35,342 nt of DNA. Source: Acidimicrobiia bacterium. Lineage in GTDB: Bacteria > Actinomycetota > Acidimicrobiia > IMCC26256 > JAMXLJ01. The notes beneath the pieces were generated by a model. It saw only the letters and a list, made by a program, of their open reading frames with translations, did no database searches and was not told the DNA's origin. How positions within the stretch are numbered: position 1 is the first letter of the stretch; the number at the start of each line of letters is the position of its first letter. Both the position numbers and the translations under genes were made by a program. The stretch is taken from contig JAMXLJ010000035.1 in the NCBI GenBank assembly GCA_024281095.1, positions 1-35,342 on the forward strand. The letters run 5' to 3'. Positions 1 to 35,342 of the stretch are shown piece by piece.

Positions 1-2
1 GA

Positions 3-18
3 CTAACGGTAGTGTCAC
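3..18 (+). promoter_or_regulatory. Putative TetR operator, copy 1
   Basis: The sequence CTAACGGTAGTGTCAC is an imperfect palindrome with half-sites CTAACG and TGTCAC around a 4-bp spacer. It lies about 60 bp before the two-headed TetR gene. Two close relatives, GTAACAGTCGTGTCAC (14393-14408) and CTAACAATCGTGTCAT (14467-14482), sit in a divergent promoter 14.4 kb away, in the same orientation. The repetition in intergenic DNA is seen directly; the operator role and the link to the adjacent regulator are inferred. Confidence 0.6.
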
Positions 19-49
19 CTTCGAAGGACGGCGCCAGCAGGAGGGCCTG

Positions 50-76
50 ATGCGCGACCACGACGGGCAGCCCTGA
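50..76 (+). CDS. Possible 8-codon leader ORF before the two-headed TetR gene
   Basis: A consensus ribosome binding site AGGAGG (39-44) stands 5 nt before an ATG at 50. That ATG opens an eight-codon reading frame (MRDHDGQP) ending in TGA at 74-76. The regulator ATG at 80 follows after 3 nt in the same frame and has no ribosome binding site of its own. Either this is a leader peptide whose termination allows re-initiation at 80, or the TGA is a nonsense mutation or sequence error that removed the original N-terminus of the regulator. No homology can be judged from eight residues. Confidence 0.35.
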   Translation: MRDHDGQP

Positions 77-79
77 TCG

Positions 80-1477
80 ATGGCGCCGCCCCGATCGATC
101 CCGGAGCGCGACCCGGCTCGGCATCGACCCGACGGTCGTGGCGAGGGCGCCGGCGCCTCCGTCGTGCGCCGGGCTCCGTTCTCGGACAATCCGGAAGTGG
201 GCATCCGCGGCCAGCGCACGCGGCAGCGGATACTCGACGCCGCGCTCCGGGTCTTCGGCGACGAGGGGTACCACAGCGGAAGCATCGATCGGATCGCCAA
301 GGTCGCTGGGTGCTCGCGGGTCTCGTTCTACCAGTACTTCGCCAGCAAGGAGGACGTGTTCCGGGAGCTCGCCGAACAGCTCGCGCGCCAGGTGACCGCG
401 TCGACCGAGGCGTTGAGCCCGGTCACCGCGGACGGCGACGGCTGGGCGACCGTGCGGGCGTGGATGGATCGCTACGCGGAGATCTACGAACGCTACGAGC
501 CGGTGTTCCACGCATACGAGACCGACGAGGTGCTCGCGAAGATCGCGTGGCGCACGGGTGCGGACGTGGTCGGGAAGATCCACGCGCGCGTCGTGACGAC
601 GTCGGTCCCACCCCGTCAGCTCGACCCGGTGCTCGGGTTGTTCCTGGAGTGTCTGAACCACACGCTCGGGGTCGTGGCCGTCCTGCGATCCGTCGCACCT
701 GAGGCCTACCCGAGCGGGCGCGTCGAGACCGCCGTCACCGACGTGTTCCATCGCACGCTGTTCGGTGTTCGGTCGGACGTCAACGTGCACGAGGCGGCGC
801 ATACGCCCGCCCCCCCGGTGCCGTTCGGCGAGCCCATGCGGTCGATGCTCGAGCAGGGCGACGGGGCGCTCGAATCGAATGCCTCGGCCAACCATGCCCT
901 CGCCGCGCTGCTGGCGTCGGGCCGGGACGTGCTGGTCAGCCGCGGTTACCACAACACCCGCGTCGACGACCTCGTCGAGGCCGCGGGCGTGTCCCACGGC
1001 GTCTTCTACCGCTATTTCACGAACAAGAGCGACCTCGCACGCATCCTCACGACTCGTGCCGTGCGGGAAGTCGGAACGACGCTGCTCGAGATCCCGGACC
1101 TCATCGGAACCGACGCGCCGGCGGGCCGGACGCTGCTGCGGCGATGGCTGCGCCGCTACAACACGGCCCACGCCAACGAGGCGGCGTTGCTGCGCGTATG
1201 GCTCGACGGGGCGCTCCAAGATCCGTCGTTGCAGGGCGAGTCCGCTCCACCGCTGGACTGGGGCCGACGCCGAATGGCGCGTTACTTGGGCCGCCGCGGG
1301 TTCGGCGACGTCGACATGGACGCGGTGGTCATGGTTGCCCTCCTCGGAGTGTTCGGCGCGCGGCAACGGCCGCCGGCCGAGGTGGAGGCGGCCGCGCTCC
1401 TCATCGAGCGGGGCCTCCTCGGCCGCGAGCCGCATCGCGAAGTAGTCCCTCGCAAACGCGCGAGCGACGGACGATGA
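80..1477 (+). CDS. Two-headed TetR/AcrR-family transcriptional regulator
   Basis: This 465-aa protein is about twice the usual TetR length and carries two complete TetR N-terminal DNA-binding domains. Head 1 is near residues 47-95, with a recognition helix ending VSFYQYFASKEDVF; head 2 is near 274-322, ending GVFYRYFTNKSDLA. Each is followed by its own helical ligand/dimer domain of about 150 residues. The two heads are clearly diverged, so they are likely to prefer different half-sites. The first 40 residues are Pro/Arg-rich and probably disordered. ATG 80 lacks a ribosome binding site; a strong one serves the short frame at 50. A GTG at 164 is a less well supported alternative start. It precedes the acyl-CoA dehydrogenase-P450 operon by 22 bp, so co-transcription is likely. 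A putative operator lies just upstream, which suggests autoregulation. Family assignment is secure; the effector is unknown. Confidence 0.9.
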   Translation: MAPPRSIPERDPARHRPDGRGEGAGASVVRRAPFSDNPEVGIRGQRTRQRILDAALRVFGDEGYHSGSIDRIAKVAGCSRVSFYQYFASKEDVFRELAEQLARQVTASTEALSPVTADGDGWATVRAWMDRYAEIYERYEPVFHAYETDEVLAKIAWRTGADVVGKIHARVVTTSVPPRQLDPVLGLFLECLNHTLGVVAVLRSVAPEAYPSGRVETAVTDVFHRTLFGVRSDVNVHEAAHTPAPPVPFGEPMRSMLEQGDGALESNASANHALAALLASGRDVLVSRGYHNTRVDDLVEAAGVSHGVFYRYFTNKSDLARILTTRAVREVGTTLLEIPDLIGTDAPAGRTLLRRWLRRYNTAHANEAALLRVWLDGALQDPSLQGESAPPLDWGRRRMARYLGRRGFGDVDMDAVVMVALLGVFGARQRPPAEVEAAALLIERGLLGREPHREVVPRKRASDGR

Positions 1478-1499
1478 AGCACCCGGGTGCGCCGGCGAC

Positions 1500-2657
1500 G
1501 TGATGCCACCGCGCGACGCCGACTTCCGCGACGAGCTGCAGTCGTGGCTGGCGGAACATCCGCCGCCCGACATCGAGCTCGCGACGACGCGCGAAGAAGC
1601 GCAGCGGCTGCGCGAATGGCAGCGAACGTTGCACGGCGGACGCTGGATCGGGATCCACTGGCCGGTCCAGTACGGCGGCCGCGGCGCCTCGCCGGCCCAG
1701 GTCGCGATCTACAACGCGGAGCTCGCCCGCGCCGGCGCGCCGCCGGTTCTCGGGCGGGCCGGCGTCACGCTCGTCGGCCCGACGTTGATGACCCACGGCA
1801 CCGAGGAGCAACGCCTCCGGTGGATGCGGAGGATCCTCGCGGGCGACGACGTGTGGTGCCAGCTCTTCAGCGAGCCCGGGGCGGGCAGCGACCTCGCCGC
1901 GTTGTCGACCCGGGCCGACAAGCGTGGGGGCGTGTACCGCGTGAACGGTCAGAAGGTGTGGTCGTCGTACGCGACCTTCGCCGACCTGGGCATCGCGCTC
2001 GTGCGGACGAATCCCGACGCGCCACCGCACAAGGGGATCTCCATGCTGGCGATACCGATGGACGCCGAGGGCGTGGACGTGCGCCCACTGCGCCAGATCA
2101 CCGGTGAACGCGAGTTCAACGAGGTGTTCCTCGACGACGTCGAGGTGCCGGTCGACAACCTCATCGGCCCGGAGAACGACGGTTGGCGCGTCGCAAACAC
2201 GACGCTCGCGAACGAACGCGGCGCGGCGTTCATCTGGAGAGAGCAGGTCCAACTGGAGGCCGCCATCGAGCACCTCTGGAACACGTGCGCGGGAGATGGG
2301 CGCCTCGACGACCCGCTGGTTCGCGAGGGGCTCGCGCGCTCGCGGATCGCCGTCGAGATCTTCCGGCTCCACAACGCACGCACGCTGAGCCGCCTGTCGC
2401 GCGGTCACGACATCGGGCCCGAGTCGAGCCTCGTGAAATTGTTCTGGGCCGGCATGAGCCAGCGTCTCTTCGAAACCGCCACAGCCGTGTCGGGGCCGCG
2501 GGCAACGCTCGCCGCGGAAGACGAGAACACCGGCGACGGCAAATGGACGCGCGGACTGCTGTCGACACGCGCGAACTCGATCATGGGTGGTACCAGCGAG
2601 ATCCAGCGCACCATCCTTGCCGAGCGCGTGCTCGGCCTTCCCCGGGAGCCGAGATGA
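1500..2657 (+). CDS. Acyl-CoA dehydrogenase
   Basis: This 385-aa flavoprotein should oxidise an acyl-CoA to its 2,3-enoyl-CoA. The N-terminal helical domain is followed by the flavin/substrate signature WCQLFSEPGAGSDLA (119-133) and a C-terminal domain ending GGTSEIQRTILAERVLGLPR, the ending common in actinobacterial FadE proteins. The place of the medium-chain-type catalytic Glu (YEGT) is taken by Gly in MGGT (362-365). In the family this means either a Glu elsewhere or a partner subunit, as in the heterotetrameric steroid side-chain enzymes of mycobacteria; no second acyl-CoA dehydrogenase lies in this window. The start is GTG 1500 or the next codon, ATG 1503; neither has a clear ribosome binding site. 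Its stop overlaps the following P450 start (ATGA), which indicates translational coupling. The substrate is not deducible. Confidence 0.92.
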   Translation: MMPPRDADFRDELQSWLAEHPPPDIELATTREEAQRLREWQRTLHGGRWIGIHWPVQYGGRGASPAQVAIYNAELARAGAPPVLGRAGVTLVGPTLMTHGTEEQRLRWMRRILAGDDVWCQLFSEPGAGSDLAALSTRADKRGGVYRVNGQKVWSSYATFADLGIALVRTNPDAPPHKGISMLAIPMDAEGVDVRPLRQITGEREFNEVFLDDVEVPVDNLIGPENDGWRVANTTLANERGAAFIWREQVQLEAAIEHLWNTCAGDGRLDDPLVREGLARSRIAVEIFRLHNARTLSRLSRGHDIGPESSLVKLFWAGMSQRLFETATAVSGPRATLAAEDENTGDGKWTRGLLSTRANSIMGGTSEIQRTILAERVLGLPREPR

Positions 2658-3889
2658 TGCAGTCGACGGACGTCATCGATCCGAACGCGCTCGTCGACCC
2701 GGACCGCTACGCACGCGAGGGGTATCCGCACGAGGCGTGGACGCGCCTGCGCGCCGAAGCGCCCGTCGCGCGGCTCCATGCACACGGCTACGAACCGTTC
2801 TGGGGCATCACCAAGCACGCCGACGTCGTGGAGGTCTCGAAGCAACCGCTGCGCTTCTCGAACGCACAGGGGATCACGCTCGTGCGCACCAGTGCGCCGG
2901 TGATCGACCCGCCGGAGATGGTGGTCATGCTCGATCCGCCTCGGCACGGGCCCTTGCGCAGGGTGGTGATGCCCTGCTTCACGCCTCGTGCCGTCCGCGC
3001 GCAACGGGCGCACATCGAGCGGATCGCAATCGAGCTCCTCGACGCGGCGACGACCGGTGTCGGCGGCGAGCTCGACTTCGTGCAGATGATCGCGGCCCCG
3101 TTCCCGCTCGCGGTCATCGCATGGAGTCTCGGCGTTCCGCGCGACGACTGGGACCTGTTGTACCGCTGGACGAACGAGGTCATCGGGAAGGACGATCCGG
3201 AGTACCGCCTTCCCGGGGAACGGCCGGGGCAGACGTTCATGCGTGCGCGCGGCGAGTTGCACACATACTTCGAACAGATGATCGAAGACCGCATGAAGAA
3301 CCCGCAGGACGATCTGGTGAGCGAACTGGTCGGCGGCGAGATCGACGGCGCACCGCTCACTTACGAGCAGCTGGTGGCGTACTGCGAGCTCCTCGTCGAG
3401 GCGGGGAACGAGACGACACGCAACGCGATCAGCGGTGGCCTGCTCGCCTTCTGCGAGCACCCGGGCGAGTGGGCGAAGCTACGCGACCGTCCGGAGCTGC
3501 TTCCGGACGCGGTCGAGGAGATCCTGCGCTGGGTCAGCCCCATCAGCCACTTCACGCGCGTCGCAACCGAGGACTACCGGCTCCGCGGCACCGACATCCG
3601 CGCCGGCGAACGGCTGGCGCTGTATTACGCGTCGGCGAACCGTGACGAAGAGGTGTTCGACGATCCGTTCCGGTTCCGGGTCGACCGTCACCCCAACCAC
3701 CATCTCGCCTTCGGCGTCGGAGAGCACTTCTGCATGGGCGCGCACGTCGCGCGGGTCGAGATCGAGACGATGTTCCGTCATCTCCTCGCTCGCGTCGAGT
3801 CGTTCGAGGTCGCGGGCCCGGTGGAACGTCTCAGCTCCATCACGAACGGAAGCATCAAGCATCTTCCCGTCCGCTGGCGCACGGCGTAG
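2654..3889 (+). CDS. Cytochrome P450 (CYP125/CYP142-like group)
   Basis: A soluble bacterial P450 of 411 aa. The I-helix motif AGNETT (250-255), the K-helix ExxR (E289, R292) and the heme loop FGVGEHFCMG with Cys360 are all present. The I-helix context GNETTRNAIS, the YYASANRDEEVF segment and a C-terminus of the type NGSIKHLPVRW resemble the actinobacterial CYP124/125/142 group, which hydroxylates sterol side chains and branched lipids; that resemblance is from memory of the family. The start at ATG 2654 overlaps the acyl-CoA dehydrogenase stop by 4 nt and has GGGAG 6 nt upstream, so much longer upstream readings in this frame are discarded. It would need a ferredoxin and reductase, and none is encoded in the window. 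The context suggests it feeds a CoA-dependent pathway. Confidence 0.93.
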   Translation: MMQSTDVIDPNALVDPDRYAREGYPHEAWTRLRAEAPVARLHAHGYEPFWGITKHADVVEVSKQPLRFSNAQGITLVRTSAPVIDPPEMVVMLDPPRHGPLRRVVMPCFTPRAVRAQRAHIERIAIELLDAATTGVGGELDFVQMIAAPFPLAVIAWSLGVPRDDWDLLYRWTNEVIGKDDPEYRLPGERPGQTFMRARGELHTYFEQMIEDRMKNPQDDLVSELVGGEIDGAPLTYEQLVAYCELLVEAGNETTRNAISGGLLAFCEHPGEWAKLRDRPELLPDAVEEILRWVSPISHFTRVATEDYRLRGTDIRAGERLALYYASANRDEEVFDDPFRFRVDRHPNHHLAFGVGEHFCMGAHVARVEIETMFRHLLARVESFEVAGPVERLSSITNGSIKHLPVRWRTA

Positions 3890-3933
3890 GCACAGTGGGA
3901 CCACGGGTTCACGAGACGGAAACGGGGGCGTGA

Positions 3934-4674
3934 ATGGGCGCGTTGGACGGCAAGGTCGCAGTCATCACCGGGGCAGGGTCGGGGATGGCGAAGGCTTCGG
4001 TGAAGGTCTTCGTCCGTGAGGGGGCGCGCGTCGTCGCAGCCGACCTGAGCGGGGCGGAGAAGGACACCGCGGCAGAGGTCGGATCGAGCGTCGTGCCGGT
4101 CCACTGCGACGTGACGAGCGAAGCGGACGTCGAGGCGGCCGTGCGGGCAGCCGTCGAGGAGTTCGGCCGGCTCGACGCCGTGCTCAACGTCGCCGGCATC
4201 GCCGAGGGTGTGATGCTCACCGACGTGACGATGGAGCACTACGACCGGACGATGGACGTCGACCTGCGCGGCGTCCTCCTCGGGATGAAGCACGGCATCC
4301 GCGCCATGCTCCAGGCCGGAAGCGGCGGTGCGATCGTGAACTGGTCGTCGATCGGCGGCCTGAACTCGTCCGTCGCCACCAGCGTGTACGGAGCGGCCAA
4401 GGCCGGCGTGATCTCACTCACGAAGACCGCGGCGCTCGAATACGCGCGCAAGAACATACGCGTGAACTGCGTCTGCCCCGGCTATATCAAGACCGAGATC
4501 ATGGGTGCGGGGCTCGAGCAGCTTCCCGGCGCTGCGGAGGGCACACCGCTGAAGCGACTCGGCCTCCCGCACGAGGTCGCGGAAGTTGCCGCGTTCCTCG
4601 CCTCTGACCGTGCGTCATTCGTCACCGGCGCGATCATCCCCGTCGACGGCGGGCGTAGCGCAGCGATCGCGTGA
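3934..4674 (+). CDS. Short-chain dehydrogenase/reductase (classical SDR)
   Basis: A 246-aa NAD(P)-dependent Rossmann oxidoreductase that probably interconverts an alcohol and a ketone. The cofactor motif is TGAGSGMA (12-19), where the last conserved Gly of TGxxxGxG is Ala. NVAG is at 85-88, catalytic Ser139, and YGAAK gives Tyr152 and Lys156. Asp37 after the second beta strand (VVAADLSG) favours NAD(H) over NADP(H). The C-terminal ending ITGAxxPVDGG-type (VTGAIIPVDGGR) is standard. It begins 44 bp after the P450 and its TGA overlaps the GTG start of the Mo hydroxylase, so it belongs to the same operon. A likely role is oxidation of the hydroxyl made by the neighbouring oxygenases. Confidence 0.93.
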   Translation: MGALDGKVAVITGAGSGMAKASVKVFVREGARVVAADLSGAEKDTAAEVGSSVVPVHCDVTSEADVEAAVRAAVEEFGRLDAVLNVAGIAEGVMLTDVTMEHYDRTMDVDLRGVLLGMKHGIRAMLQAGSGGAIVNWSSIGGLNSSVATSVYGAAKAGVISLTKTAALEYARKNIRVNCVCPGYIKTEIMGAGLEQLPGAAEGTPLKRLGLPHEVAEVAAFLASDRASFVTGAIIPVDGGRSAAIA

Positions 4675-6992
4675 CTGCCGCCCGCTACGTCGGCACACGC
4701 GTCGCACGCGTCGAGGACGCGCGGCTTCTGACCGGTCACGGCAGTTTCGTCGACGACATCGTGCTTCCCGGCATGCTCTACGCGTGCTTCGTACGGAGCC
4801 CGTTCGCCCGGGCCGACGTGCGGTCGATCGACGTGTCGGCCGCGCTCGTGGCGCCCGGGGTGCGCTTCGTGTTCACCGCGGCCGACCTCAATCCGGGCGT
4901 CAAGGAGCAATGGCACACGTCGGTCGGGCCCCAGAGCCCCGAGACGCCGCGCCCGCCACTTGCCGACGGCCACGTGCGATTCGTCGGCGACCCCGTGGCC
5001 CTCGTCGTCGCCGAGAGCCGCGCCCTGGCGGTCGACGCCGCCGAACTCGTCGACGTCGACTACGAACCCCTCCCCGCGGTCGTCGACTACACCACCGCCG
5101 AATACGCCGACGTACTCGTACACGAGAGCCACGGCTCGAACGTCGTCGGCGAGCTCGCCGGGCAGCCGGTCTCCGCAATGGAAGACGTGTTCGGCTCGGC
5201 GGCCCATGTGGTGAGCGAGACGATCCATCAGCACGCGTACGTACCGGCGCCGATGGAGGGGCGCGGCATGATCGTGGACCACGCCGGCCCGGCGGGCGAG
5301 CTCACGATTTACGCCGCGACGCAATCGCCGCACGAGGTGCGGATGTTCTGCGCGCGCCTGCTCGGCATCCCCGACCACCGCATCCGGGTCGTGATGCGCG
5401 ACACCGGCGGCGGGTTCGGTCAGAAGGTGGTGGTGCAGCGGGACGAGATGTGCCTGATGCTCGCGGCGCCGAAGGTCGGTGCACCGCTGAAATGGGTGGA
5501 GGACCGCCGGGAGAACCTGCTGTGCGCGGGCAAGTCGCGCCAGGAGCACGGCGACGTGCGGATGGCCTTCGCAGCCGACGGCGCGATCGAAGCCGCGTAC
5601 ATCGACTTCGTCCAGGACTGCGGCGCGTACCCGAGCCCATGGCCGGTGTTCACCGCGGCCGCGGTCGGCATGATCTTCCCGGGGCCGTATCGCGTGCCAC
5701 GCGGCGGCTTCACCGCGAAGGCGATCTACACGAACACCGTCGGCCGGGCCGCATACCGGGGGCCGTGGCAGTTCGAGTCGTTGGCCCGCGAAGTGATGCT
5801 CGACATCGCCGCGCGCCGGATCGGCATCGACCCGATGGAGCTGCGGCGACGCAACCTGCTGCGGCGCGACGACCTGCCGTACCGGAACCCCAACGGCATG
5901 TCGTACGACAGCATCTCGCCGCTCGAGACGTTCGAGCAGGCGCTCGCGATCCTCGACTACGACAAGTTCCGGGTCGAGCAGGCGCAGGCGCGTCAGTTGG
6001 GGCGCCACCTCGGCGTCGGCGTCGCGAACTACGTCGAGCCGTCGACGCCCGGCTACGGGGTCTACGGCACCGAGGCCGCGACCATCCGCATCGAGCCGTC
6101 CGGAAAGGTCAACGTCTACGTCGCGGGTGGATCGACGGGCAACAGCCTCGAGACGACGGTCGTGCAGCTCACCGCCGACGCACTGGGTGCCCGCCTCGAC
6201 GACGTACACACGATCCAGGGCGACACGGCCGTGACAGGCTTCGGCGCGGGCACGGGAGGCAGCCGGAGCGCGTCGATGACGGCCGGCGCGGTGCGGGAGA
6301 CCGCAACAATCCTGCGCGAGCGCGTTCGCGCGATCGCCGCGCACCGGCTGGAAGCGGCCATCGACGACATCGAGCTGGACGACAGTCGCGCGCACGTGCG
6401 TGGCACACCCTCCGTGGGCATCTCACTCGCGGACATCGCGGCCCTCGCCTACTTCCAGCCCAAGGCGCTGCCGACCGGCGTTCCGGCCGGCCTCGAGGCG
6501 AGCGCCCGGTACAGCGCGGAGGCGCCGTCCATCTGGGTCAACGCCACGCACGTCTGCACGTGCGAAGTCGACATCGAGACGGGACGGGTCACGCTCCTGC
6601 GCTACATCGTGAGTGAGGACTGCGGCCCGATGATCAACCCGAACGTCGTCGAGGGCCAGATCGCCGGCGGTGTCGTGCAGGGCATCGGCGGCGTGCTGTT
6701 CGAGCATCTGGCGTACGACGACGACGGCAACCCTCTGGCGACGACATTCGCGGACTATCTCGTCCCGAGCGCGGCGGAGGTGCCCCCGATCGAGTACGGA
6801 CACGTCGAGACGCCGAGCCCCGGGCCGGGGGGCTACAAGGGAGTCGGCGAGGGCGGCGCGATCGGCGCGCCGCCGGCCGTCGTCAACGCGGTCGCCGACG
6901 CCCTCTCGCCGTTCGGCGTGACGTTGACGCGGCTTCCGCTGAGCCCTGATCGCATCATGTCGCTGCTCCAATCGCGAGAGGAACCGAAGTGA
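4671..6992 (+). CDS. Molybdenum hydroxylase large subunit (xanthine dehydrogenase/CoxL family), stand-alone
   Basis: This 773-aa protein has the usual length of the catalytic molybdopterin subunit of the xanthine dehydrogenase/CO dehydrogenase family, which hydroxylates substrates with water-derived oxygen. It opens with the typical YVGTRVARVEDARLLTGHG. The molybdopterin contact GGGFGQK is at 246-252, and GVGEGG near the C-terminus places the catalytic Glu at 727. The active-site loop reads AYRGPW (361-366), which is neither the AYRCSFR loop of form I CO dehydrogenase nor AYRGAGR of form II, so CO oxidation is unlikely; an aldehyde or heterocycle is more plausible. The FAD (medium) and 2Fe-2S (small) subunits normally beside it are absent: SDR and P450 genes flank it with 4-nt overlaps on both sides. 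The start is GTG 4671. Family assignment is secure; substrate and electron acceptor are unknown. Confidence 0.92.
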   Translation: MTAARYVGTRVARVEDARLLTGHGSFVDDIVLPGMLYACFVRSPFARADVRSIDVSAALVAPGVRFVFTAADLNPGVKEQWHTSVGPQSPETPRPPLADGHVRFVGDPVALVVAESRALAVDAAELVDVDYEPLPAVVDYTTAEYADVLVHESHGSNVVGELAGQPVSAMEDVFGSAAHVVSETIHQHAYVPAPMEGRGMIVDHAGPAGELTIYAATQSPHEVRMFCARLLGIPDHRIRVVMRDTGGGFGQKVVVQRDEMCLMLAAPKVGAPLKWVEDRRENLLCAGKSRQEHGDVRMAFAADGAIEAAYIDFVQDCGAYPSPWPVFTAAAVGMIFPGPYRVPRGGFTAKAIYTNTVGRAAYRGPWQFESLAREVMLDIAARRIGIDPMELRRRNLLRRDDLPYRNPNGMSYDSISPLETFEQALAILDYDKFRVEQAQARQLGRHLGVGVANYVEPSTPGYGVYGTEAATIRIEPSGKVNVYVAGGSTGNSLETTVVQLTADALGARLDDVHTIQGDTAVTGFGAGTGGSRSASMTAGAVRETATILRERVRAIAAHRLEAAIDDIELDDSRAHVRGTPSVGISLADIAALAYFQPKALPTGVPAGLEASARYSAEAPSIWVNATHVCTCEVDIETGRVTLLRYIVSEDCGPMINPNVVEGQIAGGVVQGIGGVLFEHLAYDDDGNPLATTFADYLVPSAAEVPPIEYGHVETPSPGPGGYKGVGEGGAIGAPPAVVNAVADALSPFGVTLTRLPLSPDRIMSLLQSREEPK

Positions 6993-8188
6993 CGACAACC
7001 GACACGACCGACGTCTACTTCGACCCGTACGACGCCGAAATCGACGCCGATCCGTACCCCGTGTACAAGCGCCTGCGCGACGAAGCGCCGCTCTACTACA
7101 ACGAGCCGTACGACTTCTTCGCGGTCAGTCGCTTCGAGGACGTGGAACGTGGCTTGCGTGACGCGCGCACGTACATCTCGGGCCGGGGCGGGATCCTCGA
7201 GATCATCAAGGCGAACATCGAGCTGCCACCCGGCACCCTCATCTTCGAGGACCCGCCCGTGCACACCGTGCACAGAAGCCTGTTGTCACGCGTCTTCACT
7301 CCCCGGCGCGTGGCCGCGCTCGAGCCGAAGATCCGCGAGTTCTGCGCGCGGAGTCTCGACCCGCTCGTGGGCGCGGGCGGCTTCGACTTCATCGCCGACC
7401 TCGGCGCGCAGATGCCCATGCGCGTGATCGGGATGCTGTTCGGCATCCCCGAGGAGGACCAGGAGGCGATCCGCAAAGGAGCCGACGCGAAGCTCCGCAC
7501 GAACGCCGGCGAACCGATGCAGGTGTCGGAGAACACGACCTTCGGCAGCGAGATGTTCGCCGAGTACATCGACTGGCGCGTCGAGCACCCGTCCGACGAT
7601 CTCATGACCGAGCTGCTGCACACGGAGTTCGAGGACGAGACCGGCACGACGCGCCGCCTCACCCGCGACGAGGCCCTGCTCTACACGACCGTCGTCGCCG
7701 GCGCCGGCAACGAGACGACGACCCGACTCATCGGTTGGGCGGGCAAGGTGCTGGCCGAGCACCCCGATCAGCGGCGGGACCTCGTCGCCGACCGCTCGCT
7801 GATCCCGAACGCGATCGAGGAGCTGCTCCGTTACGAGCCGCCGGGACCGCATATCGGCCGTTACGTGCCGAACGACGTCGACCTGTACGGCCGGACGGTC
7901 CCCGCGGGCAGCGCAATGCTCTTCGTCGTCGGAGCGGCGAACCGCGACGAGCGCCGCTATCCCGACCCGGATCGGTTCGACGTCCACCGCGACATCGGCC
8001 AGCACCTCACGTTCGGGTATGGCGTCCACTACTGCCTCGGCGCCGCACTGGCGCGTCTCGAAGGCCGCGTGGCGCTCGACGAGGTGCTGAACCGTTTCCC
8101 CGAATGGGACGTCGACATGACGCGTGCGAAGCTCGCTCCGACGTCGACCGTGCGCGGCTGGGAGACGCTTCCCGCCGTCGTCCCGTGA
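6989..8188 (+). CDS. Cytochrome P450
   Basis: A 399-aa class I bacterial P450. It has the I-helix AGNETT (239-244), ExxR at E278/R281, and the heme loop TFGYGVHYCLG with ligand Cys349. The start codon GTG 6989 overlaps the Mo hydroxylase stop (GTGA), and AGAGG lies 8 nt upstream. It is the last gene of the five-gene operon beginning with the acyl-CoA dehydrogenase and ends 4 bp before the convergent SnoaL-like gene. It differs widely from the first P450 of the operon (no RRVVMPCFTP-type segment; CAR-type C-terminus absent), so this is not a recent tandem duplication. The substrate is unknown. Confidence 0.93.
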   Translation: MTTTDTTDVYFDPYDAEIDADPYPVYKRLRDEAPLYYNEPYDFFAVSRFEDVERGLRDARTYISGRGGILEIIKANIELPPGTLIFEDPPVHTVHRSLLSRVFTPRRVAALEPKIREFCARSLDPLVGAGGFDFIADLGAQMPMRVIGMLFGIPEEDQEAIRKGADAKLRTNAGEPMQVSENTTFGSEMFAEYIDWRVEHPSDDLMTELLHTEFEDETGTTRRLTRDEALLYTTVVAGAGNETTTRLIGWAGKVLAEHPDQRRDLVADRSLIPNAIEELLRYEPPGPHIGRYVPNDVDLYGRTVPAGSAMLFVVGAANRDERRYPDPDRFDVHRDIGQHLTFGYGVHYCLGAALARLEGRVALDEVLNRFPEWDVDMTRAKLAPTSTVRGWETLPAVVP

Positions 8189-8192
8189 GCGG

Positions 8193-8606
8193 CTACGCGT
8201 TGGACGGTTCCTCGAAGTCGACGCGCAGCCGGGTGAGGGTCGACGACTTGATGCGCCATTCGCCGTCGACCTTCTCGTAGGTCTCGTGGTAGTGACCGAA
8301 GCCCTCCATCTGCGCGCCGTTGGGCCACCGGAGGCGATCCTCCATGGCCCAGATGCCGGTGGCCGTCGTCGGGGACGTCACCTCGATCTCGGGCATGTGA
8401 CCGTGGTGCACGGTGACGACGTCGCCGATGACGCCGCGCAGGAAGACCATGAACTCGTCGGCGCCGTGGACGACGCCGCCACCGGACGACGTCGTGTCCA
8501 TGGTGACGTCGTCTGCGAAGACCCGGCGCATGCCGTCCCAGTCCTTGGTGTCCATCGTCCGGAAGTAGCGGGCCTTCAACTGCTTGATCGCTTCGATATC
8601 GTCCAC
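8193..8606 (-). CDS. SnoaL-like (NTF2-fold) protein
   Basis: A 137-aa single-domain protein with the pattern of the SnoaL/NTF2 cone fold: an N-terminal helix (IEAIKQLKARYFRTMDTKDW), the segment MRRVFADDVTMDTTS, then paired beta strands containing VTVHHGHMPEIEVT and MEGFGHYHETYEKVDGEWRI. Proteins of this fold act as small-molecule isomerases, dehydratases, cyclases or binding proteins, and several histidines could serve. The start is GTG 8606, where the conserved domain begins; longer upstream readings run through the divergent LLM gene. It converges on the P450 (4-bp gap) and is divergent from the LLM oxidoreductase. The exact reaction is unknown. Confidence 0.82.
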   Translation of the reverse strand: MDDIEAIKQLKARYFRTMDTKDWDGMRRVFADDVTMDTTSSGGGVVHGADEFMVFLRGVIGDVVTVHHGHMPEIEVTSPTTATGIWAMEDRLRWPNGAQMEGFGHYHETYEKVDGEWRIKSSTLTRLRVDFEEPSNA

Positions 8607-8617
8607 GGCCTCACGAT

Positions 8618-8623
8618 AGGAGG
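8618..8623 (+). promoter_or_regulatory. Ribosome binding site that fixes the LLM oxidoreductase start
   Basis: AGGAGG abuts an ATG at 8624 with no spacing but stands 6 nt before the ATG at 8630. Normal spacing therefore favours 8630 (protein start MSVLFGLRF). The site lies in the 23-bp gap between two divergent start codons. Confidence 0.7.
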
Positions 8624-8629
8624 ATGCCG

Positions 8630-9607
8630 ATGAGCGTGCTGTTCGGGCTCCGCTTCGACTTCCGCAACCCCGACATCGCGGGCACCGCGATGGCCGACCG
8701 CTACGCGGCCGCACTCGACATGGCCGAGTGGGCGGACGAGCGGGGTTGCGTCAGCATCGCGGTGTCGGAGCATCACGGATCGGCCGACGGGTACCTGCCG
8801 AGCCCGTTGCCGATGGTCGCGGCGATGGCGGCGCGCACGACGAACGTCCGCCTGATGGTTGCGGCGCTCATCGCACCCTTCTACGACCCAATCCGTCTCG
8901 CCGAGGACCTCGTCGTGCTGGACAACCTCAGCAAGGGCCGCGTCGACCTCGTCGTCGCCGGCGGCTACGTGCACGAGGAGTTCGAGATGTACGGCGTGCC
9001 GATGCGCGAGCGCGCCGCGCGCGTGGGCGAGGTCGTGGCCACGTTGAAGGCCGCATTGAGCGGTGAACCATTCGAGTACCGGGGACGCACGATCCGCGTG
9101 ACGCCCGAGCCGTTCCGACCCGGCGGCCCGGCGATCCTGCTCGGTGGCAGCAGCGAACCGGCGGCCCGTCGCGCCGCGCGCATCGCCGACGGCTTCATCC
9201 CCTCGGTGCCGGAAGTGTGGGACTTCTATCGCGACGAGGTGCAGCGGCTGGGCCGGCCCGATCCCGGCCCTTCCCCGATCGGGTCCAACCGCACGGTCGC
9301 GCTCGCGGAGGATGCCGAATCGGGGTGGCAGCGGATGGCACCCTTCTTCCTGCACGAGACGAACGCGTACGGCGCATGGCAGGCACAGGACGACATCGCG
9401 TCGCCGTACCGCACGGTCGAGACGGCGGACGACCTCCGAAAGTCGGGCCAGTACGCGGTGCTCACACCCGACGAGCTCGTGGACGAGCTGCGCGCCGCAC
9501 CATTTCCATTCGCGATGTTCCATCCCATGTGCGGCGGGATGCCGGTGGATCTCGCGTGGTCGAGCCTGCGCCTCTTCGAGCAGCGCGTCGTGCCCGCGTT
9601 CGCGTAA
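8630..9607 (+). CDS. LLM-class flavin-dependent oxidoreductase
   Basis: A 325-aa luciferase-like monooxygenase family protein (TIM barrel using FMN or F420). Family hallmarks are the N-terminal FGLRFDFRNP, SIAVSEHHGSADGYLPSP, the RLMVAALIAPFYDPIRLAED strand-helix, and the GGPAILLGGSSEPAARRAAR region before the C-terminal barrel strands. Such enzymes oxygenate or dehydrogenate organic substrates with reduced flavin or F420; the cofactor cannot be fixed from sequence alone. Spacing to AGGAGG sets the start at 8630 rather than 8624. The gene is monocistronic between a divergent SnoaL-like gene and a convergent SDR, within the catabolic cluster. Confidence 0.9.
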   Translation: MSVLFGLRFDFRNPDIAGTAMADRYAAALDMAEWADERGCVSIAVSEHHGSADGYLPSPLPMVAAMAARTTNVRLMVAALIAPFYDPIRLAEDLVVLDNLSKGRVDLVVAGGYVHEEFEMYGVPMRERAARVGEVVATLKAALSGEPFEYRGRTIRVTPEPFRPGGPAILLGGSSEPAARRAARIADGFIPSVPEVWDFYRDEVQRLGRPDPGPSPIGSNRTVALAEDAESGWQRMAPFFLHETNAYGAWQAQDDIASPYRTVETADDLRKSGQYAVLTPDELVDELRAAPFPFAMFHPMCGGMPVDLAWSSLRLFEQRVVPAFA

Positions 9608-9634
9608 CCGAAGTCGCCCCTCCACTCCTCAGGC

Positions 9635-9643
9635 GGGGGGGGG
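9635..9643 (+). repeat. Run of nine G residues between convergent genes
   Basis: The 39-bp gap between the convergent LLM oxidoreductase and SDR stops contains nine consecutive G. It is outside both reading frames and is a plausible slippage or sequencing-error spot. No terminator with a T tract is visible in the gap. Confidence 0.6.
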
Positions 9644-9646
9644 CGG

Positions 9647-10471
9647 TCAGGTTCGGCCGCTGAAGTCCACCTGGCCGGTCGCGAGTGCCGCGCTGAAGCC
9701 GCCGTCGATGTCGAGGTTGATGCCGTTGACGTACCCGGCCGCCGGTGATCCGAAGAACGCGAGCACCATTGCAACCTCGCGTGGCGCGACGGCGCGACCG
9801 TTCATCTCGCGAATGTTCCAGTCGATGATCTTGTCGCTCGTGGTCCGGCGGAAGTCGGGCAGCAGCGGCGTGTCGATCGGCCCCGGGCACACGGTGTTCG
9901 TACGCACGCCGCGCCGCATCGTGGGGCGTGACGAGCGCAGCGTGTACACCTCCACCACCTCCTTGGAGAAGTTGTAGGGCCCTTGTTCGAGCGATTCGTG
10001 GTTGTCGTCGAACCACTGCAACGACGCGCCCCATCCCTCGCCGAGGCCGATGTCGAGCAGCGCGTTGATCTGCTTCACACGTTTGCGCCAGAGGTTCCCG
10101 GCAAGTGACGCGGTGTTGACGATCGCGGCACCTTCGGGCATCCGGTCGAGGAGCCCCTCCGACAGCGTGCGCAGCGCGAGGTAGTTGACCGCCAGAACCG
10201 TGTGCGGCGGTTGCGTGTCGGCCACGCCCGCATTGTTGAAGAGCGCGTGCACGGGGCCGTCGGTCCGGGCGACGGCGTCGCGTACGGCGGCCTCGTCGGA
10301 CAGATCGGCTTGCAGGAACTCGTCGTGCTTCCCGCCCGGTTCCTCGCGGTCGATCACGGTGACGTGAGCCGCGTCGAGCTCGCTCAGGACCTCGAGGAGC
10401 GCGGCGCCGACGCCTCGTGCCCCGCCGGTGACGACGACACGGCGGTCGTGGTAGCTGAACGGATTGTTCAT
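9647..10471 (-). CDS. SDR oxidoreductase of the 3-alpha-hydroxysteroid/coniferyl alcohol dehydrogenase type
   Basis: A 274-aa SDR with cofactor motif TGGARGVG (15-22), NNAG (79-82), Ser122 and YNFSK (Tyr166, Lys170). The stretch between catalytic Ser and Tyr is 44 residues instead of about 13; a long insertion here is known from the Comamonas 3-alpha-hydroxysteroid dehydrogenase/carbonyl reductase group and its coniferyl-alcohol dehydrogenase relatives. Asp41 after the second strand favours NAD(H). ATG 10471 is preceded by GGGAGG at good spacing, which rules out longer upstream readings. It overlaps the upstream monooxygenase stop by 4 nt and is the last gene of the five-gene minus-strand operon. 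Oxidation of a cyclic alcohol, or reduction of the ketone, is the likely chemistry. Confidence 0.9.
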   Translation of the reverse strand: MNNPFSYHDRRVVVTGGARGVGAALLEVLSELDAAHVTVIDREEPGGKHDEFLQADLSDEAAVRDAVARTDGPVHALFNNAGVADTQPPHTVLAVNYLALRTLSEGLLDRMPEGAAIVNTASLAGNLWRKRVKQINALLDIGLGEGWGASLQWFDDNHESLEQGPYNFSKEVVEVYTLRSSRPTMRRGVRTNTVCPGPIDTPLLPDFRRTTSDKIIDWNIREMNGRAVAPREVAMVLAFFGSPAAGYVNGINLDIDGGFSAALATGQVDFSGRT

Positions 10472-11967
10472 CGTTCCTCCCGCTTCGCGGTCCTCTCCGA
10501 TATCCGGCCGAGCAGCCTCGTCATCACGACGTACTGCGAGTTGCCGTAGGGCCACTGGGTGACCACTTTGCCCGTCTGGGACTTGAAGTAGTTGTTGCTC
10601 ATCGTCCACGAGGTGCCCTGCATCCTGGACTGGAGCCACCGGTACCACGCCGCTTCGAAGCGCGGTCTGACGTCGATGGCCGTGACTCCTTCACGCCCCA
10701 TGCGCTTCACCGCGCGCACGGCGTACTGAGCCTGGGATTCGAGCATCGACACGATGTCGCCGCCGTTGGTGCCCGGGCCGTAGAGCATGAAGAAGTTGGG
10801 AAAGCCCGGGACCGTGATACCGAGATAGGCCCGGGGCTCACCAGCCCAGTGCTCCTGCAGCGTGCGGCCGCCGCGGCCCACGATGTGCAGGCGGGCGAGA
10901 TAGTTCGCGGGCTGGAAGCCGGTCGCCATCACGATCACGTCGACCGCGCGCTCGACCCCCTCGGCATCGATGATGCCGGTGCGGGTGACCGACGCGACCG
11001 CGCGCGGCACGAGCTCGACGTTCGGCTTCTGGAGTGCGGAATAGAAGGTGCTCGCGAGGACCGGCCGCTTCCCCGGGTACGGGTACTTCGGGGTGACGGC
11101 CTCGCGCAGGTCGGGCCGGTCCGCGAACTTCCGCGCGATGTAGTCGCGGCACAGTTGCTCACGCGCCCGGTTCGCCTTCGTGCCCGGGCGCCAGATGCGT
11201 CCGCTCCACAAGTTCTTCTCCAGCAACCACCGCAGTCGCCAGCGCTCTCGGAGTCGACGCCAACGGCTCGAGAATTGGGCCAGCTGCTCGTCGGTGAAGT
11301 CCTTCTCGCCCTTCGGGAGCACCCAGCCGGGCTCGCGCTGGAAGACGTAGAGGTGCTTCACGATGGGCTGAATGGCGGGGACGATCTGGCTGGCCGACGA
11401 GCCGACACCGACCACGGCGACGACCTTGCCGGTCAGGTCGTGCTCGTGCTCCCAGCGCGCCGTGTGAAATTTCGGCCCGGCGAAGTCCTCGAGCCCGGGC
11501 CAGTCGGGAGAGCGCGGCACGTTGAGGAAGCCGACGCCGCTGACGAGCACGTGACATTCGTCGACGGTGCCGTCGTCGAGCCGCACGGTCCACACGTGCC
11601 GATCGTCGTCCCAGGTGGCCGACTCGACGGTGACACCGAGTTGCAGGTGCGGCCGGAGCCCGAACTCGTCGACCGTCTCCTCGAGGTACTTCTGCAGCTC
11701 CGGCTGCTTCGCGTGCGTGCGCGTCCAGTCGTGCGGCTTGAACGAGAAGCAGTAGAGGTGCGATCCGACGTCGACCTCCGCTCCCGGATACGTGTTGTCC
11801 CACCATGTGCCGCCGATGCCGAGCGACGACTCGTAGATGGTGAACGTGTGGATGCCGGCCCGCTTCAGCTTCACGCCGGCCGCGATCCCGCCGAAGCCGG
11901 CGCCGACCACCACGACCCTCGGCGTGCCGGCCGGCCCGAAGAGCTGCTGCGCGGTCGTGCCGGTCAT
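10468..11967 (-). CDS. FAD-dependent Baeyer-Villiger-type monooxygenase
   Basis: A 499-aa class B flavoprotein monooxygenase. The FAD-binding Rossmann motif is GAGFGG (22-27), followed by GIGGTWWDNTYPGAEVD. The Baeyer-Villiger fingerprint FxGxxxHxxxW appears as FAGPKFHTARW (162-172). The NADPH Rossmann motif is GVGSSAS (187-193), and the family ATG motif is VIVMATGFQP. Such enzymes insert oxygen next to a ketone, giving an ester or lactone from NADPH and O2. ATG 11967 is the start; the upstream GAGGCGG is a weak ribosome binding site. It lies between a VOC protein and an alcohol dehydrogenase, and two amidohydrolase-2 proteins are nearby, which fits an alcohol-ketone-lactone-hydrolysis route. 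The substrate is not deducible. Confidence 0.93.
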   Translation of the reverse strand: MTGTTAQQLFGPAGTPRVVVVGAGFGGIAAGVKLKRAGIHTFTIYESSLGIGGTWWDNTYPGAEVDVGSHLYCFSFKPHDWTRTHAKQPELQKYLEETVDEFGLRPHLQLGVTVESATWDDDRHVWTVRLDDGTVDECHVLVSGVGFLNVPRSPDWPGLEDFAGPKFHTARWEHEHDLTGKVVAVVGVGSSASQIVPAIQPIVKHLYVFQREPGWVLPKGEKDFTDEQLAQFSSRWRRLRERWRLRWLLEKNLWSGRIWRPGTKANRAREQLCRDYIARKFADRPDLREAVTPKYPYPGKRPVLASTFYSALQKPNVELVPRAVASVTRTGIIDAEGVERAVDVIVMATGFQPANYLARLHIVGRGGRTLQEHWAGEPRAYLGITVPGFPNFFMLYGPGTNGGDIVSMLESQAQYAVRAVKRMGREGVTAIDVRPRFEAAWYRWLQSRMQGTSWTMSNNYFKSQTGKVVTQWPYGNSQYVVMTRLLGRISERTAKREER

Positions 11968-12012
11968 GGGATTACCGCCTCGGGGACCGGGTGGCGGTAC
12001 AGCTCGTCGACG

Positions 12013-12429
12013 TCAACCGCCATCGGGTACCTCCCCGTAGATCATGAACTCGAGGAGGTTGCCGTCCGGATCGCGCACGTAGACGCTGGACGCCTCGGCC
12101 CGGCGGGCGCCCTGTCTCGCAACCGGGCCCTCGACGATCTCCGCTCGCGCCCCGCGCAGGACCGCGTGCAGTGATTCGGCAGAACCGTCCCACACGAAGC
12201 ACAGATCACCGCACGGCGGCTGTGCTCGAGGAGCCCTCAAGGTGAACTCCGCGCGCGGCCACAGCTCGGGTCGGTGGAAGTTGATCATCTGGTCGCCCGC
12301 GTAGACCGACACGATGCTGCGTTGTTCCGCGATGTCGAACCCGAGCGAACGGTAGAACGCCACCATCGCCTCGGTCTTCTGCATCGGGAGCGACACGTGG
12401 TCGAGCCCGCGGATGCGATCAGCCGACAT
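12013..12429 (-). CDS. VOC-family (glyoxalase/dioxygenase fold) protein
   Basis: A 138-aa vicinal-oxygen-chelate protein made of two beta-alpha-beta3 repeats. The first repeat opens with IRGLDHVSLPM (His11 as a potential metal ligand) and AFYRSLGFDIAE. The second contains SSVYVRDPDGNLLEFMIYG, whose Glu is the usual C-terminal metal ligand. Family members include glyoxalase I, extradiol dioxygenases, epimerases and binding proteins. The start ATG 12429 begins the domain and overlaps the end of the amidohydrolase by 11 nt, so the pair is probably translationally coupled. The monooxygenase start follows 45 bp downstream. The specific reaction is unknown. Confidence 0.85.
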   Translation of the reverse strand: MSADRIRGLDHVSLPMQKTEAMVAFYRSLGFDIAEQRSIVSVYAGDQMINFHRPELWPRAEFTLRAPRAQPPCGDLCFVWDGSAESLHAVLRGARAEIVEGPVARQGARRAEASSVYVRDPDGNLLEFMIYGEVPDGG

Positions 12430-13531
12430 CGGCGAAGCCGTACAGCCGCGCGCAGTTCGTCGCGGTGATCTTGCGCCGGTCGGGCTCGGGCAGTGAGCCC
12501 AGCGACTCCTCGATCGCCTGTCGCGAGTTCGGGAAGGTGCTGTCCGTGTGCGGGTAGTCCGACGCCCACATGCACGAGTCGGCACCGAGGAGCGGGATCA
12601 ACTGTGCCGCGAGCGGCTCCTCCTCGAAGGTCGCGACGACCTGCCGGCGGAACAGCTCGCTCGGCGCGAGTGCGGGCGCGTAGTCGAGCTTGTCGCGCAG
12701 CGCATGCCACTCCGAGTCGAGCCGGGCGAGAAAGTACGGCAGCCACCCGACGCCCGACTCCGCGAGCACGAGTGTGAGGTCGGGATGCCGCTCGAGCGCG
12801 CCGGAGAAGACCATGATCGCGAGCGGTTCGTCGAGCTGGAGCGGCAGCACGCTCGCGAACGCGGCCGACTGCCACTTGCCGATCTGGTAGCTCAGCTTCG
12901 ACGACGTGCCGCCTTTGATGTGGAAGCTGATCGGCAGGCCGGTGTGCTCGGCCGCGGCCCAGAGTCGATCCCAGGCGGGATCGCCAAGGTCCACGTCGAA
13001 GGCGCCGATGATGGCGCCGCGGTGACCGAGCGTCGCGGCCCGCTCCAGTTCGGCCGCGGCCGCGTCGGGTGAGTGACCGGGGAGGAACGCGAGCACGCAC
13101 AACCGGTCGGGTGCAACCGCGTTGAACTCTTCGACCGCCCAGTCGTTCCACGCGGCGTAGCACGCGTTCTGGAGGTCGGGATCTGCGATCGGAAATCCCA
13201 GCGACAACGGCCCGTAGATCACCGACGCCGCCACGCCGTCGCGGTCCATGTCCTCGAGACGCAGTTTGGGATTGCCGGCCCGGTACCCGTCGTCGTCGAT
13301 GCCGGCGCGGCCGATCGCGCTGAAGTTCTTCACCATCTCCCGGTTGGGCGGCATGCCACTACGCCCCATGACACGGTCCTCGCACACCCACACGGCTCCC
13401 TTGCTGCGCGTGACGACGTGCGGCGCACGGTCCGCCTCGCCTCTCGACATGCGGGCCTGCCACAGGTCGGGCGGTACCGCCGACAGGTCGAGGTGGTCGT
13501 CGCAGGAGTAGATGCCGTCACGGGGGTTCAT
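12419..13531 (-). CDS. Amidohydrolase-2 family metal-dependent hydrolase
   Basis: A 370-aa TIM-barrel protein of the amidohydrolase-2 family (ACMSD/OMA-hydratase-like hydrolases and decarboxylases). The first metal-binding strand reads SCDDHLD (9-15), a later ligand is His204 in SFHIKG, ESGVGWLPYFLARLD follows, and Asp325 lies in ASDYPHTDS. AGGAGG shortly before ATG 13531 supports the start. It shares DYPHTD and ESGVGW/EGGIGW with the plus-strand amidohydrolase at 15824, so the two are homologues placed on opposite sides of one divergent promoter. It sits 24 bp after an SDR and overlaps a VOC gene. Possible reactions are lactone or ring-cleavage hydrolysis or decarboxylation; the substrate is unknown. 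Confidence 0.9.
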   Translation of the reverse strand: MNPRDGIYSCDDHLDLSAVPPDLWQARMSRGEADRAPHVVTRSKGAVWVCEDRVMGRSGMPPNREMVKNFSAIGRAGIDDDGYRAGNPKLRLEDMDRDGVAASVIYGPLSLGFPIADPDLQNACYAAWNDWAVEEFNAVAPDRLCVLAFLPGHSPDAAAAELERAATLGHRGAIIGAFDVDLGDPAWDRLWAAAEHTGLPISFHIKGGTSSKLSYQIGKWQSAAFASVLPLQLDEPLAIMVFSGALERHPDLTLVLAESGVGWLPYFLARLDSEWHALRDKLDYAPALAPSELFRRQVVATFEEEPLAAQLIPLLGADSCMWASDYPHTDSTFPNSRQAIEESLGSLPEPDRRKITATNCARLYGFADVG

Positions 13532-13555
13532 GTGCGCCCTCCTCTCTGCGTGGGC

Positions 13556-14353
13556 TCACGTCGCCGGGGAGGGCGCCGGTGGAGCCATGAGATCCTTCAG
13601 TGGCCGGGGAGGTGCACCGGCCGTCGTGCCGCCGTCGACCGGCAGCACGATTCCGGTGACCTGGGCGGCGCGGTCGCTCGCCAGGTACAGCATCGCGTTC
13701 GCGACGTCGCGCGGCGATCCCACGCGCTGGAGCGGCTGCATGGCGCGCACGATTGCGCCCTGGTCCAGCGACGCATTGATCGCGGTCGGGATGTGTGCGG
13801 GCGCGACGCAATTGGCGCGGATCCCATAGCGGGCGAGCTCGACCGCGATCGACCTCGTGAAGTGGATCACCGCGGCCTTCGACGCGCGGTACGCCGTCAC
13901 GCCCGCGCCGGCGTTCATCCCCCCGATCGACGTCGTGTTGAGGATCACCCCGCCGTCGTGCTCCTTCATGTGCCGCGCCGCGCGCTGACTGCCGACCATC
14001 ACCCCGAACACGTTCACCGCCATGACCCGCTCGAAGTCGCCGAGGTCGTCGTCGAGGAACCGCTTGGGCGAGCCACCGATCCCCGCGTTGTTGACCATCA
14101 CGTGCAGACCACCGAAGTGCGTCACCGCGAAGTCGACGACGGCCTGGATGTCGTCCGCGTCGGCGACGTCCGTGCGCTTCGACGCGGCCACCGGGCCGAG
14201 CGTCTGCGCGAGCTCGGCCCCCGCGTCGGCATCGACGTCCGCGATGACCACACGGGCGCCTTCCTCGACGAAGAGCTCGACGATGCCGCGACCGAGCCCG
14301 CCGGCACCGCCCGTGACGATCGCGACTTTTCCGGCGAGCTCCGGACCGGCCAT
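13556..14353 (-). CDS. Short-chain dehydrogenase/reductase (classical SDR)
   Basis: A 265-aa classical SDR with TGGAGGLG (14-21), NNAG (88-91), Ser142 and YRASK (Tyr155, Lys159). Asp39 after the second strand points to NAD(H). The start is placed at ATG 14353, which has a GAGGGGG stretch about 6-12 nt upstream; the GTG at 14374 would add seven residues and overlap that stretch. It is the first gene of the five-gene minus-strand operon and starts about 40 bp downstream of the operator-like site at 14393-14408, so it is the likeliest direct target of the regulator that binds there. Its role is probably alcohol oxidation in the pathway shared with the divergent P450. Confidence 0.92.
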   Translation of the reverse strand: MAGPELAGKVAIVTGGAGGLGRGIVELFVEEGARVVIADVDADAGAELAQTLGPVAASKRTDVADADDIQAVVDFAVTHFGGLHVMVNNAGIGGSPKRFLDDDLGDFERVMAVNVFGVMVGSQRAARHMKEHDGGVILNTTSIGGMNAGAGVTAYRASKAAVIHFTRSIAVELARYGIRANCVAPAHIPTAINASLDQGAIVRAMQPLQRVGSPRDVANAMLYLASDRAAQVTGIVLPVDGGTTAGAPPRPLKDLMAPPAPSPAT

Positions 14354-14392
14354 CCGCCGTCCCCCTCGTGCCACGACCTCAGCCGCAGTAAG

Positions 14393-14408
14393 GTAACAGT
14401 CGTGTCAC
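14393..14408 (-). promoter_or_regulatory. Putative TetR operator, copy 2 (SDR side of divergent promoter)
   Basis: GTAACAGTCGTGTCAC has half-sites GTAACA and TGTCAC, matching five of six positions when one is reverse-complemented. It is 40 bp from the SDR start and matches the sites at 3-18 and 14467-14482. It very likely overlaps the promoter of the minus-strand operon. The binding protein is inferred, not shown. Confidence 0.62.
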
Positions 14409-14466
14409 CGGACCGTACCACGGCGGCGCCCTGGGTGCTCCGCCGTCTCGGCGCCTGCTACGCGGA

Positions 14467-14482
14467 CTAACAATCGTGTCAT
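14467..14482 (+). promoter_or_regulatory. Putative TetR operator, copy 3 (P450 side of divergent promoter)
   Basis: CTAACAATCGTGTCAT matches the other two sites and lies 26 bp before the GTG start of the P450. The distance to copy 2 is 74 bp, close to seven helical turns, so both sites would lie on the same DNA face. The TAACAA inside it could be part of a -10 element, in which case binding would block the P450 promoter. Confidence 0.6.
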
Positions 14483-14507
14483 CGGCGATCGGGAGATCGG
14501 AGCACTT

Positions 14508-15791
14508 GTGAGCGAAAGCGACCTCGACACTCGCGGCTTCGACGAGATCGACTTCTTCCGGGCCCGGCCGCTGTACCAGGACCCGTACCCGTACTACGAG
14601 TACCTGCGGTCGCACGGCCCGGTGTGGCGCGAGCCGCATCGGGGTGTCGTCATGGTGACGGGCTACGAGGAAGCTATGGCGGTGCTCACGGACACGACCA
14701 GGTTCTCGAACTGCAACACGGTGAGCGGTGTCTTCGCCAGCTTCCCCGTGCCGCTCGAGGGCGACGACGTGAGCGACATCATCGAGCAGTACCGCGACAC
14801 GCTTCCGTTCAGCGACCAGCTCCCCTCGTTCGACCCGCCGAAGCACACCGCGCACCGCGCCCTGCTCATGCGTCTGATCACGCCCAAGCGCCTCAAGGAG
14901 AACGAGGAGTTCATGTGGCGCCTCGCGGACCGGCAGATCGACGAGTTCCTCGAGCGCGGTGCGTGCGAGTTCGTCCACGACTACGCGAACGCGTTCACCT
15001 TGCTCGTGATCGCGGACCTGCTCGGCGTTCCCGAGGAGGATCACGCGACGTTCCGGGAGCAGCTCCAGGGCGAGGATCGTCCGGTGAACTCGGCGATGGC
15101 GCACAAGCCGCTGGAGTTCCTCTACGACCGTTTCACGGAGTACATCGAGGACCGCCGACGGGACCCCCGTCCCGATGTCATGACGCAACTGGCCACCGCG
15201 ACGTTCCCCGACGGGACGCTGCCCGAGGTTCACGACGTCATGCTGATCGCGTCGAACCTCTTCGCGGCAGGCCAGGAGACGACGGCGCGGATGCTCTCGA
15301 CGGCCTTTCGCCTGATCGGCGAGCGACCGGAGCTCCAGCAGGCGCTGCGCGACGACCGCGACCTGATCCCGCGACTCGTCGAGGAGGTCGTACGGCTCGA
15401 GAGCCCGATCCAAGGGAACTTCCGTCTGTCGCGGGTACCCACCACGGTCGGCGGCGTGGAGCTTCCCGCGGGGACGACCCTGATGATCCTCATCGGCGCC
15501 GCGAACCGGGACCCGCGCCAGTTCGACAGCCCGGCGCAGCTCCGTCTCGATCGCCCGAACGGCCGCCAGCACATCGGGTTCGGGTTCGGCATCCACGCCT
15601 GCGCAGGGGCGCCCCTCGCTCGCGCGGAGGGCCGCGTCAGCATCGAGCGGCTCCTCGACCGGATGACCGACATCACCGTGTCCGAGGCGCGGCACGGTCC
15701 GCCGGGCGGGCGGCGATACTTCTACACACCGATCTACATGCTGCGCGGCCTCGAGAACCTGCATCTGGATTTCACGCCCGTCACCGCGTAG
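14508..15791 (+). CDS. Cytochrome P450
   Basis: A 427-aa soluble P450 with I-helix AGQETT (254-259), ExxR at E293/R296, and the heme loop FGFGIHACAG with Cys365. ACAGAPLARAEGR after the Cys ligand is typical of actinobacterial class I enzymes. GTG 14508 is used as the start, with GGAG 5 nt upstream; the N-terminal FFRARPLYQDPYPYYEYLR confirms that the domain begins there. It is transcribed away from the five-gene operon, from a promoter holding two operator-like repeats, and is followed 32 bp later by an amidohydrolase with which it probably forms an operon. The substrate and redox partner are unknown. Confidence 0.93.
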   Translation: MSESDLDTRGFDEIDFFRARPLYQDPYPYYEYLRSHGPVWREPHRGVVMVTGYEEAMAVLTDTTRFSNCNTVSGVFASFPVPLEGDDVSDIIEQYRDTLPFSDQLPSFDPPKHTAHRALLMRLITPKRLKENEEFMWRLADRQIDEFLERGACEFVHDYANAFTLLVIADLLGVPEEDHATFREQLQGEDRPVNSAMAHKPLEFLYDRFTEYIEDRRRDPRPDVMTQLATATFPDGTLPEVHDVMLIASNLFAAGQETTARMLSTAFRLIGERPELQQALRDDRDLIPRLVEEVVRLESPIQGNFRLSRVPTTVGGVELPAGTTLMILIGAANRDPRQFDSPAQLRLDRPNGRQHIGFGFGIHACAGAPLARAEGRVSIERLLDRMTDITVSEARHGPPGGRRYFYTPIYMLRGLENLHLDFTPVTA

Positions 15792-15823
15792 ACCGCCACC
15801 AGCGGTCGGTGAGAGGAGCCCCC

Positions 15824-17092
15824 GTGCGGATGGACGACATGATCCTGGTGAGCATCGATGATCACGTGATCGAGCCGCCGGACATGTACCGGCGTCATGT
15901 GCCGGCGAAGTGGCGTGAGGAAGCTCCCAAGGTCGTGCGAAACGAGCGCGGCATCGACGAGTGGGTCTTCCAGGGCGAGAAGACGTCGACACCGTTCGGC
16001 ATGGCCGCGACCGTGGGGTGGCCGGCCGAGGAATGGGGCTTCGAGCCCGGCGCGTTCAGCGAGCTGCGACCGGGGTGCTTCGACGTGCACCAGAGGGTGC
16101 GCGACATGGACGCGAACGGCGTCCTCGCGTCGATGTGCTTCCCGACGATGGCCGGGTTCAACGCCCGCACGTTCACCGAGTCACGCGACAAAGAGCTCGC
16201 GCTCGTGATGCTCCAGGCCTACAACGACTGGCACATCGACGAGTGGTGTGGGTCCTATCCGGGGCGCTTCATTCCGCTCGGCATCGTGCCGATGTGGGAC
16301 GTCGACCTCGCGGTGAAGGAGATCGGCCGCATCGCGCAGAAGGGCTGCCGCGCGATCAGCTTCCTCGAGGCGCCGCACTCGCAGGGTCACCCCAGCTTCC
16401 TCTCGGGCCACTGGGACCCGATGTTGCAGGCACTCGTCGACAACAACATGGTGCTGTGCCTCCACATCGGAGGCGCGTGGGACATCGTGACCCTCGCACC
16501 CGAGGCACCGGTCGACCACTGGATCGTCATCCCGTCGCAGCTCACCATGCTGACCGCGCAGGACCTGCTGTTCGGGCCCACCCTGCGCCGCTTCCCCGGC
16601 CTGCGGGTGGCACTCTCCGAGGGCGGCATCGGCTGGATCCCCTTCTATCTCGACCGGGTCGACCGTCACTTCCAGAACCAGGCGTGGATCGACAGCAGCT
16701 TCGGCGAAGGCAAGTTGCCGTCCGACGTGTTCCGGGAGCACTTCCTCGCCTGCTTCATCACGGATCCGTCAGGGCTGAAGCTGCGCGACGACATCGGCAT
16801 CGACGGGATCGCGTGGGAGTGCGACTACCCGCACACCGACACGACGTGGCCCGAGTCGCCCGAGTTCATGTGGAACGAGTTGCAGCGCGCCGGGTGCCGC
16901 GACGCCGAGATTCACAAGATCACGTGGGAGAACGCGACCCGCTTCTTCGACTGGGACCCGTTCACCCATACGCCGAAGGATGGGGCCACCGTGGGCGCGT
17001 TGCGGGCCCGCGCCGCAGACGTCGACACGACGCGCATGTCGCGTGACGAGTGGCGCAAGCGCAACGAGGCCGCCGGCATCGGAGTCGTGTGA
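15824..17092 (+). CDS. Amidohydrolase-2 family metal-dependent hydrolase
   Basis: A 422-aa TIM-barrel hydrolase with first metal motif SIDDHVIEPPDMY (Asp12, Asp13, His14), His214 in CLHIGGAW, EGGIGWIPFYLDRVD (266-280) and Asp334 in CDYPHTDTTWP. AGGAG (15814-15818) stands 5 nt before GTG 15824 and 11 nt before ATG 15830, so GTG is preferred; the frame is open far upstream but that part is a shadow of the P450. It is homologous to the minus-strand amidohydrolase at 12419-13531 yet about 50 residues longer. Family members hydrolyse C-C, C-N or lactone bonds or decarboxylate. Pairing with a P450 suggests cleavage of an oxidised ring product; this is inference. Confidence 0.91.
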   Translation: MRMDDMILVSIDDHVIEPPDMYRRHVPAKWREEAPKVVRNERGIDEWVFQGEKTSTPFGMAATVGWPAEEWGFEPGAFSELRPGCFDVHQRVRDMDANGVLASMCFPTMAGFNARTFTESRDKELALVMLQAYNDWHIDEWCGSYPGRFIPLGIVPMWDVDLAVKEIGRIAQKGCRAISFLEAPHSQGHPSFLSGHWDPMLQALVDNNMVLCLHIGGAWDIVTLAPEAPVDHWIVIPSQLTMLTAQDLLFGPTLRRFPGLRVALSEGGIGWIPFYLDRVDRHFQNQAWIDSSFGEGKLPSDVFREHFLACFITDPSGLKLRDDIGIDGIAWECDYPHTDTTWPESPEFMWNELQRAGCRDAEIHKITWENATRFFDWDPFTHTPKDGATVGALRARAADVDTTRMSRDEWRKRNEAAGIGVV

Positions 17093-17170
17093 CGCGGGCG
17101 TTAGCTCACGGTGCGGAGCGAGGCGAACGACGGCGTCCGGGGGTGCCTGGTTTCTTTCCCGGGTGACGGG

Positions 17171-17176
17171 TATGTT
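17171..17176 (+). promoter_or_regulatory. Possible extended -10 element before the substrate-binding protein gene
   Basis: TATGTT, preceded by GACGGG, lies 37 bp upstream of the lipoprotein start in a 121-bp gap that is locally less GC-rich. No convincing -35 hexamer is present at 16-18 bp, so the assignment is weak. Confidence 0.25.
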
Positions 17177-17213
17177 AGTTGAGATTGCAGCCGACTTTCG
17201 GGGGGATGGCTGA

Positions 17214-18530
17214 ATGCGCGCTCGCTGGCTCGCGGTCCTGACGTTGGTGGCGCTCGCGGCCGCCGCGTGTGGAGGCGGAAGCTCCGGCAAGTCGAACAAG
17301 TCCACGTCGACGACCGCAGGCGCGGCCGCGACGACTGCACCGCCCGGCGGCTGGCCGCCGGTGAACGAGTCGGGTGTCTCGGCGACGGAAATCCGCGTGA
17401 GTGGCGTCACGTCGACGACGAACCCCGTCGGCGGCCTGTACGGCACGGCATTCGACGGCGTGCAGGCGTACTTCGACATGGTCAACGCGCAGGGCGGCAT
17501 CTACGGCCGCAAGCTGACGATCGCGAAGCGCCACGACGACCAGCTGACGAACAACCTGCGCGAGGTGCAGGCGATCATCAGCCAGGACAACGCGTTCGCG
17601 GTGCTGCCCGTCGCGACCGTGTTCTCGTTCAGCGGCGCGCAGCTGCTCGCACAGAACAACATCCCGACGTTCGGGTGGGGCATCAACAGCGAATGGACCG
17701 GCCCGCCGAACCTGTTCGGCTCGTACGGAGCCCTCTGCAACGGCTCCGGCTGCCCGTCGCTCATCTTCCCCTACGCGGCGTCGAAGCTGGGCAAGAAGAA
17801 GATCGGCGTGCTCGCGTACAACGTCCAGGCCTCGTCGGACTGCGTCGACGGGATCAAGGCGAGCTTCGACAAGTACCCGACGGCCAAGGTGGTGTACTCG
17901 ACGAAGGCGCTGTCGTTCGGTACCACCGACATGAGCACCGACGTGAAGCACATGATCGACGCGGGCGTCGACTTCGTGACGACCTGCCTCGACACCAACG
18001 GCGTGCTCACGCTCGCCCGTGAGATGCGTCAACAAGGCCTCAACGCGCTCCAGTTCCTGCCGAACGCCTACGACCACGACTTCATGGACAAGAACGGCGG
18101 ATTCTTCCAGGGCTCGGTGGTGATCGTGCAGGAGGCGCCCATCGAGACCACGCCGAAGTTCAAGGCGCTCAACGACTACATCAGCTGGATGGACAAGGGC
18201 GGCTACACCAAGACGGAGAACGCCGAGATCGGTTGGGCCAACGCCGACCTCTTCGTCACGGGCCTGCGCGCCGCCGGACCGACCTTCAGCCGGCAGAAGG
18301 TGATCGACGCGATCAACAAGCTGACCGACTATGACGCCGGTGGGATCCTGCCGCCGGTCGACTGGACGAAGCAGCACACCGACCTCCACTACCCGCGCAG
18401 CTGCATCGGGTACATGCAGATCGAGAACAGCAAGTTCGTGCCGCTGTGGAGCCAGCCCGGCAAGCCGTTCACCTGTTGGGACGGCAACCCGGCGACCTTC
18501 CAGGAAGCCAAGCCCTACAACCGCCAGTAG
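17214..18530 (+). CDS. ABC-type substrate-binding lipoprotein (branched-chain amino acid/LivK-like family)
   Basis: A 438-aa extracytoplasmic solute receptor. A short signal peptide (MRARWLAVLT onward) ends in the lipobox AAAC with lipidated Cys19, followed by a Gly/Ser/Thr-rich linker to about residue 45. The mature domain starts SATEIRVSGVTSTTNPVGG and has the type 1 periplasmic-binding fold of the LivK family (Peripla_BP_6): FDGVQAYFDMVNAQGGIYGR, repeated strand-helix units, and a Cys-containing C-terminal end. LivK-like proteins bind amino acids, but in catabolic clusters they often take up aromatic or other carboxylates. No permease or ATPase genes of an ABC system lie in the window, so it must share a transporter encoded elsewhere. 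It begins 121 bp after the amidohydrolase and converges on the epoxide hydrolase. Confidence 0.9.
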   Translation: MRARWLAVLTLVALAAAACGGGSSGKSNKSTSTTAGAAATTAPPGGWPPVNESGVSATEIRVSGVTSTTNPVGGLYGTAFDGVQAYFDMVNAQGGIYGRKLTIAKRHDDQLTNNLREVQAIISQDNAFAVLPVATVFSFSGAQLLAQNNIPTFGWGINSEWTGPPNLFGSYGALCNGSGCPSLIFPYAASKLGKKKIGVLAYNVQASSDCVDGIKASFDKYPTAKVVYSTKALSFGTTDMSTDVKHMIDAGVDFVTTCLDTNGVLTLAREMRQQGLNALQFLPNAYDHDFMDKNGGFFQGSVVIVQEAPIETTPKFKALNDYISWMDKGGYTKTENAEIGWANADLFVTGLRAAGPTFSRQKVIDAINKLTDYDAGGILPPVDWTKQHTDLHYPRSCIGYMQIENSKFVPLWSQPGKPFTCWDGNPATFQEAKPYNRQ

Positions 18531-18578
18531 AGGCGACCGCCCTCCTCCATCAGTTGGGAGCCGTGAACGCGGAGGTGG

Positions 18579-19724
18579 TCAGCGCACGGCGCGGAAGAAC
18601 GTCCGCAGGTCGTCGGCGAACAGCTCCGGTTGCTCCATGGCGGCGAAGTGGCCGCCACGGGGCATGTCGGCCCAGTACGTGACGTTGTAGCGGCGCTCGA
18701 CCCACGCGCGCGGGAGGCGCAAAGGCTCCTTGGGGTAGCGGGCGACACCCGTCGGGACGTCGACGAAATCGGGCGGGCCCTCCCCTGCGGCGGCGTGCTG
18801 GTTCTCCCAATAGAGCCGGGTCGACGACGTGATCGTCTGGTTCACCCAGTACGTCATCACGTTGGTGATCAGTTGGTCACGAGTGAACGCGTGCTCGGGG
18901 TGCCCGTCGCAGTCGCTCCACGTTCGGAACTTCTCGACGATCCACGCAAGCAGGCCGGCCGGCGAGTCGTTGAGCGCGACTCCGAGCGTCTGCGGCTTGG
19001 TCGCCTGCTCGATCGCGTACCCCGACTCCTCGCGCCGGAAATGCGCCAGCGCGGCGAGATCGGCCTTCTCCTGCTCGCTCAGCGAGACGGGCTCGTCGGG
19101 GCGCTCCGCGAGCGGCATGTTCAGATGGATGCCCGCGCAGTGCTGCGGGTCGCGCGCCGCGATTCGCGTCGTGACCTGTGCTCCCCAGTCGCCGCCCTGC
19201 GCGCCGTAGCGCCGATATCCCAGGCGGCGCATCAGCTCGACGAACGCCGCCGCGATGCGCCACGTGTCCCACCCGCGGGTACGGGTCGGCTCCGAGAAGC
19301 CGTAGCCCGGTAGCGACGGCGCGACGACGTGGAACGCGTCATCGGCGCGGCCGCCGTGAGCCTCCGGGTCCGTCAGTCGCGGAATGACGTCGAGGAACTC
19401 GACGATCGAGCCGGGCCAGCCGTGCGTCATCAGTAACGGAAGCGCGTCGGCGTGTCGCGAACGCGCATGGAGGAAATGGATCGACTGGCCGTCGATCTCG
19501 GTGCGGAAATGGTCGAGCTCGTTGAGGCGCGCTTCCTGCGCGCGCCAGTCGTATGTGTCGCGCCAATACGCGACGAGGTCGCCGAGGTAGTCGAGCGGGA
19601 TGCCGTACTCCCAGCTCGTGCCCTCGATCTGATCGGGGATGCGAGTCTGCGCGAGCCGGCCCCGCAGGTCGTCGAGCACCGCGTCGCCGACGCGGATCTC
19701 GAATGGCTCGACCGCCTCACTCAT
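18579..19724 (-). CDS. Epoxide hydrolase (EHN domain, alpha/beta-hydrolase fold)
   Basis: A 381-aa protein with an N-terminal epoxide-hydrolase domain (about 5-110, FEIRVGDAVLDDLRGRL onward) and an alpha/beta-hydrolase core. The oxyanion motif HGWPGS is at 101-106, the nucleophile is Asp179 in GGDWGA, and the base is probably His359 in RGGHFAAMEQPE. These match microsomal-type epoxide hydrolases, which open epoxides to vicinal diols through an alkyl-enzyme ester. GGAGG about 6 nt before ATG 19724 supports this start; the frame stays open far upstream but there it is antisense to the sulfotransferase. It is divergent from the sulfotransferase across 64 bp. Detoxification of P450-made epoxides is plausible. 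Confidence 0.93.
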   Translation of the reverse strand: MSEAVEPFEIRVGDAVLDDLRGRLAQTRIPDQIEGTSWEYGIPLDYLGDLVAYWRDTYDWRAQEARLNELDHFRTEIDGQSIHFLHARSRHADALPLLMTHGWPGSIVEFLDVIPRLTDPEAHGGRADDAFHVVAPSLPGYGFSEPTRTRGWDTWRIAAAFVELMRRLGYRRYGAQGGDWGAQVTTRIAARDPQHCAGIHLNMPLAERPDEPVSLSEQEKADLAALAHFRREESGYAIEQATKPQTLGVALNDSPAGLLAWIVEKFRTWSDCDGHPEHAFTRDQLITNVMTYWVNQTITSSTRLYWENQHAAAGEGPPDFVDVPTGVARYPKEPLRLPRAWVERRYNVTYWADMPRGGHFAAMEQPELFADDLRTFFRAVR

Positions 19725-19788
19725 CGCCACCTCCGAGCTGCCACGTCCCCGCCGCGCGCGCTGCCGATCCGACAGTATCGTCACCGCC

Positions 19789-20967
19789 ATGCAGGACGTG
19801 GCGCTCGACGTCGACGCGATCCTCGCCGAAGCCAGCCGACGCACGGGCGGCCTCGACGACCTGGGCGACGGGCCGTTCGTCGAGCCGTTGGCGTTGTTCC
19901 TCGAGTCGTTGGAGCGCGAGGCGCGGCTGAACCACATCGGGCGGCTGATCGCGTGCGAACGCGCCCTCGGACACACCGTGAACCGGCTCGGGTACGTGCA
20001 CGACCGCGAGCAGTTTCCGGCGATCGCAGACGAAGAGATCGTCGCGCCCGTGTTCATCATCGGCTTTCCGCGCACCGGTACGACGATCCTGCACGACATC
20101 CTCGCCCAGGATCCCGACAGCCGGGCCCCACTCACGTGGGAGGTGATGTTCCCGTCGCCACCGCCGGACGCGGCAACCTTCGACTCCGACCCCCGTATCG
20201 CAATGGCGGCGGCACTCTTGCCGAATTCCGAAACGGAGACCGAACGCGACCGGCGCTTCCGGGCCATGCATCCCATGGGCGCCACGCTCTCGCAGGAATG
20301 CGTCGTCATGATGGGCGAGGCAATGTGTACACCGCTCTTCCACAACCAGTTCCGCGTGCCGGCATACGAGAACTGGGTCGACTACGAAGCCGACTGGTCA
20401 CACGTGTATGCGTTCCACGAGCGGCAGCTCCAGCACCTGCAATGGCGCAACCGGCGTGACCGTTGGGTGCTCAAGACCGGCGCGCACATGTGGGGTCTCG
20501 AGCACCTGCTGCACACCTATCCGGATGCGCGGATCGTGTTCACCCATCGCGATCCGGTGAAGGCGGTCACGTCGTACGCGAGCCTCACGACGCTCGTGCG
20601 GGAGACCAGCAGCGACGAGGTGGACCCGTACGAGATCGCGCAGGACTGGACCGCGCGGCTGAAGCACGTGCTCCACCATGCGATGAGGGTCCGCAACGCG
20701 ACGACGTACCCGCGCGCGAGGTTCTACGACGTGCAGTTCTCCGACTTCGTGACCGACCAGTTCGCCGTGGTGACCTCGATCTACGAGGCGTTCGGCCTGC
20801 CGCTGACCGACGAGGCTGCGATGCGCATGCAGGCGTTCATCGCCGAGAACCCCCAGGGCAAGCACGGCGTGCACGAGTACACGCCCGCCGAATTCGGCAT
20901 CGACCCGACGACGATTCGCCGCGACTTCCGCGCCTACATCGAGCAATTCGACATCCCACCGGAGTAG
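19789..20967 (+). CDS. Sulfotransferase family protein (PAPS-dependent)
   Basis: A 392-aa protein of the bacterial sulfotransferase family (Sulfotransfer_3 type). The 5'-phosphosulfate-binding loop lies in VFIIGFPRTGTTILHDIL, with PRTGTT at 94-99. The middle part contains WVLKTGAHMWGLEHLLHTYP and ARIVFTHRDPVKAVTSYASL, the region that usually binds the 3'-phosphate of PAPS. The last part is RARFYDVQFSDFVTD and a KHGVHEYTPAEFGID end that is common in these proteins. It should transfer sulfate from PAPS to an alcohol or phenol on a lipid, carbohydrate or xenobiotic. ATG 19789 begins the domain; a longer upstream reading would run into the divergent epoxide hydrolase. It converges with the MFS gene (30-bp gap). 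The acceptor is unknown. Confidence 0.9.
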   Translation: MQDVALDVDAILAEASRRTGGLDDLGDGPFVEPLALFLESLEREARLNHIGRLIACERALGHTVNRLGYVHDREQFPAIADEEIVAPVFIIGFPRTGTTILHDILAQDPDSRAPLTWEVMFPSPPPDAATFDSDPRIAMAAALLPNSETETERDRRFRAMHPMGATLSQECVVMMGEAMCTPLFHNQFRVPAYENWVDYEADWSHVYAFHERQLQHLQWRNRRDRWVLKTGAHMWGLEHLLHTYPDARIVFTHRDPVKAVTSYASLTTLVRETSSDEVDPYEIAQDWTARLKHVLHHAMRVRNATTYPRARFYDVQFSDFVTDQFAVVTSIYEAFGLPLTDEAAMRMQAFIAENPQGKHGVHEYTPAEFGIDPTTIRRDFRAYIEQFDIPPE

Positions 20968-20997
20968 CGGCGCGTCCCTGTCTGTCGCAGGTCCGTC

Positions 20998-22461
20998 CTA
21001 CGCCGCGTGTTCCCGGGCACGTGCGAGCCCCGCGGATGCCTGCGCCGACGCAACGTCGCCCGGATACGTGCGCGTCGCGAACAGGAGGATGATCCCGTTC
21101 GCGAGGAGGGTCGGGATCATCAGCAGGAACGCGATTGCCAGGCCGCCCGCGGACGAGCCGCCGAAGGCATCCGAGACGATCCCGAAGATGAGCGGCGCGA
21201 TCGCCTGCGCCGCGATGCGAAAGACCGTTCGGATGCCTTCGGCCCGGCCCCACAGCCGCGGATCGATCACGTCGAGCCGGGCCGCGTCGAGCGGCGGGTT
21301 CGGCGCGGCGAGGCAGGCGGCACCGATCACGAACAGCGGGATCGCCGCGACGAGGGAATGGGTGAAGAACGCCGGAACCAGCACGGCGCTGCCGACGATG
21401 AAGCTCCAGGCGCTGACCACGACGCGCGCCGACAGCATGCCGCGGGCGAGGAGCCGGTCGGTGATGTGACCCGAGAGGAGCAGCCCTGCGAGGGCACCAA
21501 TCCCGACAACCGGCACGAGGCCGGTCGCGGCGTACTTGCCGACACCGTACTGGTGCACGACGAACAGGACTGCGAACAGCTGCAGGCCCGAGAAGAAGAA
21601 ATCACCGAGTGAGCTCGCGATGATCACGATCACGTTCGTGCGCACGCGAAGCGTGTACCGCACGACCCACCACAGGGAGCGGCTCTCGACGTCCTTCGGC
21701 AGGGTGAGCATCGGGTCGGGCTCCACATGCGCGTCGTGGACGAGTTGCCCCGTCACATCGCCTCGGAGCGCCTCGTCAGCCGGCGTGTCGGCGCCGCCCG
21801 CTCCGCCCTGCGAGCCGCGGGGCGGCTCCGGAAGGCGGCGCGCCGACATCGCGACGAACACACCGACGATCGCGAGCGCGAAGAAGACGCCGCGCCAGCC
21901 GAACAGTGCGCCGGCGGCCCCGGCGACCAAGAACCCGGCGCCGGCACCAATGAGCTCCCCGCTGCGGATCCACGACAAGATCCGGCCCCGTTGTTTCGGC
22001 GGATACAGATCGCCCGTCAAGGACGCGACCGTGGGGCCGCCGGTCGCCGTGCCCATCCCGAGGAACATGCGGGCCGCGAAGAGCCACACGAACGTCACGG
22101 CCAACCCCGTGGCGAGCATCGCCGCGCTCCACACGAAGATGCTGATCGACAGCAGGCGGGCGCGGTGCACACGATCGGTGAGTGCCCCGATGGGAACCGT
22201 CGCGAGTCCACCCACGATGCTGACTGCGGCGGCGAGCACGCCGATATCGGTGTTCGAGATGTGGAACTCGCCTTTGATAGCGGGAGCAAGAGCGCCGAGT
22301 GACGCGCGGTCGGCGCTGTCGAGCGCGAGGACCGCTCCGAGCAGCACGACCGTCTCGACGTAGGTCGCGCTGCCGAGCGAACGCGCAAGCGGGGTGACGG
22401 CACGGCGGAGGCGCGCCGTCGGTGGGCCGCTCTTTTCCCACGTGTGAGACACCCCGTTCAT
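20998..22461 (-). CDS. Major facilitator superfamily transporter
   Basis: A 487-aa integral membrane protein with about twelve hydrophobic segments in two halves. The MFS motif A is GALTDRVHRARLL between segments 2 and 3, repeated in weaker form as SGHITDRLLARG in the second half. A hydrophilic central loop of about 60 residues (PEPPRGSQGG to DVESRSLWW) separates the halves. The sequence resembles the spinster-like/hexuronate branch of MFS, which moves lipids or organic anions; that is a loose resemblance. ATG 22461 is chosen; a GTG at 22488 would add nine residues. It could import or export the compound handled by this cluster. Confidence 0.9.
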   Translation of the reverse strand: MNGVSHTWEKSGPPTARLRRAVTPLARSLGSATYVETVVLLGAVLALDSADRASLGALAPAIKGEFHISNTDIGVLAAAVSIVGGLATVPIGALTDRVHRARLLSISIFVWSAAMLATGLAVTFVWLFAARMFLGMGTATGGPTVASLTGDLYPPKQRGRILSWIRSGELIGAGAGFLVAGAAGALFGWRGVFFALAIVGVFVAMSARRLPEPPRGSQGGAGGADTPADEALRGDVTGQLVHDAHVEPDPMLTLPKDVESRSLWWVVRYTLRVRTNVIVIIASSLGDFFFSGLQLFAVLFVVHQYGVGKYAATGLVPVVGIGALAGLLLSGHITDRLLARGMLSARVVVSAWSFIVGSAVLVPAFFTHSLVAAIPLFVIGAACLAAPNPPLDAARLDVIDPRLWGRAEGIRTVFRIAAQAIAPLIFGIVSDAFGGSSAGGLAIAFLLMIPTLLANGIILLFATRTYPGDVASAQASAGLARAREHAA

Positions 22462-22512
22462 TTCCCGCCCGGCGCGCAGAGGAATCACCGGTTCGGCCGT
22501 GGGGCTGATCAG

Positions 22513-22526
22513 CCGCCCACGGGCGG
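22513..22526. promoter_or_regulatory. 14-bp GC palindrome in the divergent MFS/hypothetical promoter
   Basis: CCGCCC-AC-GGGCGG is a perfect inverted repeat with a 2-bp centre, 14 bp before the ATG of the 145-aa protein and about 50 bp from the MFS start. It is immediately preceded by the palindrome GCTGATCAGC (22504-22513). Either could be a protein-binding site. With no T tract it is unlikely to be a terminator. Confidence 0.3.
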
Positions 22527-22540
22527 TCTAGCCTCGGCCC

Positions 22541-22978
22541 ATGACGATCGTCGACGACCTGCTCGCGCACCCCGGTGTGTACGTCGGGATCGACGCCCTC
22601 ACCGATTCGGACCAACGTGGCGCGGCTCGCATCGTCGTGGCTGCGCTGCCGGGAGGCGCCGGCGTCACGCTCGACTACGAAGTGCTCAACCCGTCGAATC
22701 CGGACCGCGTCCGCGGTCACATCGAGCACACGATGCTGGCGCGGACACATGGCGGTGGCTCGGTGATGGTGATCGGTCACGACCACGCGGACTCTGTCGC
22801 CATCTTGCGCGAGACCGAGCCGGGCACGTTCGAGCTGGGTTCCGAGGGCTCACCGTTCCCGATGAAGGTACTGGTATCGATGCCGGAGCCCGGGGTCCTG
22901 CGACATTCGTGGTGGTACGGCCGGCCGGGGGGCGAAGCGGTCGAGCGCGACGTCGCGGAGCTGCGTCGAATCAGCTGA
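22541..22978 (+). CDS. Unrecognised 145-aa beta-rich protein
   Basis: I do not recognise this family with confidence. The protein is 145 aa, acidic, has no signal peptide or membrane segment, and alternates short hydrophobic strands (RIVVAALPGG, VTLDYEVLNP, SVMVIGHDHADSVAIL, MKVLVSMPEPGVLRHSWWYG), the look of a small beta barrel such as a lipocalin or nitrobindin-like fold. Conserved-looking features are HIEHTMLARTHGGG, GHDH and HSWWYGRPGG; the histidines could bind metal or heme. ATG 22541 follows a 79-bp divergent promoter with the MFS gene, and the stop lies 15 bp from the convergent SnoaL-like gene. GC-rich third codon positions support it as a real gene. Confidence 0.75.
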   Translation: MTIVDDLLAHPGVYVGIDALTDSDQRGAARIVVAALPGGAGVTLDYEVLNPSNPDRVRGHIEHTMLARTHGGGSVMVIGHDHADSVAILRETEPGTFELGSEGSPFPMKVLVSMPEPGVLRHSWWYGRPGGEAVERDVAELRRIS

Positions 22979-22993
22979 CGCTGGCCGCCGCGC

Positions 22994-23494
22994 TCACACC
23001 ACGTGGGCGGACGGAAACGGGAAGACGGCCGCGGGCTGCATCGCGATCTTCCGAGCCAGGCTCTGATAGTGGCGCTCGGCGAAGCGCCATTCGCGGTCGT
23101 GGAACGCGTAGTCGTCGTGATAGACGCCGAACGCGTTGCTCCACTCTCCCGTTTCGCGCTCCTGGCGCAGCTCGACCATGTACACGCGGCCGCGCGCGGA
23201 ACCGTCGCCACCGACGCGTACGACCGTGTTGAGGATCACGAACTCGAAGAACTCGAAGCGCTCGATCGCGCCGCCGATGAACGCACCGAGCGCGGCGGGG
23301 CCGGCCAACTCGATGACCGGAGCCGTCACGGTGTCGACGTGGACCGGTGCGTCAGGCAAGAACAGCGGTTGCAGCTCCTCCCACGACCGCCGCGTCACGA
23401 CGTCGGCATAGGCCGACTGCAGCCGCGTGATGGCGAGGTACGCAAGTGCGTCGTCGGCCGGCGTCACCGGCGCCTTCCAATCGTCGGGTCGCAT
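22994..23494 (-). CDS. SnoaL-like (NTF2-fold) protein
   Basis: A 166-aa protein with the SnoaL/NTF2 pattern: the helix DALAYLAITRLQSAYADVVTR, WEELQPLFLPDAPVHVDTVT, GPAALGAFIGGAIERFEFFEF, then strands VRVGGDGSARGRVYMVELRQ and NAFGVYHDDYAFHDREWRFAERHY. This version matches the polyketide cyclase/dehydratase-like branch often found beside P450s. GGAGG inside the end of the upstream P450 precedes ATG 23494 at 8-9 nt, and only 6 bp separate the two genes, so they form an operon. It is clearly different from the SnoaL-like proteins at 8193 and 25970. Function is unknown; a dehydratase, isomerase or binding protein is possible. Confidence 0.83.
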   Translation of the reverse strand: MRPDDWKAPVTPADDALAYLAITRLQSAYADVVTRRSWEELQPLFLPDAPVHVDTVTAPVIELAGPAALGAFIGGAIERFEFFEFVILNTVVRVGGDGSARGRVYMVELRQERETGEWSNAFGVYHDDYAFHDREWRFAERHYQSLARKIAMQPAAVFPFPSAHVV

Positions 23495-23500
23495 CGCCGG

Positions 23501-24730
23501 CTACCTCCAGGCCAGCGTCAGATCCTTCACGTGCCGCAGGCCCGGTGGGTATTCGAGCTCCTCGTGGCCGGGCTTGAGCCAGTAGTCGGGGATACGGCGA
23601 TGCCACTCACGCAACGTGATGCGCAGCTCGCGACGGGCGAGGTGCGAGCCGAGGCAGCGATGCACGCCGCCGCCGAAGGCGATGTGGCGGTTGACCTCGC
23701 GGTCGAAGCGGACGTCGAACGAGTCGGGCATGTCGCTCGGGTCCACGTTCGCGGCGCCGTAGCTCACCATCACGGCCGTGCCCGCCTTCACGGCCCTGCC
23801 GTTCGGCAGGCGCGTGTCGCAGGTCGCGACGCGCGGCACGCCCGACGGCACCGGTGACTCCCAACGCAGTAGCTCCTCCACCGCGTTGGGGATGCAGGAC
23901 GGATCGTCCACGAGCTGGCGACGGTGCTCCGGATGTGTCGCGAGGAACGCGTACATGCACGTGAGCGAGTCGCTCACGGTGTCGAGCCCGGCGATGAGGA
24001 AGAGGAAGCAGATGTCGAGGATGTCGTCGCGTGTCAACACATCGCCGTCGATCTCGGCCGCGAGGAAGCGCGAGACGACGTCGTCGGTGGGCTGGCTGCG
24101 CCGGTCGTCGACAAGTGCGCCGAAGTAGTCGTAGATCTCCTGGCCGGTGCGCTGCATCACCGCGGCACGCGCGTCGGGGTCGAGCATCGCGTTCGGGTCG
24201 TGCTTCTCCGGATGGAGGATGCCGTCGCGCAGCCGCAGGAACATTTCGAGCTCGTCTTCCGGCAGACCCATCAGCCCGAGGAAGACCGAGCTCGGGAACA
24301 GCTCGGCGAACTCCTCGGTGAAGTTGCACTCGCCCCGGTCGACGAACCCGTCGATCAGCGCGTTGGCGCGCCGCGTGATGTCCTCCTCCTGCTCGTCCAT
24401 GCGCTTCGGTGCGAACAGCGGGTCGAGAAGCTTGCGGTACTTCGAGTGTTGCGGCGGGTCGACGTTGAGCGGGATGAGCGGCCGGACGTTGCCGAGGTTC
24501 AGGTCGACGCGCGAGGAGAACAGCTCGTGGTGGCGCAGCACGTGCTCGGTCGTGGCGCGGTCGAAGCTCAGGGCGAAGCCCTCCATCGGCTCGAGCATTC
24601 CGCCCGTTTCGATCGCCGCGCGGTAGCGCTCCTGTGGTGCCTTCATGTCGAGCAGGACGCTGAACATGTCCTGCGACGCGTCGGGCAGTGCGGCGACGTC
24701 CCGCGAGGTGCTGTCGGCGGTATCGGTCAT
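23501..24730 (-). CDS. Cytochrome P450
   Basis: A 409-aa P450 with I-helix AGLDTV (247-252), ExxR at E286/R289, and the heme loop FGGGVHRCLG with Cys359. The I-helix acid is Asp250 next to Thr251, whereas the three other P450s here have Glu-Thr. FGGGVHRCLGSHLARREL and a proximal end RIPDYWLKPG are common in actinobacterial class I P450s that act on terpenes. ATG 24730 is preceded by GGGGAGAGG. It is followed by a SnoaL-like gene in the same operon. Substrate and redox partner are unknown. Confidence 0.93.
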   Translation of the reverse strand: MTDTADSTSRDVAALPDASQDMFSVLLDMKAPQERYRAAIETGGMLEPMEGFALSFDRATTEHVLRHHELFSSRVDLNLGNVRPLIPLNVDPPQHSKYRKLLDPLFAPKRMDEQEEDITRRANALIDGFVDRGECNFTEEFAELFPSSVFLGLMGLPEDELEMFLRLRDGILHPEKHDPNAMLDPDARAAVMQRTGQEIYDYFGALVDDRRSQPTDDVVSRFLAAEIDGDVLTRDDILDICFLFLIAGLDTVSDSLTCMYAFLATHPEHRRQLVDDPSCIPNAVEELLRWESPVPSGVPRVATCDTRLPNGRAVKAGTAVMVSYGAANVDPSDMPDSFDVRFDREVNRHIAFGGGVHRCLGSHLARRELRITLREWHRRIPDYWLKPGHEELEYPPGLRHVKDLTLAWR

Positions 24731-24887
24731 GCCTCTCCCCCGGTACGGCGTGGCAGTTCAGCCGCGAACGTAGTCTCCGGACCGGGCGCATCCGTGCGCA
24801 TGAGCGCCGTGATGGCCGGCGGCGTCGAGCCCTGCGCGTAGTGTGTCGCCGAAGGCGGCGGCGGGGAGGCTGTGACGGCACGCGGAT

Positions 24888-24906
24888 GCCGTCGACCGCC
24901 GACGGC
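24888..24906. repeat. Hairpin in the intergenic region before the four-Cys protein
   Basis: GCCGTCG and CGACGGC form a 7-bp perfect stem with a 5-nt loop. It lies in the 232-bp gap between the divergent P450 (24730) and the small four-Cys protein. No U-rich tail follows, so it is a possible regulatory or mRNA-leader structure rather than a clear terminator. Confidence 0.3.
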
Positions 24907-24962
24907 GCCTCGTCAGAACGATGTCAGCGCACAGGCGCGCGGGACTGGAGAAAGAGAGACCC

Positions 24963-25205
24963 TTGAGCTACGACGAACTTCCCGAGCCCGAACCGAAGCC
25001 AGAGGACGAGAAGCTCGCGATCCAGTTGCGCCATCTCGCCGACAACGCCGTGCTGAAAGCGCGGCCGCAGGGCGACGAGCGTTGCGACAACTGTCGGTAC
25101 TACCTCGAGCCGTCGAGGGAGATCTCGTACTGCTGGCACCCGAAGTTGCGCATCCTCGTCGGCGACCAGTGGTGGTGCCAGTGGTGGGAGGCAAACCCCG
25201 AGTAG
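24963..25205 (+). CDS. Small four-Cys protein with HiPIP-like spacing
   Basis: An 80-aa protein with an acidic, proline-rich N-terminus (ELPEPEPKPEDEK), a helix and a Cys/Trp-rich C-terminus. The cysteines are 41, 44, 57 and 72, giving C-x2-C-x12-C-x14-C, with WWCQWW at the last one. High-potential iron-sulfur proteins have C-x2-C-x(n)-C-x13-(G/W)WC and a KL-hydrophobic stretch before the last Cys, comparable to HPKLRILVGDQWWC here. A zinc-binding fold is the alternative. There is no signal peptide, unlike exported HiPIPs. The start is taken as TTG 24963 with GGAG/GAGAG upstream; ATG 24921 in the same frame would add 14 residues but has no ribosome binding site. Cluster binding and electron transfer are inferred. 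Confidence 0.7.
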   Translation: MSYDELPEPEPKPEDEKLAIQLRHLADNAVLKARPQGDERCDNCRYYLEPSREISYCWHPKLRILVGDQWWCQWWEANPE

Positions 25206-25343
25206 CACCACCAGAGCGTCCGGCGTCGGCTCGGTTGTCGGCGACGGGGCCGACCGATACGGTTCCGGCCGGGTCGGTGGCGCCGGAGCGGCTCAGGCGA
25301 CCGTTCACAAGCGGCGGGGGCACCGAAACAGGACGGGTGGGCA

Positions 25344-25928
25344 ATGGGCATCACGTCTCGATGGGTCATCGGCTTCGCCGCGCTCGTCGCACTGGCGGCG
25401 TGTGGTGGCTCCGGAGGCTCGAGCAAGTCGCCCGTATCGTCCCCGGGGACGGCGAGTACTTCGAGCACGGGGAGTACTTCGAGCACGCGCAGCAGTTCCC
25501 GCGCGTCGACGACCGGGAACGCCAGTGCATGCTCGCTCGTGACCCCGAGCGATGCCGCGAGCATCACGGGCGAGTCCGACCTGACGCAGTCCGCGCCCGC
25601 AGGAACGGCGGTCTGCATCTACACCAAGCCGGGCCAACCGGTCGCGGCCGGCAACGGGCTGTACGTCGCGATCTACCCAGTGCCTGTCGTGAGCAGTCAG
25701 ACGCTGCAGTCACTGTTGCGCGAGCGCATCACCGGAACAGGCGACTTCCGTTCCATCTCCGGGGTCGGCGACAGCGCCTACGAGCAGACCTCCACGGGCG
25801 GCGCCGGACTGGTCTTCGCCAAGGGCAGGCAGGTCGTGATCATCGGCGCGACCTCGGGCACGAAGACCGGCAACGACATGCTCTCGCCGATCGAGTCGGT
25901 CGCGAAGCAGGCCGCCGGACAGCTGTAG
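25344..25928 (+). CDS. DUF3558-like lipoprotein
   Basis: A 194-aa secreted lipoprotein. The signal peptide ends in LAAC with lipidated Cys20, then a Ser/Thr-rich linker runs to about residue 58. The globular part starts ACSLVTPSDAASITGESD, close to the CSLLTPEEV-type opening of actinobacterial DUF3558 lipoproteins, with a second Cys (CIYTK) that may form a disulfide with it. Strands follow in LYVAIYPVPVV and GLVFAKGRQVVIIGAT. Function in the family is unknown. Part of the linker is encoded by an 18-bp tandem duplication. It lies 138 bp after the four-Cys gene and 41 bp before a SnoaL-like gene. Confidence 0.82.
   Translation: MGITSRWVIGFAALVALAACGGSGGSSKSPVSSPGTASTSSTGSTSSTRSSSRASTTGNASACSLVTPSDAASITGESDLTQSAPAGTAVCIYTKPGQPVAAGNGLYVAIYPVPVVSSQTLQSLLRERITGTGDFRSISGVGDSAYEQTSTGGAGLVFAKGRQVVIIGATSGTKTGNDMLSPIESVAKQAAGQL
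25454..25487 (+). repeat. 18-bp tandem duplication in the lipoprotein linker
   Basis: GAGTACTTCGAGCACG occurs at 25454-25469 and again at 25472-25487, a period of 18 bp that keeps frame and encodes two STSST-type units of the Ser/Thr linker. It probably arose by slippage and may vary between strains. Confidence 0.75.
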
Positions 25929-25969
25929 GGGCGCGGGGTGGCCGCCGCGCGCTGTGGCAGGATGCAGCG

Positions 25970-26410
25970 ATGGAGCTCGCGGAACTCCTTGCTCGCGAGG
26001 CAATCCGCGACATCGTCGCCCGATACAACTCCTTCGGCGACAGCGGCCTGTTCGACCGCGTGCTCGACCTCTTCTCTGCGGACGCCGTCCTCGAGATCGC
26101 CGGCGTCGCCCACGAGGGACGCGAACAGATCCGCGCGGTCTTCGACGGCGTCCCGAAACGGACGGCGAAGGGCGGCATTCCGGCGTACTTACGTCACTTC
26201 ACGTCGAGCCACCAGATCGACGTCGTAGACGAGACGACGGCGACCGGTCGCTGCTACTTCCTGGTTCTGACCACGGTCGGGCTGGACCACTGGGGGCGCT
26301 ATCTCGACGACTATCGAATGGTCGACGGTCGGTGGCGTTTCGCGCGGCGACGCGTACTCACCGACGGGTTCAGTCCGCCGTCCCTCTTCAGAACGGCGAG
26401 CGGGGATTGA
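25970..26410 (+). CDS. SnoaL-like (NTF2-fold) protein
   Basis: A 146-aa single-domain protein. The SnoaL/NTF2 pattern is clear: LLAREAIRDIVARYNSFGDS, FDRVLDLFSADAVLEIAGVA, GREQIRAVFDGVPKR, HFTSSHQIDVVDETTATGRCYF and LDDYRMVDGRWRFARRRVLTD. The ATG at 25970 begins the domain; the frame is open further upstream but overlaps the lipoprotein gene in another frame. A weak AGGA lies upstream. It is the third protein of this fold in the window and is not closely similar to the other two. It converges with the flavin-binding split-barrel gene across 72 bp that hold nothing recognisable. Confidence 0.83.
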   Translation: MELAELLAREAIRDIVARYNSFGDSGLFDRVLDLFSADAVLEIAGVAHEGREQIRAVFDGVPKRTAKGGIPAYLRHFTSSHQIDVVDETTATGRCYFLVLTTVGLDHWGRYLDDYRMVDGRWRFARRRVLTDGFSPPSLFRTASGD

Positions 26411-26482
26411 CAAGAGCGTCCAAGCGCAACGGTGCACAACTTGTTCGTGAACCGGATCGCATCGTCCTCGTTCGCCCGTGGG

Positions 26483-26893
26483 CTACGCCTCCCGGGCCTC
26501 GATGCGCCGGCCGCTGAGCTGCCCCGTGCGCAGGCGCACGTACTCGTTGCGGTACTCGCCAGCCCAGGGTTCGAGGCCGAGCTGTTCGGCGCGCTGCTTC
26601 TCGCGGTGGTCGACGATCCGTTCGGCCCGGCCGACGACGTTCACACTCCAACCCGCGTGCCGGGCCGGCTCGACGGCGTCGATCTCGAACACGACCTCCT
26701 GGCCGAGCACGGCGGCGACCAGCTTCTCGCCCGGTGCGGTGCGGAACACGACGTCGCCGTCGAGCATTCCGTACAGCACGGGCAAGACCGCGGGGCGCCC
26801 GCCGCTCCACAGGGCCACCCGACCGAAGGAGTTGCGCGCCAGCAGCGTTTCGCATTCCTCGGCGCTGAGTGTCTCGAGCCCGAACGACGTCAT
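26483..26893 (-). CDS. Pyridoxamine 5'-phosphate oxidase-like split-barrel flavoprotein
   Basis: A 136-aa protein with the FMN-binding split barrel typical of the small actinobacterial PNPOx-like proteins: LSAEECETLLARNSFGRVAL, RPAVLPVLYGMLDGDVVFRT, GEKLVAAVLGQEVVFEIDAV and WSVNVVGRAERI. Known relatives bind FMN, F420 or heme and act as reductases; this one has no extra domains. ATG 26893 starts the domain, although no good ribosome binding site precedes it; the frame stays open upstream but there lies opposite the zinc-ribbon gene. It is divergent from that gene across 213 bp in which I see no promoter I would defend. Confidence 0.85.
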   Translation of the reverse strand: MTSFGLETLSAEECETLLARNSFGRVALWSGGRPAVLPVLYGMLDGDVVFRTAPGEKLVAAVLGQEVVFEIDAVEPARHAGWSVNVVGRAERIVDHREKQRAEQLGLEPWAGEYRNEYVRLRTGQLSGRRIEAREA

Positions 26894-27106
26894 GGCACGA
26901 CCGTACGGAAGGCCAGAGGCACCCACCAGGGCCGAAGGTCCCGCGCGCGGGTGACGGGCGAGCGACACGTCTCGCAGTGCCGGACGACACGGGGCCGGAA
27001 AGAGCCGTTCGACTCTGGGCGACGCCGCGTCGCGGTGTTGTGCTCGGCAACGGCACCAAGTTGTCGGCCAGCCGGTGACGTTCTCCGGTACAGGAGGTGC
27101 GGGAGC

Positions 27107-27379
27107 ATGGAGATCTTCCCCGACGAGATGCTTCCGTTCGGAAGCCTGAATGGTGGGCAATGCCCGGGGTGCGGCGAAGTGCCGCTCGGTCGCGTGGCCG
27201 GGTGTGACGCACCGCATTTCCTGTGCCGCTCGTGCGGCCGTTGTTGGAGCTTCGCGACCGGCACGTGGCGGGCAGTCGACCCGATCGGGTGCCCGGGGTG
27301 CGCGAGCCACGACCGCGTGGAATGCATCGAGCAGCTCGCTGCAGAGTTCCCACGCTTCGGACCGTCGATGCTCGACTGA
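27107..27379 (+). CDS. Small Cys-rich zinc-ribbon protein
   Basis: A 90-aa protein with nine cysteines: a CPGCG knuckle at 19-23, Cys33, C-x2-C at 40/43 with Cys46 next to them, CPGC at 62-65, and Cys73. Two or more Zn-binding ribbons, or one ribbon and a second metal site, are likely. There is no signal peptide. AGGAGG (27092-27097) precedes ATG 27107 by 9 nt, so the longer upstream reading is discarded. No homologue with a known role comes to mind. It may bind nucleic acid or protein, or carry a metal. Confidence 0.75.
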   Translation: MEIFPDEMLPFGSLNGGQCPGCGEVPLGRVAGCDAPHFLCRSCGRCWSFATGTWRAVDPIGCPGCASHDRVECIEQLAAEFPRFGPSMLD

Positions 27380-27390
27380 GGCGAACGCGA

Positions 27391-27426
27391 ATGAGGACGA
27401 TCGAAGTCGAAGTCTTTGCCGACGTG
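27391..27426 (+). pseudogene. Possible 5' remnant of a DsbA/FrnE-like gene
   Basis: Twelve bases after the zinc-ribbon stop, an ATG opens MRTIEVEVFADV, which resembles the first strand of DsbA/FrnE-type thioredoxin-fold proteins. The reading then loses all resemblance (RESAHEPRG), lacks the expected CPxC, and runs antisense into the VOC gene. It may be the stump of a deleted gene or simply chance; the match is short. Confidence 0.2.
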
Positions 27427-27460
27427 CGGGAGAGCGCCCATGAGCCGCGTGGTGCGGTCT

Positions 27461-27880
27461 TCACCCGCGCTCGCCGTCAGCCTCGACGACCTCCGCGAGC
27501 AGCTCCCACGCGTTGCCTTCCGGATCGGCGATCATCGCCGTGCGGGCGCCCTCGCGATGATTCGTCGGGGCCATGAGCACGCGTCCGTGCGCGGCCTCGG
27601 CGGCGGCCGCGAGCGCGTCGACGGCCGCGAACTCCGTGACGTCGAGCGCCGCGTACCTCCAGCCGCCGGTGCGGAACCACGGTTGGACCTCGGAGACGGG
27701 ATCGACCGCGTCGCGAGGAAAGAAGATCTTCAGCCGCGCGGCATCGCGTCTGAGCTTGTACACCGTACCGACGTCGAACTCCAGACGGTCGACGAGCGTG
27801 AAGCCCATCACCTCCGTGTAGAACGCGCACAACGTCGGCTCGTCGCGACCGACCAGTCCGGCTTCGAGCGCGGTCGTCAT
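27461..27880 (-). CDS. VOC-family (glyoxalase/dioxygenase fold) protein
   Basis: A 139-aa vicinal-oxygen-chelate protein. The first half has AGLVGRDEPTLCAFYTEVMG and FDVGTVYKLRRDAARLKIFF; the second has GWRYAALDVTEFAAVDALAA and MIADPEGNAWELLAEV, where the last Glu is the usual metal ligand. The His expected at the start of the first strand is replaced by the AGLVGRD segment, so metal binding may be incomplete. ATG 27880 overlaps the stop of the upstream oxidoreductase gene by 4 nt (ATGA), so the two are translationally coupled. It is not close to the VOC protein at 12013. Substrate unknown. Confidence 0.85.
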   Translation of the reverse strand: MTTALEAGLVGRDEPTLCAFYTEVMGFTLVDRLEFDVGTVYKLRRDAARLKIFFPRDAVDPVSEVQPWFRTGGWRYAALDVTEFAAVDALAAAAEAAHGRVLMAPTNHREGARTAMIADPEGNAWELLAEVVEADGERG

Positions 27881-28944
27881 GACGCTTCCTTGTCGGCCGC
27901 CGCCGGCACCACCCCGTGTGGCAGCACCAACGGCAAGTCGTTGTAGGTGACGATGCCGGGTGGCGCGGCGACGACACGTGCGACGGCGTTGACCGCCGGC
28001 ATGGCCGTCATGATCATGCCGAGCACCATGAAGTCCGCGAACGTGGTGGCCTCGAAGTCGGGCGGCGGCAGGTACTCGATCTTCATGCGCACCGTGGGCC
28101 GCCCCTCGACCACGACGAGATGGCCCTCCTCGATCGTCCAATCGGGATCGAGCGTCTGACCCTTCTTCCACCGGACCGTGAGCTCGATCACCGTGCGGCC
28201 GGCGATACGGCCCTGCCAGCTCGCAGCAACGCCGGCGACGCAGCCCGCCTTGATGGTCCACGACTCCATCACGACGTCTTCAGTCGTGCGCGCGTACTCC
28301 GGTTCGCAGACGATCTCGTCGAGCTCCACACCGAGGGCGTCGCCGATCATGGCAACCGCCTCCCCGAACACCGCGGTGCCCTCCGCGGCCATGCCGGGAA
28401 GGTCGGGGTCGTCGATCGCACGCCCGAATCCGCACGGCAGCTCGGTCGCGGGCGAGTCGTAGAGCGTCGTGTCGGATCCCTCGTGGATCGCGACCTTGTC
28501 GACCCGGTCACACATCCCCGCGGCGACGATCCCCAAGAGATCGACCAGGCCGGGGCTGATACCGCTGCCGAACATCGACGACCGACCTCGCTCGCACGCC
28601 TCCTGGATGCGGTCGCGCTCCGGCCCGAGCCGCGACCCGTTGATGAACCCCGCGGTGCTCACGACGTTCGCTCCGCCCTTCAGGATGCGCACGAGCTCGC
28701 CGACGTCCATCCACATCGGGTTGTAGATCACGCAATCGGGTCTCAGCGCGAGCAGTGTGTCGACATCGTTCGTCGCCGCGACACCGATCGGCTCCATGCC
28801 GCACAACTCACCCACGTCGACGCCGACCTTGTCCGGCGACCACGCGTAGCAGCCGACCAGCTGGAGCTCGGGGCTCGCCATGACGGCGCGCACGGACCGC
28901 CTCCCGACGTTCCCCGTCGTCCACTGCACCACCCGCACCGCCAC
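27877..28944 (-). CDS. DapB-like NAD(P)H-dependent oxidoreductase (2,4-diaminopentanoate dehydrogenase-like)
   Basis: A 355-aa Rossmann-fold protein. The N-terminus VRVVQWTTGNVGRRSVRAV holds the nucleotide-binding GxxGxxG-type motif and matches the actinobacterial group annotated as dihydrodipicolinate reductase-like or 2,4-diaminopentanoate dehydrogenase-like. A second recognisable piece is VVSTAGFINGSRLGPERDRI with GSGISPGLVDLLGI. The family is widespread in mycobacteria, often near lipid or steroid genes, and its substrates are mostly unknown. GTG 28944 is preceded by GGAGG at 7 nt. It forms an operon with the VOC gene. The promoter must lie in the 140-bp gap shared with the divergent GH78-type gene. 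Confidence 0.87.
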   Translation of the reverse strand: MAVRVVQWTTGNVGRRSVRAVMASPELQLVGCYAWSPDKVGVDVGELCGMEPIGVAATNDVDTLLALRPDCVIYNPMWMDVGELVRILKGGANVVSTAGFINGSRLGPERDRIQEACERGRSSMFGSGISPGLVDLLGIVAAGMCDRVDKVAIHEGSDTTLYDSPATELPCGFGRAIDDPDLPGMAAEGTAVFGEAVAMIGDALGVELDEIVCEPEYARTTEDVVMESWTIKAGCVAGVAASWQGRIAGRTVIELTVRWKKGQTLDPDWTIEEGHLVVVEGRPTVRMKIEYLPPPDFEATTFADFMVLGMIMTAMPAVNAVARVVAAPPGIVTYNDLPLVLPHGVVPAAADKEAS

Positions 28945-29084
28945 GATGCACCTCCGACCGATGCCAACCAGGCAGGGCGCTCTCTACGTCATATCGTCAC
29001 GATCGTCAACGCGCGATTCGAGCGGGTGATCCAGATACCTGATTTCACTGCCGGGTCGCGGTAGTTGCGCGCCCGCTCATTCGT

Positions 29085-31571
29085 GTGTACACATCGGCGA
29101 TCGCAAGACCGAACCGACTCCGTGTTCTCGCCCTGCCGCTGATCTTCGCGACCCTTGTCGCGGTGTTGCCCGGGACCGCGGCGGCAAAGCTGGGGGGTAA
29201 CCGGGCCCGTGCGCGAGCCTCGACCGGTGTCGACTGGTCGGCCCGGTGGATCGGCCGGAACGACCCTCGCACGCCGCCGTTCCCGGGTCAGCAGGCCGCG
29301 GCGCCGCTGTTGCGCAAGGAGTTCCGCATCAGCGGGCGCGTGGCGACCGCGCGGCTGCACATCGCGGGGCTCGGGTACTACGTCGCGTGGATCGACGGGC
29401 GTCGCGTGGGTGATCAGGTGCTCGATCCCGGGCCGACGCAGTACGCAAGCGACGCCGTGTCGCGCAGCTTCGACGTCACCGAACTGCTGCGCCGGGGTGA
29501 GAACGCGATCGGGGTGATGCTCGGGCGCAGCTACTTCGCGGAGACCGCCGTCGACACGTTCGGCTGGGGGATCCGCGCGGACCGGCACGAACCGCGGCTG
29601 CTCGCCCAGATCGACGTCACGTATCGCGACGGGTCGACGGCCCGGATCGTCACCGACGGCACCTGGCAGATGACCGACGGGCCGATCACCGACGATCTCT
29701 ACTTCGGAGAGCACTACGACGCGCGGCGCGAGCAGCCCGGCTGGACCACGCCGCGCTTCGACGCGTCGAGTTGGACTCCGGCTCCGGTGCAGCCGTCGCC
29801 CACTGCACACGTGGTCGAGACCACGATGCAGCCGATCCGGATCACCGACACGCTCGCTCCAGTGGCGATCAGCACACCGAAATCCGGCGTACGCGTCTAC
29901 GACTTCGGCGGTCAGCACGCCGGCTGGGCTCGGATCGCGGTACGCGGCACGGCGGGTACGACGGTCACGCTGATGTACGGCGAGACGCTCAACGCCGACG
30001 GAACCGTCTTCCTCCAGGACACCCCACCGGGTCACGTCGACACCTACACCCTGAAGGGCGCGGACCAGGAGACCTGGGAGCCGAGCTTCACGCGCCATCC
30101 GCTGCACTACATCGAGGTGTCGTTCAGCCCCGACCTGCCGCGGGCATTCTCGATCACCGCGCGCGTGAACCACAACGACGTCGAACGGACGGGCAGCTTC
30201 GCGAGCTCCAACGGCCTCCTGAACCGGATCGAGGCCAACCAGGTCCGAACGGTGCTCGACAACCTCTGGGGCTTCCCCACCGACACGCCGTGGCGCGACC
30301 GCCAGGGGTGGACCGCCGACGCGTGGCTGTACATGGACTCGGCGATCGACAACTTCGACATGCGCGGCTTCTACGAGCAGTGGCTGCAGGCGTACCGCGA
30401 CTCGCAGGCGCGCGACGGCACGCTTCCCGTGATCGCCCCGGCACCGCGCGGGGGACTCGCGGACTCCTTCGCCAACGACCCCTCGTGGTCGGGCACCCTG
30501 ATCTTCGACGCGTGGCAGCTCTACCAGCACTACGGCGATCGCAGCTTCGTGAGCGACAACTACGACACGGCGAAGCGGTGGATGGATCTCTTGGCGTCGA
30601 ACATCGCCCGCACCGGCGGTGTCTACACGGGCTTCTCGTTCGGCGACTGGGCCGCGCCGGGATCCGAGAACGGCACGGACGGTCTGCTCGCCGCGCCCGA
30701 AGGGTCGGGGCTCACGGCACCGGGCGTCCCACTGCCGACCGCGAACGCCGACCTCTACGAGGAGGCTCGCACCCTGGCGCGCATGGCGCGAACGCTCGGC
30801 AAGACGGCGGACGCCGTCGTCTACGACGCGCTGGCCGGCCGGATCGAGGACGCGTTCAACGCGACCTTCTTCGACGCGACCACGAACACGTACCAGAACC
30901 GCAGGCGGGTCGGATACCGGCAGACGTCGAACGTCGTGGCGTTGTTCTACGGCCTCGTACCCGCGGAACACGAGCGGGCCGTCTACGCCAACCTGATCGC
31001 GGACATTCACGGGCGCGGCGACCACCTGAACACCGGAGCGATCGGCACGAAGATGCTCCTGCACGTCCTCACGGCGCACGGCGACACCGACCTGGCGTAC
31101 CGCATCGCGACCCAGACGACGTATCCGAGTTGGGGCTACTGGATCAGCCAGGGCGCCAACACGTCGTGGGAGACGTGGTCGCACACCGGCGGGTTCCTCT
31201 CCGAAGACCACGCCTTCCTCGGCACGCTGAACGACTGGCTGTACCACGACCTGGCCGGGGTCCGCCCGGCTGCGCCCGGATTCGTGAAGGTTCTCGTCCA
31301 CCCGGCACTCCCGACGGGTCTCGACCACGCGTCCGCCACGATCGCGACGACCCGCGGGCCGGTCACGTCGTCGTGGCACCGCGGCACTCGCGGCTTCGTG
31401 ATCCACGTCGACCTTCCCGGCGACACGACCGCGGAGGTCGACGTTCCTCTCGTCACCGACGGTCGTATACGCGTACGCAACCATCATGGCGTCGAGTACG
31501 TGCGCACGGATCCGGGTTTCGCCGTCTACACGGTTGACGGGGGCCGTCACGACTTCGTCGTCACTGCATAG
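29085..31571 (+). CDS. Secreted GH78-type alpha-L-rhamnosidase-like glycosidase
   Basis: An 828-aa protein with a signal peptide (hydrophobic RVLALPLIFATLVAVLPG, likely cut after AAA about residue 34), N-terminal beta domains (WSARWIGRNDP, VYDFGGQHAGWARI), an (alpha/alpha)6 barrel from about residue 360 and a C-terminal beta domain. In GH78 the acid region reads D-x-P-x-x-E; here it is Asp400-Thr-Pro-Trp-Arg-Asp405, so the usual general-acid Glu appears as Asp. The general-base Glu is kept as Glu696 in NTSWETW, and the context EDHAFLGTLNDWLYHDLAGV fits the family. It should release rhamnose or a related sugar from glycosides outside the cell. GTG 29085 has no clear ribosome binding site, so the start is uncertain by a few codons. 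It is the only plainly secreted glycosidase here. Confidence 0.87.
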   Translation: MYTSAIARPNRLRVLALPLIFATLVAVLPGTAAAKLGGNRARARASTGVDWSARWIGRNDPRTPPFPGQQAAAPLLRKEFRISGRVATARLHIAGLGYYVAWIDGRRVGDQVLDPGPTQYASDAVSRSFDVTELLRRGENAIGVMLGRSYFAETAVDTFGWGIRADRHEPRLLAQIDVTYRDGSTARIVTDGTWQMTDGPITDDLYFGEHYDARREQPGWTTPRFDASSWTPAPVQPSPTAHVVETTMQPIRITDTLAPVAISTPKSGVRVYDFGGQHAGWARIAVRGTAGTTVTLMYGETLNADGTVFLQDTPPGHVDTYTLKGADQETWEPSFTRHPLHYIEVSFSPDLPRAFSITARVNHNDVERTGSFASSNGLLNRIEANQVRTVLDNLWGFPTDTPWRDRQGWTADAWLYMDSAIDNFDMRGFYEQWLQAYRDSQARDGTLPVIAPAPRGGLADSFANDPSWSGTLIFDAWQLYQHYGDRSFVSDNYDTAKRWMDLLASNIARTGGVYTGFSFGDWAAPGSENGTDGLLAAPEGSGLTAPGVPLPTANADLYEEARTLARMARTLGKTADAVVYDALAGRIEDAFNATFFDATTNTYQNRRRVGYRQTSNVVALFYGLVPAEHERAVYANLIADIHGRGDHLNTGAIGTKMLLHVLTAHGDTDLAYRIATQTTYPSWGYWISQGANTSWETWSHTGGFLSEDHAFLGTLNDWLYHDLAGVRPAAPGFVKVLVHPALPTGLDHASATIATTRGPVTSSWHRGTRGFVIHVDLPGDTTAEVDVPLVTDGRIRVRNHHGVEYVRTDPGFAVYTVDGGRHDFVVTA

Positions 31572-31658
31572 ACGGCTCCGGTGCCGCCGCAGTCGTCGGG
31601 CGCATGCCTGTTCGTCCGCGAGCCAGACTGGGCCGTCGCCATCGCTCTGGAGGAACCT

Positions 31659-32537
31659 GTGCAACACGCCATCGACTACGCCGACTACGACCTCGTCCTG
31701 CTCGACGACCCTTCGCCGGGTGTTCGCCGCATCACACTCAACCGGCCCGAGAAACGCAACGCGCTCAACCATCCGCTGCGCGGGCAGCTGTTGCAGGCGC
31801 TGCGCGAAGGCGACCAGGACGACTCGGTCCGCGTGCAGATCATCCGGGGCGCGGGGCCGTCGTTCTCCGCCGGCTACGACCTCGGCGGCGGCAACGACGG
31901 CCACGAGATGCCCTTCTACACGCCGGCGGGCGAGGGACAGTGGCCCCGTCACGTCACCGAGAGCTGGATGAGCATCTGGGACCTGGCCAAGCCGGTCATC
32001 GCCCAGGTCCACGGCTACTGCCTTGCCGGCGGCAGCGAGCTGGCGACCGGATGCGACCTCGTCTACGTCGCGGAAGATGCGCAAATGGGGTATCCGGCCG
32101 TGCGTTTCGGCGTGCCCGACATGCACTTCCACGCGTGGTTCGTCGGCATGCGCACGGCGATGGAGATGATGCTGACCGGCGACTCCATCTCGGGTACCGA
32201 AGCGGTCGAGCGCGGGTGGGCCAACCGCGCGTTCCCGGTGGAGGACCTCGACGAGCGCGTCGTCGAGATCGCCTCGCGTATCGCGAAGATGCCGCCTGAC
32301 ATCGTGTCGTTGAACAAGCGGATCGTGCACCGCGGGATGGAGATCATGGGCCTGCGCACGGCGATCCGCGCCGGCACCGAGATGTGCGCGCTCGGTACCC
32401 ACCAGAAGAGCCTGCACGACTTCGTCGCCCGGACGCGCGACCAGGGGCTGACGTCGGCGTTGACGGATCGGGACGGCGCCTTCGGCGACTACCGCACCGC
32501 GTCAGAGCAGCCGCGCAACTCCGGCACGGCGTCGTAA
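31659..32537 (+). CDS. Enoyl-CoA hydratase/isomerase family protein
   Basis: A 292-aa crotonase-fold protein. The oxyanion-hole segments are GAGPSFSAGYDL (64-75) and GYCLAGGSELATGCD (119-133). Glu127 corresponds to the first catalytic Glu of enoyl-CoA hydratase (Glu144 in the rat enzyme). At the place of the second (Glu164) it has Ala147, in GYPAVRFG, so ordinary hydration may be impaired and an isomerase, hydrolase or other crotonase reaction is possible. GGAGG (31649-31653) stands 5 nt before GTG 31659, which fixes the start; ATG-type starts further upstream are not supported. It is 33 bp before the alpha/beta hydrolase and likely co-transcribed with it. Confidence 0.9.
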   Translation: MQHAIDYADYDLVLLDDPSPGVRRITLNRPEKRNALNHPLRGQLLQALREGDQDDSVRVQIIRGAGPSFSAGYDLGGGNDGHEMPFYTPAGEGQWPRHVTESWMSIWDLAKPVIAQVHGYCLAGGSELATGCDLVYVAEDAQMGYPAVRFGVPDMHFHAWFVGMRTAMEMMLTGDSISGTEAVERGWANRAFPVEDLDERVVEIASRIAKMPPDIVSLNKRIVHRGMEIMGLRTAIRAGTEMCALGTHQKSLHDFVARTRDQGLTSALTDRDGAFGDYRTASEQPRNSGTAS

Positions 32538-32570
32538 CCCTCGACGTCACGGCTGTCGGAGACTGCCCGA

Positions 32571-33452
32571 ATGTCGATCGAGACCAGCACGACCGTGTTC
32601 ACAGGCCGCGATGGCAACCGCCTGGTTGCCGACGTAGCGGGCGACCCGAGTGCTCCGCCGGTGGTCCTCCTCCACGGCGGCGGACAGACCCGTCATTCCT
32701 GGGGTACGACGTTGCACGCGCTCGCGGCCGGCGGGTGGCGCGCCTTCTCGGTGGACCTCCGCGGCCATGGAGACAGCGATTGGGCCCGCGACGGCGACTA
32801 CACCCTCGACGCGTTCGCGGGTGACGTCGTCGCAATCACGCGTGCGCTCCCACTGCCACCGGCGCTCGTCGGCGCGTCGCTCGGCGGCGTCGCATCACTT
32901 GCGGCGATCGGCGAACGCCCCGACGAGGCCGTCGCGCGGGCGCTCGTGCTGGTGGACGTCGCGCCGCGCATCGAGCCCGCCGGTCGCGACCGCATCGGCG
33001 CGTTCATGGCCGAGCACGTCGAGGAGGGCTTCCCGTCGCTCGATGCTGTGGCCGACGCGGTCCACGCGTACAACCCGCACCGGCCGAGGCCAAAGGACGT
33101 GTCGGGCCTCCGCAAGAACCTTCGCCTGCGGAACGGTCGCTGGTACTGGCACTGGGATCCGGCATTCCTGACCGGACGGCTCGGCAGCACCGACGAGACC
33201 CGGTCGGCCCTGGTTGATCCCGAACGGTTGGAACGCGCCGCCCGTGCGCTGACCATCCCGACGTTGCTCGTGCGCGGGCGGGTCAGCGACCTTCTGAGCG
33301 AGGAAGGAGCGCTCGAACTGCTCACACTCGTTCCGCACGCGCGGATGGTCGACGTCGCCGGCGCAGGGCACATGGTCGCGGGCGACCGGAACGACATCTT
33401 CAACGACGCAATCGTCGACTTCCTGCGGCTCGTACGCAGCTCGTCCGCGTAG
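32571..33452 (+). CDS. Alpha/beta-fold hydrolase
   Basis: A 293-aa serine hydrolase. The oxyanion region VVLLHGGGQTRHSW leads to VDLRGHGDSDW and the nucleophile elbow GASLG with Ser103. Asp240 in GRVSDLLSE and His267 in GAGHMVAGD complete a plausible triad. The cap region between about 130 and 225 is short and basic (NPHRPRPKDVSGLRKNLRLR). Such proteins hydrolyse esters, lactones, C-C bonds or epoxides; Ser as nucleophile argues against epoxide or haloalkane chemistry. ATG 32571 follows the crotonase gene at 33 bp, and the stop is 6 bp from the convergent TetR. It may act after the crotonase-like enzyme, but this is inference. Confidence 0.9.
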   Translation: MSIETSTTVFTGRDGNRLVADVAGDPSAPPVVLLHGGGQTRHSWGTTLHALAAGGWRAFSVDLRGHGDSDWARDGDYTLDAFAGDVVAITRALPLPPALVGASLGGVASLAAIGERPDEAVARALVLVDVAPRIEPAGRDRIGAFMAEHVEEGFPSLDAVADAVHAYNPHRPRPKDVSGLRKNLRLRNGRWYWHWDPAFLTGRLGSTDETRSALVDPERLERAARALTIPTLLVRGRVSDLLSEEGALELLTLVPHARMVDVAGAGHMVAGDRNDIFNDAIVDFLRLVRSSSA

Positions 33453-33458
33453 GTGGCA

Positions 33459-34148
33459 TCACTCGGAAGAAGGGCGACGACGTGATCTGCGGCCCTCGCC
33501 GCGGCCGCCGTCGTCGAGCAGCGTGCGTACGAGCGAGTCCCCCAGCCATTGCGTGTACTGCTCGTCGCTCCAGCCTCTGACTTCACGCAACAAGCGCGCG
33601 ACGTCGGGACTTGCGAGTGCCCAGATGATCTCCGCGGCCCGGTCGTTGTCCACACGCAAACGCCCGGTCGCGGCGACCCAGCTCGCGAAGTTCCGCATGT
33701 TGCGCAGCCGGTATTCGTTCATCTCGGCGTACACGTTCGCGGCGTCCGGTTCGACCGCGCCCGCGGTGCGCAGGATCTCGTAGATGCCGCCGAGCCGGTT
33801 CAGGATCGTCGTGATGTCGCGGGCGAAGAGCTCGAGCTGGCGCCGGGCGTCTCGTTCGTCACGAAGGCGCGCGATCTCCGGCCGGTCGAGCACGTTGGCC
33901 TCACCCGCGGGGGCGAGCCGCGCGTCGATGATCGCCGTCAGGACGCGGATCTTCGAGCCGAAAGTCGCGTAGACGGTGTCGGGCGCGACGCCCGCGGCGC
34001 CGGCGATGTCGCGGATCGTCGTGCGGGCATAGCCGTTCGCCTCGAACAGCTCGCCCGCGGCGTCCACGATGCGCGCCCGAGTCCGTGCCGCCTGTTCCTG
34101 TCGCACCGTCGAGCGGTACGCACGCTTCTTGACAGGGCGAGGTGCCAT
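33459..34148 (-). CDS. TetR/AcrR-family transcriptional regulator
   Basis: A 229-aa regulator of normal TetR length. The N-terminal HTH (about 22-68) contains ARIVDAAGELFEANGYARTT, IRDIAGAAGVAPDTVY and ATFGSKIRVL. The C-terminal part is the helical ligand-binding and dimerisation domain, closing with a basic tail (GRGEGRRSRRRPSSE) that may be disordered. ATG 34148 starts the protein; the first 20 residues are Arg/Lys-rich, as often seen. A perfect 13-bp palindrome (34166-34178) lies 17 bp upstream, between this gene and the divergent ABM/zinc-ribbon gene, and is the likely autoregulatory operator. The ligand is unknown. Confidence 0.92.
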   Translation of the reverse strand: MAPRPVKKRAYRSTVRQEQAARTRARIVDAAGELFEANGYARTTIRDIAGAAGVAPDTVYATFGSKIRVLTAIIDARLAPAGEANVLDRPEIARLRDERDARRQLELFARDITTILNRLGGIYEILRTAGAVEPDAANVYAEMNEYRLRNMRNFASWVAATGRLRVDNDRAAEIIWALASPDVARLLREVRGWSDEQYTQWLGDSLVRTLLDDGGRGEGRRSRRRPSSE

Positions 34149-34165
34149 CGCTACTTTCGTCCGAT

Positions 34166-34178
34166 CGTTACTGTAACG
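34166..34178. promoter_or_regulatory. Putative TetR operator, perfect palindrome
   Basis: CGTTAC-T-GTAACG is a perfect 6-1-6 inverted repeat in the 79-bp gap between a TetR gene (start 34148) and the divergent ABM/zinc-ribbon gene (start 34228). Its GTAAC half resembles one half of the operator-like repeats at 14393, but the spacing differs, so a different regulator is expected. Control of both flanking genes is inferred from position. Confidence 0.6.
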
Positions 34179-34227
34179 AATCGAGTCGTGGTCGGATCAT
34201 AACCCGAGCCCCGTCGAGGAGGACCTG

Positions 34228-34758
34228 ATGGCCGAACCGCAGGCGTTTCCGCCGCCACCCGAGGTCATCGCGGCGATGGCCGCCATCCCCCGGCTCCAAC
34301 TCGGACCCACGATCCTCGTCACACAAGACGGACCCGCCGGCGACCTCGGGCCCGAAGCCGCGGGCGCGATTCTCATCCTCGAAGCCACGTTCGACCGCGA
34401 GGAAGGAGCTCACGAGTTCTGGCAGGCGGCCCTGCCGCTCATGGAGCAACTGGCCGACGCACCGGGGTTCATCCGGCGATACAGCTTCCCCACGAACCGC
34501 AGCATCACGTTGCTCGCGTTGTGGCGGACGGTCGAGGACGCGCAACGCTACGCCGCGTCGCCGGCCCACCGCGCGGCCAGCCGGGCGTTGTTCAGCCGGT
34601 CCTGGCAGCACAGCCACTTCGCGGGGCTATGGGAGCTGCGCTCGAACCACGGCCGCGTGTTCTTCTGCGAATGCGGCGCGGCCACGAAGGCGCCCGCGAC
34701 CGCATGTCAATCATGCGGCACGGGGATCACCGACATCTACCGGCTCGCGCGCGCGTGA
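34228..34758 (+). CDS. Antibiotic-biosynthesis-monooxygenase-like domain fused to a C-terminal zinc ribbon
   Basis: A 176-aa protein with a dimeric alpha/beta-barrel domain (about 45-140): AILILEATFDREEGAHEFW, DAPGFIRRYSFPTNRS, ITLLALWRTVEDAQRYAASP and AASRALFSRSWQHSHFAGLW, the pattern of the ABM family. The C-terminus adds a mini zinc ribbon with Cys147, 149, 160 and 163 (C-x-C-x10-C-x2-C). ABM proteins are cofactor-free monooxygenases, heme-degrading enzymes or binding proteins; the added ribbon suggests a structural metal, or contact with a partner. AGGAGG (34217-34222) is 5 nt before the ATG. It is divergent from the TetR and is probably its target. The N-terminal 40 residues are Pro-rich and unassigned. 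Confidence 0.75.
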   Translation: MAEPQAFPPPPEVIAAMAAIPRLQLGPTILVTQDGPAGDLGPEAAGAILILEATFDREEGAHEFWQAALPLMEQLADAPGFIRRYSFPTNRSITLLALWRTVEDAQRYAASPAHRAASRALFSRSWQHSHFAGLWELRSNHGRVFFCECGAATKAPATACQSCGTGITDIYRLARA

Positions 34759-35107
34759 AGCCGCGAGGAAGACGACGGGTGCGTCGAGCCCGTCTGCGGC
34801 CGCAGTGACCCGCCGCTCTGCCGACGCCGGCTCGGAGGTGGAGCAGCCGGACCCCAGGAAAATTGGATGACAACCGCTCGGGAAAAGCCGGACGCGTCGC
34901 AACCATTGCGTCAAATGGGCGACAGCACTACAGACACGTGCGAATGTCGCGTTGCCCTGTTGATTGCGGCAATACCGGGATAACGTTCATGCGAGGCAGG
35001 GCTGCGCGGGGGGTGGGCATGGCGGGTGTCGACGGACGCGTTCTCGCACACATGGGCACCGGCGTGCCCGGCGCGCCCGCGCTGATCGCGGCGCGAAAGA
35101 GACCGTC
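34759..35107. other. Intergenic region between the ABM/zinc-ribbon and proline-rich genes
   Basis: These 349 bp contain no gene I can support. Near the start there is a 6-bp stem (GACGGG/CCCGTC, 34774-34794) that touches a perfect 12-bp palindrome CTGCGGCCGCAG (34794-34805). These could help to end transcription of the upstream gene, but there is no T tract. The part from 34860 to 34990 is less GC-rich than its surroundings. TTGATT (34960-34965) and TAACGT (34981-34986) are 15 bp apart and could be a weak promoter for the next gene. A reading from 34863 to 35111 has poor codon bias and is not called. Confidence 0.5.
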
Positions 35108-35342
35108 ATGAGCACTGTTCCCCCGCAAGGTCCGCCGCAGGGTCCACCGCCAGGTCCGGGAGCTCCTCCTCCGCCGCCGCCTCCGCCTCCACCTCCTGCT
35201 TCATCTCCGCCGCCCCCCTCCGCTCCTCCGCCTCCACCGCGGAGCGGATTGGGACGCAATCAGGTGATCGCGTTCGTCGTCGCGTTCGCGTTGATCGCGG
35301 GTGCGGTCGCGGGTGTGATCATCGCCACTTCCGGAGGCGGCG
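35108..35342 (+). CDS. Proline-rich single-pass membrane protein, 3' end outside window
   Basis: The reading frame starts at ATG 35108 and is open to the last base (78 complete codons), so the gene is partial. Residues 4-45 are about two-thirds Pro, with PQGPPQGPPPGPGAP followed by 11 consecutive Pro (20-30) and further Pro runs. A basic RSGLGRNQ leads into one hydrophobic segment (about 53-73, VIAFVVAFALIAGAVAGVII), then TSGGG. The layout is that of a membrane protein with a cytoplasmic proline-rich N-terminus and an extracytoplasmic domain still to come, as seen in many actinobacterial DUF4190-like or lipoprotein-like proteins. Weak AAAGAGA precedes the ATG. The function cannot be inferred. 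Confidence 0.7.
   Translation, partial: MSTVPPQGPPQGPPPGPGAPPPPPPPPPPPASSPPPPSAPPPPPRSGLGRNQVIAFVVAFALIAGAVAGVIIATSGGG

What the first reader, a model, noticed from the sequence alone, without database searches (positions are those of the whole stretch)
24963..25205. Cytoplasmic 80-aa protein with HiPIP-like cysteine spacing and a Trp cage
C-x2-C-x12-C-x14-C with HPKLRILVGDQWWCQWW at the end resembles the cluster-binding half of high-potential iron-sulfur proteins, but there is no export signal and the N-terminus is an acidic proline-rich tail. It could be an undescribed small electron carrier in a P450-rich region, or a zinc protein. It starts, probably at TTG, opposite a P450.
Basis: partly seen in the sequence, partly recalled or inferred. 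Interest (0 to 1): 0.55.

Follow-up and report, generated by a model that had tools for sequence, protein, structure and literature searches.

The report
Leaderless HiPIP-like iron-sulfur protein family
An 80-residue bacterial protein carries the four-cysteine signature of electron-carrying high-potential iron-sulfur proteins but no recognisable export signal, and belongs to a strongly conserved, apparently undescribed family found in several classes of bacteria.

Summary
The gene is real: its TTG start is kept in a congener, dN/dS is about 0.13, and relatives occur in five sampled classes. It encodes a leaderless homologue of high-potential iron-sulfur proteins (HiPIPs). Alone, the window protein misses Pfam's HIPIP cut-off (18.9 against 22 bits). 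A family profile with divergent members finds HiPIPs 1pih/2hip as the best PDB hits (E about 1e-5), and profile-profile comparison with 13 HiPIPs gives P = 4e-7, above 400 of 400 permuted controls, half with cysteines fixed. Two divergent members pass the Pfam cut-off. Differences from HiPIPs: no leader, Trp-Trp-Cys in place of Gly-Trp-Cys, an invariant C-x-His, a conserved acidic/proline N-terminus. Best reading: a cytosolic [4Fe-4S] HiPIP-fold one-electron carrier or relay, partner unknown. The P450 link is weak: 5 of 72 immediate neighbours in the first neighbour set (above chance), but not in the window's congener and not found in 45 loci from other classes. One relative sits in a flavin reductase-P450-HiPIP run, one is fused to DUF2231, one is a tandem. 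Structure prediction failed (pLDDT 54 and 46); cluster, fold and potential are untested.

The parts
24963..25205 (+). gene of the leaderless HiPIP-like protein, 80 aa, TTG start
   Evidence: start and dN/dS; relatives
24947..24955 (+). possible ribosome-binding site, GGAG within GGAGAAAGA, 12 bases before the TTG
   Evidence: sequence; G001 also has GGAG upstream of its TTG; inferred
25083..25094 (+). C41-x2-C44, first two putative cluster ligands
   Evidence: invariant in alignments A1, A3 and A6
25131..25139 (+). C57-W58-H59: third putative ligand and invariant His
   Evidence: C57 and H59 invariant in A6; HiPIP 1pih/2hip has C-T-H-P here
25170..25187 (+). W70-W71-C72-Q-W-W: fourth putative ligand among aromatics; WWC replaces the HiPIP GWC
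   Evidence: W70 invariant in A1 and A3, at least 90% in A6; HiPIP motif from PMC11138216
24963..25013 (+). conserved acidic/proline N-terminus (consensus MSDYxIPxPEPKEIDE), no leader seen
23501..24730 (-). divergent neighbour, cytochrome P450 (PF00067); not beside the gene in congener G001

Best explanation
The protein is a cytosolic member of the HiPIP fold group: its four cysteines hold one [4Fe-4S] cluster buried among conserved tryptophans and tyrosines, and it acts as a small one-electron carrier, or an electron relay, for a cytosolic or inner-membrane oxidoreductase. Shown: the gene is real, conserved and leaderless, and its cluster half is homologous to HiPIPs. Inferred: the fold, the cluster, its oxidation states and the electron transfer. 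Unknown: the partner, which probably differs between lineages or is encoded elsewhere, since the neighbourhood is not conserved.
For: Single sequence: HIPIP is the only Pfam hit, E 0.0018; top PDB hits are HiPIPs 1pih E 0.033 and 2hip E 0.055, then a galectin at 0.85 and PioC at 1.1. Broad profile A6: 1pih E 9.7e-6, 2hip 1.1e-5, 8z82 0.0044, 1hlq 0.07, 3h31 0.1, PioC 0.16; the first unrelated chain follows at 0.19. hhalign of A6 with 13 HiPIPs: probability 92.8, P 4.1e-7, score 38.3; 200 full column permutations reach at most 18.6 and 200 with Cys columns fixed at most 31.3. An earlier family alignment without the Chloroflexi-class members gave probability 67.5, score 28.5, against maxima of 18.6 and 25.1 in 60 permutations each. 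Pfam HIPIP hits 13 of 16 A6 members at E <= 1; two pass the 22-bit cut-off: G944 26.4 and G818 module 1 24.5. The motif C-x2-C-x12-C-x12-WWC fits the published C-x2-C-x8-16-C-x10-13-G-[WY]-C except for Gly. No hydrophobic leader before CxxC in 79 members: highest 12-residue hydropathy 1.43 against 1.86-2.20 in 4 Tat-type HiPIP precursors. Fusion to the start of membrane domain DUF2231 in G837 and an in-frame tandem in G818 fit a portable module. HiPIP-fold [4Fe-4S] subunits exist in glycyl-radical enzymes, which are cytosolic (recalled).
Against: The window protein misses Pfam's cut-off. Members L014, L067 and L077 give no HIPIP hit at E <= 0.05. The first profile, A1, found only 8z82 at E 0.073 and then unrelated Egl nine chains; A6 was made later with divergent members, and its Chloroflexi-class rows, which are the nearest to HiPIPs, may pull it that way. 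No conserved redox partner gene. Published HiPIP potentials (+100 to +400 mV) are odd for a reducing cytosol. The homologous stretch is only about 45 residues.
Confidence: 0.62

Rival explanations
1. Accessory subunit: the HiPIP-fold cluster is structural or regulatory and the protein binds an enzyme, as the small subunits of benzylsuccinate synthase, alkylsuccinate synthase and 4-hydroxyphenylacetate decarboxylase do, rather than shuttling electrons.
For: HiPIP-fold subunits of similar size exist there; MasC appears at E 6 in one PDB search and the 4-hydroxyphenylacetate decarboxylase small subunit model NF033716 hits 1 of 16 members at E 0.015. The conserved N-terminus with PEPKEIDE could be a docking segment (inference).
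Against: No glycyl-radical enzyme family among the 25 families shown for 72 and for 60 neighbours (families hit only once may lie beyond the 25). No neighbour conserved across classes. P450, flavin monooxygenase and acyl-CoA dehydrogenase neighbours suggest oxygen-using hosts (inference).
Confidence: 0.2
2. Electron donor to cytochromes P450 (or a link in a flavin reductase-P450 chain), standing in for a ferredoxin.
For: P450 is the commonest family among 72 immediate neighbours, 5 of 72; 4 of 26 genomes against 0.32 expected, P about 3e-4, or 3 of 25 without the window, P about 4e-3, at one gene per kb. G173 has a single P450 gene and it is the neighbour. G020: flavin reductase, P450, HiPIP-like gene and the next gene lie head to tail with gaps of 14 and 13 bp and a 4-bp overlap.
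Against: Congener G001 has an amidohydrolase and a flavin monooxygenase beside the gene instead. Five P450 queries find no P450 in 45 loci from other classes. Except for L004/L045 (79%), the adjacent P450s share only 27-37% identity. HiPIP-like potentials would be too high to reduce P450s (recalled).
Confidence: 0.1
3. Zinc protein: the four cysteines (with His59) bind zinc and the protein has a structural or binding role.
For: Four Cys plus an invariant His; no metal data; structure prediction inconclusive.
Against: Zinc ribbons and rubredoxins use two CxxC knuckles (recalled); here the last two Cys are single and 14 residues apart. Cysteine-fixed permutations show that the HiPIP match is more than cysteine spacing.
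Confidence: 0.08

Closest known systems
High-potential iron-sulfur proteins (Pfam PF01355), nearest PDB 1pih/2hip (recalled as Halorhodospira halophila HiPIP)
   Same: C-x2-C-x12-C-x14-C spacing within the HiPIP range, Trp before the last Cys, aromatic after it, CxHP after the third Cys; homologous by profile
   Different: No leader seen; WWC instead of GWC; conserved acidic/proline N-terminal arm; hosts not known as phototrophs (inferred); window protein under the Pfam cut-off
HiPIP-fold small subunits of glycyl-radical enzymes (BSS beta/gamma, MASS beta/gamma, HPAD gamma)
   Same: Small, C-x2-C-xn-C-xn-C, [4Fe-4S], HiPIP-like fold (PMC12358834 and PMC12590467, passages); not exported (recalled)
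   Different: Only marginal sequence matches; no glycyl-radical enzyme among the neighbour families shown
PioC (PDB 6xyv), small HiPIP
   Same: Weak sequence match, E 0.16 with profile A6
   Different: PioC is periplasmic in an iron-oxidation chain (PMC10654088, passages)
DUF2231 (PF09990) membrane proteins
   Same: One Chloroflexi-class relative, cut off by the contig end, runs into the first 36 positions of this domain
   Different: The window protein has no such domain

Membership tests
HiPIP (PF01355) | Score above the curated Pfam cut-off (22 bits) | tested here: not met
   Window protein 18.9 bits. Two divergent relatives pass (26.4 and 24.5 bits).
HiPIP (PF01355) | Homology at profile level | tested here: met
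   PDB profile search with A6 E 9.7e-6 to 1pih; hhalign P 4.1e-7 against permuted controls; the shallower A1 reached only E 0.073
HiPIP (PF01355) | C-x2-C-x8-16-C-x10-13-G-[WY]-C (PMC11138216) | tested here: not met
   Spacings and W-C met; Gly replaced by Trp70, invariant in A1 and A3 and at least 90% in A6
HiPIP (PF01355) | Tat-dependent export to the periplasm | tested here: not met
   No hydrophobic leader in 79 members with the starts chosen; 4 HiPIP precursors used as yardstick have one. A HiPIP as Tat substrate: PMC4361764, passages. Location itself was not measured.
HiPIP (PF01355) | HiPIP fold | tested here: inconclusive
HiPIP (PF01355) | [4Fe-4S]2+/3+ couple at +100 to +400 mV | not testable with these tools
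   Needs purified protein
Glycyl-radical enzyme small subunit | Encoded with a glycyl-radical enzyme | tested here: inconclusive
   None among the 25 of 85 and 25 of 60 neighbour families shown; families hit once may be hidden
P450 redox partner | Encoded beside a P450 across the family | tested here: not met
   5 of 72 immediate neighbours in the first set; no P450 found in 45 loci of other classes
P450 redox partner | Transfers electrons to a P450 | not testable with these tools
   Needs a reconstituted assay
Zinc ribbon / rubredoxin | Two CxxC knuckles (recalled) | tested here: not met
   Only one CxxC

The most novel reading that the evidence does not exclude
A widespread cytosolic branch of the HiPIP family in oxygen-using, non-photosynthetic bacteria, using its buried cluster as a soluble carrier inside the cell, with lineage-specific partners that include P450 chains (flavin reductase-P450-HiPIP run in G020) and DUF2231 membrane proteins.
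Probability: 0.25. Interest if true: 0.72.

Novelty: new variant of a known kind. Interest (0 to 1): 0.5.

Why it matters
HiPIPs are known as exported carriers (recalled; one as a Tat substrate in PMC4361764, passages), and the only HiPIP folds without export that I met in the passages read are bound subunits of glycyl-radical enzymes. A conserved, free-standing, leaderless branch in Acidimicrobiia, in the class of a Kofleriaceae MAG and in other groups would put a HiPIP-type cluster in the cytosol of (inferred) oxygen-using bacteria and raise a direct question: does it work at high or low potential, and for which enzyme? An 80-residue protein with a clear prediction (brown, 4Fe-4S) is easy to test.

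Tried and rejected
The fold is not claimed from these.

P450 partnership as the general function: rejected after congener G001 and the other classes showed no P450 beside the gene.

Conserved operon: blast clusters of neighbours at 36 loci gave no shared context; the largest clusters covered 8, 7 and 6 loci at mixed distances. Among 31 loci, 29 from the class of G654 and 2 from the class of G502, there is local synteny: a nucleotide-sugar epimerase cluster within four genes upstream in 15, an unnamed protein of about 260 aa downstream in 15, an AAA-type protein in 14. It does not extend to the window's class. Gene calls in these analyses come from a codon-bias script of mine, not from a standard gene finder. 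Of 61 neighbour references, 60 were scanned (a 39-aa one beside L138 was left out); of 23 neighbours, 7 were scanned.

Viral and plasmid copies: none found. Rfam and tRNA scans of the window: nothing. Literature (15 papers listed, none opened from that list except PMC10654088; no paper; 598 papers, 12 listed, off topic) told nothing.

The regular expressions that collected the 79 members and the loci demand the Cys pattern, C-x-H and a Trp near the last Cys, so the 79/79 counts for those residues are partly by construction; A1, A3 and A6 are the fairer basis. The second module of G818 was not caught by it and has His in place of Trp70. L126 was missed (it has CFH) and is absent from the neighbour counts. 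For the leader test the start was taken 15-55 residues before CxxC, so a leader further upstream would be missed; one member, L142, matches the crude pattern RR-x-[FLI], inside its charged N-terminal stretch; only 4 of 7 plasmid HiPIPs served as yardstick. Class labels of the loci are mine. L141 and L157 were left out of the tree, whose forks are poorly resolved.

Full report
What is there. Window 24963-25205 (+) encodes 80 residues from a TTG start, with C41-x2-C44-x12-C57-x14-C72 and a Trp-rich C-terminus. The search finds one copy in the genome. The congener G001 encodes a 92% identical protein with TTG at the same codon; dS is 0.35 and dN 0.046.

Who has it. tblastn-confirmed relatives: 16 loci in the named genome collection, one of them (L017) with a broken frame; titles include Acidimicrobiia, Acidimicrobiaceae, a Kofleriaceae MAG, a Deltaproteobacteria MAG and a Chloroflexi MAG. 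In whole genomes, each a draw from its group: 27 of 296 of the window's class, one of them weak; 8 of 396 from the phylum, 7 of these in the window's class; 30 of 144 of the class of the Kofleriaceae MAG; 3 of 66 of the class of G502; 4 of 245 of the Chloroflexi MAG's class, one with stops in frame; 9 of 148 of the class of the Deltaproteobacteria MAG. No relative was found in viral contigs or plasmids. The window protein and that of the Kofleriaceae MAG are 65% identical. I name the window's class Acidimicrobiia from the record titles of near relatives; the tool does not state it. In the tree the window and G001 are sisters with support 100/99; deeper forks are poorly resolved.

What it is. 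Alone, the protein hits only HIPIP in Pfam (18.9 bits, cut-off 22, E 0.0018) and nothing in NCBIfam. The shallow profile A1 was weak in the PDB (8z82, a HiPIP, at E 0.073, then unrelated Egl nine chains). A later profile that includes divergent members (A6) puts HiPIPs 1pih and 2hip first in the whole PDB at E 9.7e-6 and 1.1e-5, then 8z82 at 0.0044, 1hlq, 3h31 and PioC at 0.16, ahead of the first unrelated chain at 0.19. Profile-profile alignment of A6 with 13 HiPIPs gives probability 92.8, P 4.1e-7 and score 38.3; the best of 200 column permutations scores 18.6, and the best of 200 with the cysteine columns held in place 31.3. An earlier family alignment without Chloroflexi-class members scored 28.5 against maxima of 18.6 and 25.1 in 60 permutations each. 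So the resemblance is more than cysteine spacing and does not hang on those members alone. Two divergent members pass Pfam's cut-off, while L014, L067 and L077 have no HIPIP hit at E <= 0.05. In 296 genomes drawn from the window's class the HIPIP model finds nothing above its cut-off, so that model misses this family there.

How it differs. The published HiPIP motif is C-x2-C-x8-16-C-x10-13-G-[WY]-C (PMC11138216, passage). The window protein fits except that Gly is Trp, invariantly so in A1 and A3 and at 90% or more in A6. His59, two after the third Cys, is invariant in A6, and 1pih/2hip has C-T-H-P there. The N-terminus is an acidic, proline-rich arm with no leader: the highest 12-residue hydropathy before CxxC is 1.43 in 79 members, against 1.86-2.20 in four Tat-type HiPIP precursors (starts chosen by a rule, see Tried and rejected).

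Surroundings. Of 72 immediate neighbours at 37 non-duplicate loci, P450 is the commonest family with 5; by position these are the window, L004, L045 (G173), L056 (G114) and L067 (G020). L004 and L045 are close kin (P450s 79% identical). With the P450 counts (G173's two pieces counted as one gene) and one gene per kb I expect 0.32 adjacent genomes of 26 and see 4; without the window's genome, 0.31 and 3. In G173 the one P450 found is this neighbour. In G020 the order flavin reductase, P450, HiPIP-like gene, further gene is head to tail with gaps of 14 and 13 bp and a 4-bp overlap. Against this, G001 has an amidohydrolase and a flavin monooxygenase beside the gene, and five P450 queries find no P450 in 45 loci of 3-13 kb from other classes. 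Other neighbours include thiolase and ChsH2-type proteins (4 each of 72), an FAD enzyme of the glycerophosphate-oxidase type, an acyl-CoA dehydrogenase and, in the class of G654, nucleotide-sugar genes. So no general partner is encoded next door.

Fusions. G818 carries two modules in one frame. G837 carries the module followed by the first 36 positions of DUF2231, a predicted membrane domain (E 5.1e-8), before the contig ends. Both fit a portable redox module; neither proves it.

Mechanism. I think most likely that four cysteines hold a [4Fe-4S] cluster among Trp and Tyr side chains and that the protein moves single electrons in the cytosol, free or as a relay (confidence 0.62). HiPIP-fold [4Fe-4S] subunits are known in glycyl-radical enzymes (PMC12358834 and PMC12590467, passages read), which are cytosolic (recalled); so the fold works without export, and a bound, non-shuttling subunit is a fair rival (0.2). 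Whether the couple is the HiPIP-type 2+/3+ or a lower one cannot be told from sequence.

Known or new. It is homologous to HiPIPs but misses the curated cut-off, the Gly of the motif and the export signal, so I do not file it as a classical HiPIP; it is a new variant. Literature, in the open-licence library only: no paper holds high-potential iron-sulfur protein with cytochrome P450 and redox partner or high-potential iron-sulfur with Acidimicrobi*. Two papers hold HiPIP with Myxococc*: passages of PMC11138216 do not describe it, PMC10853474 was seen in the listing only. Of the two papers, passages of PMC10654088 do not describe it, PMC8859910 was seen in the listing only. Of the two, passages of PMC4361764 were read, PMC4159696 was seen in the listing only. 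A broader search for cytosolic or leaderless HiPIPs was uninformative.

Noticed in passing
window 27107-27379 (+): A 90-aa frame with several Cys pairs (CPGC, CRSCGRC, CPGC); only a weak zinc-ribbon resemblance in Pfam (E 0.012).
   Followed up: partly
window 2654-3889, 6989-8188, 14508-15791 (+) and 23501-24730 (-): Four P450 genes in 35 kb (gene ends), with a molybdenum hydroxylase large subunit, a luciferase-like monooxygenase, a flavin monooxygenase and an epoxide hydrolase: looks like a catabolic oxidation region.
   Followed up: partly
L141 (G818:C314), about 1463-1927, minus strand: Two HiPIP-like modules in one frame.
   Followed up: partly
L157 (G837:C103), 7336-7585: HiPIP-like module running into the start of DUF2231; the contig ends inside the gene.
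   Followed up: partly
L067 (G020:C1), 7452-10168: Flavin reductase, P450, divergent HiPIP-like gene and a further gene in one tight same-strand run.
   Followed up: partly
L114 2327-5153 and equivalents: An unnamed protein of about 260 aa (15 of 31 loci) and an AAA-type protein of about 683 aa (14 of 31) follow the HiPIP-like gene, mostly in the Kofleriaceae MAG's class; some of the 260-aa gene calls may be mis-started.
   Followed up: no
L017 397-573: Chloroflexi relative with an in-frame stop before the cluster half; possibly a decayed gene or a sequencing error.
   Followed up: no
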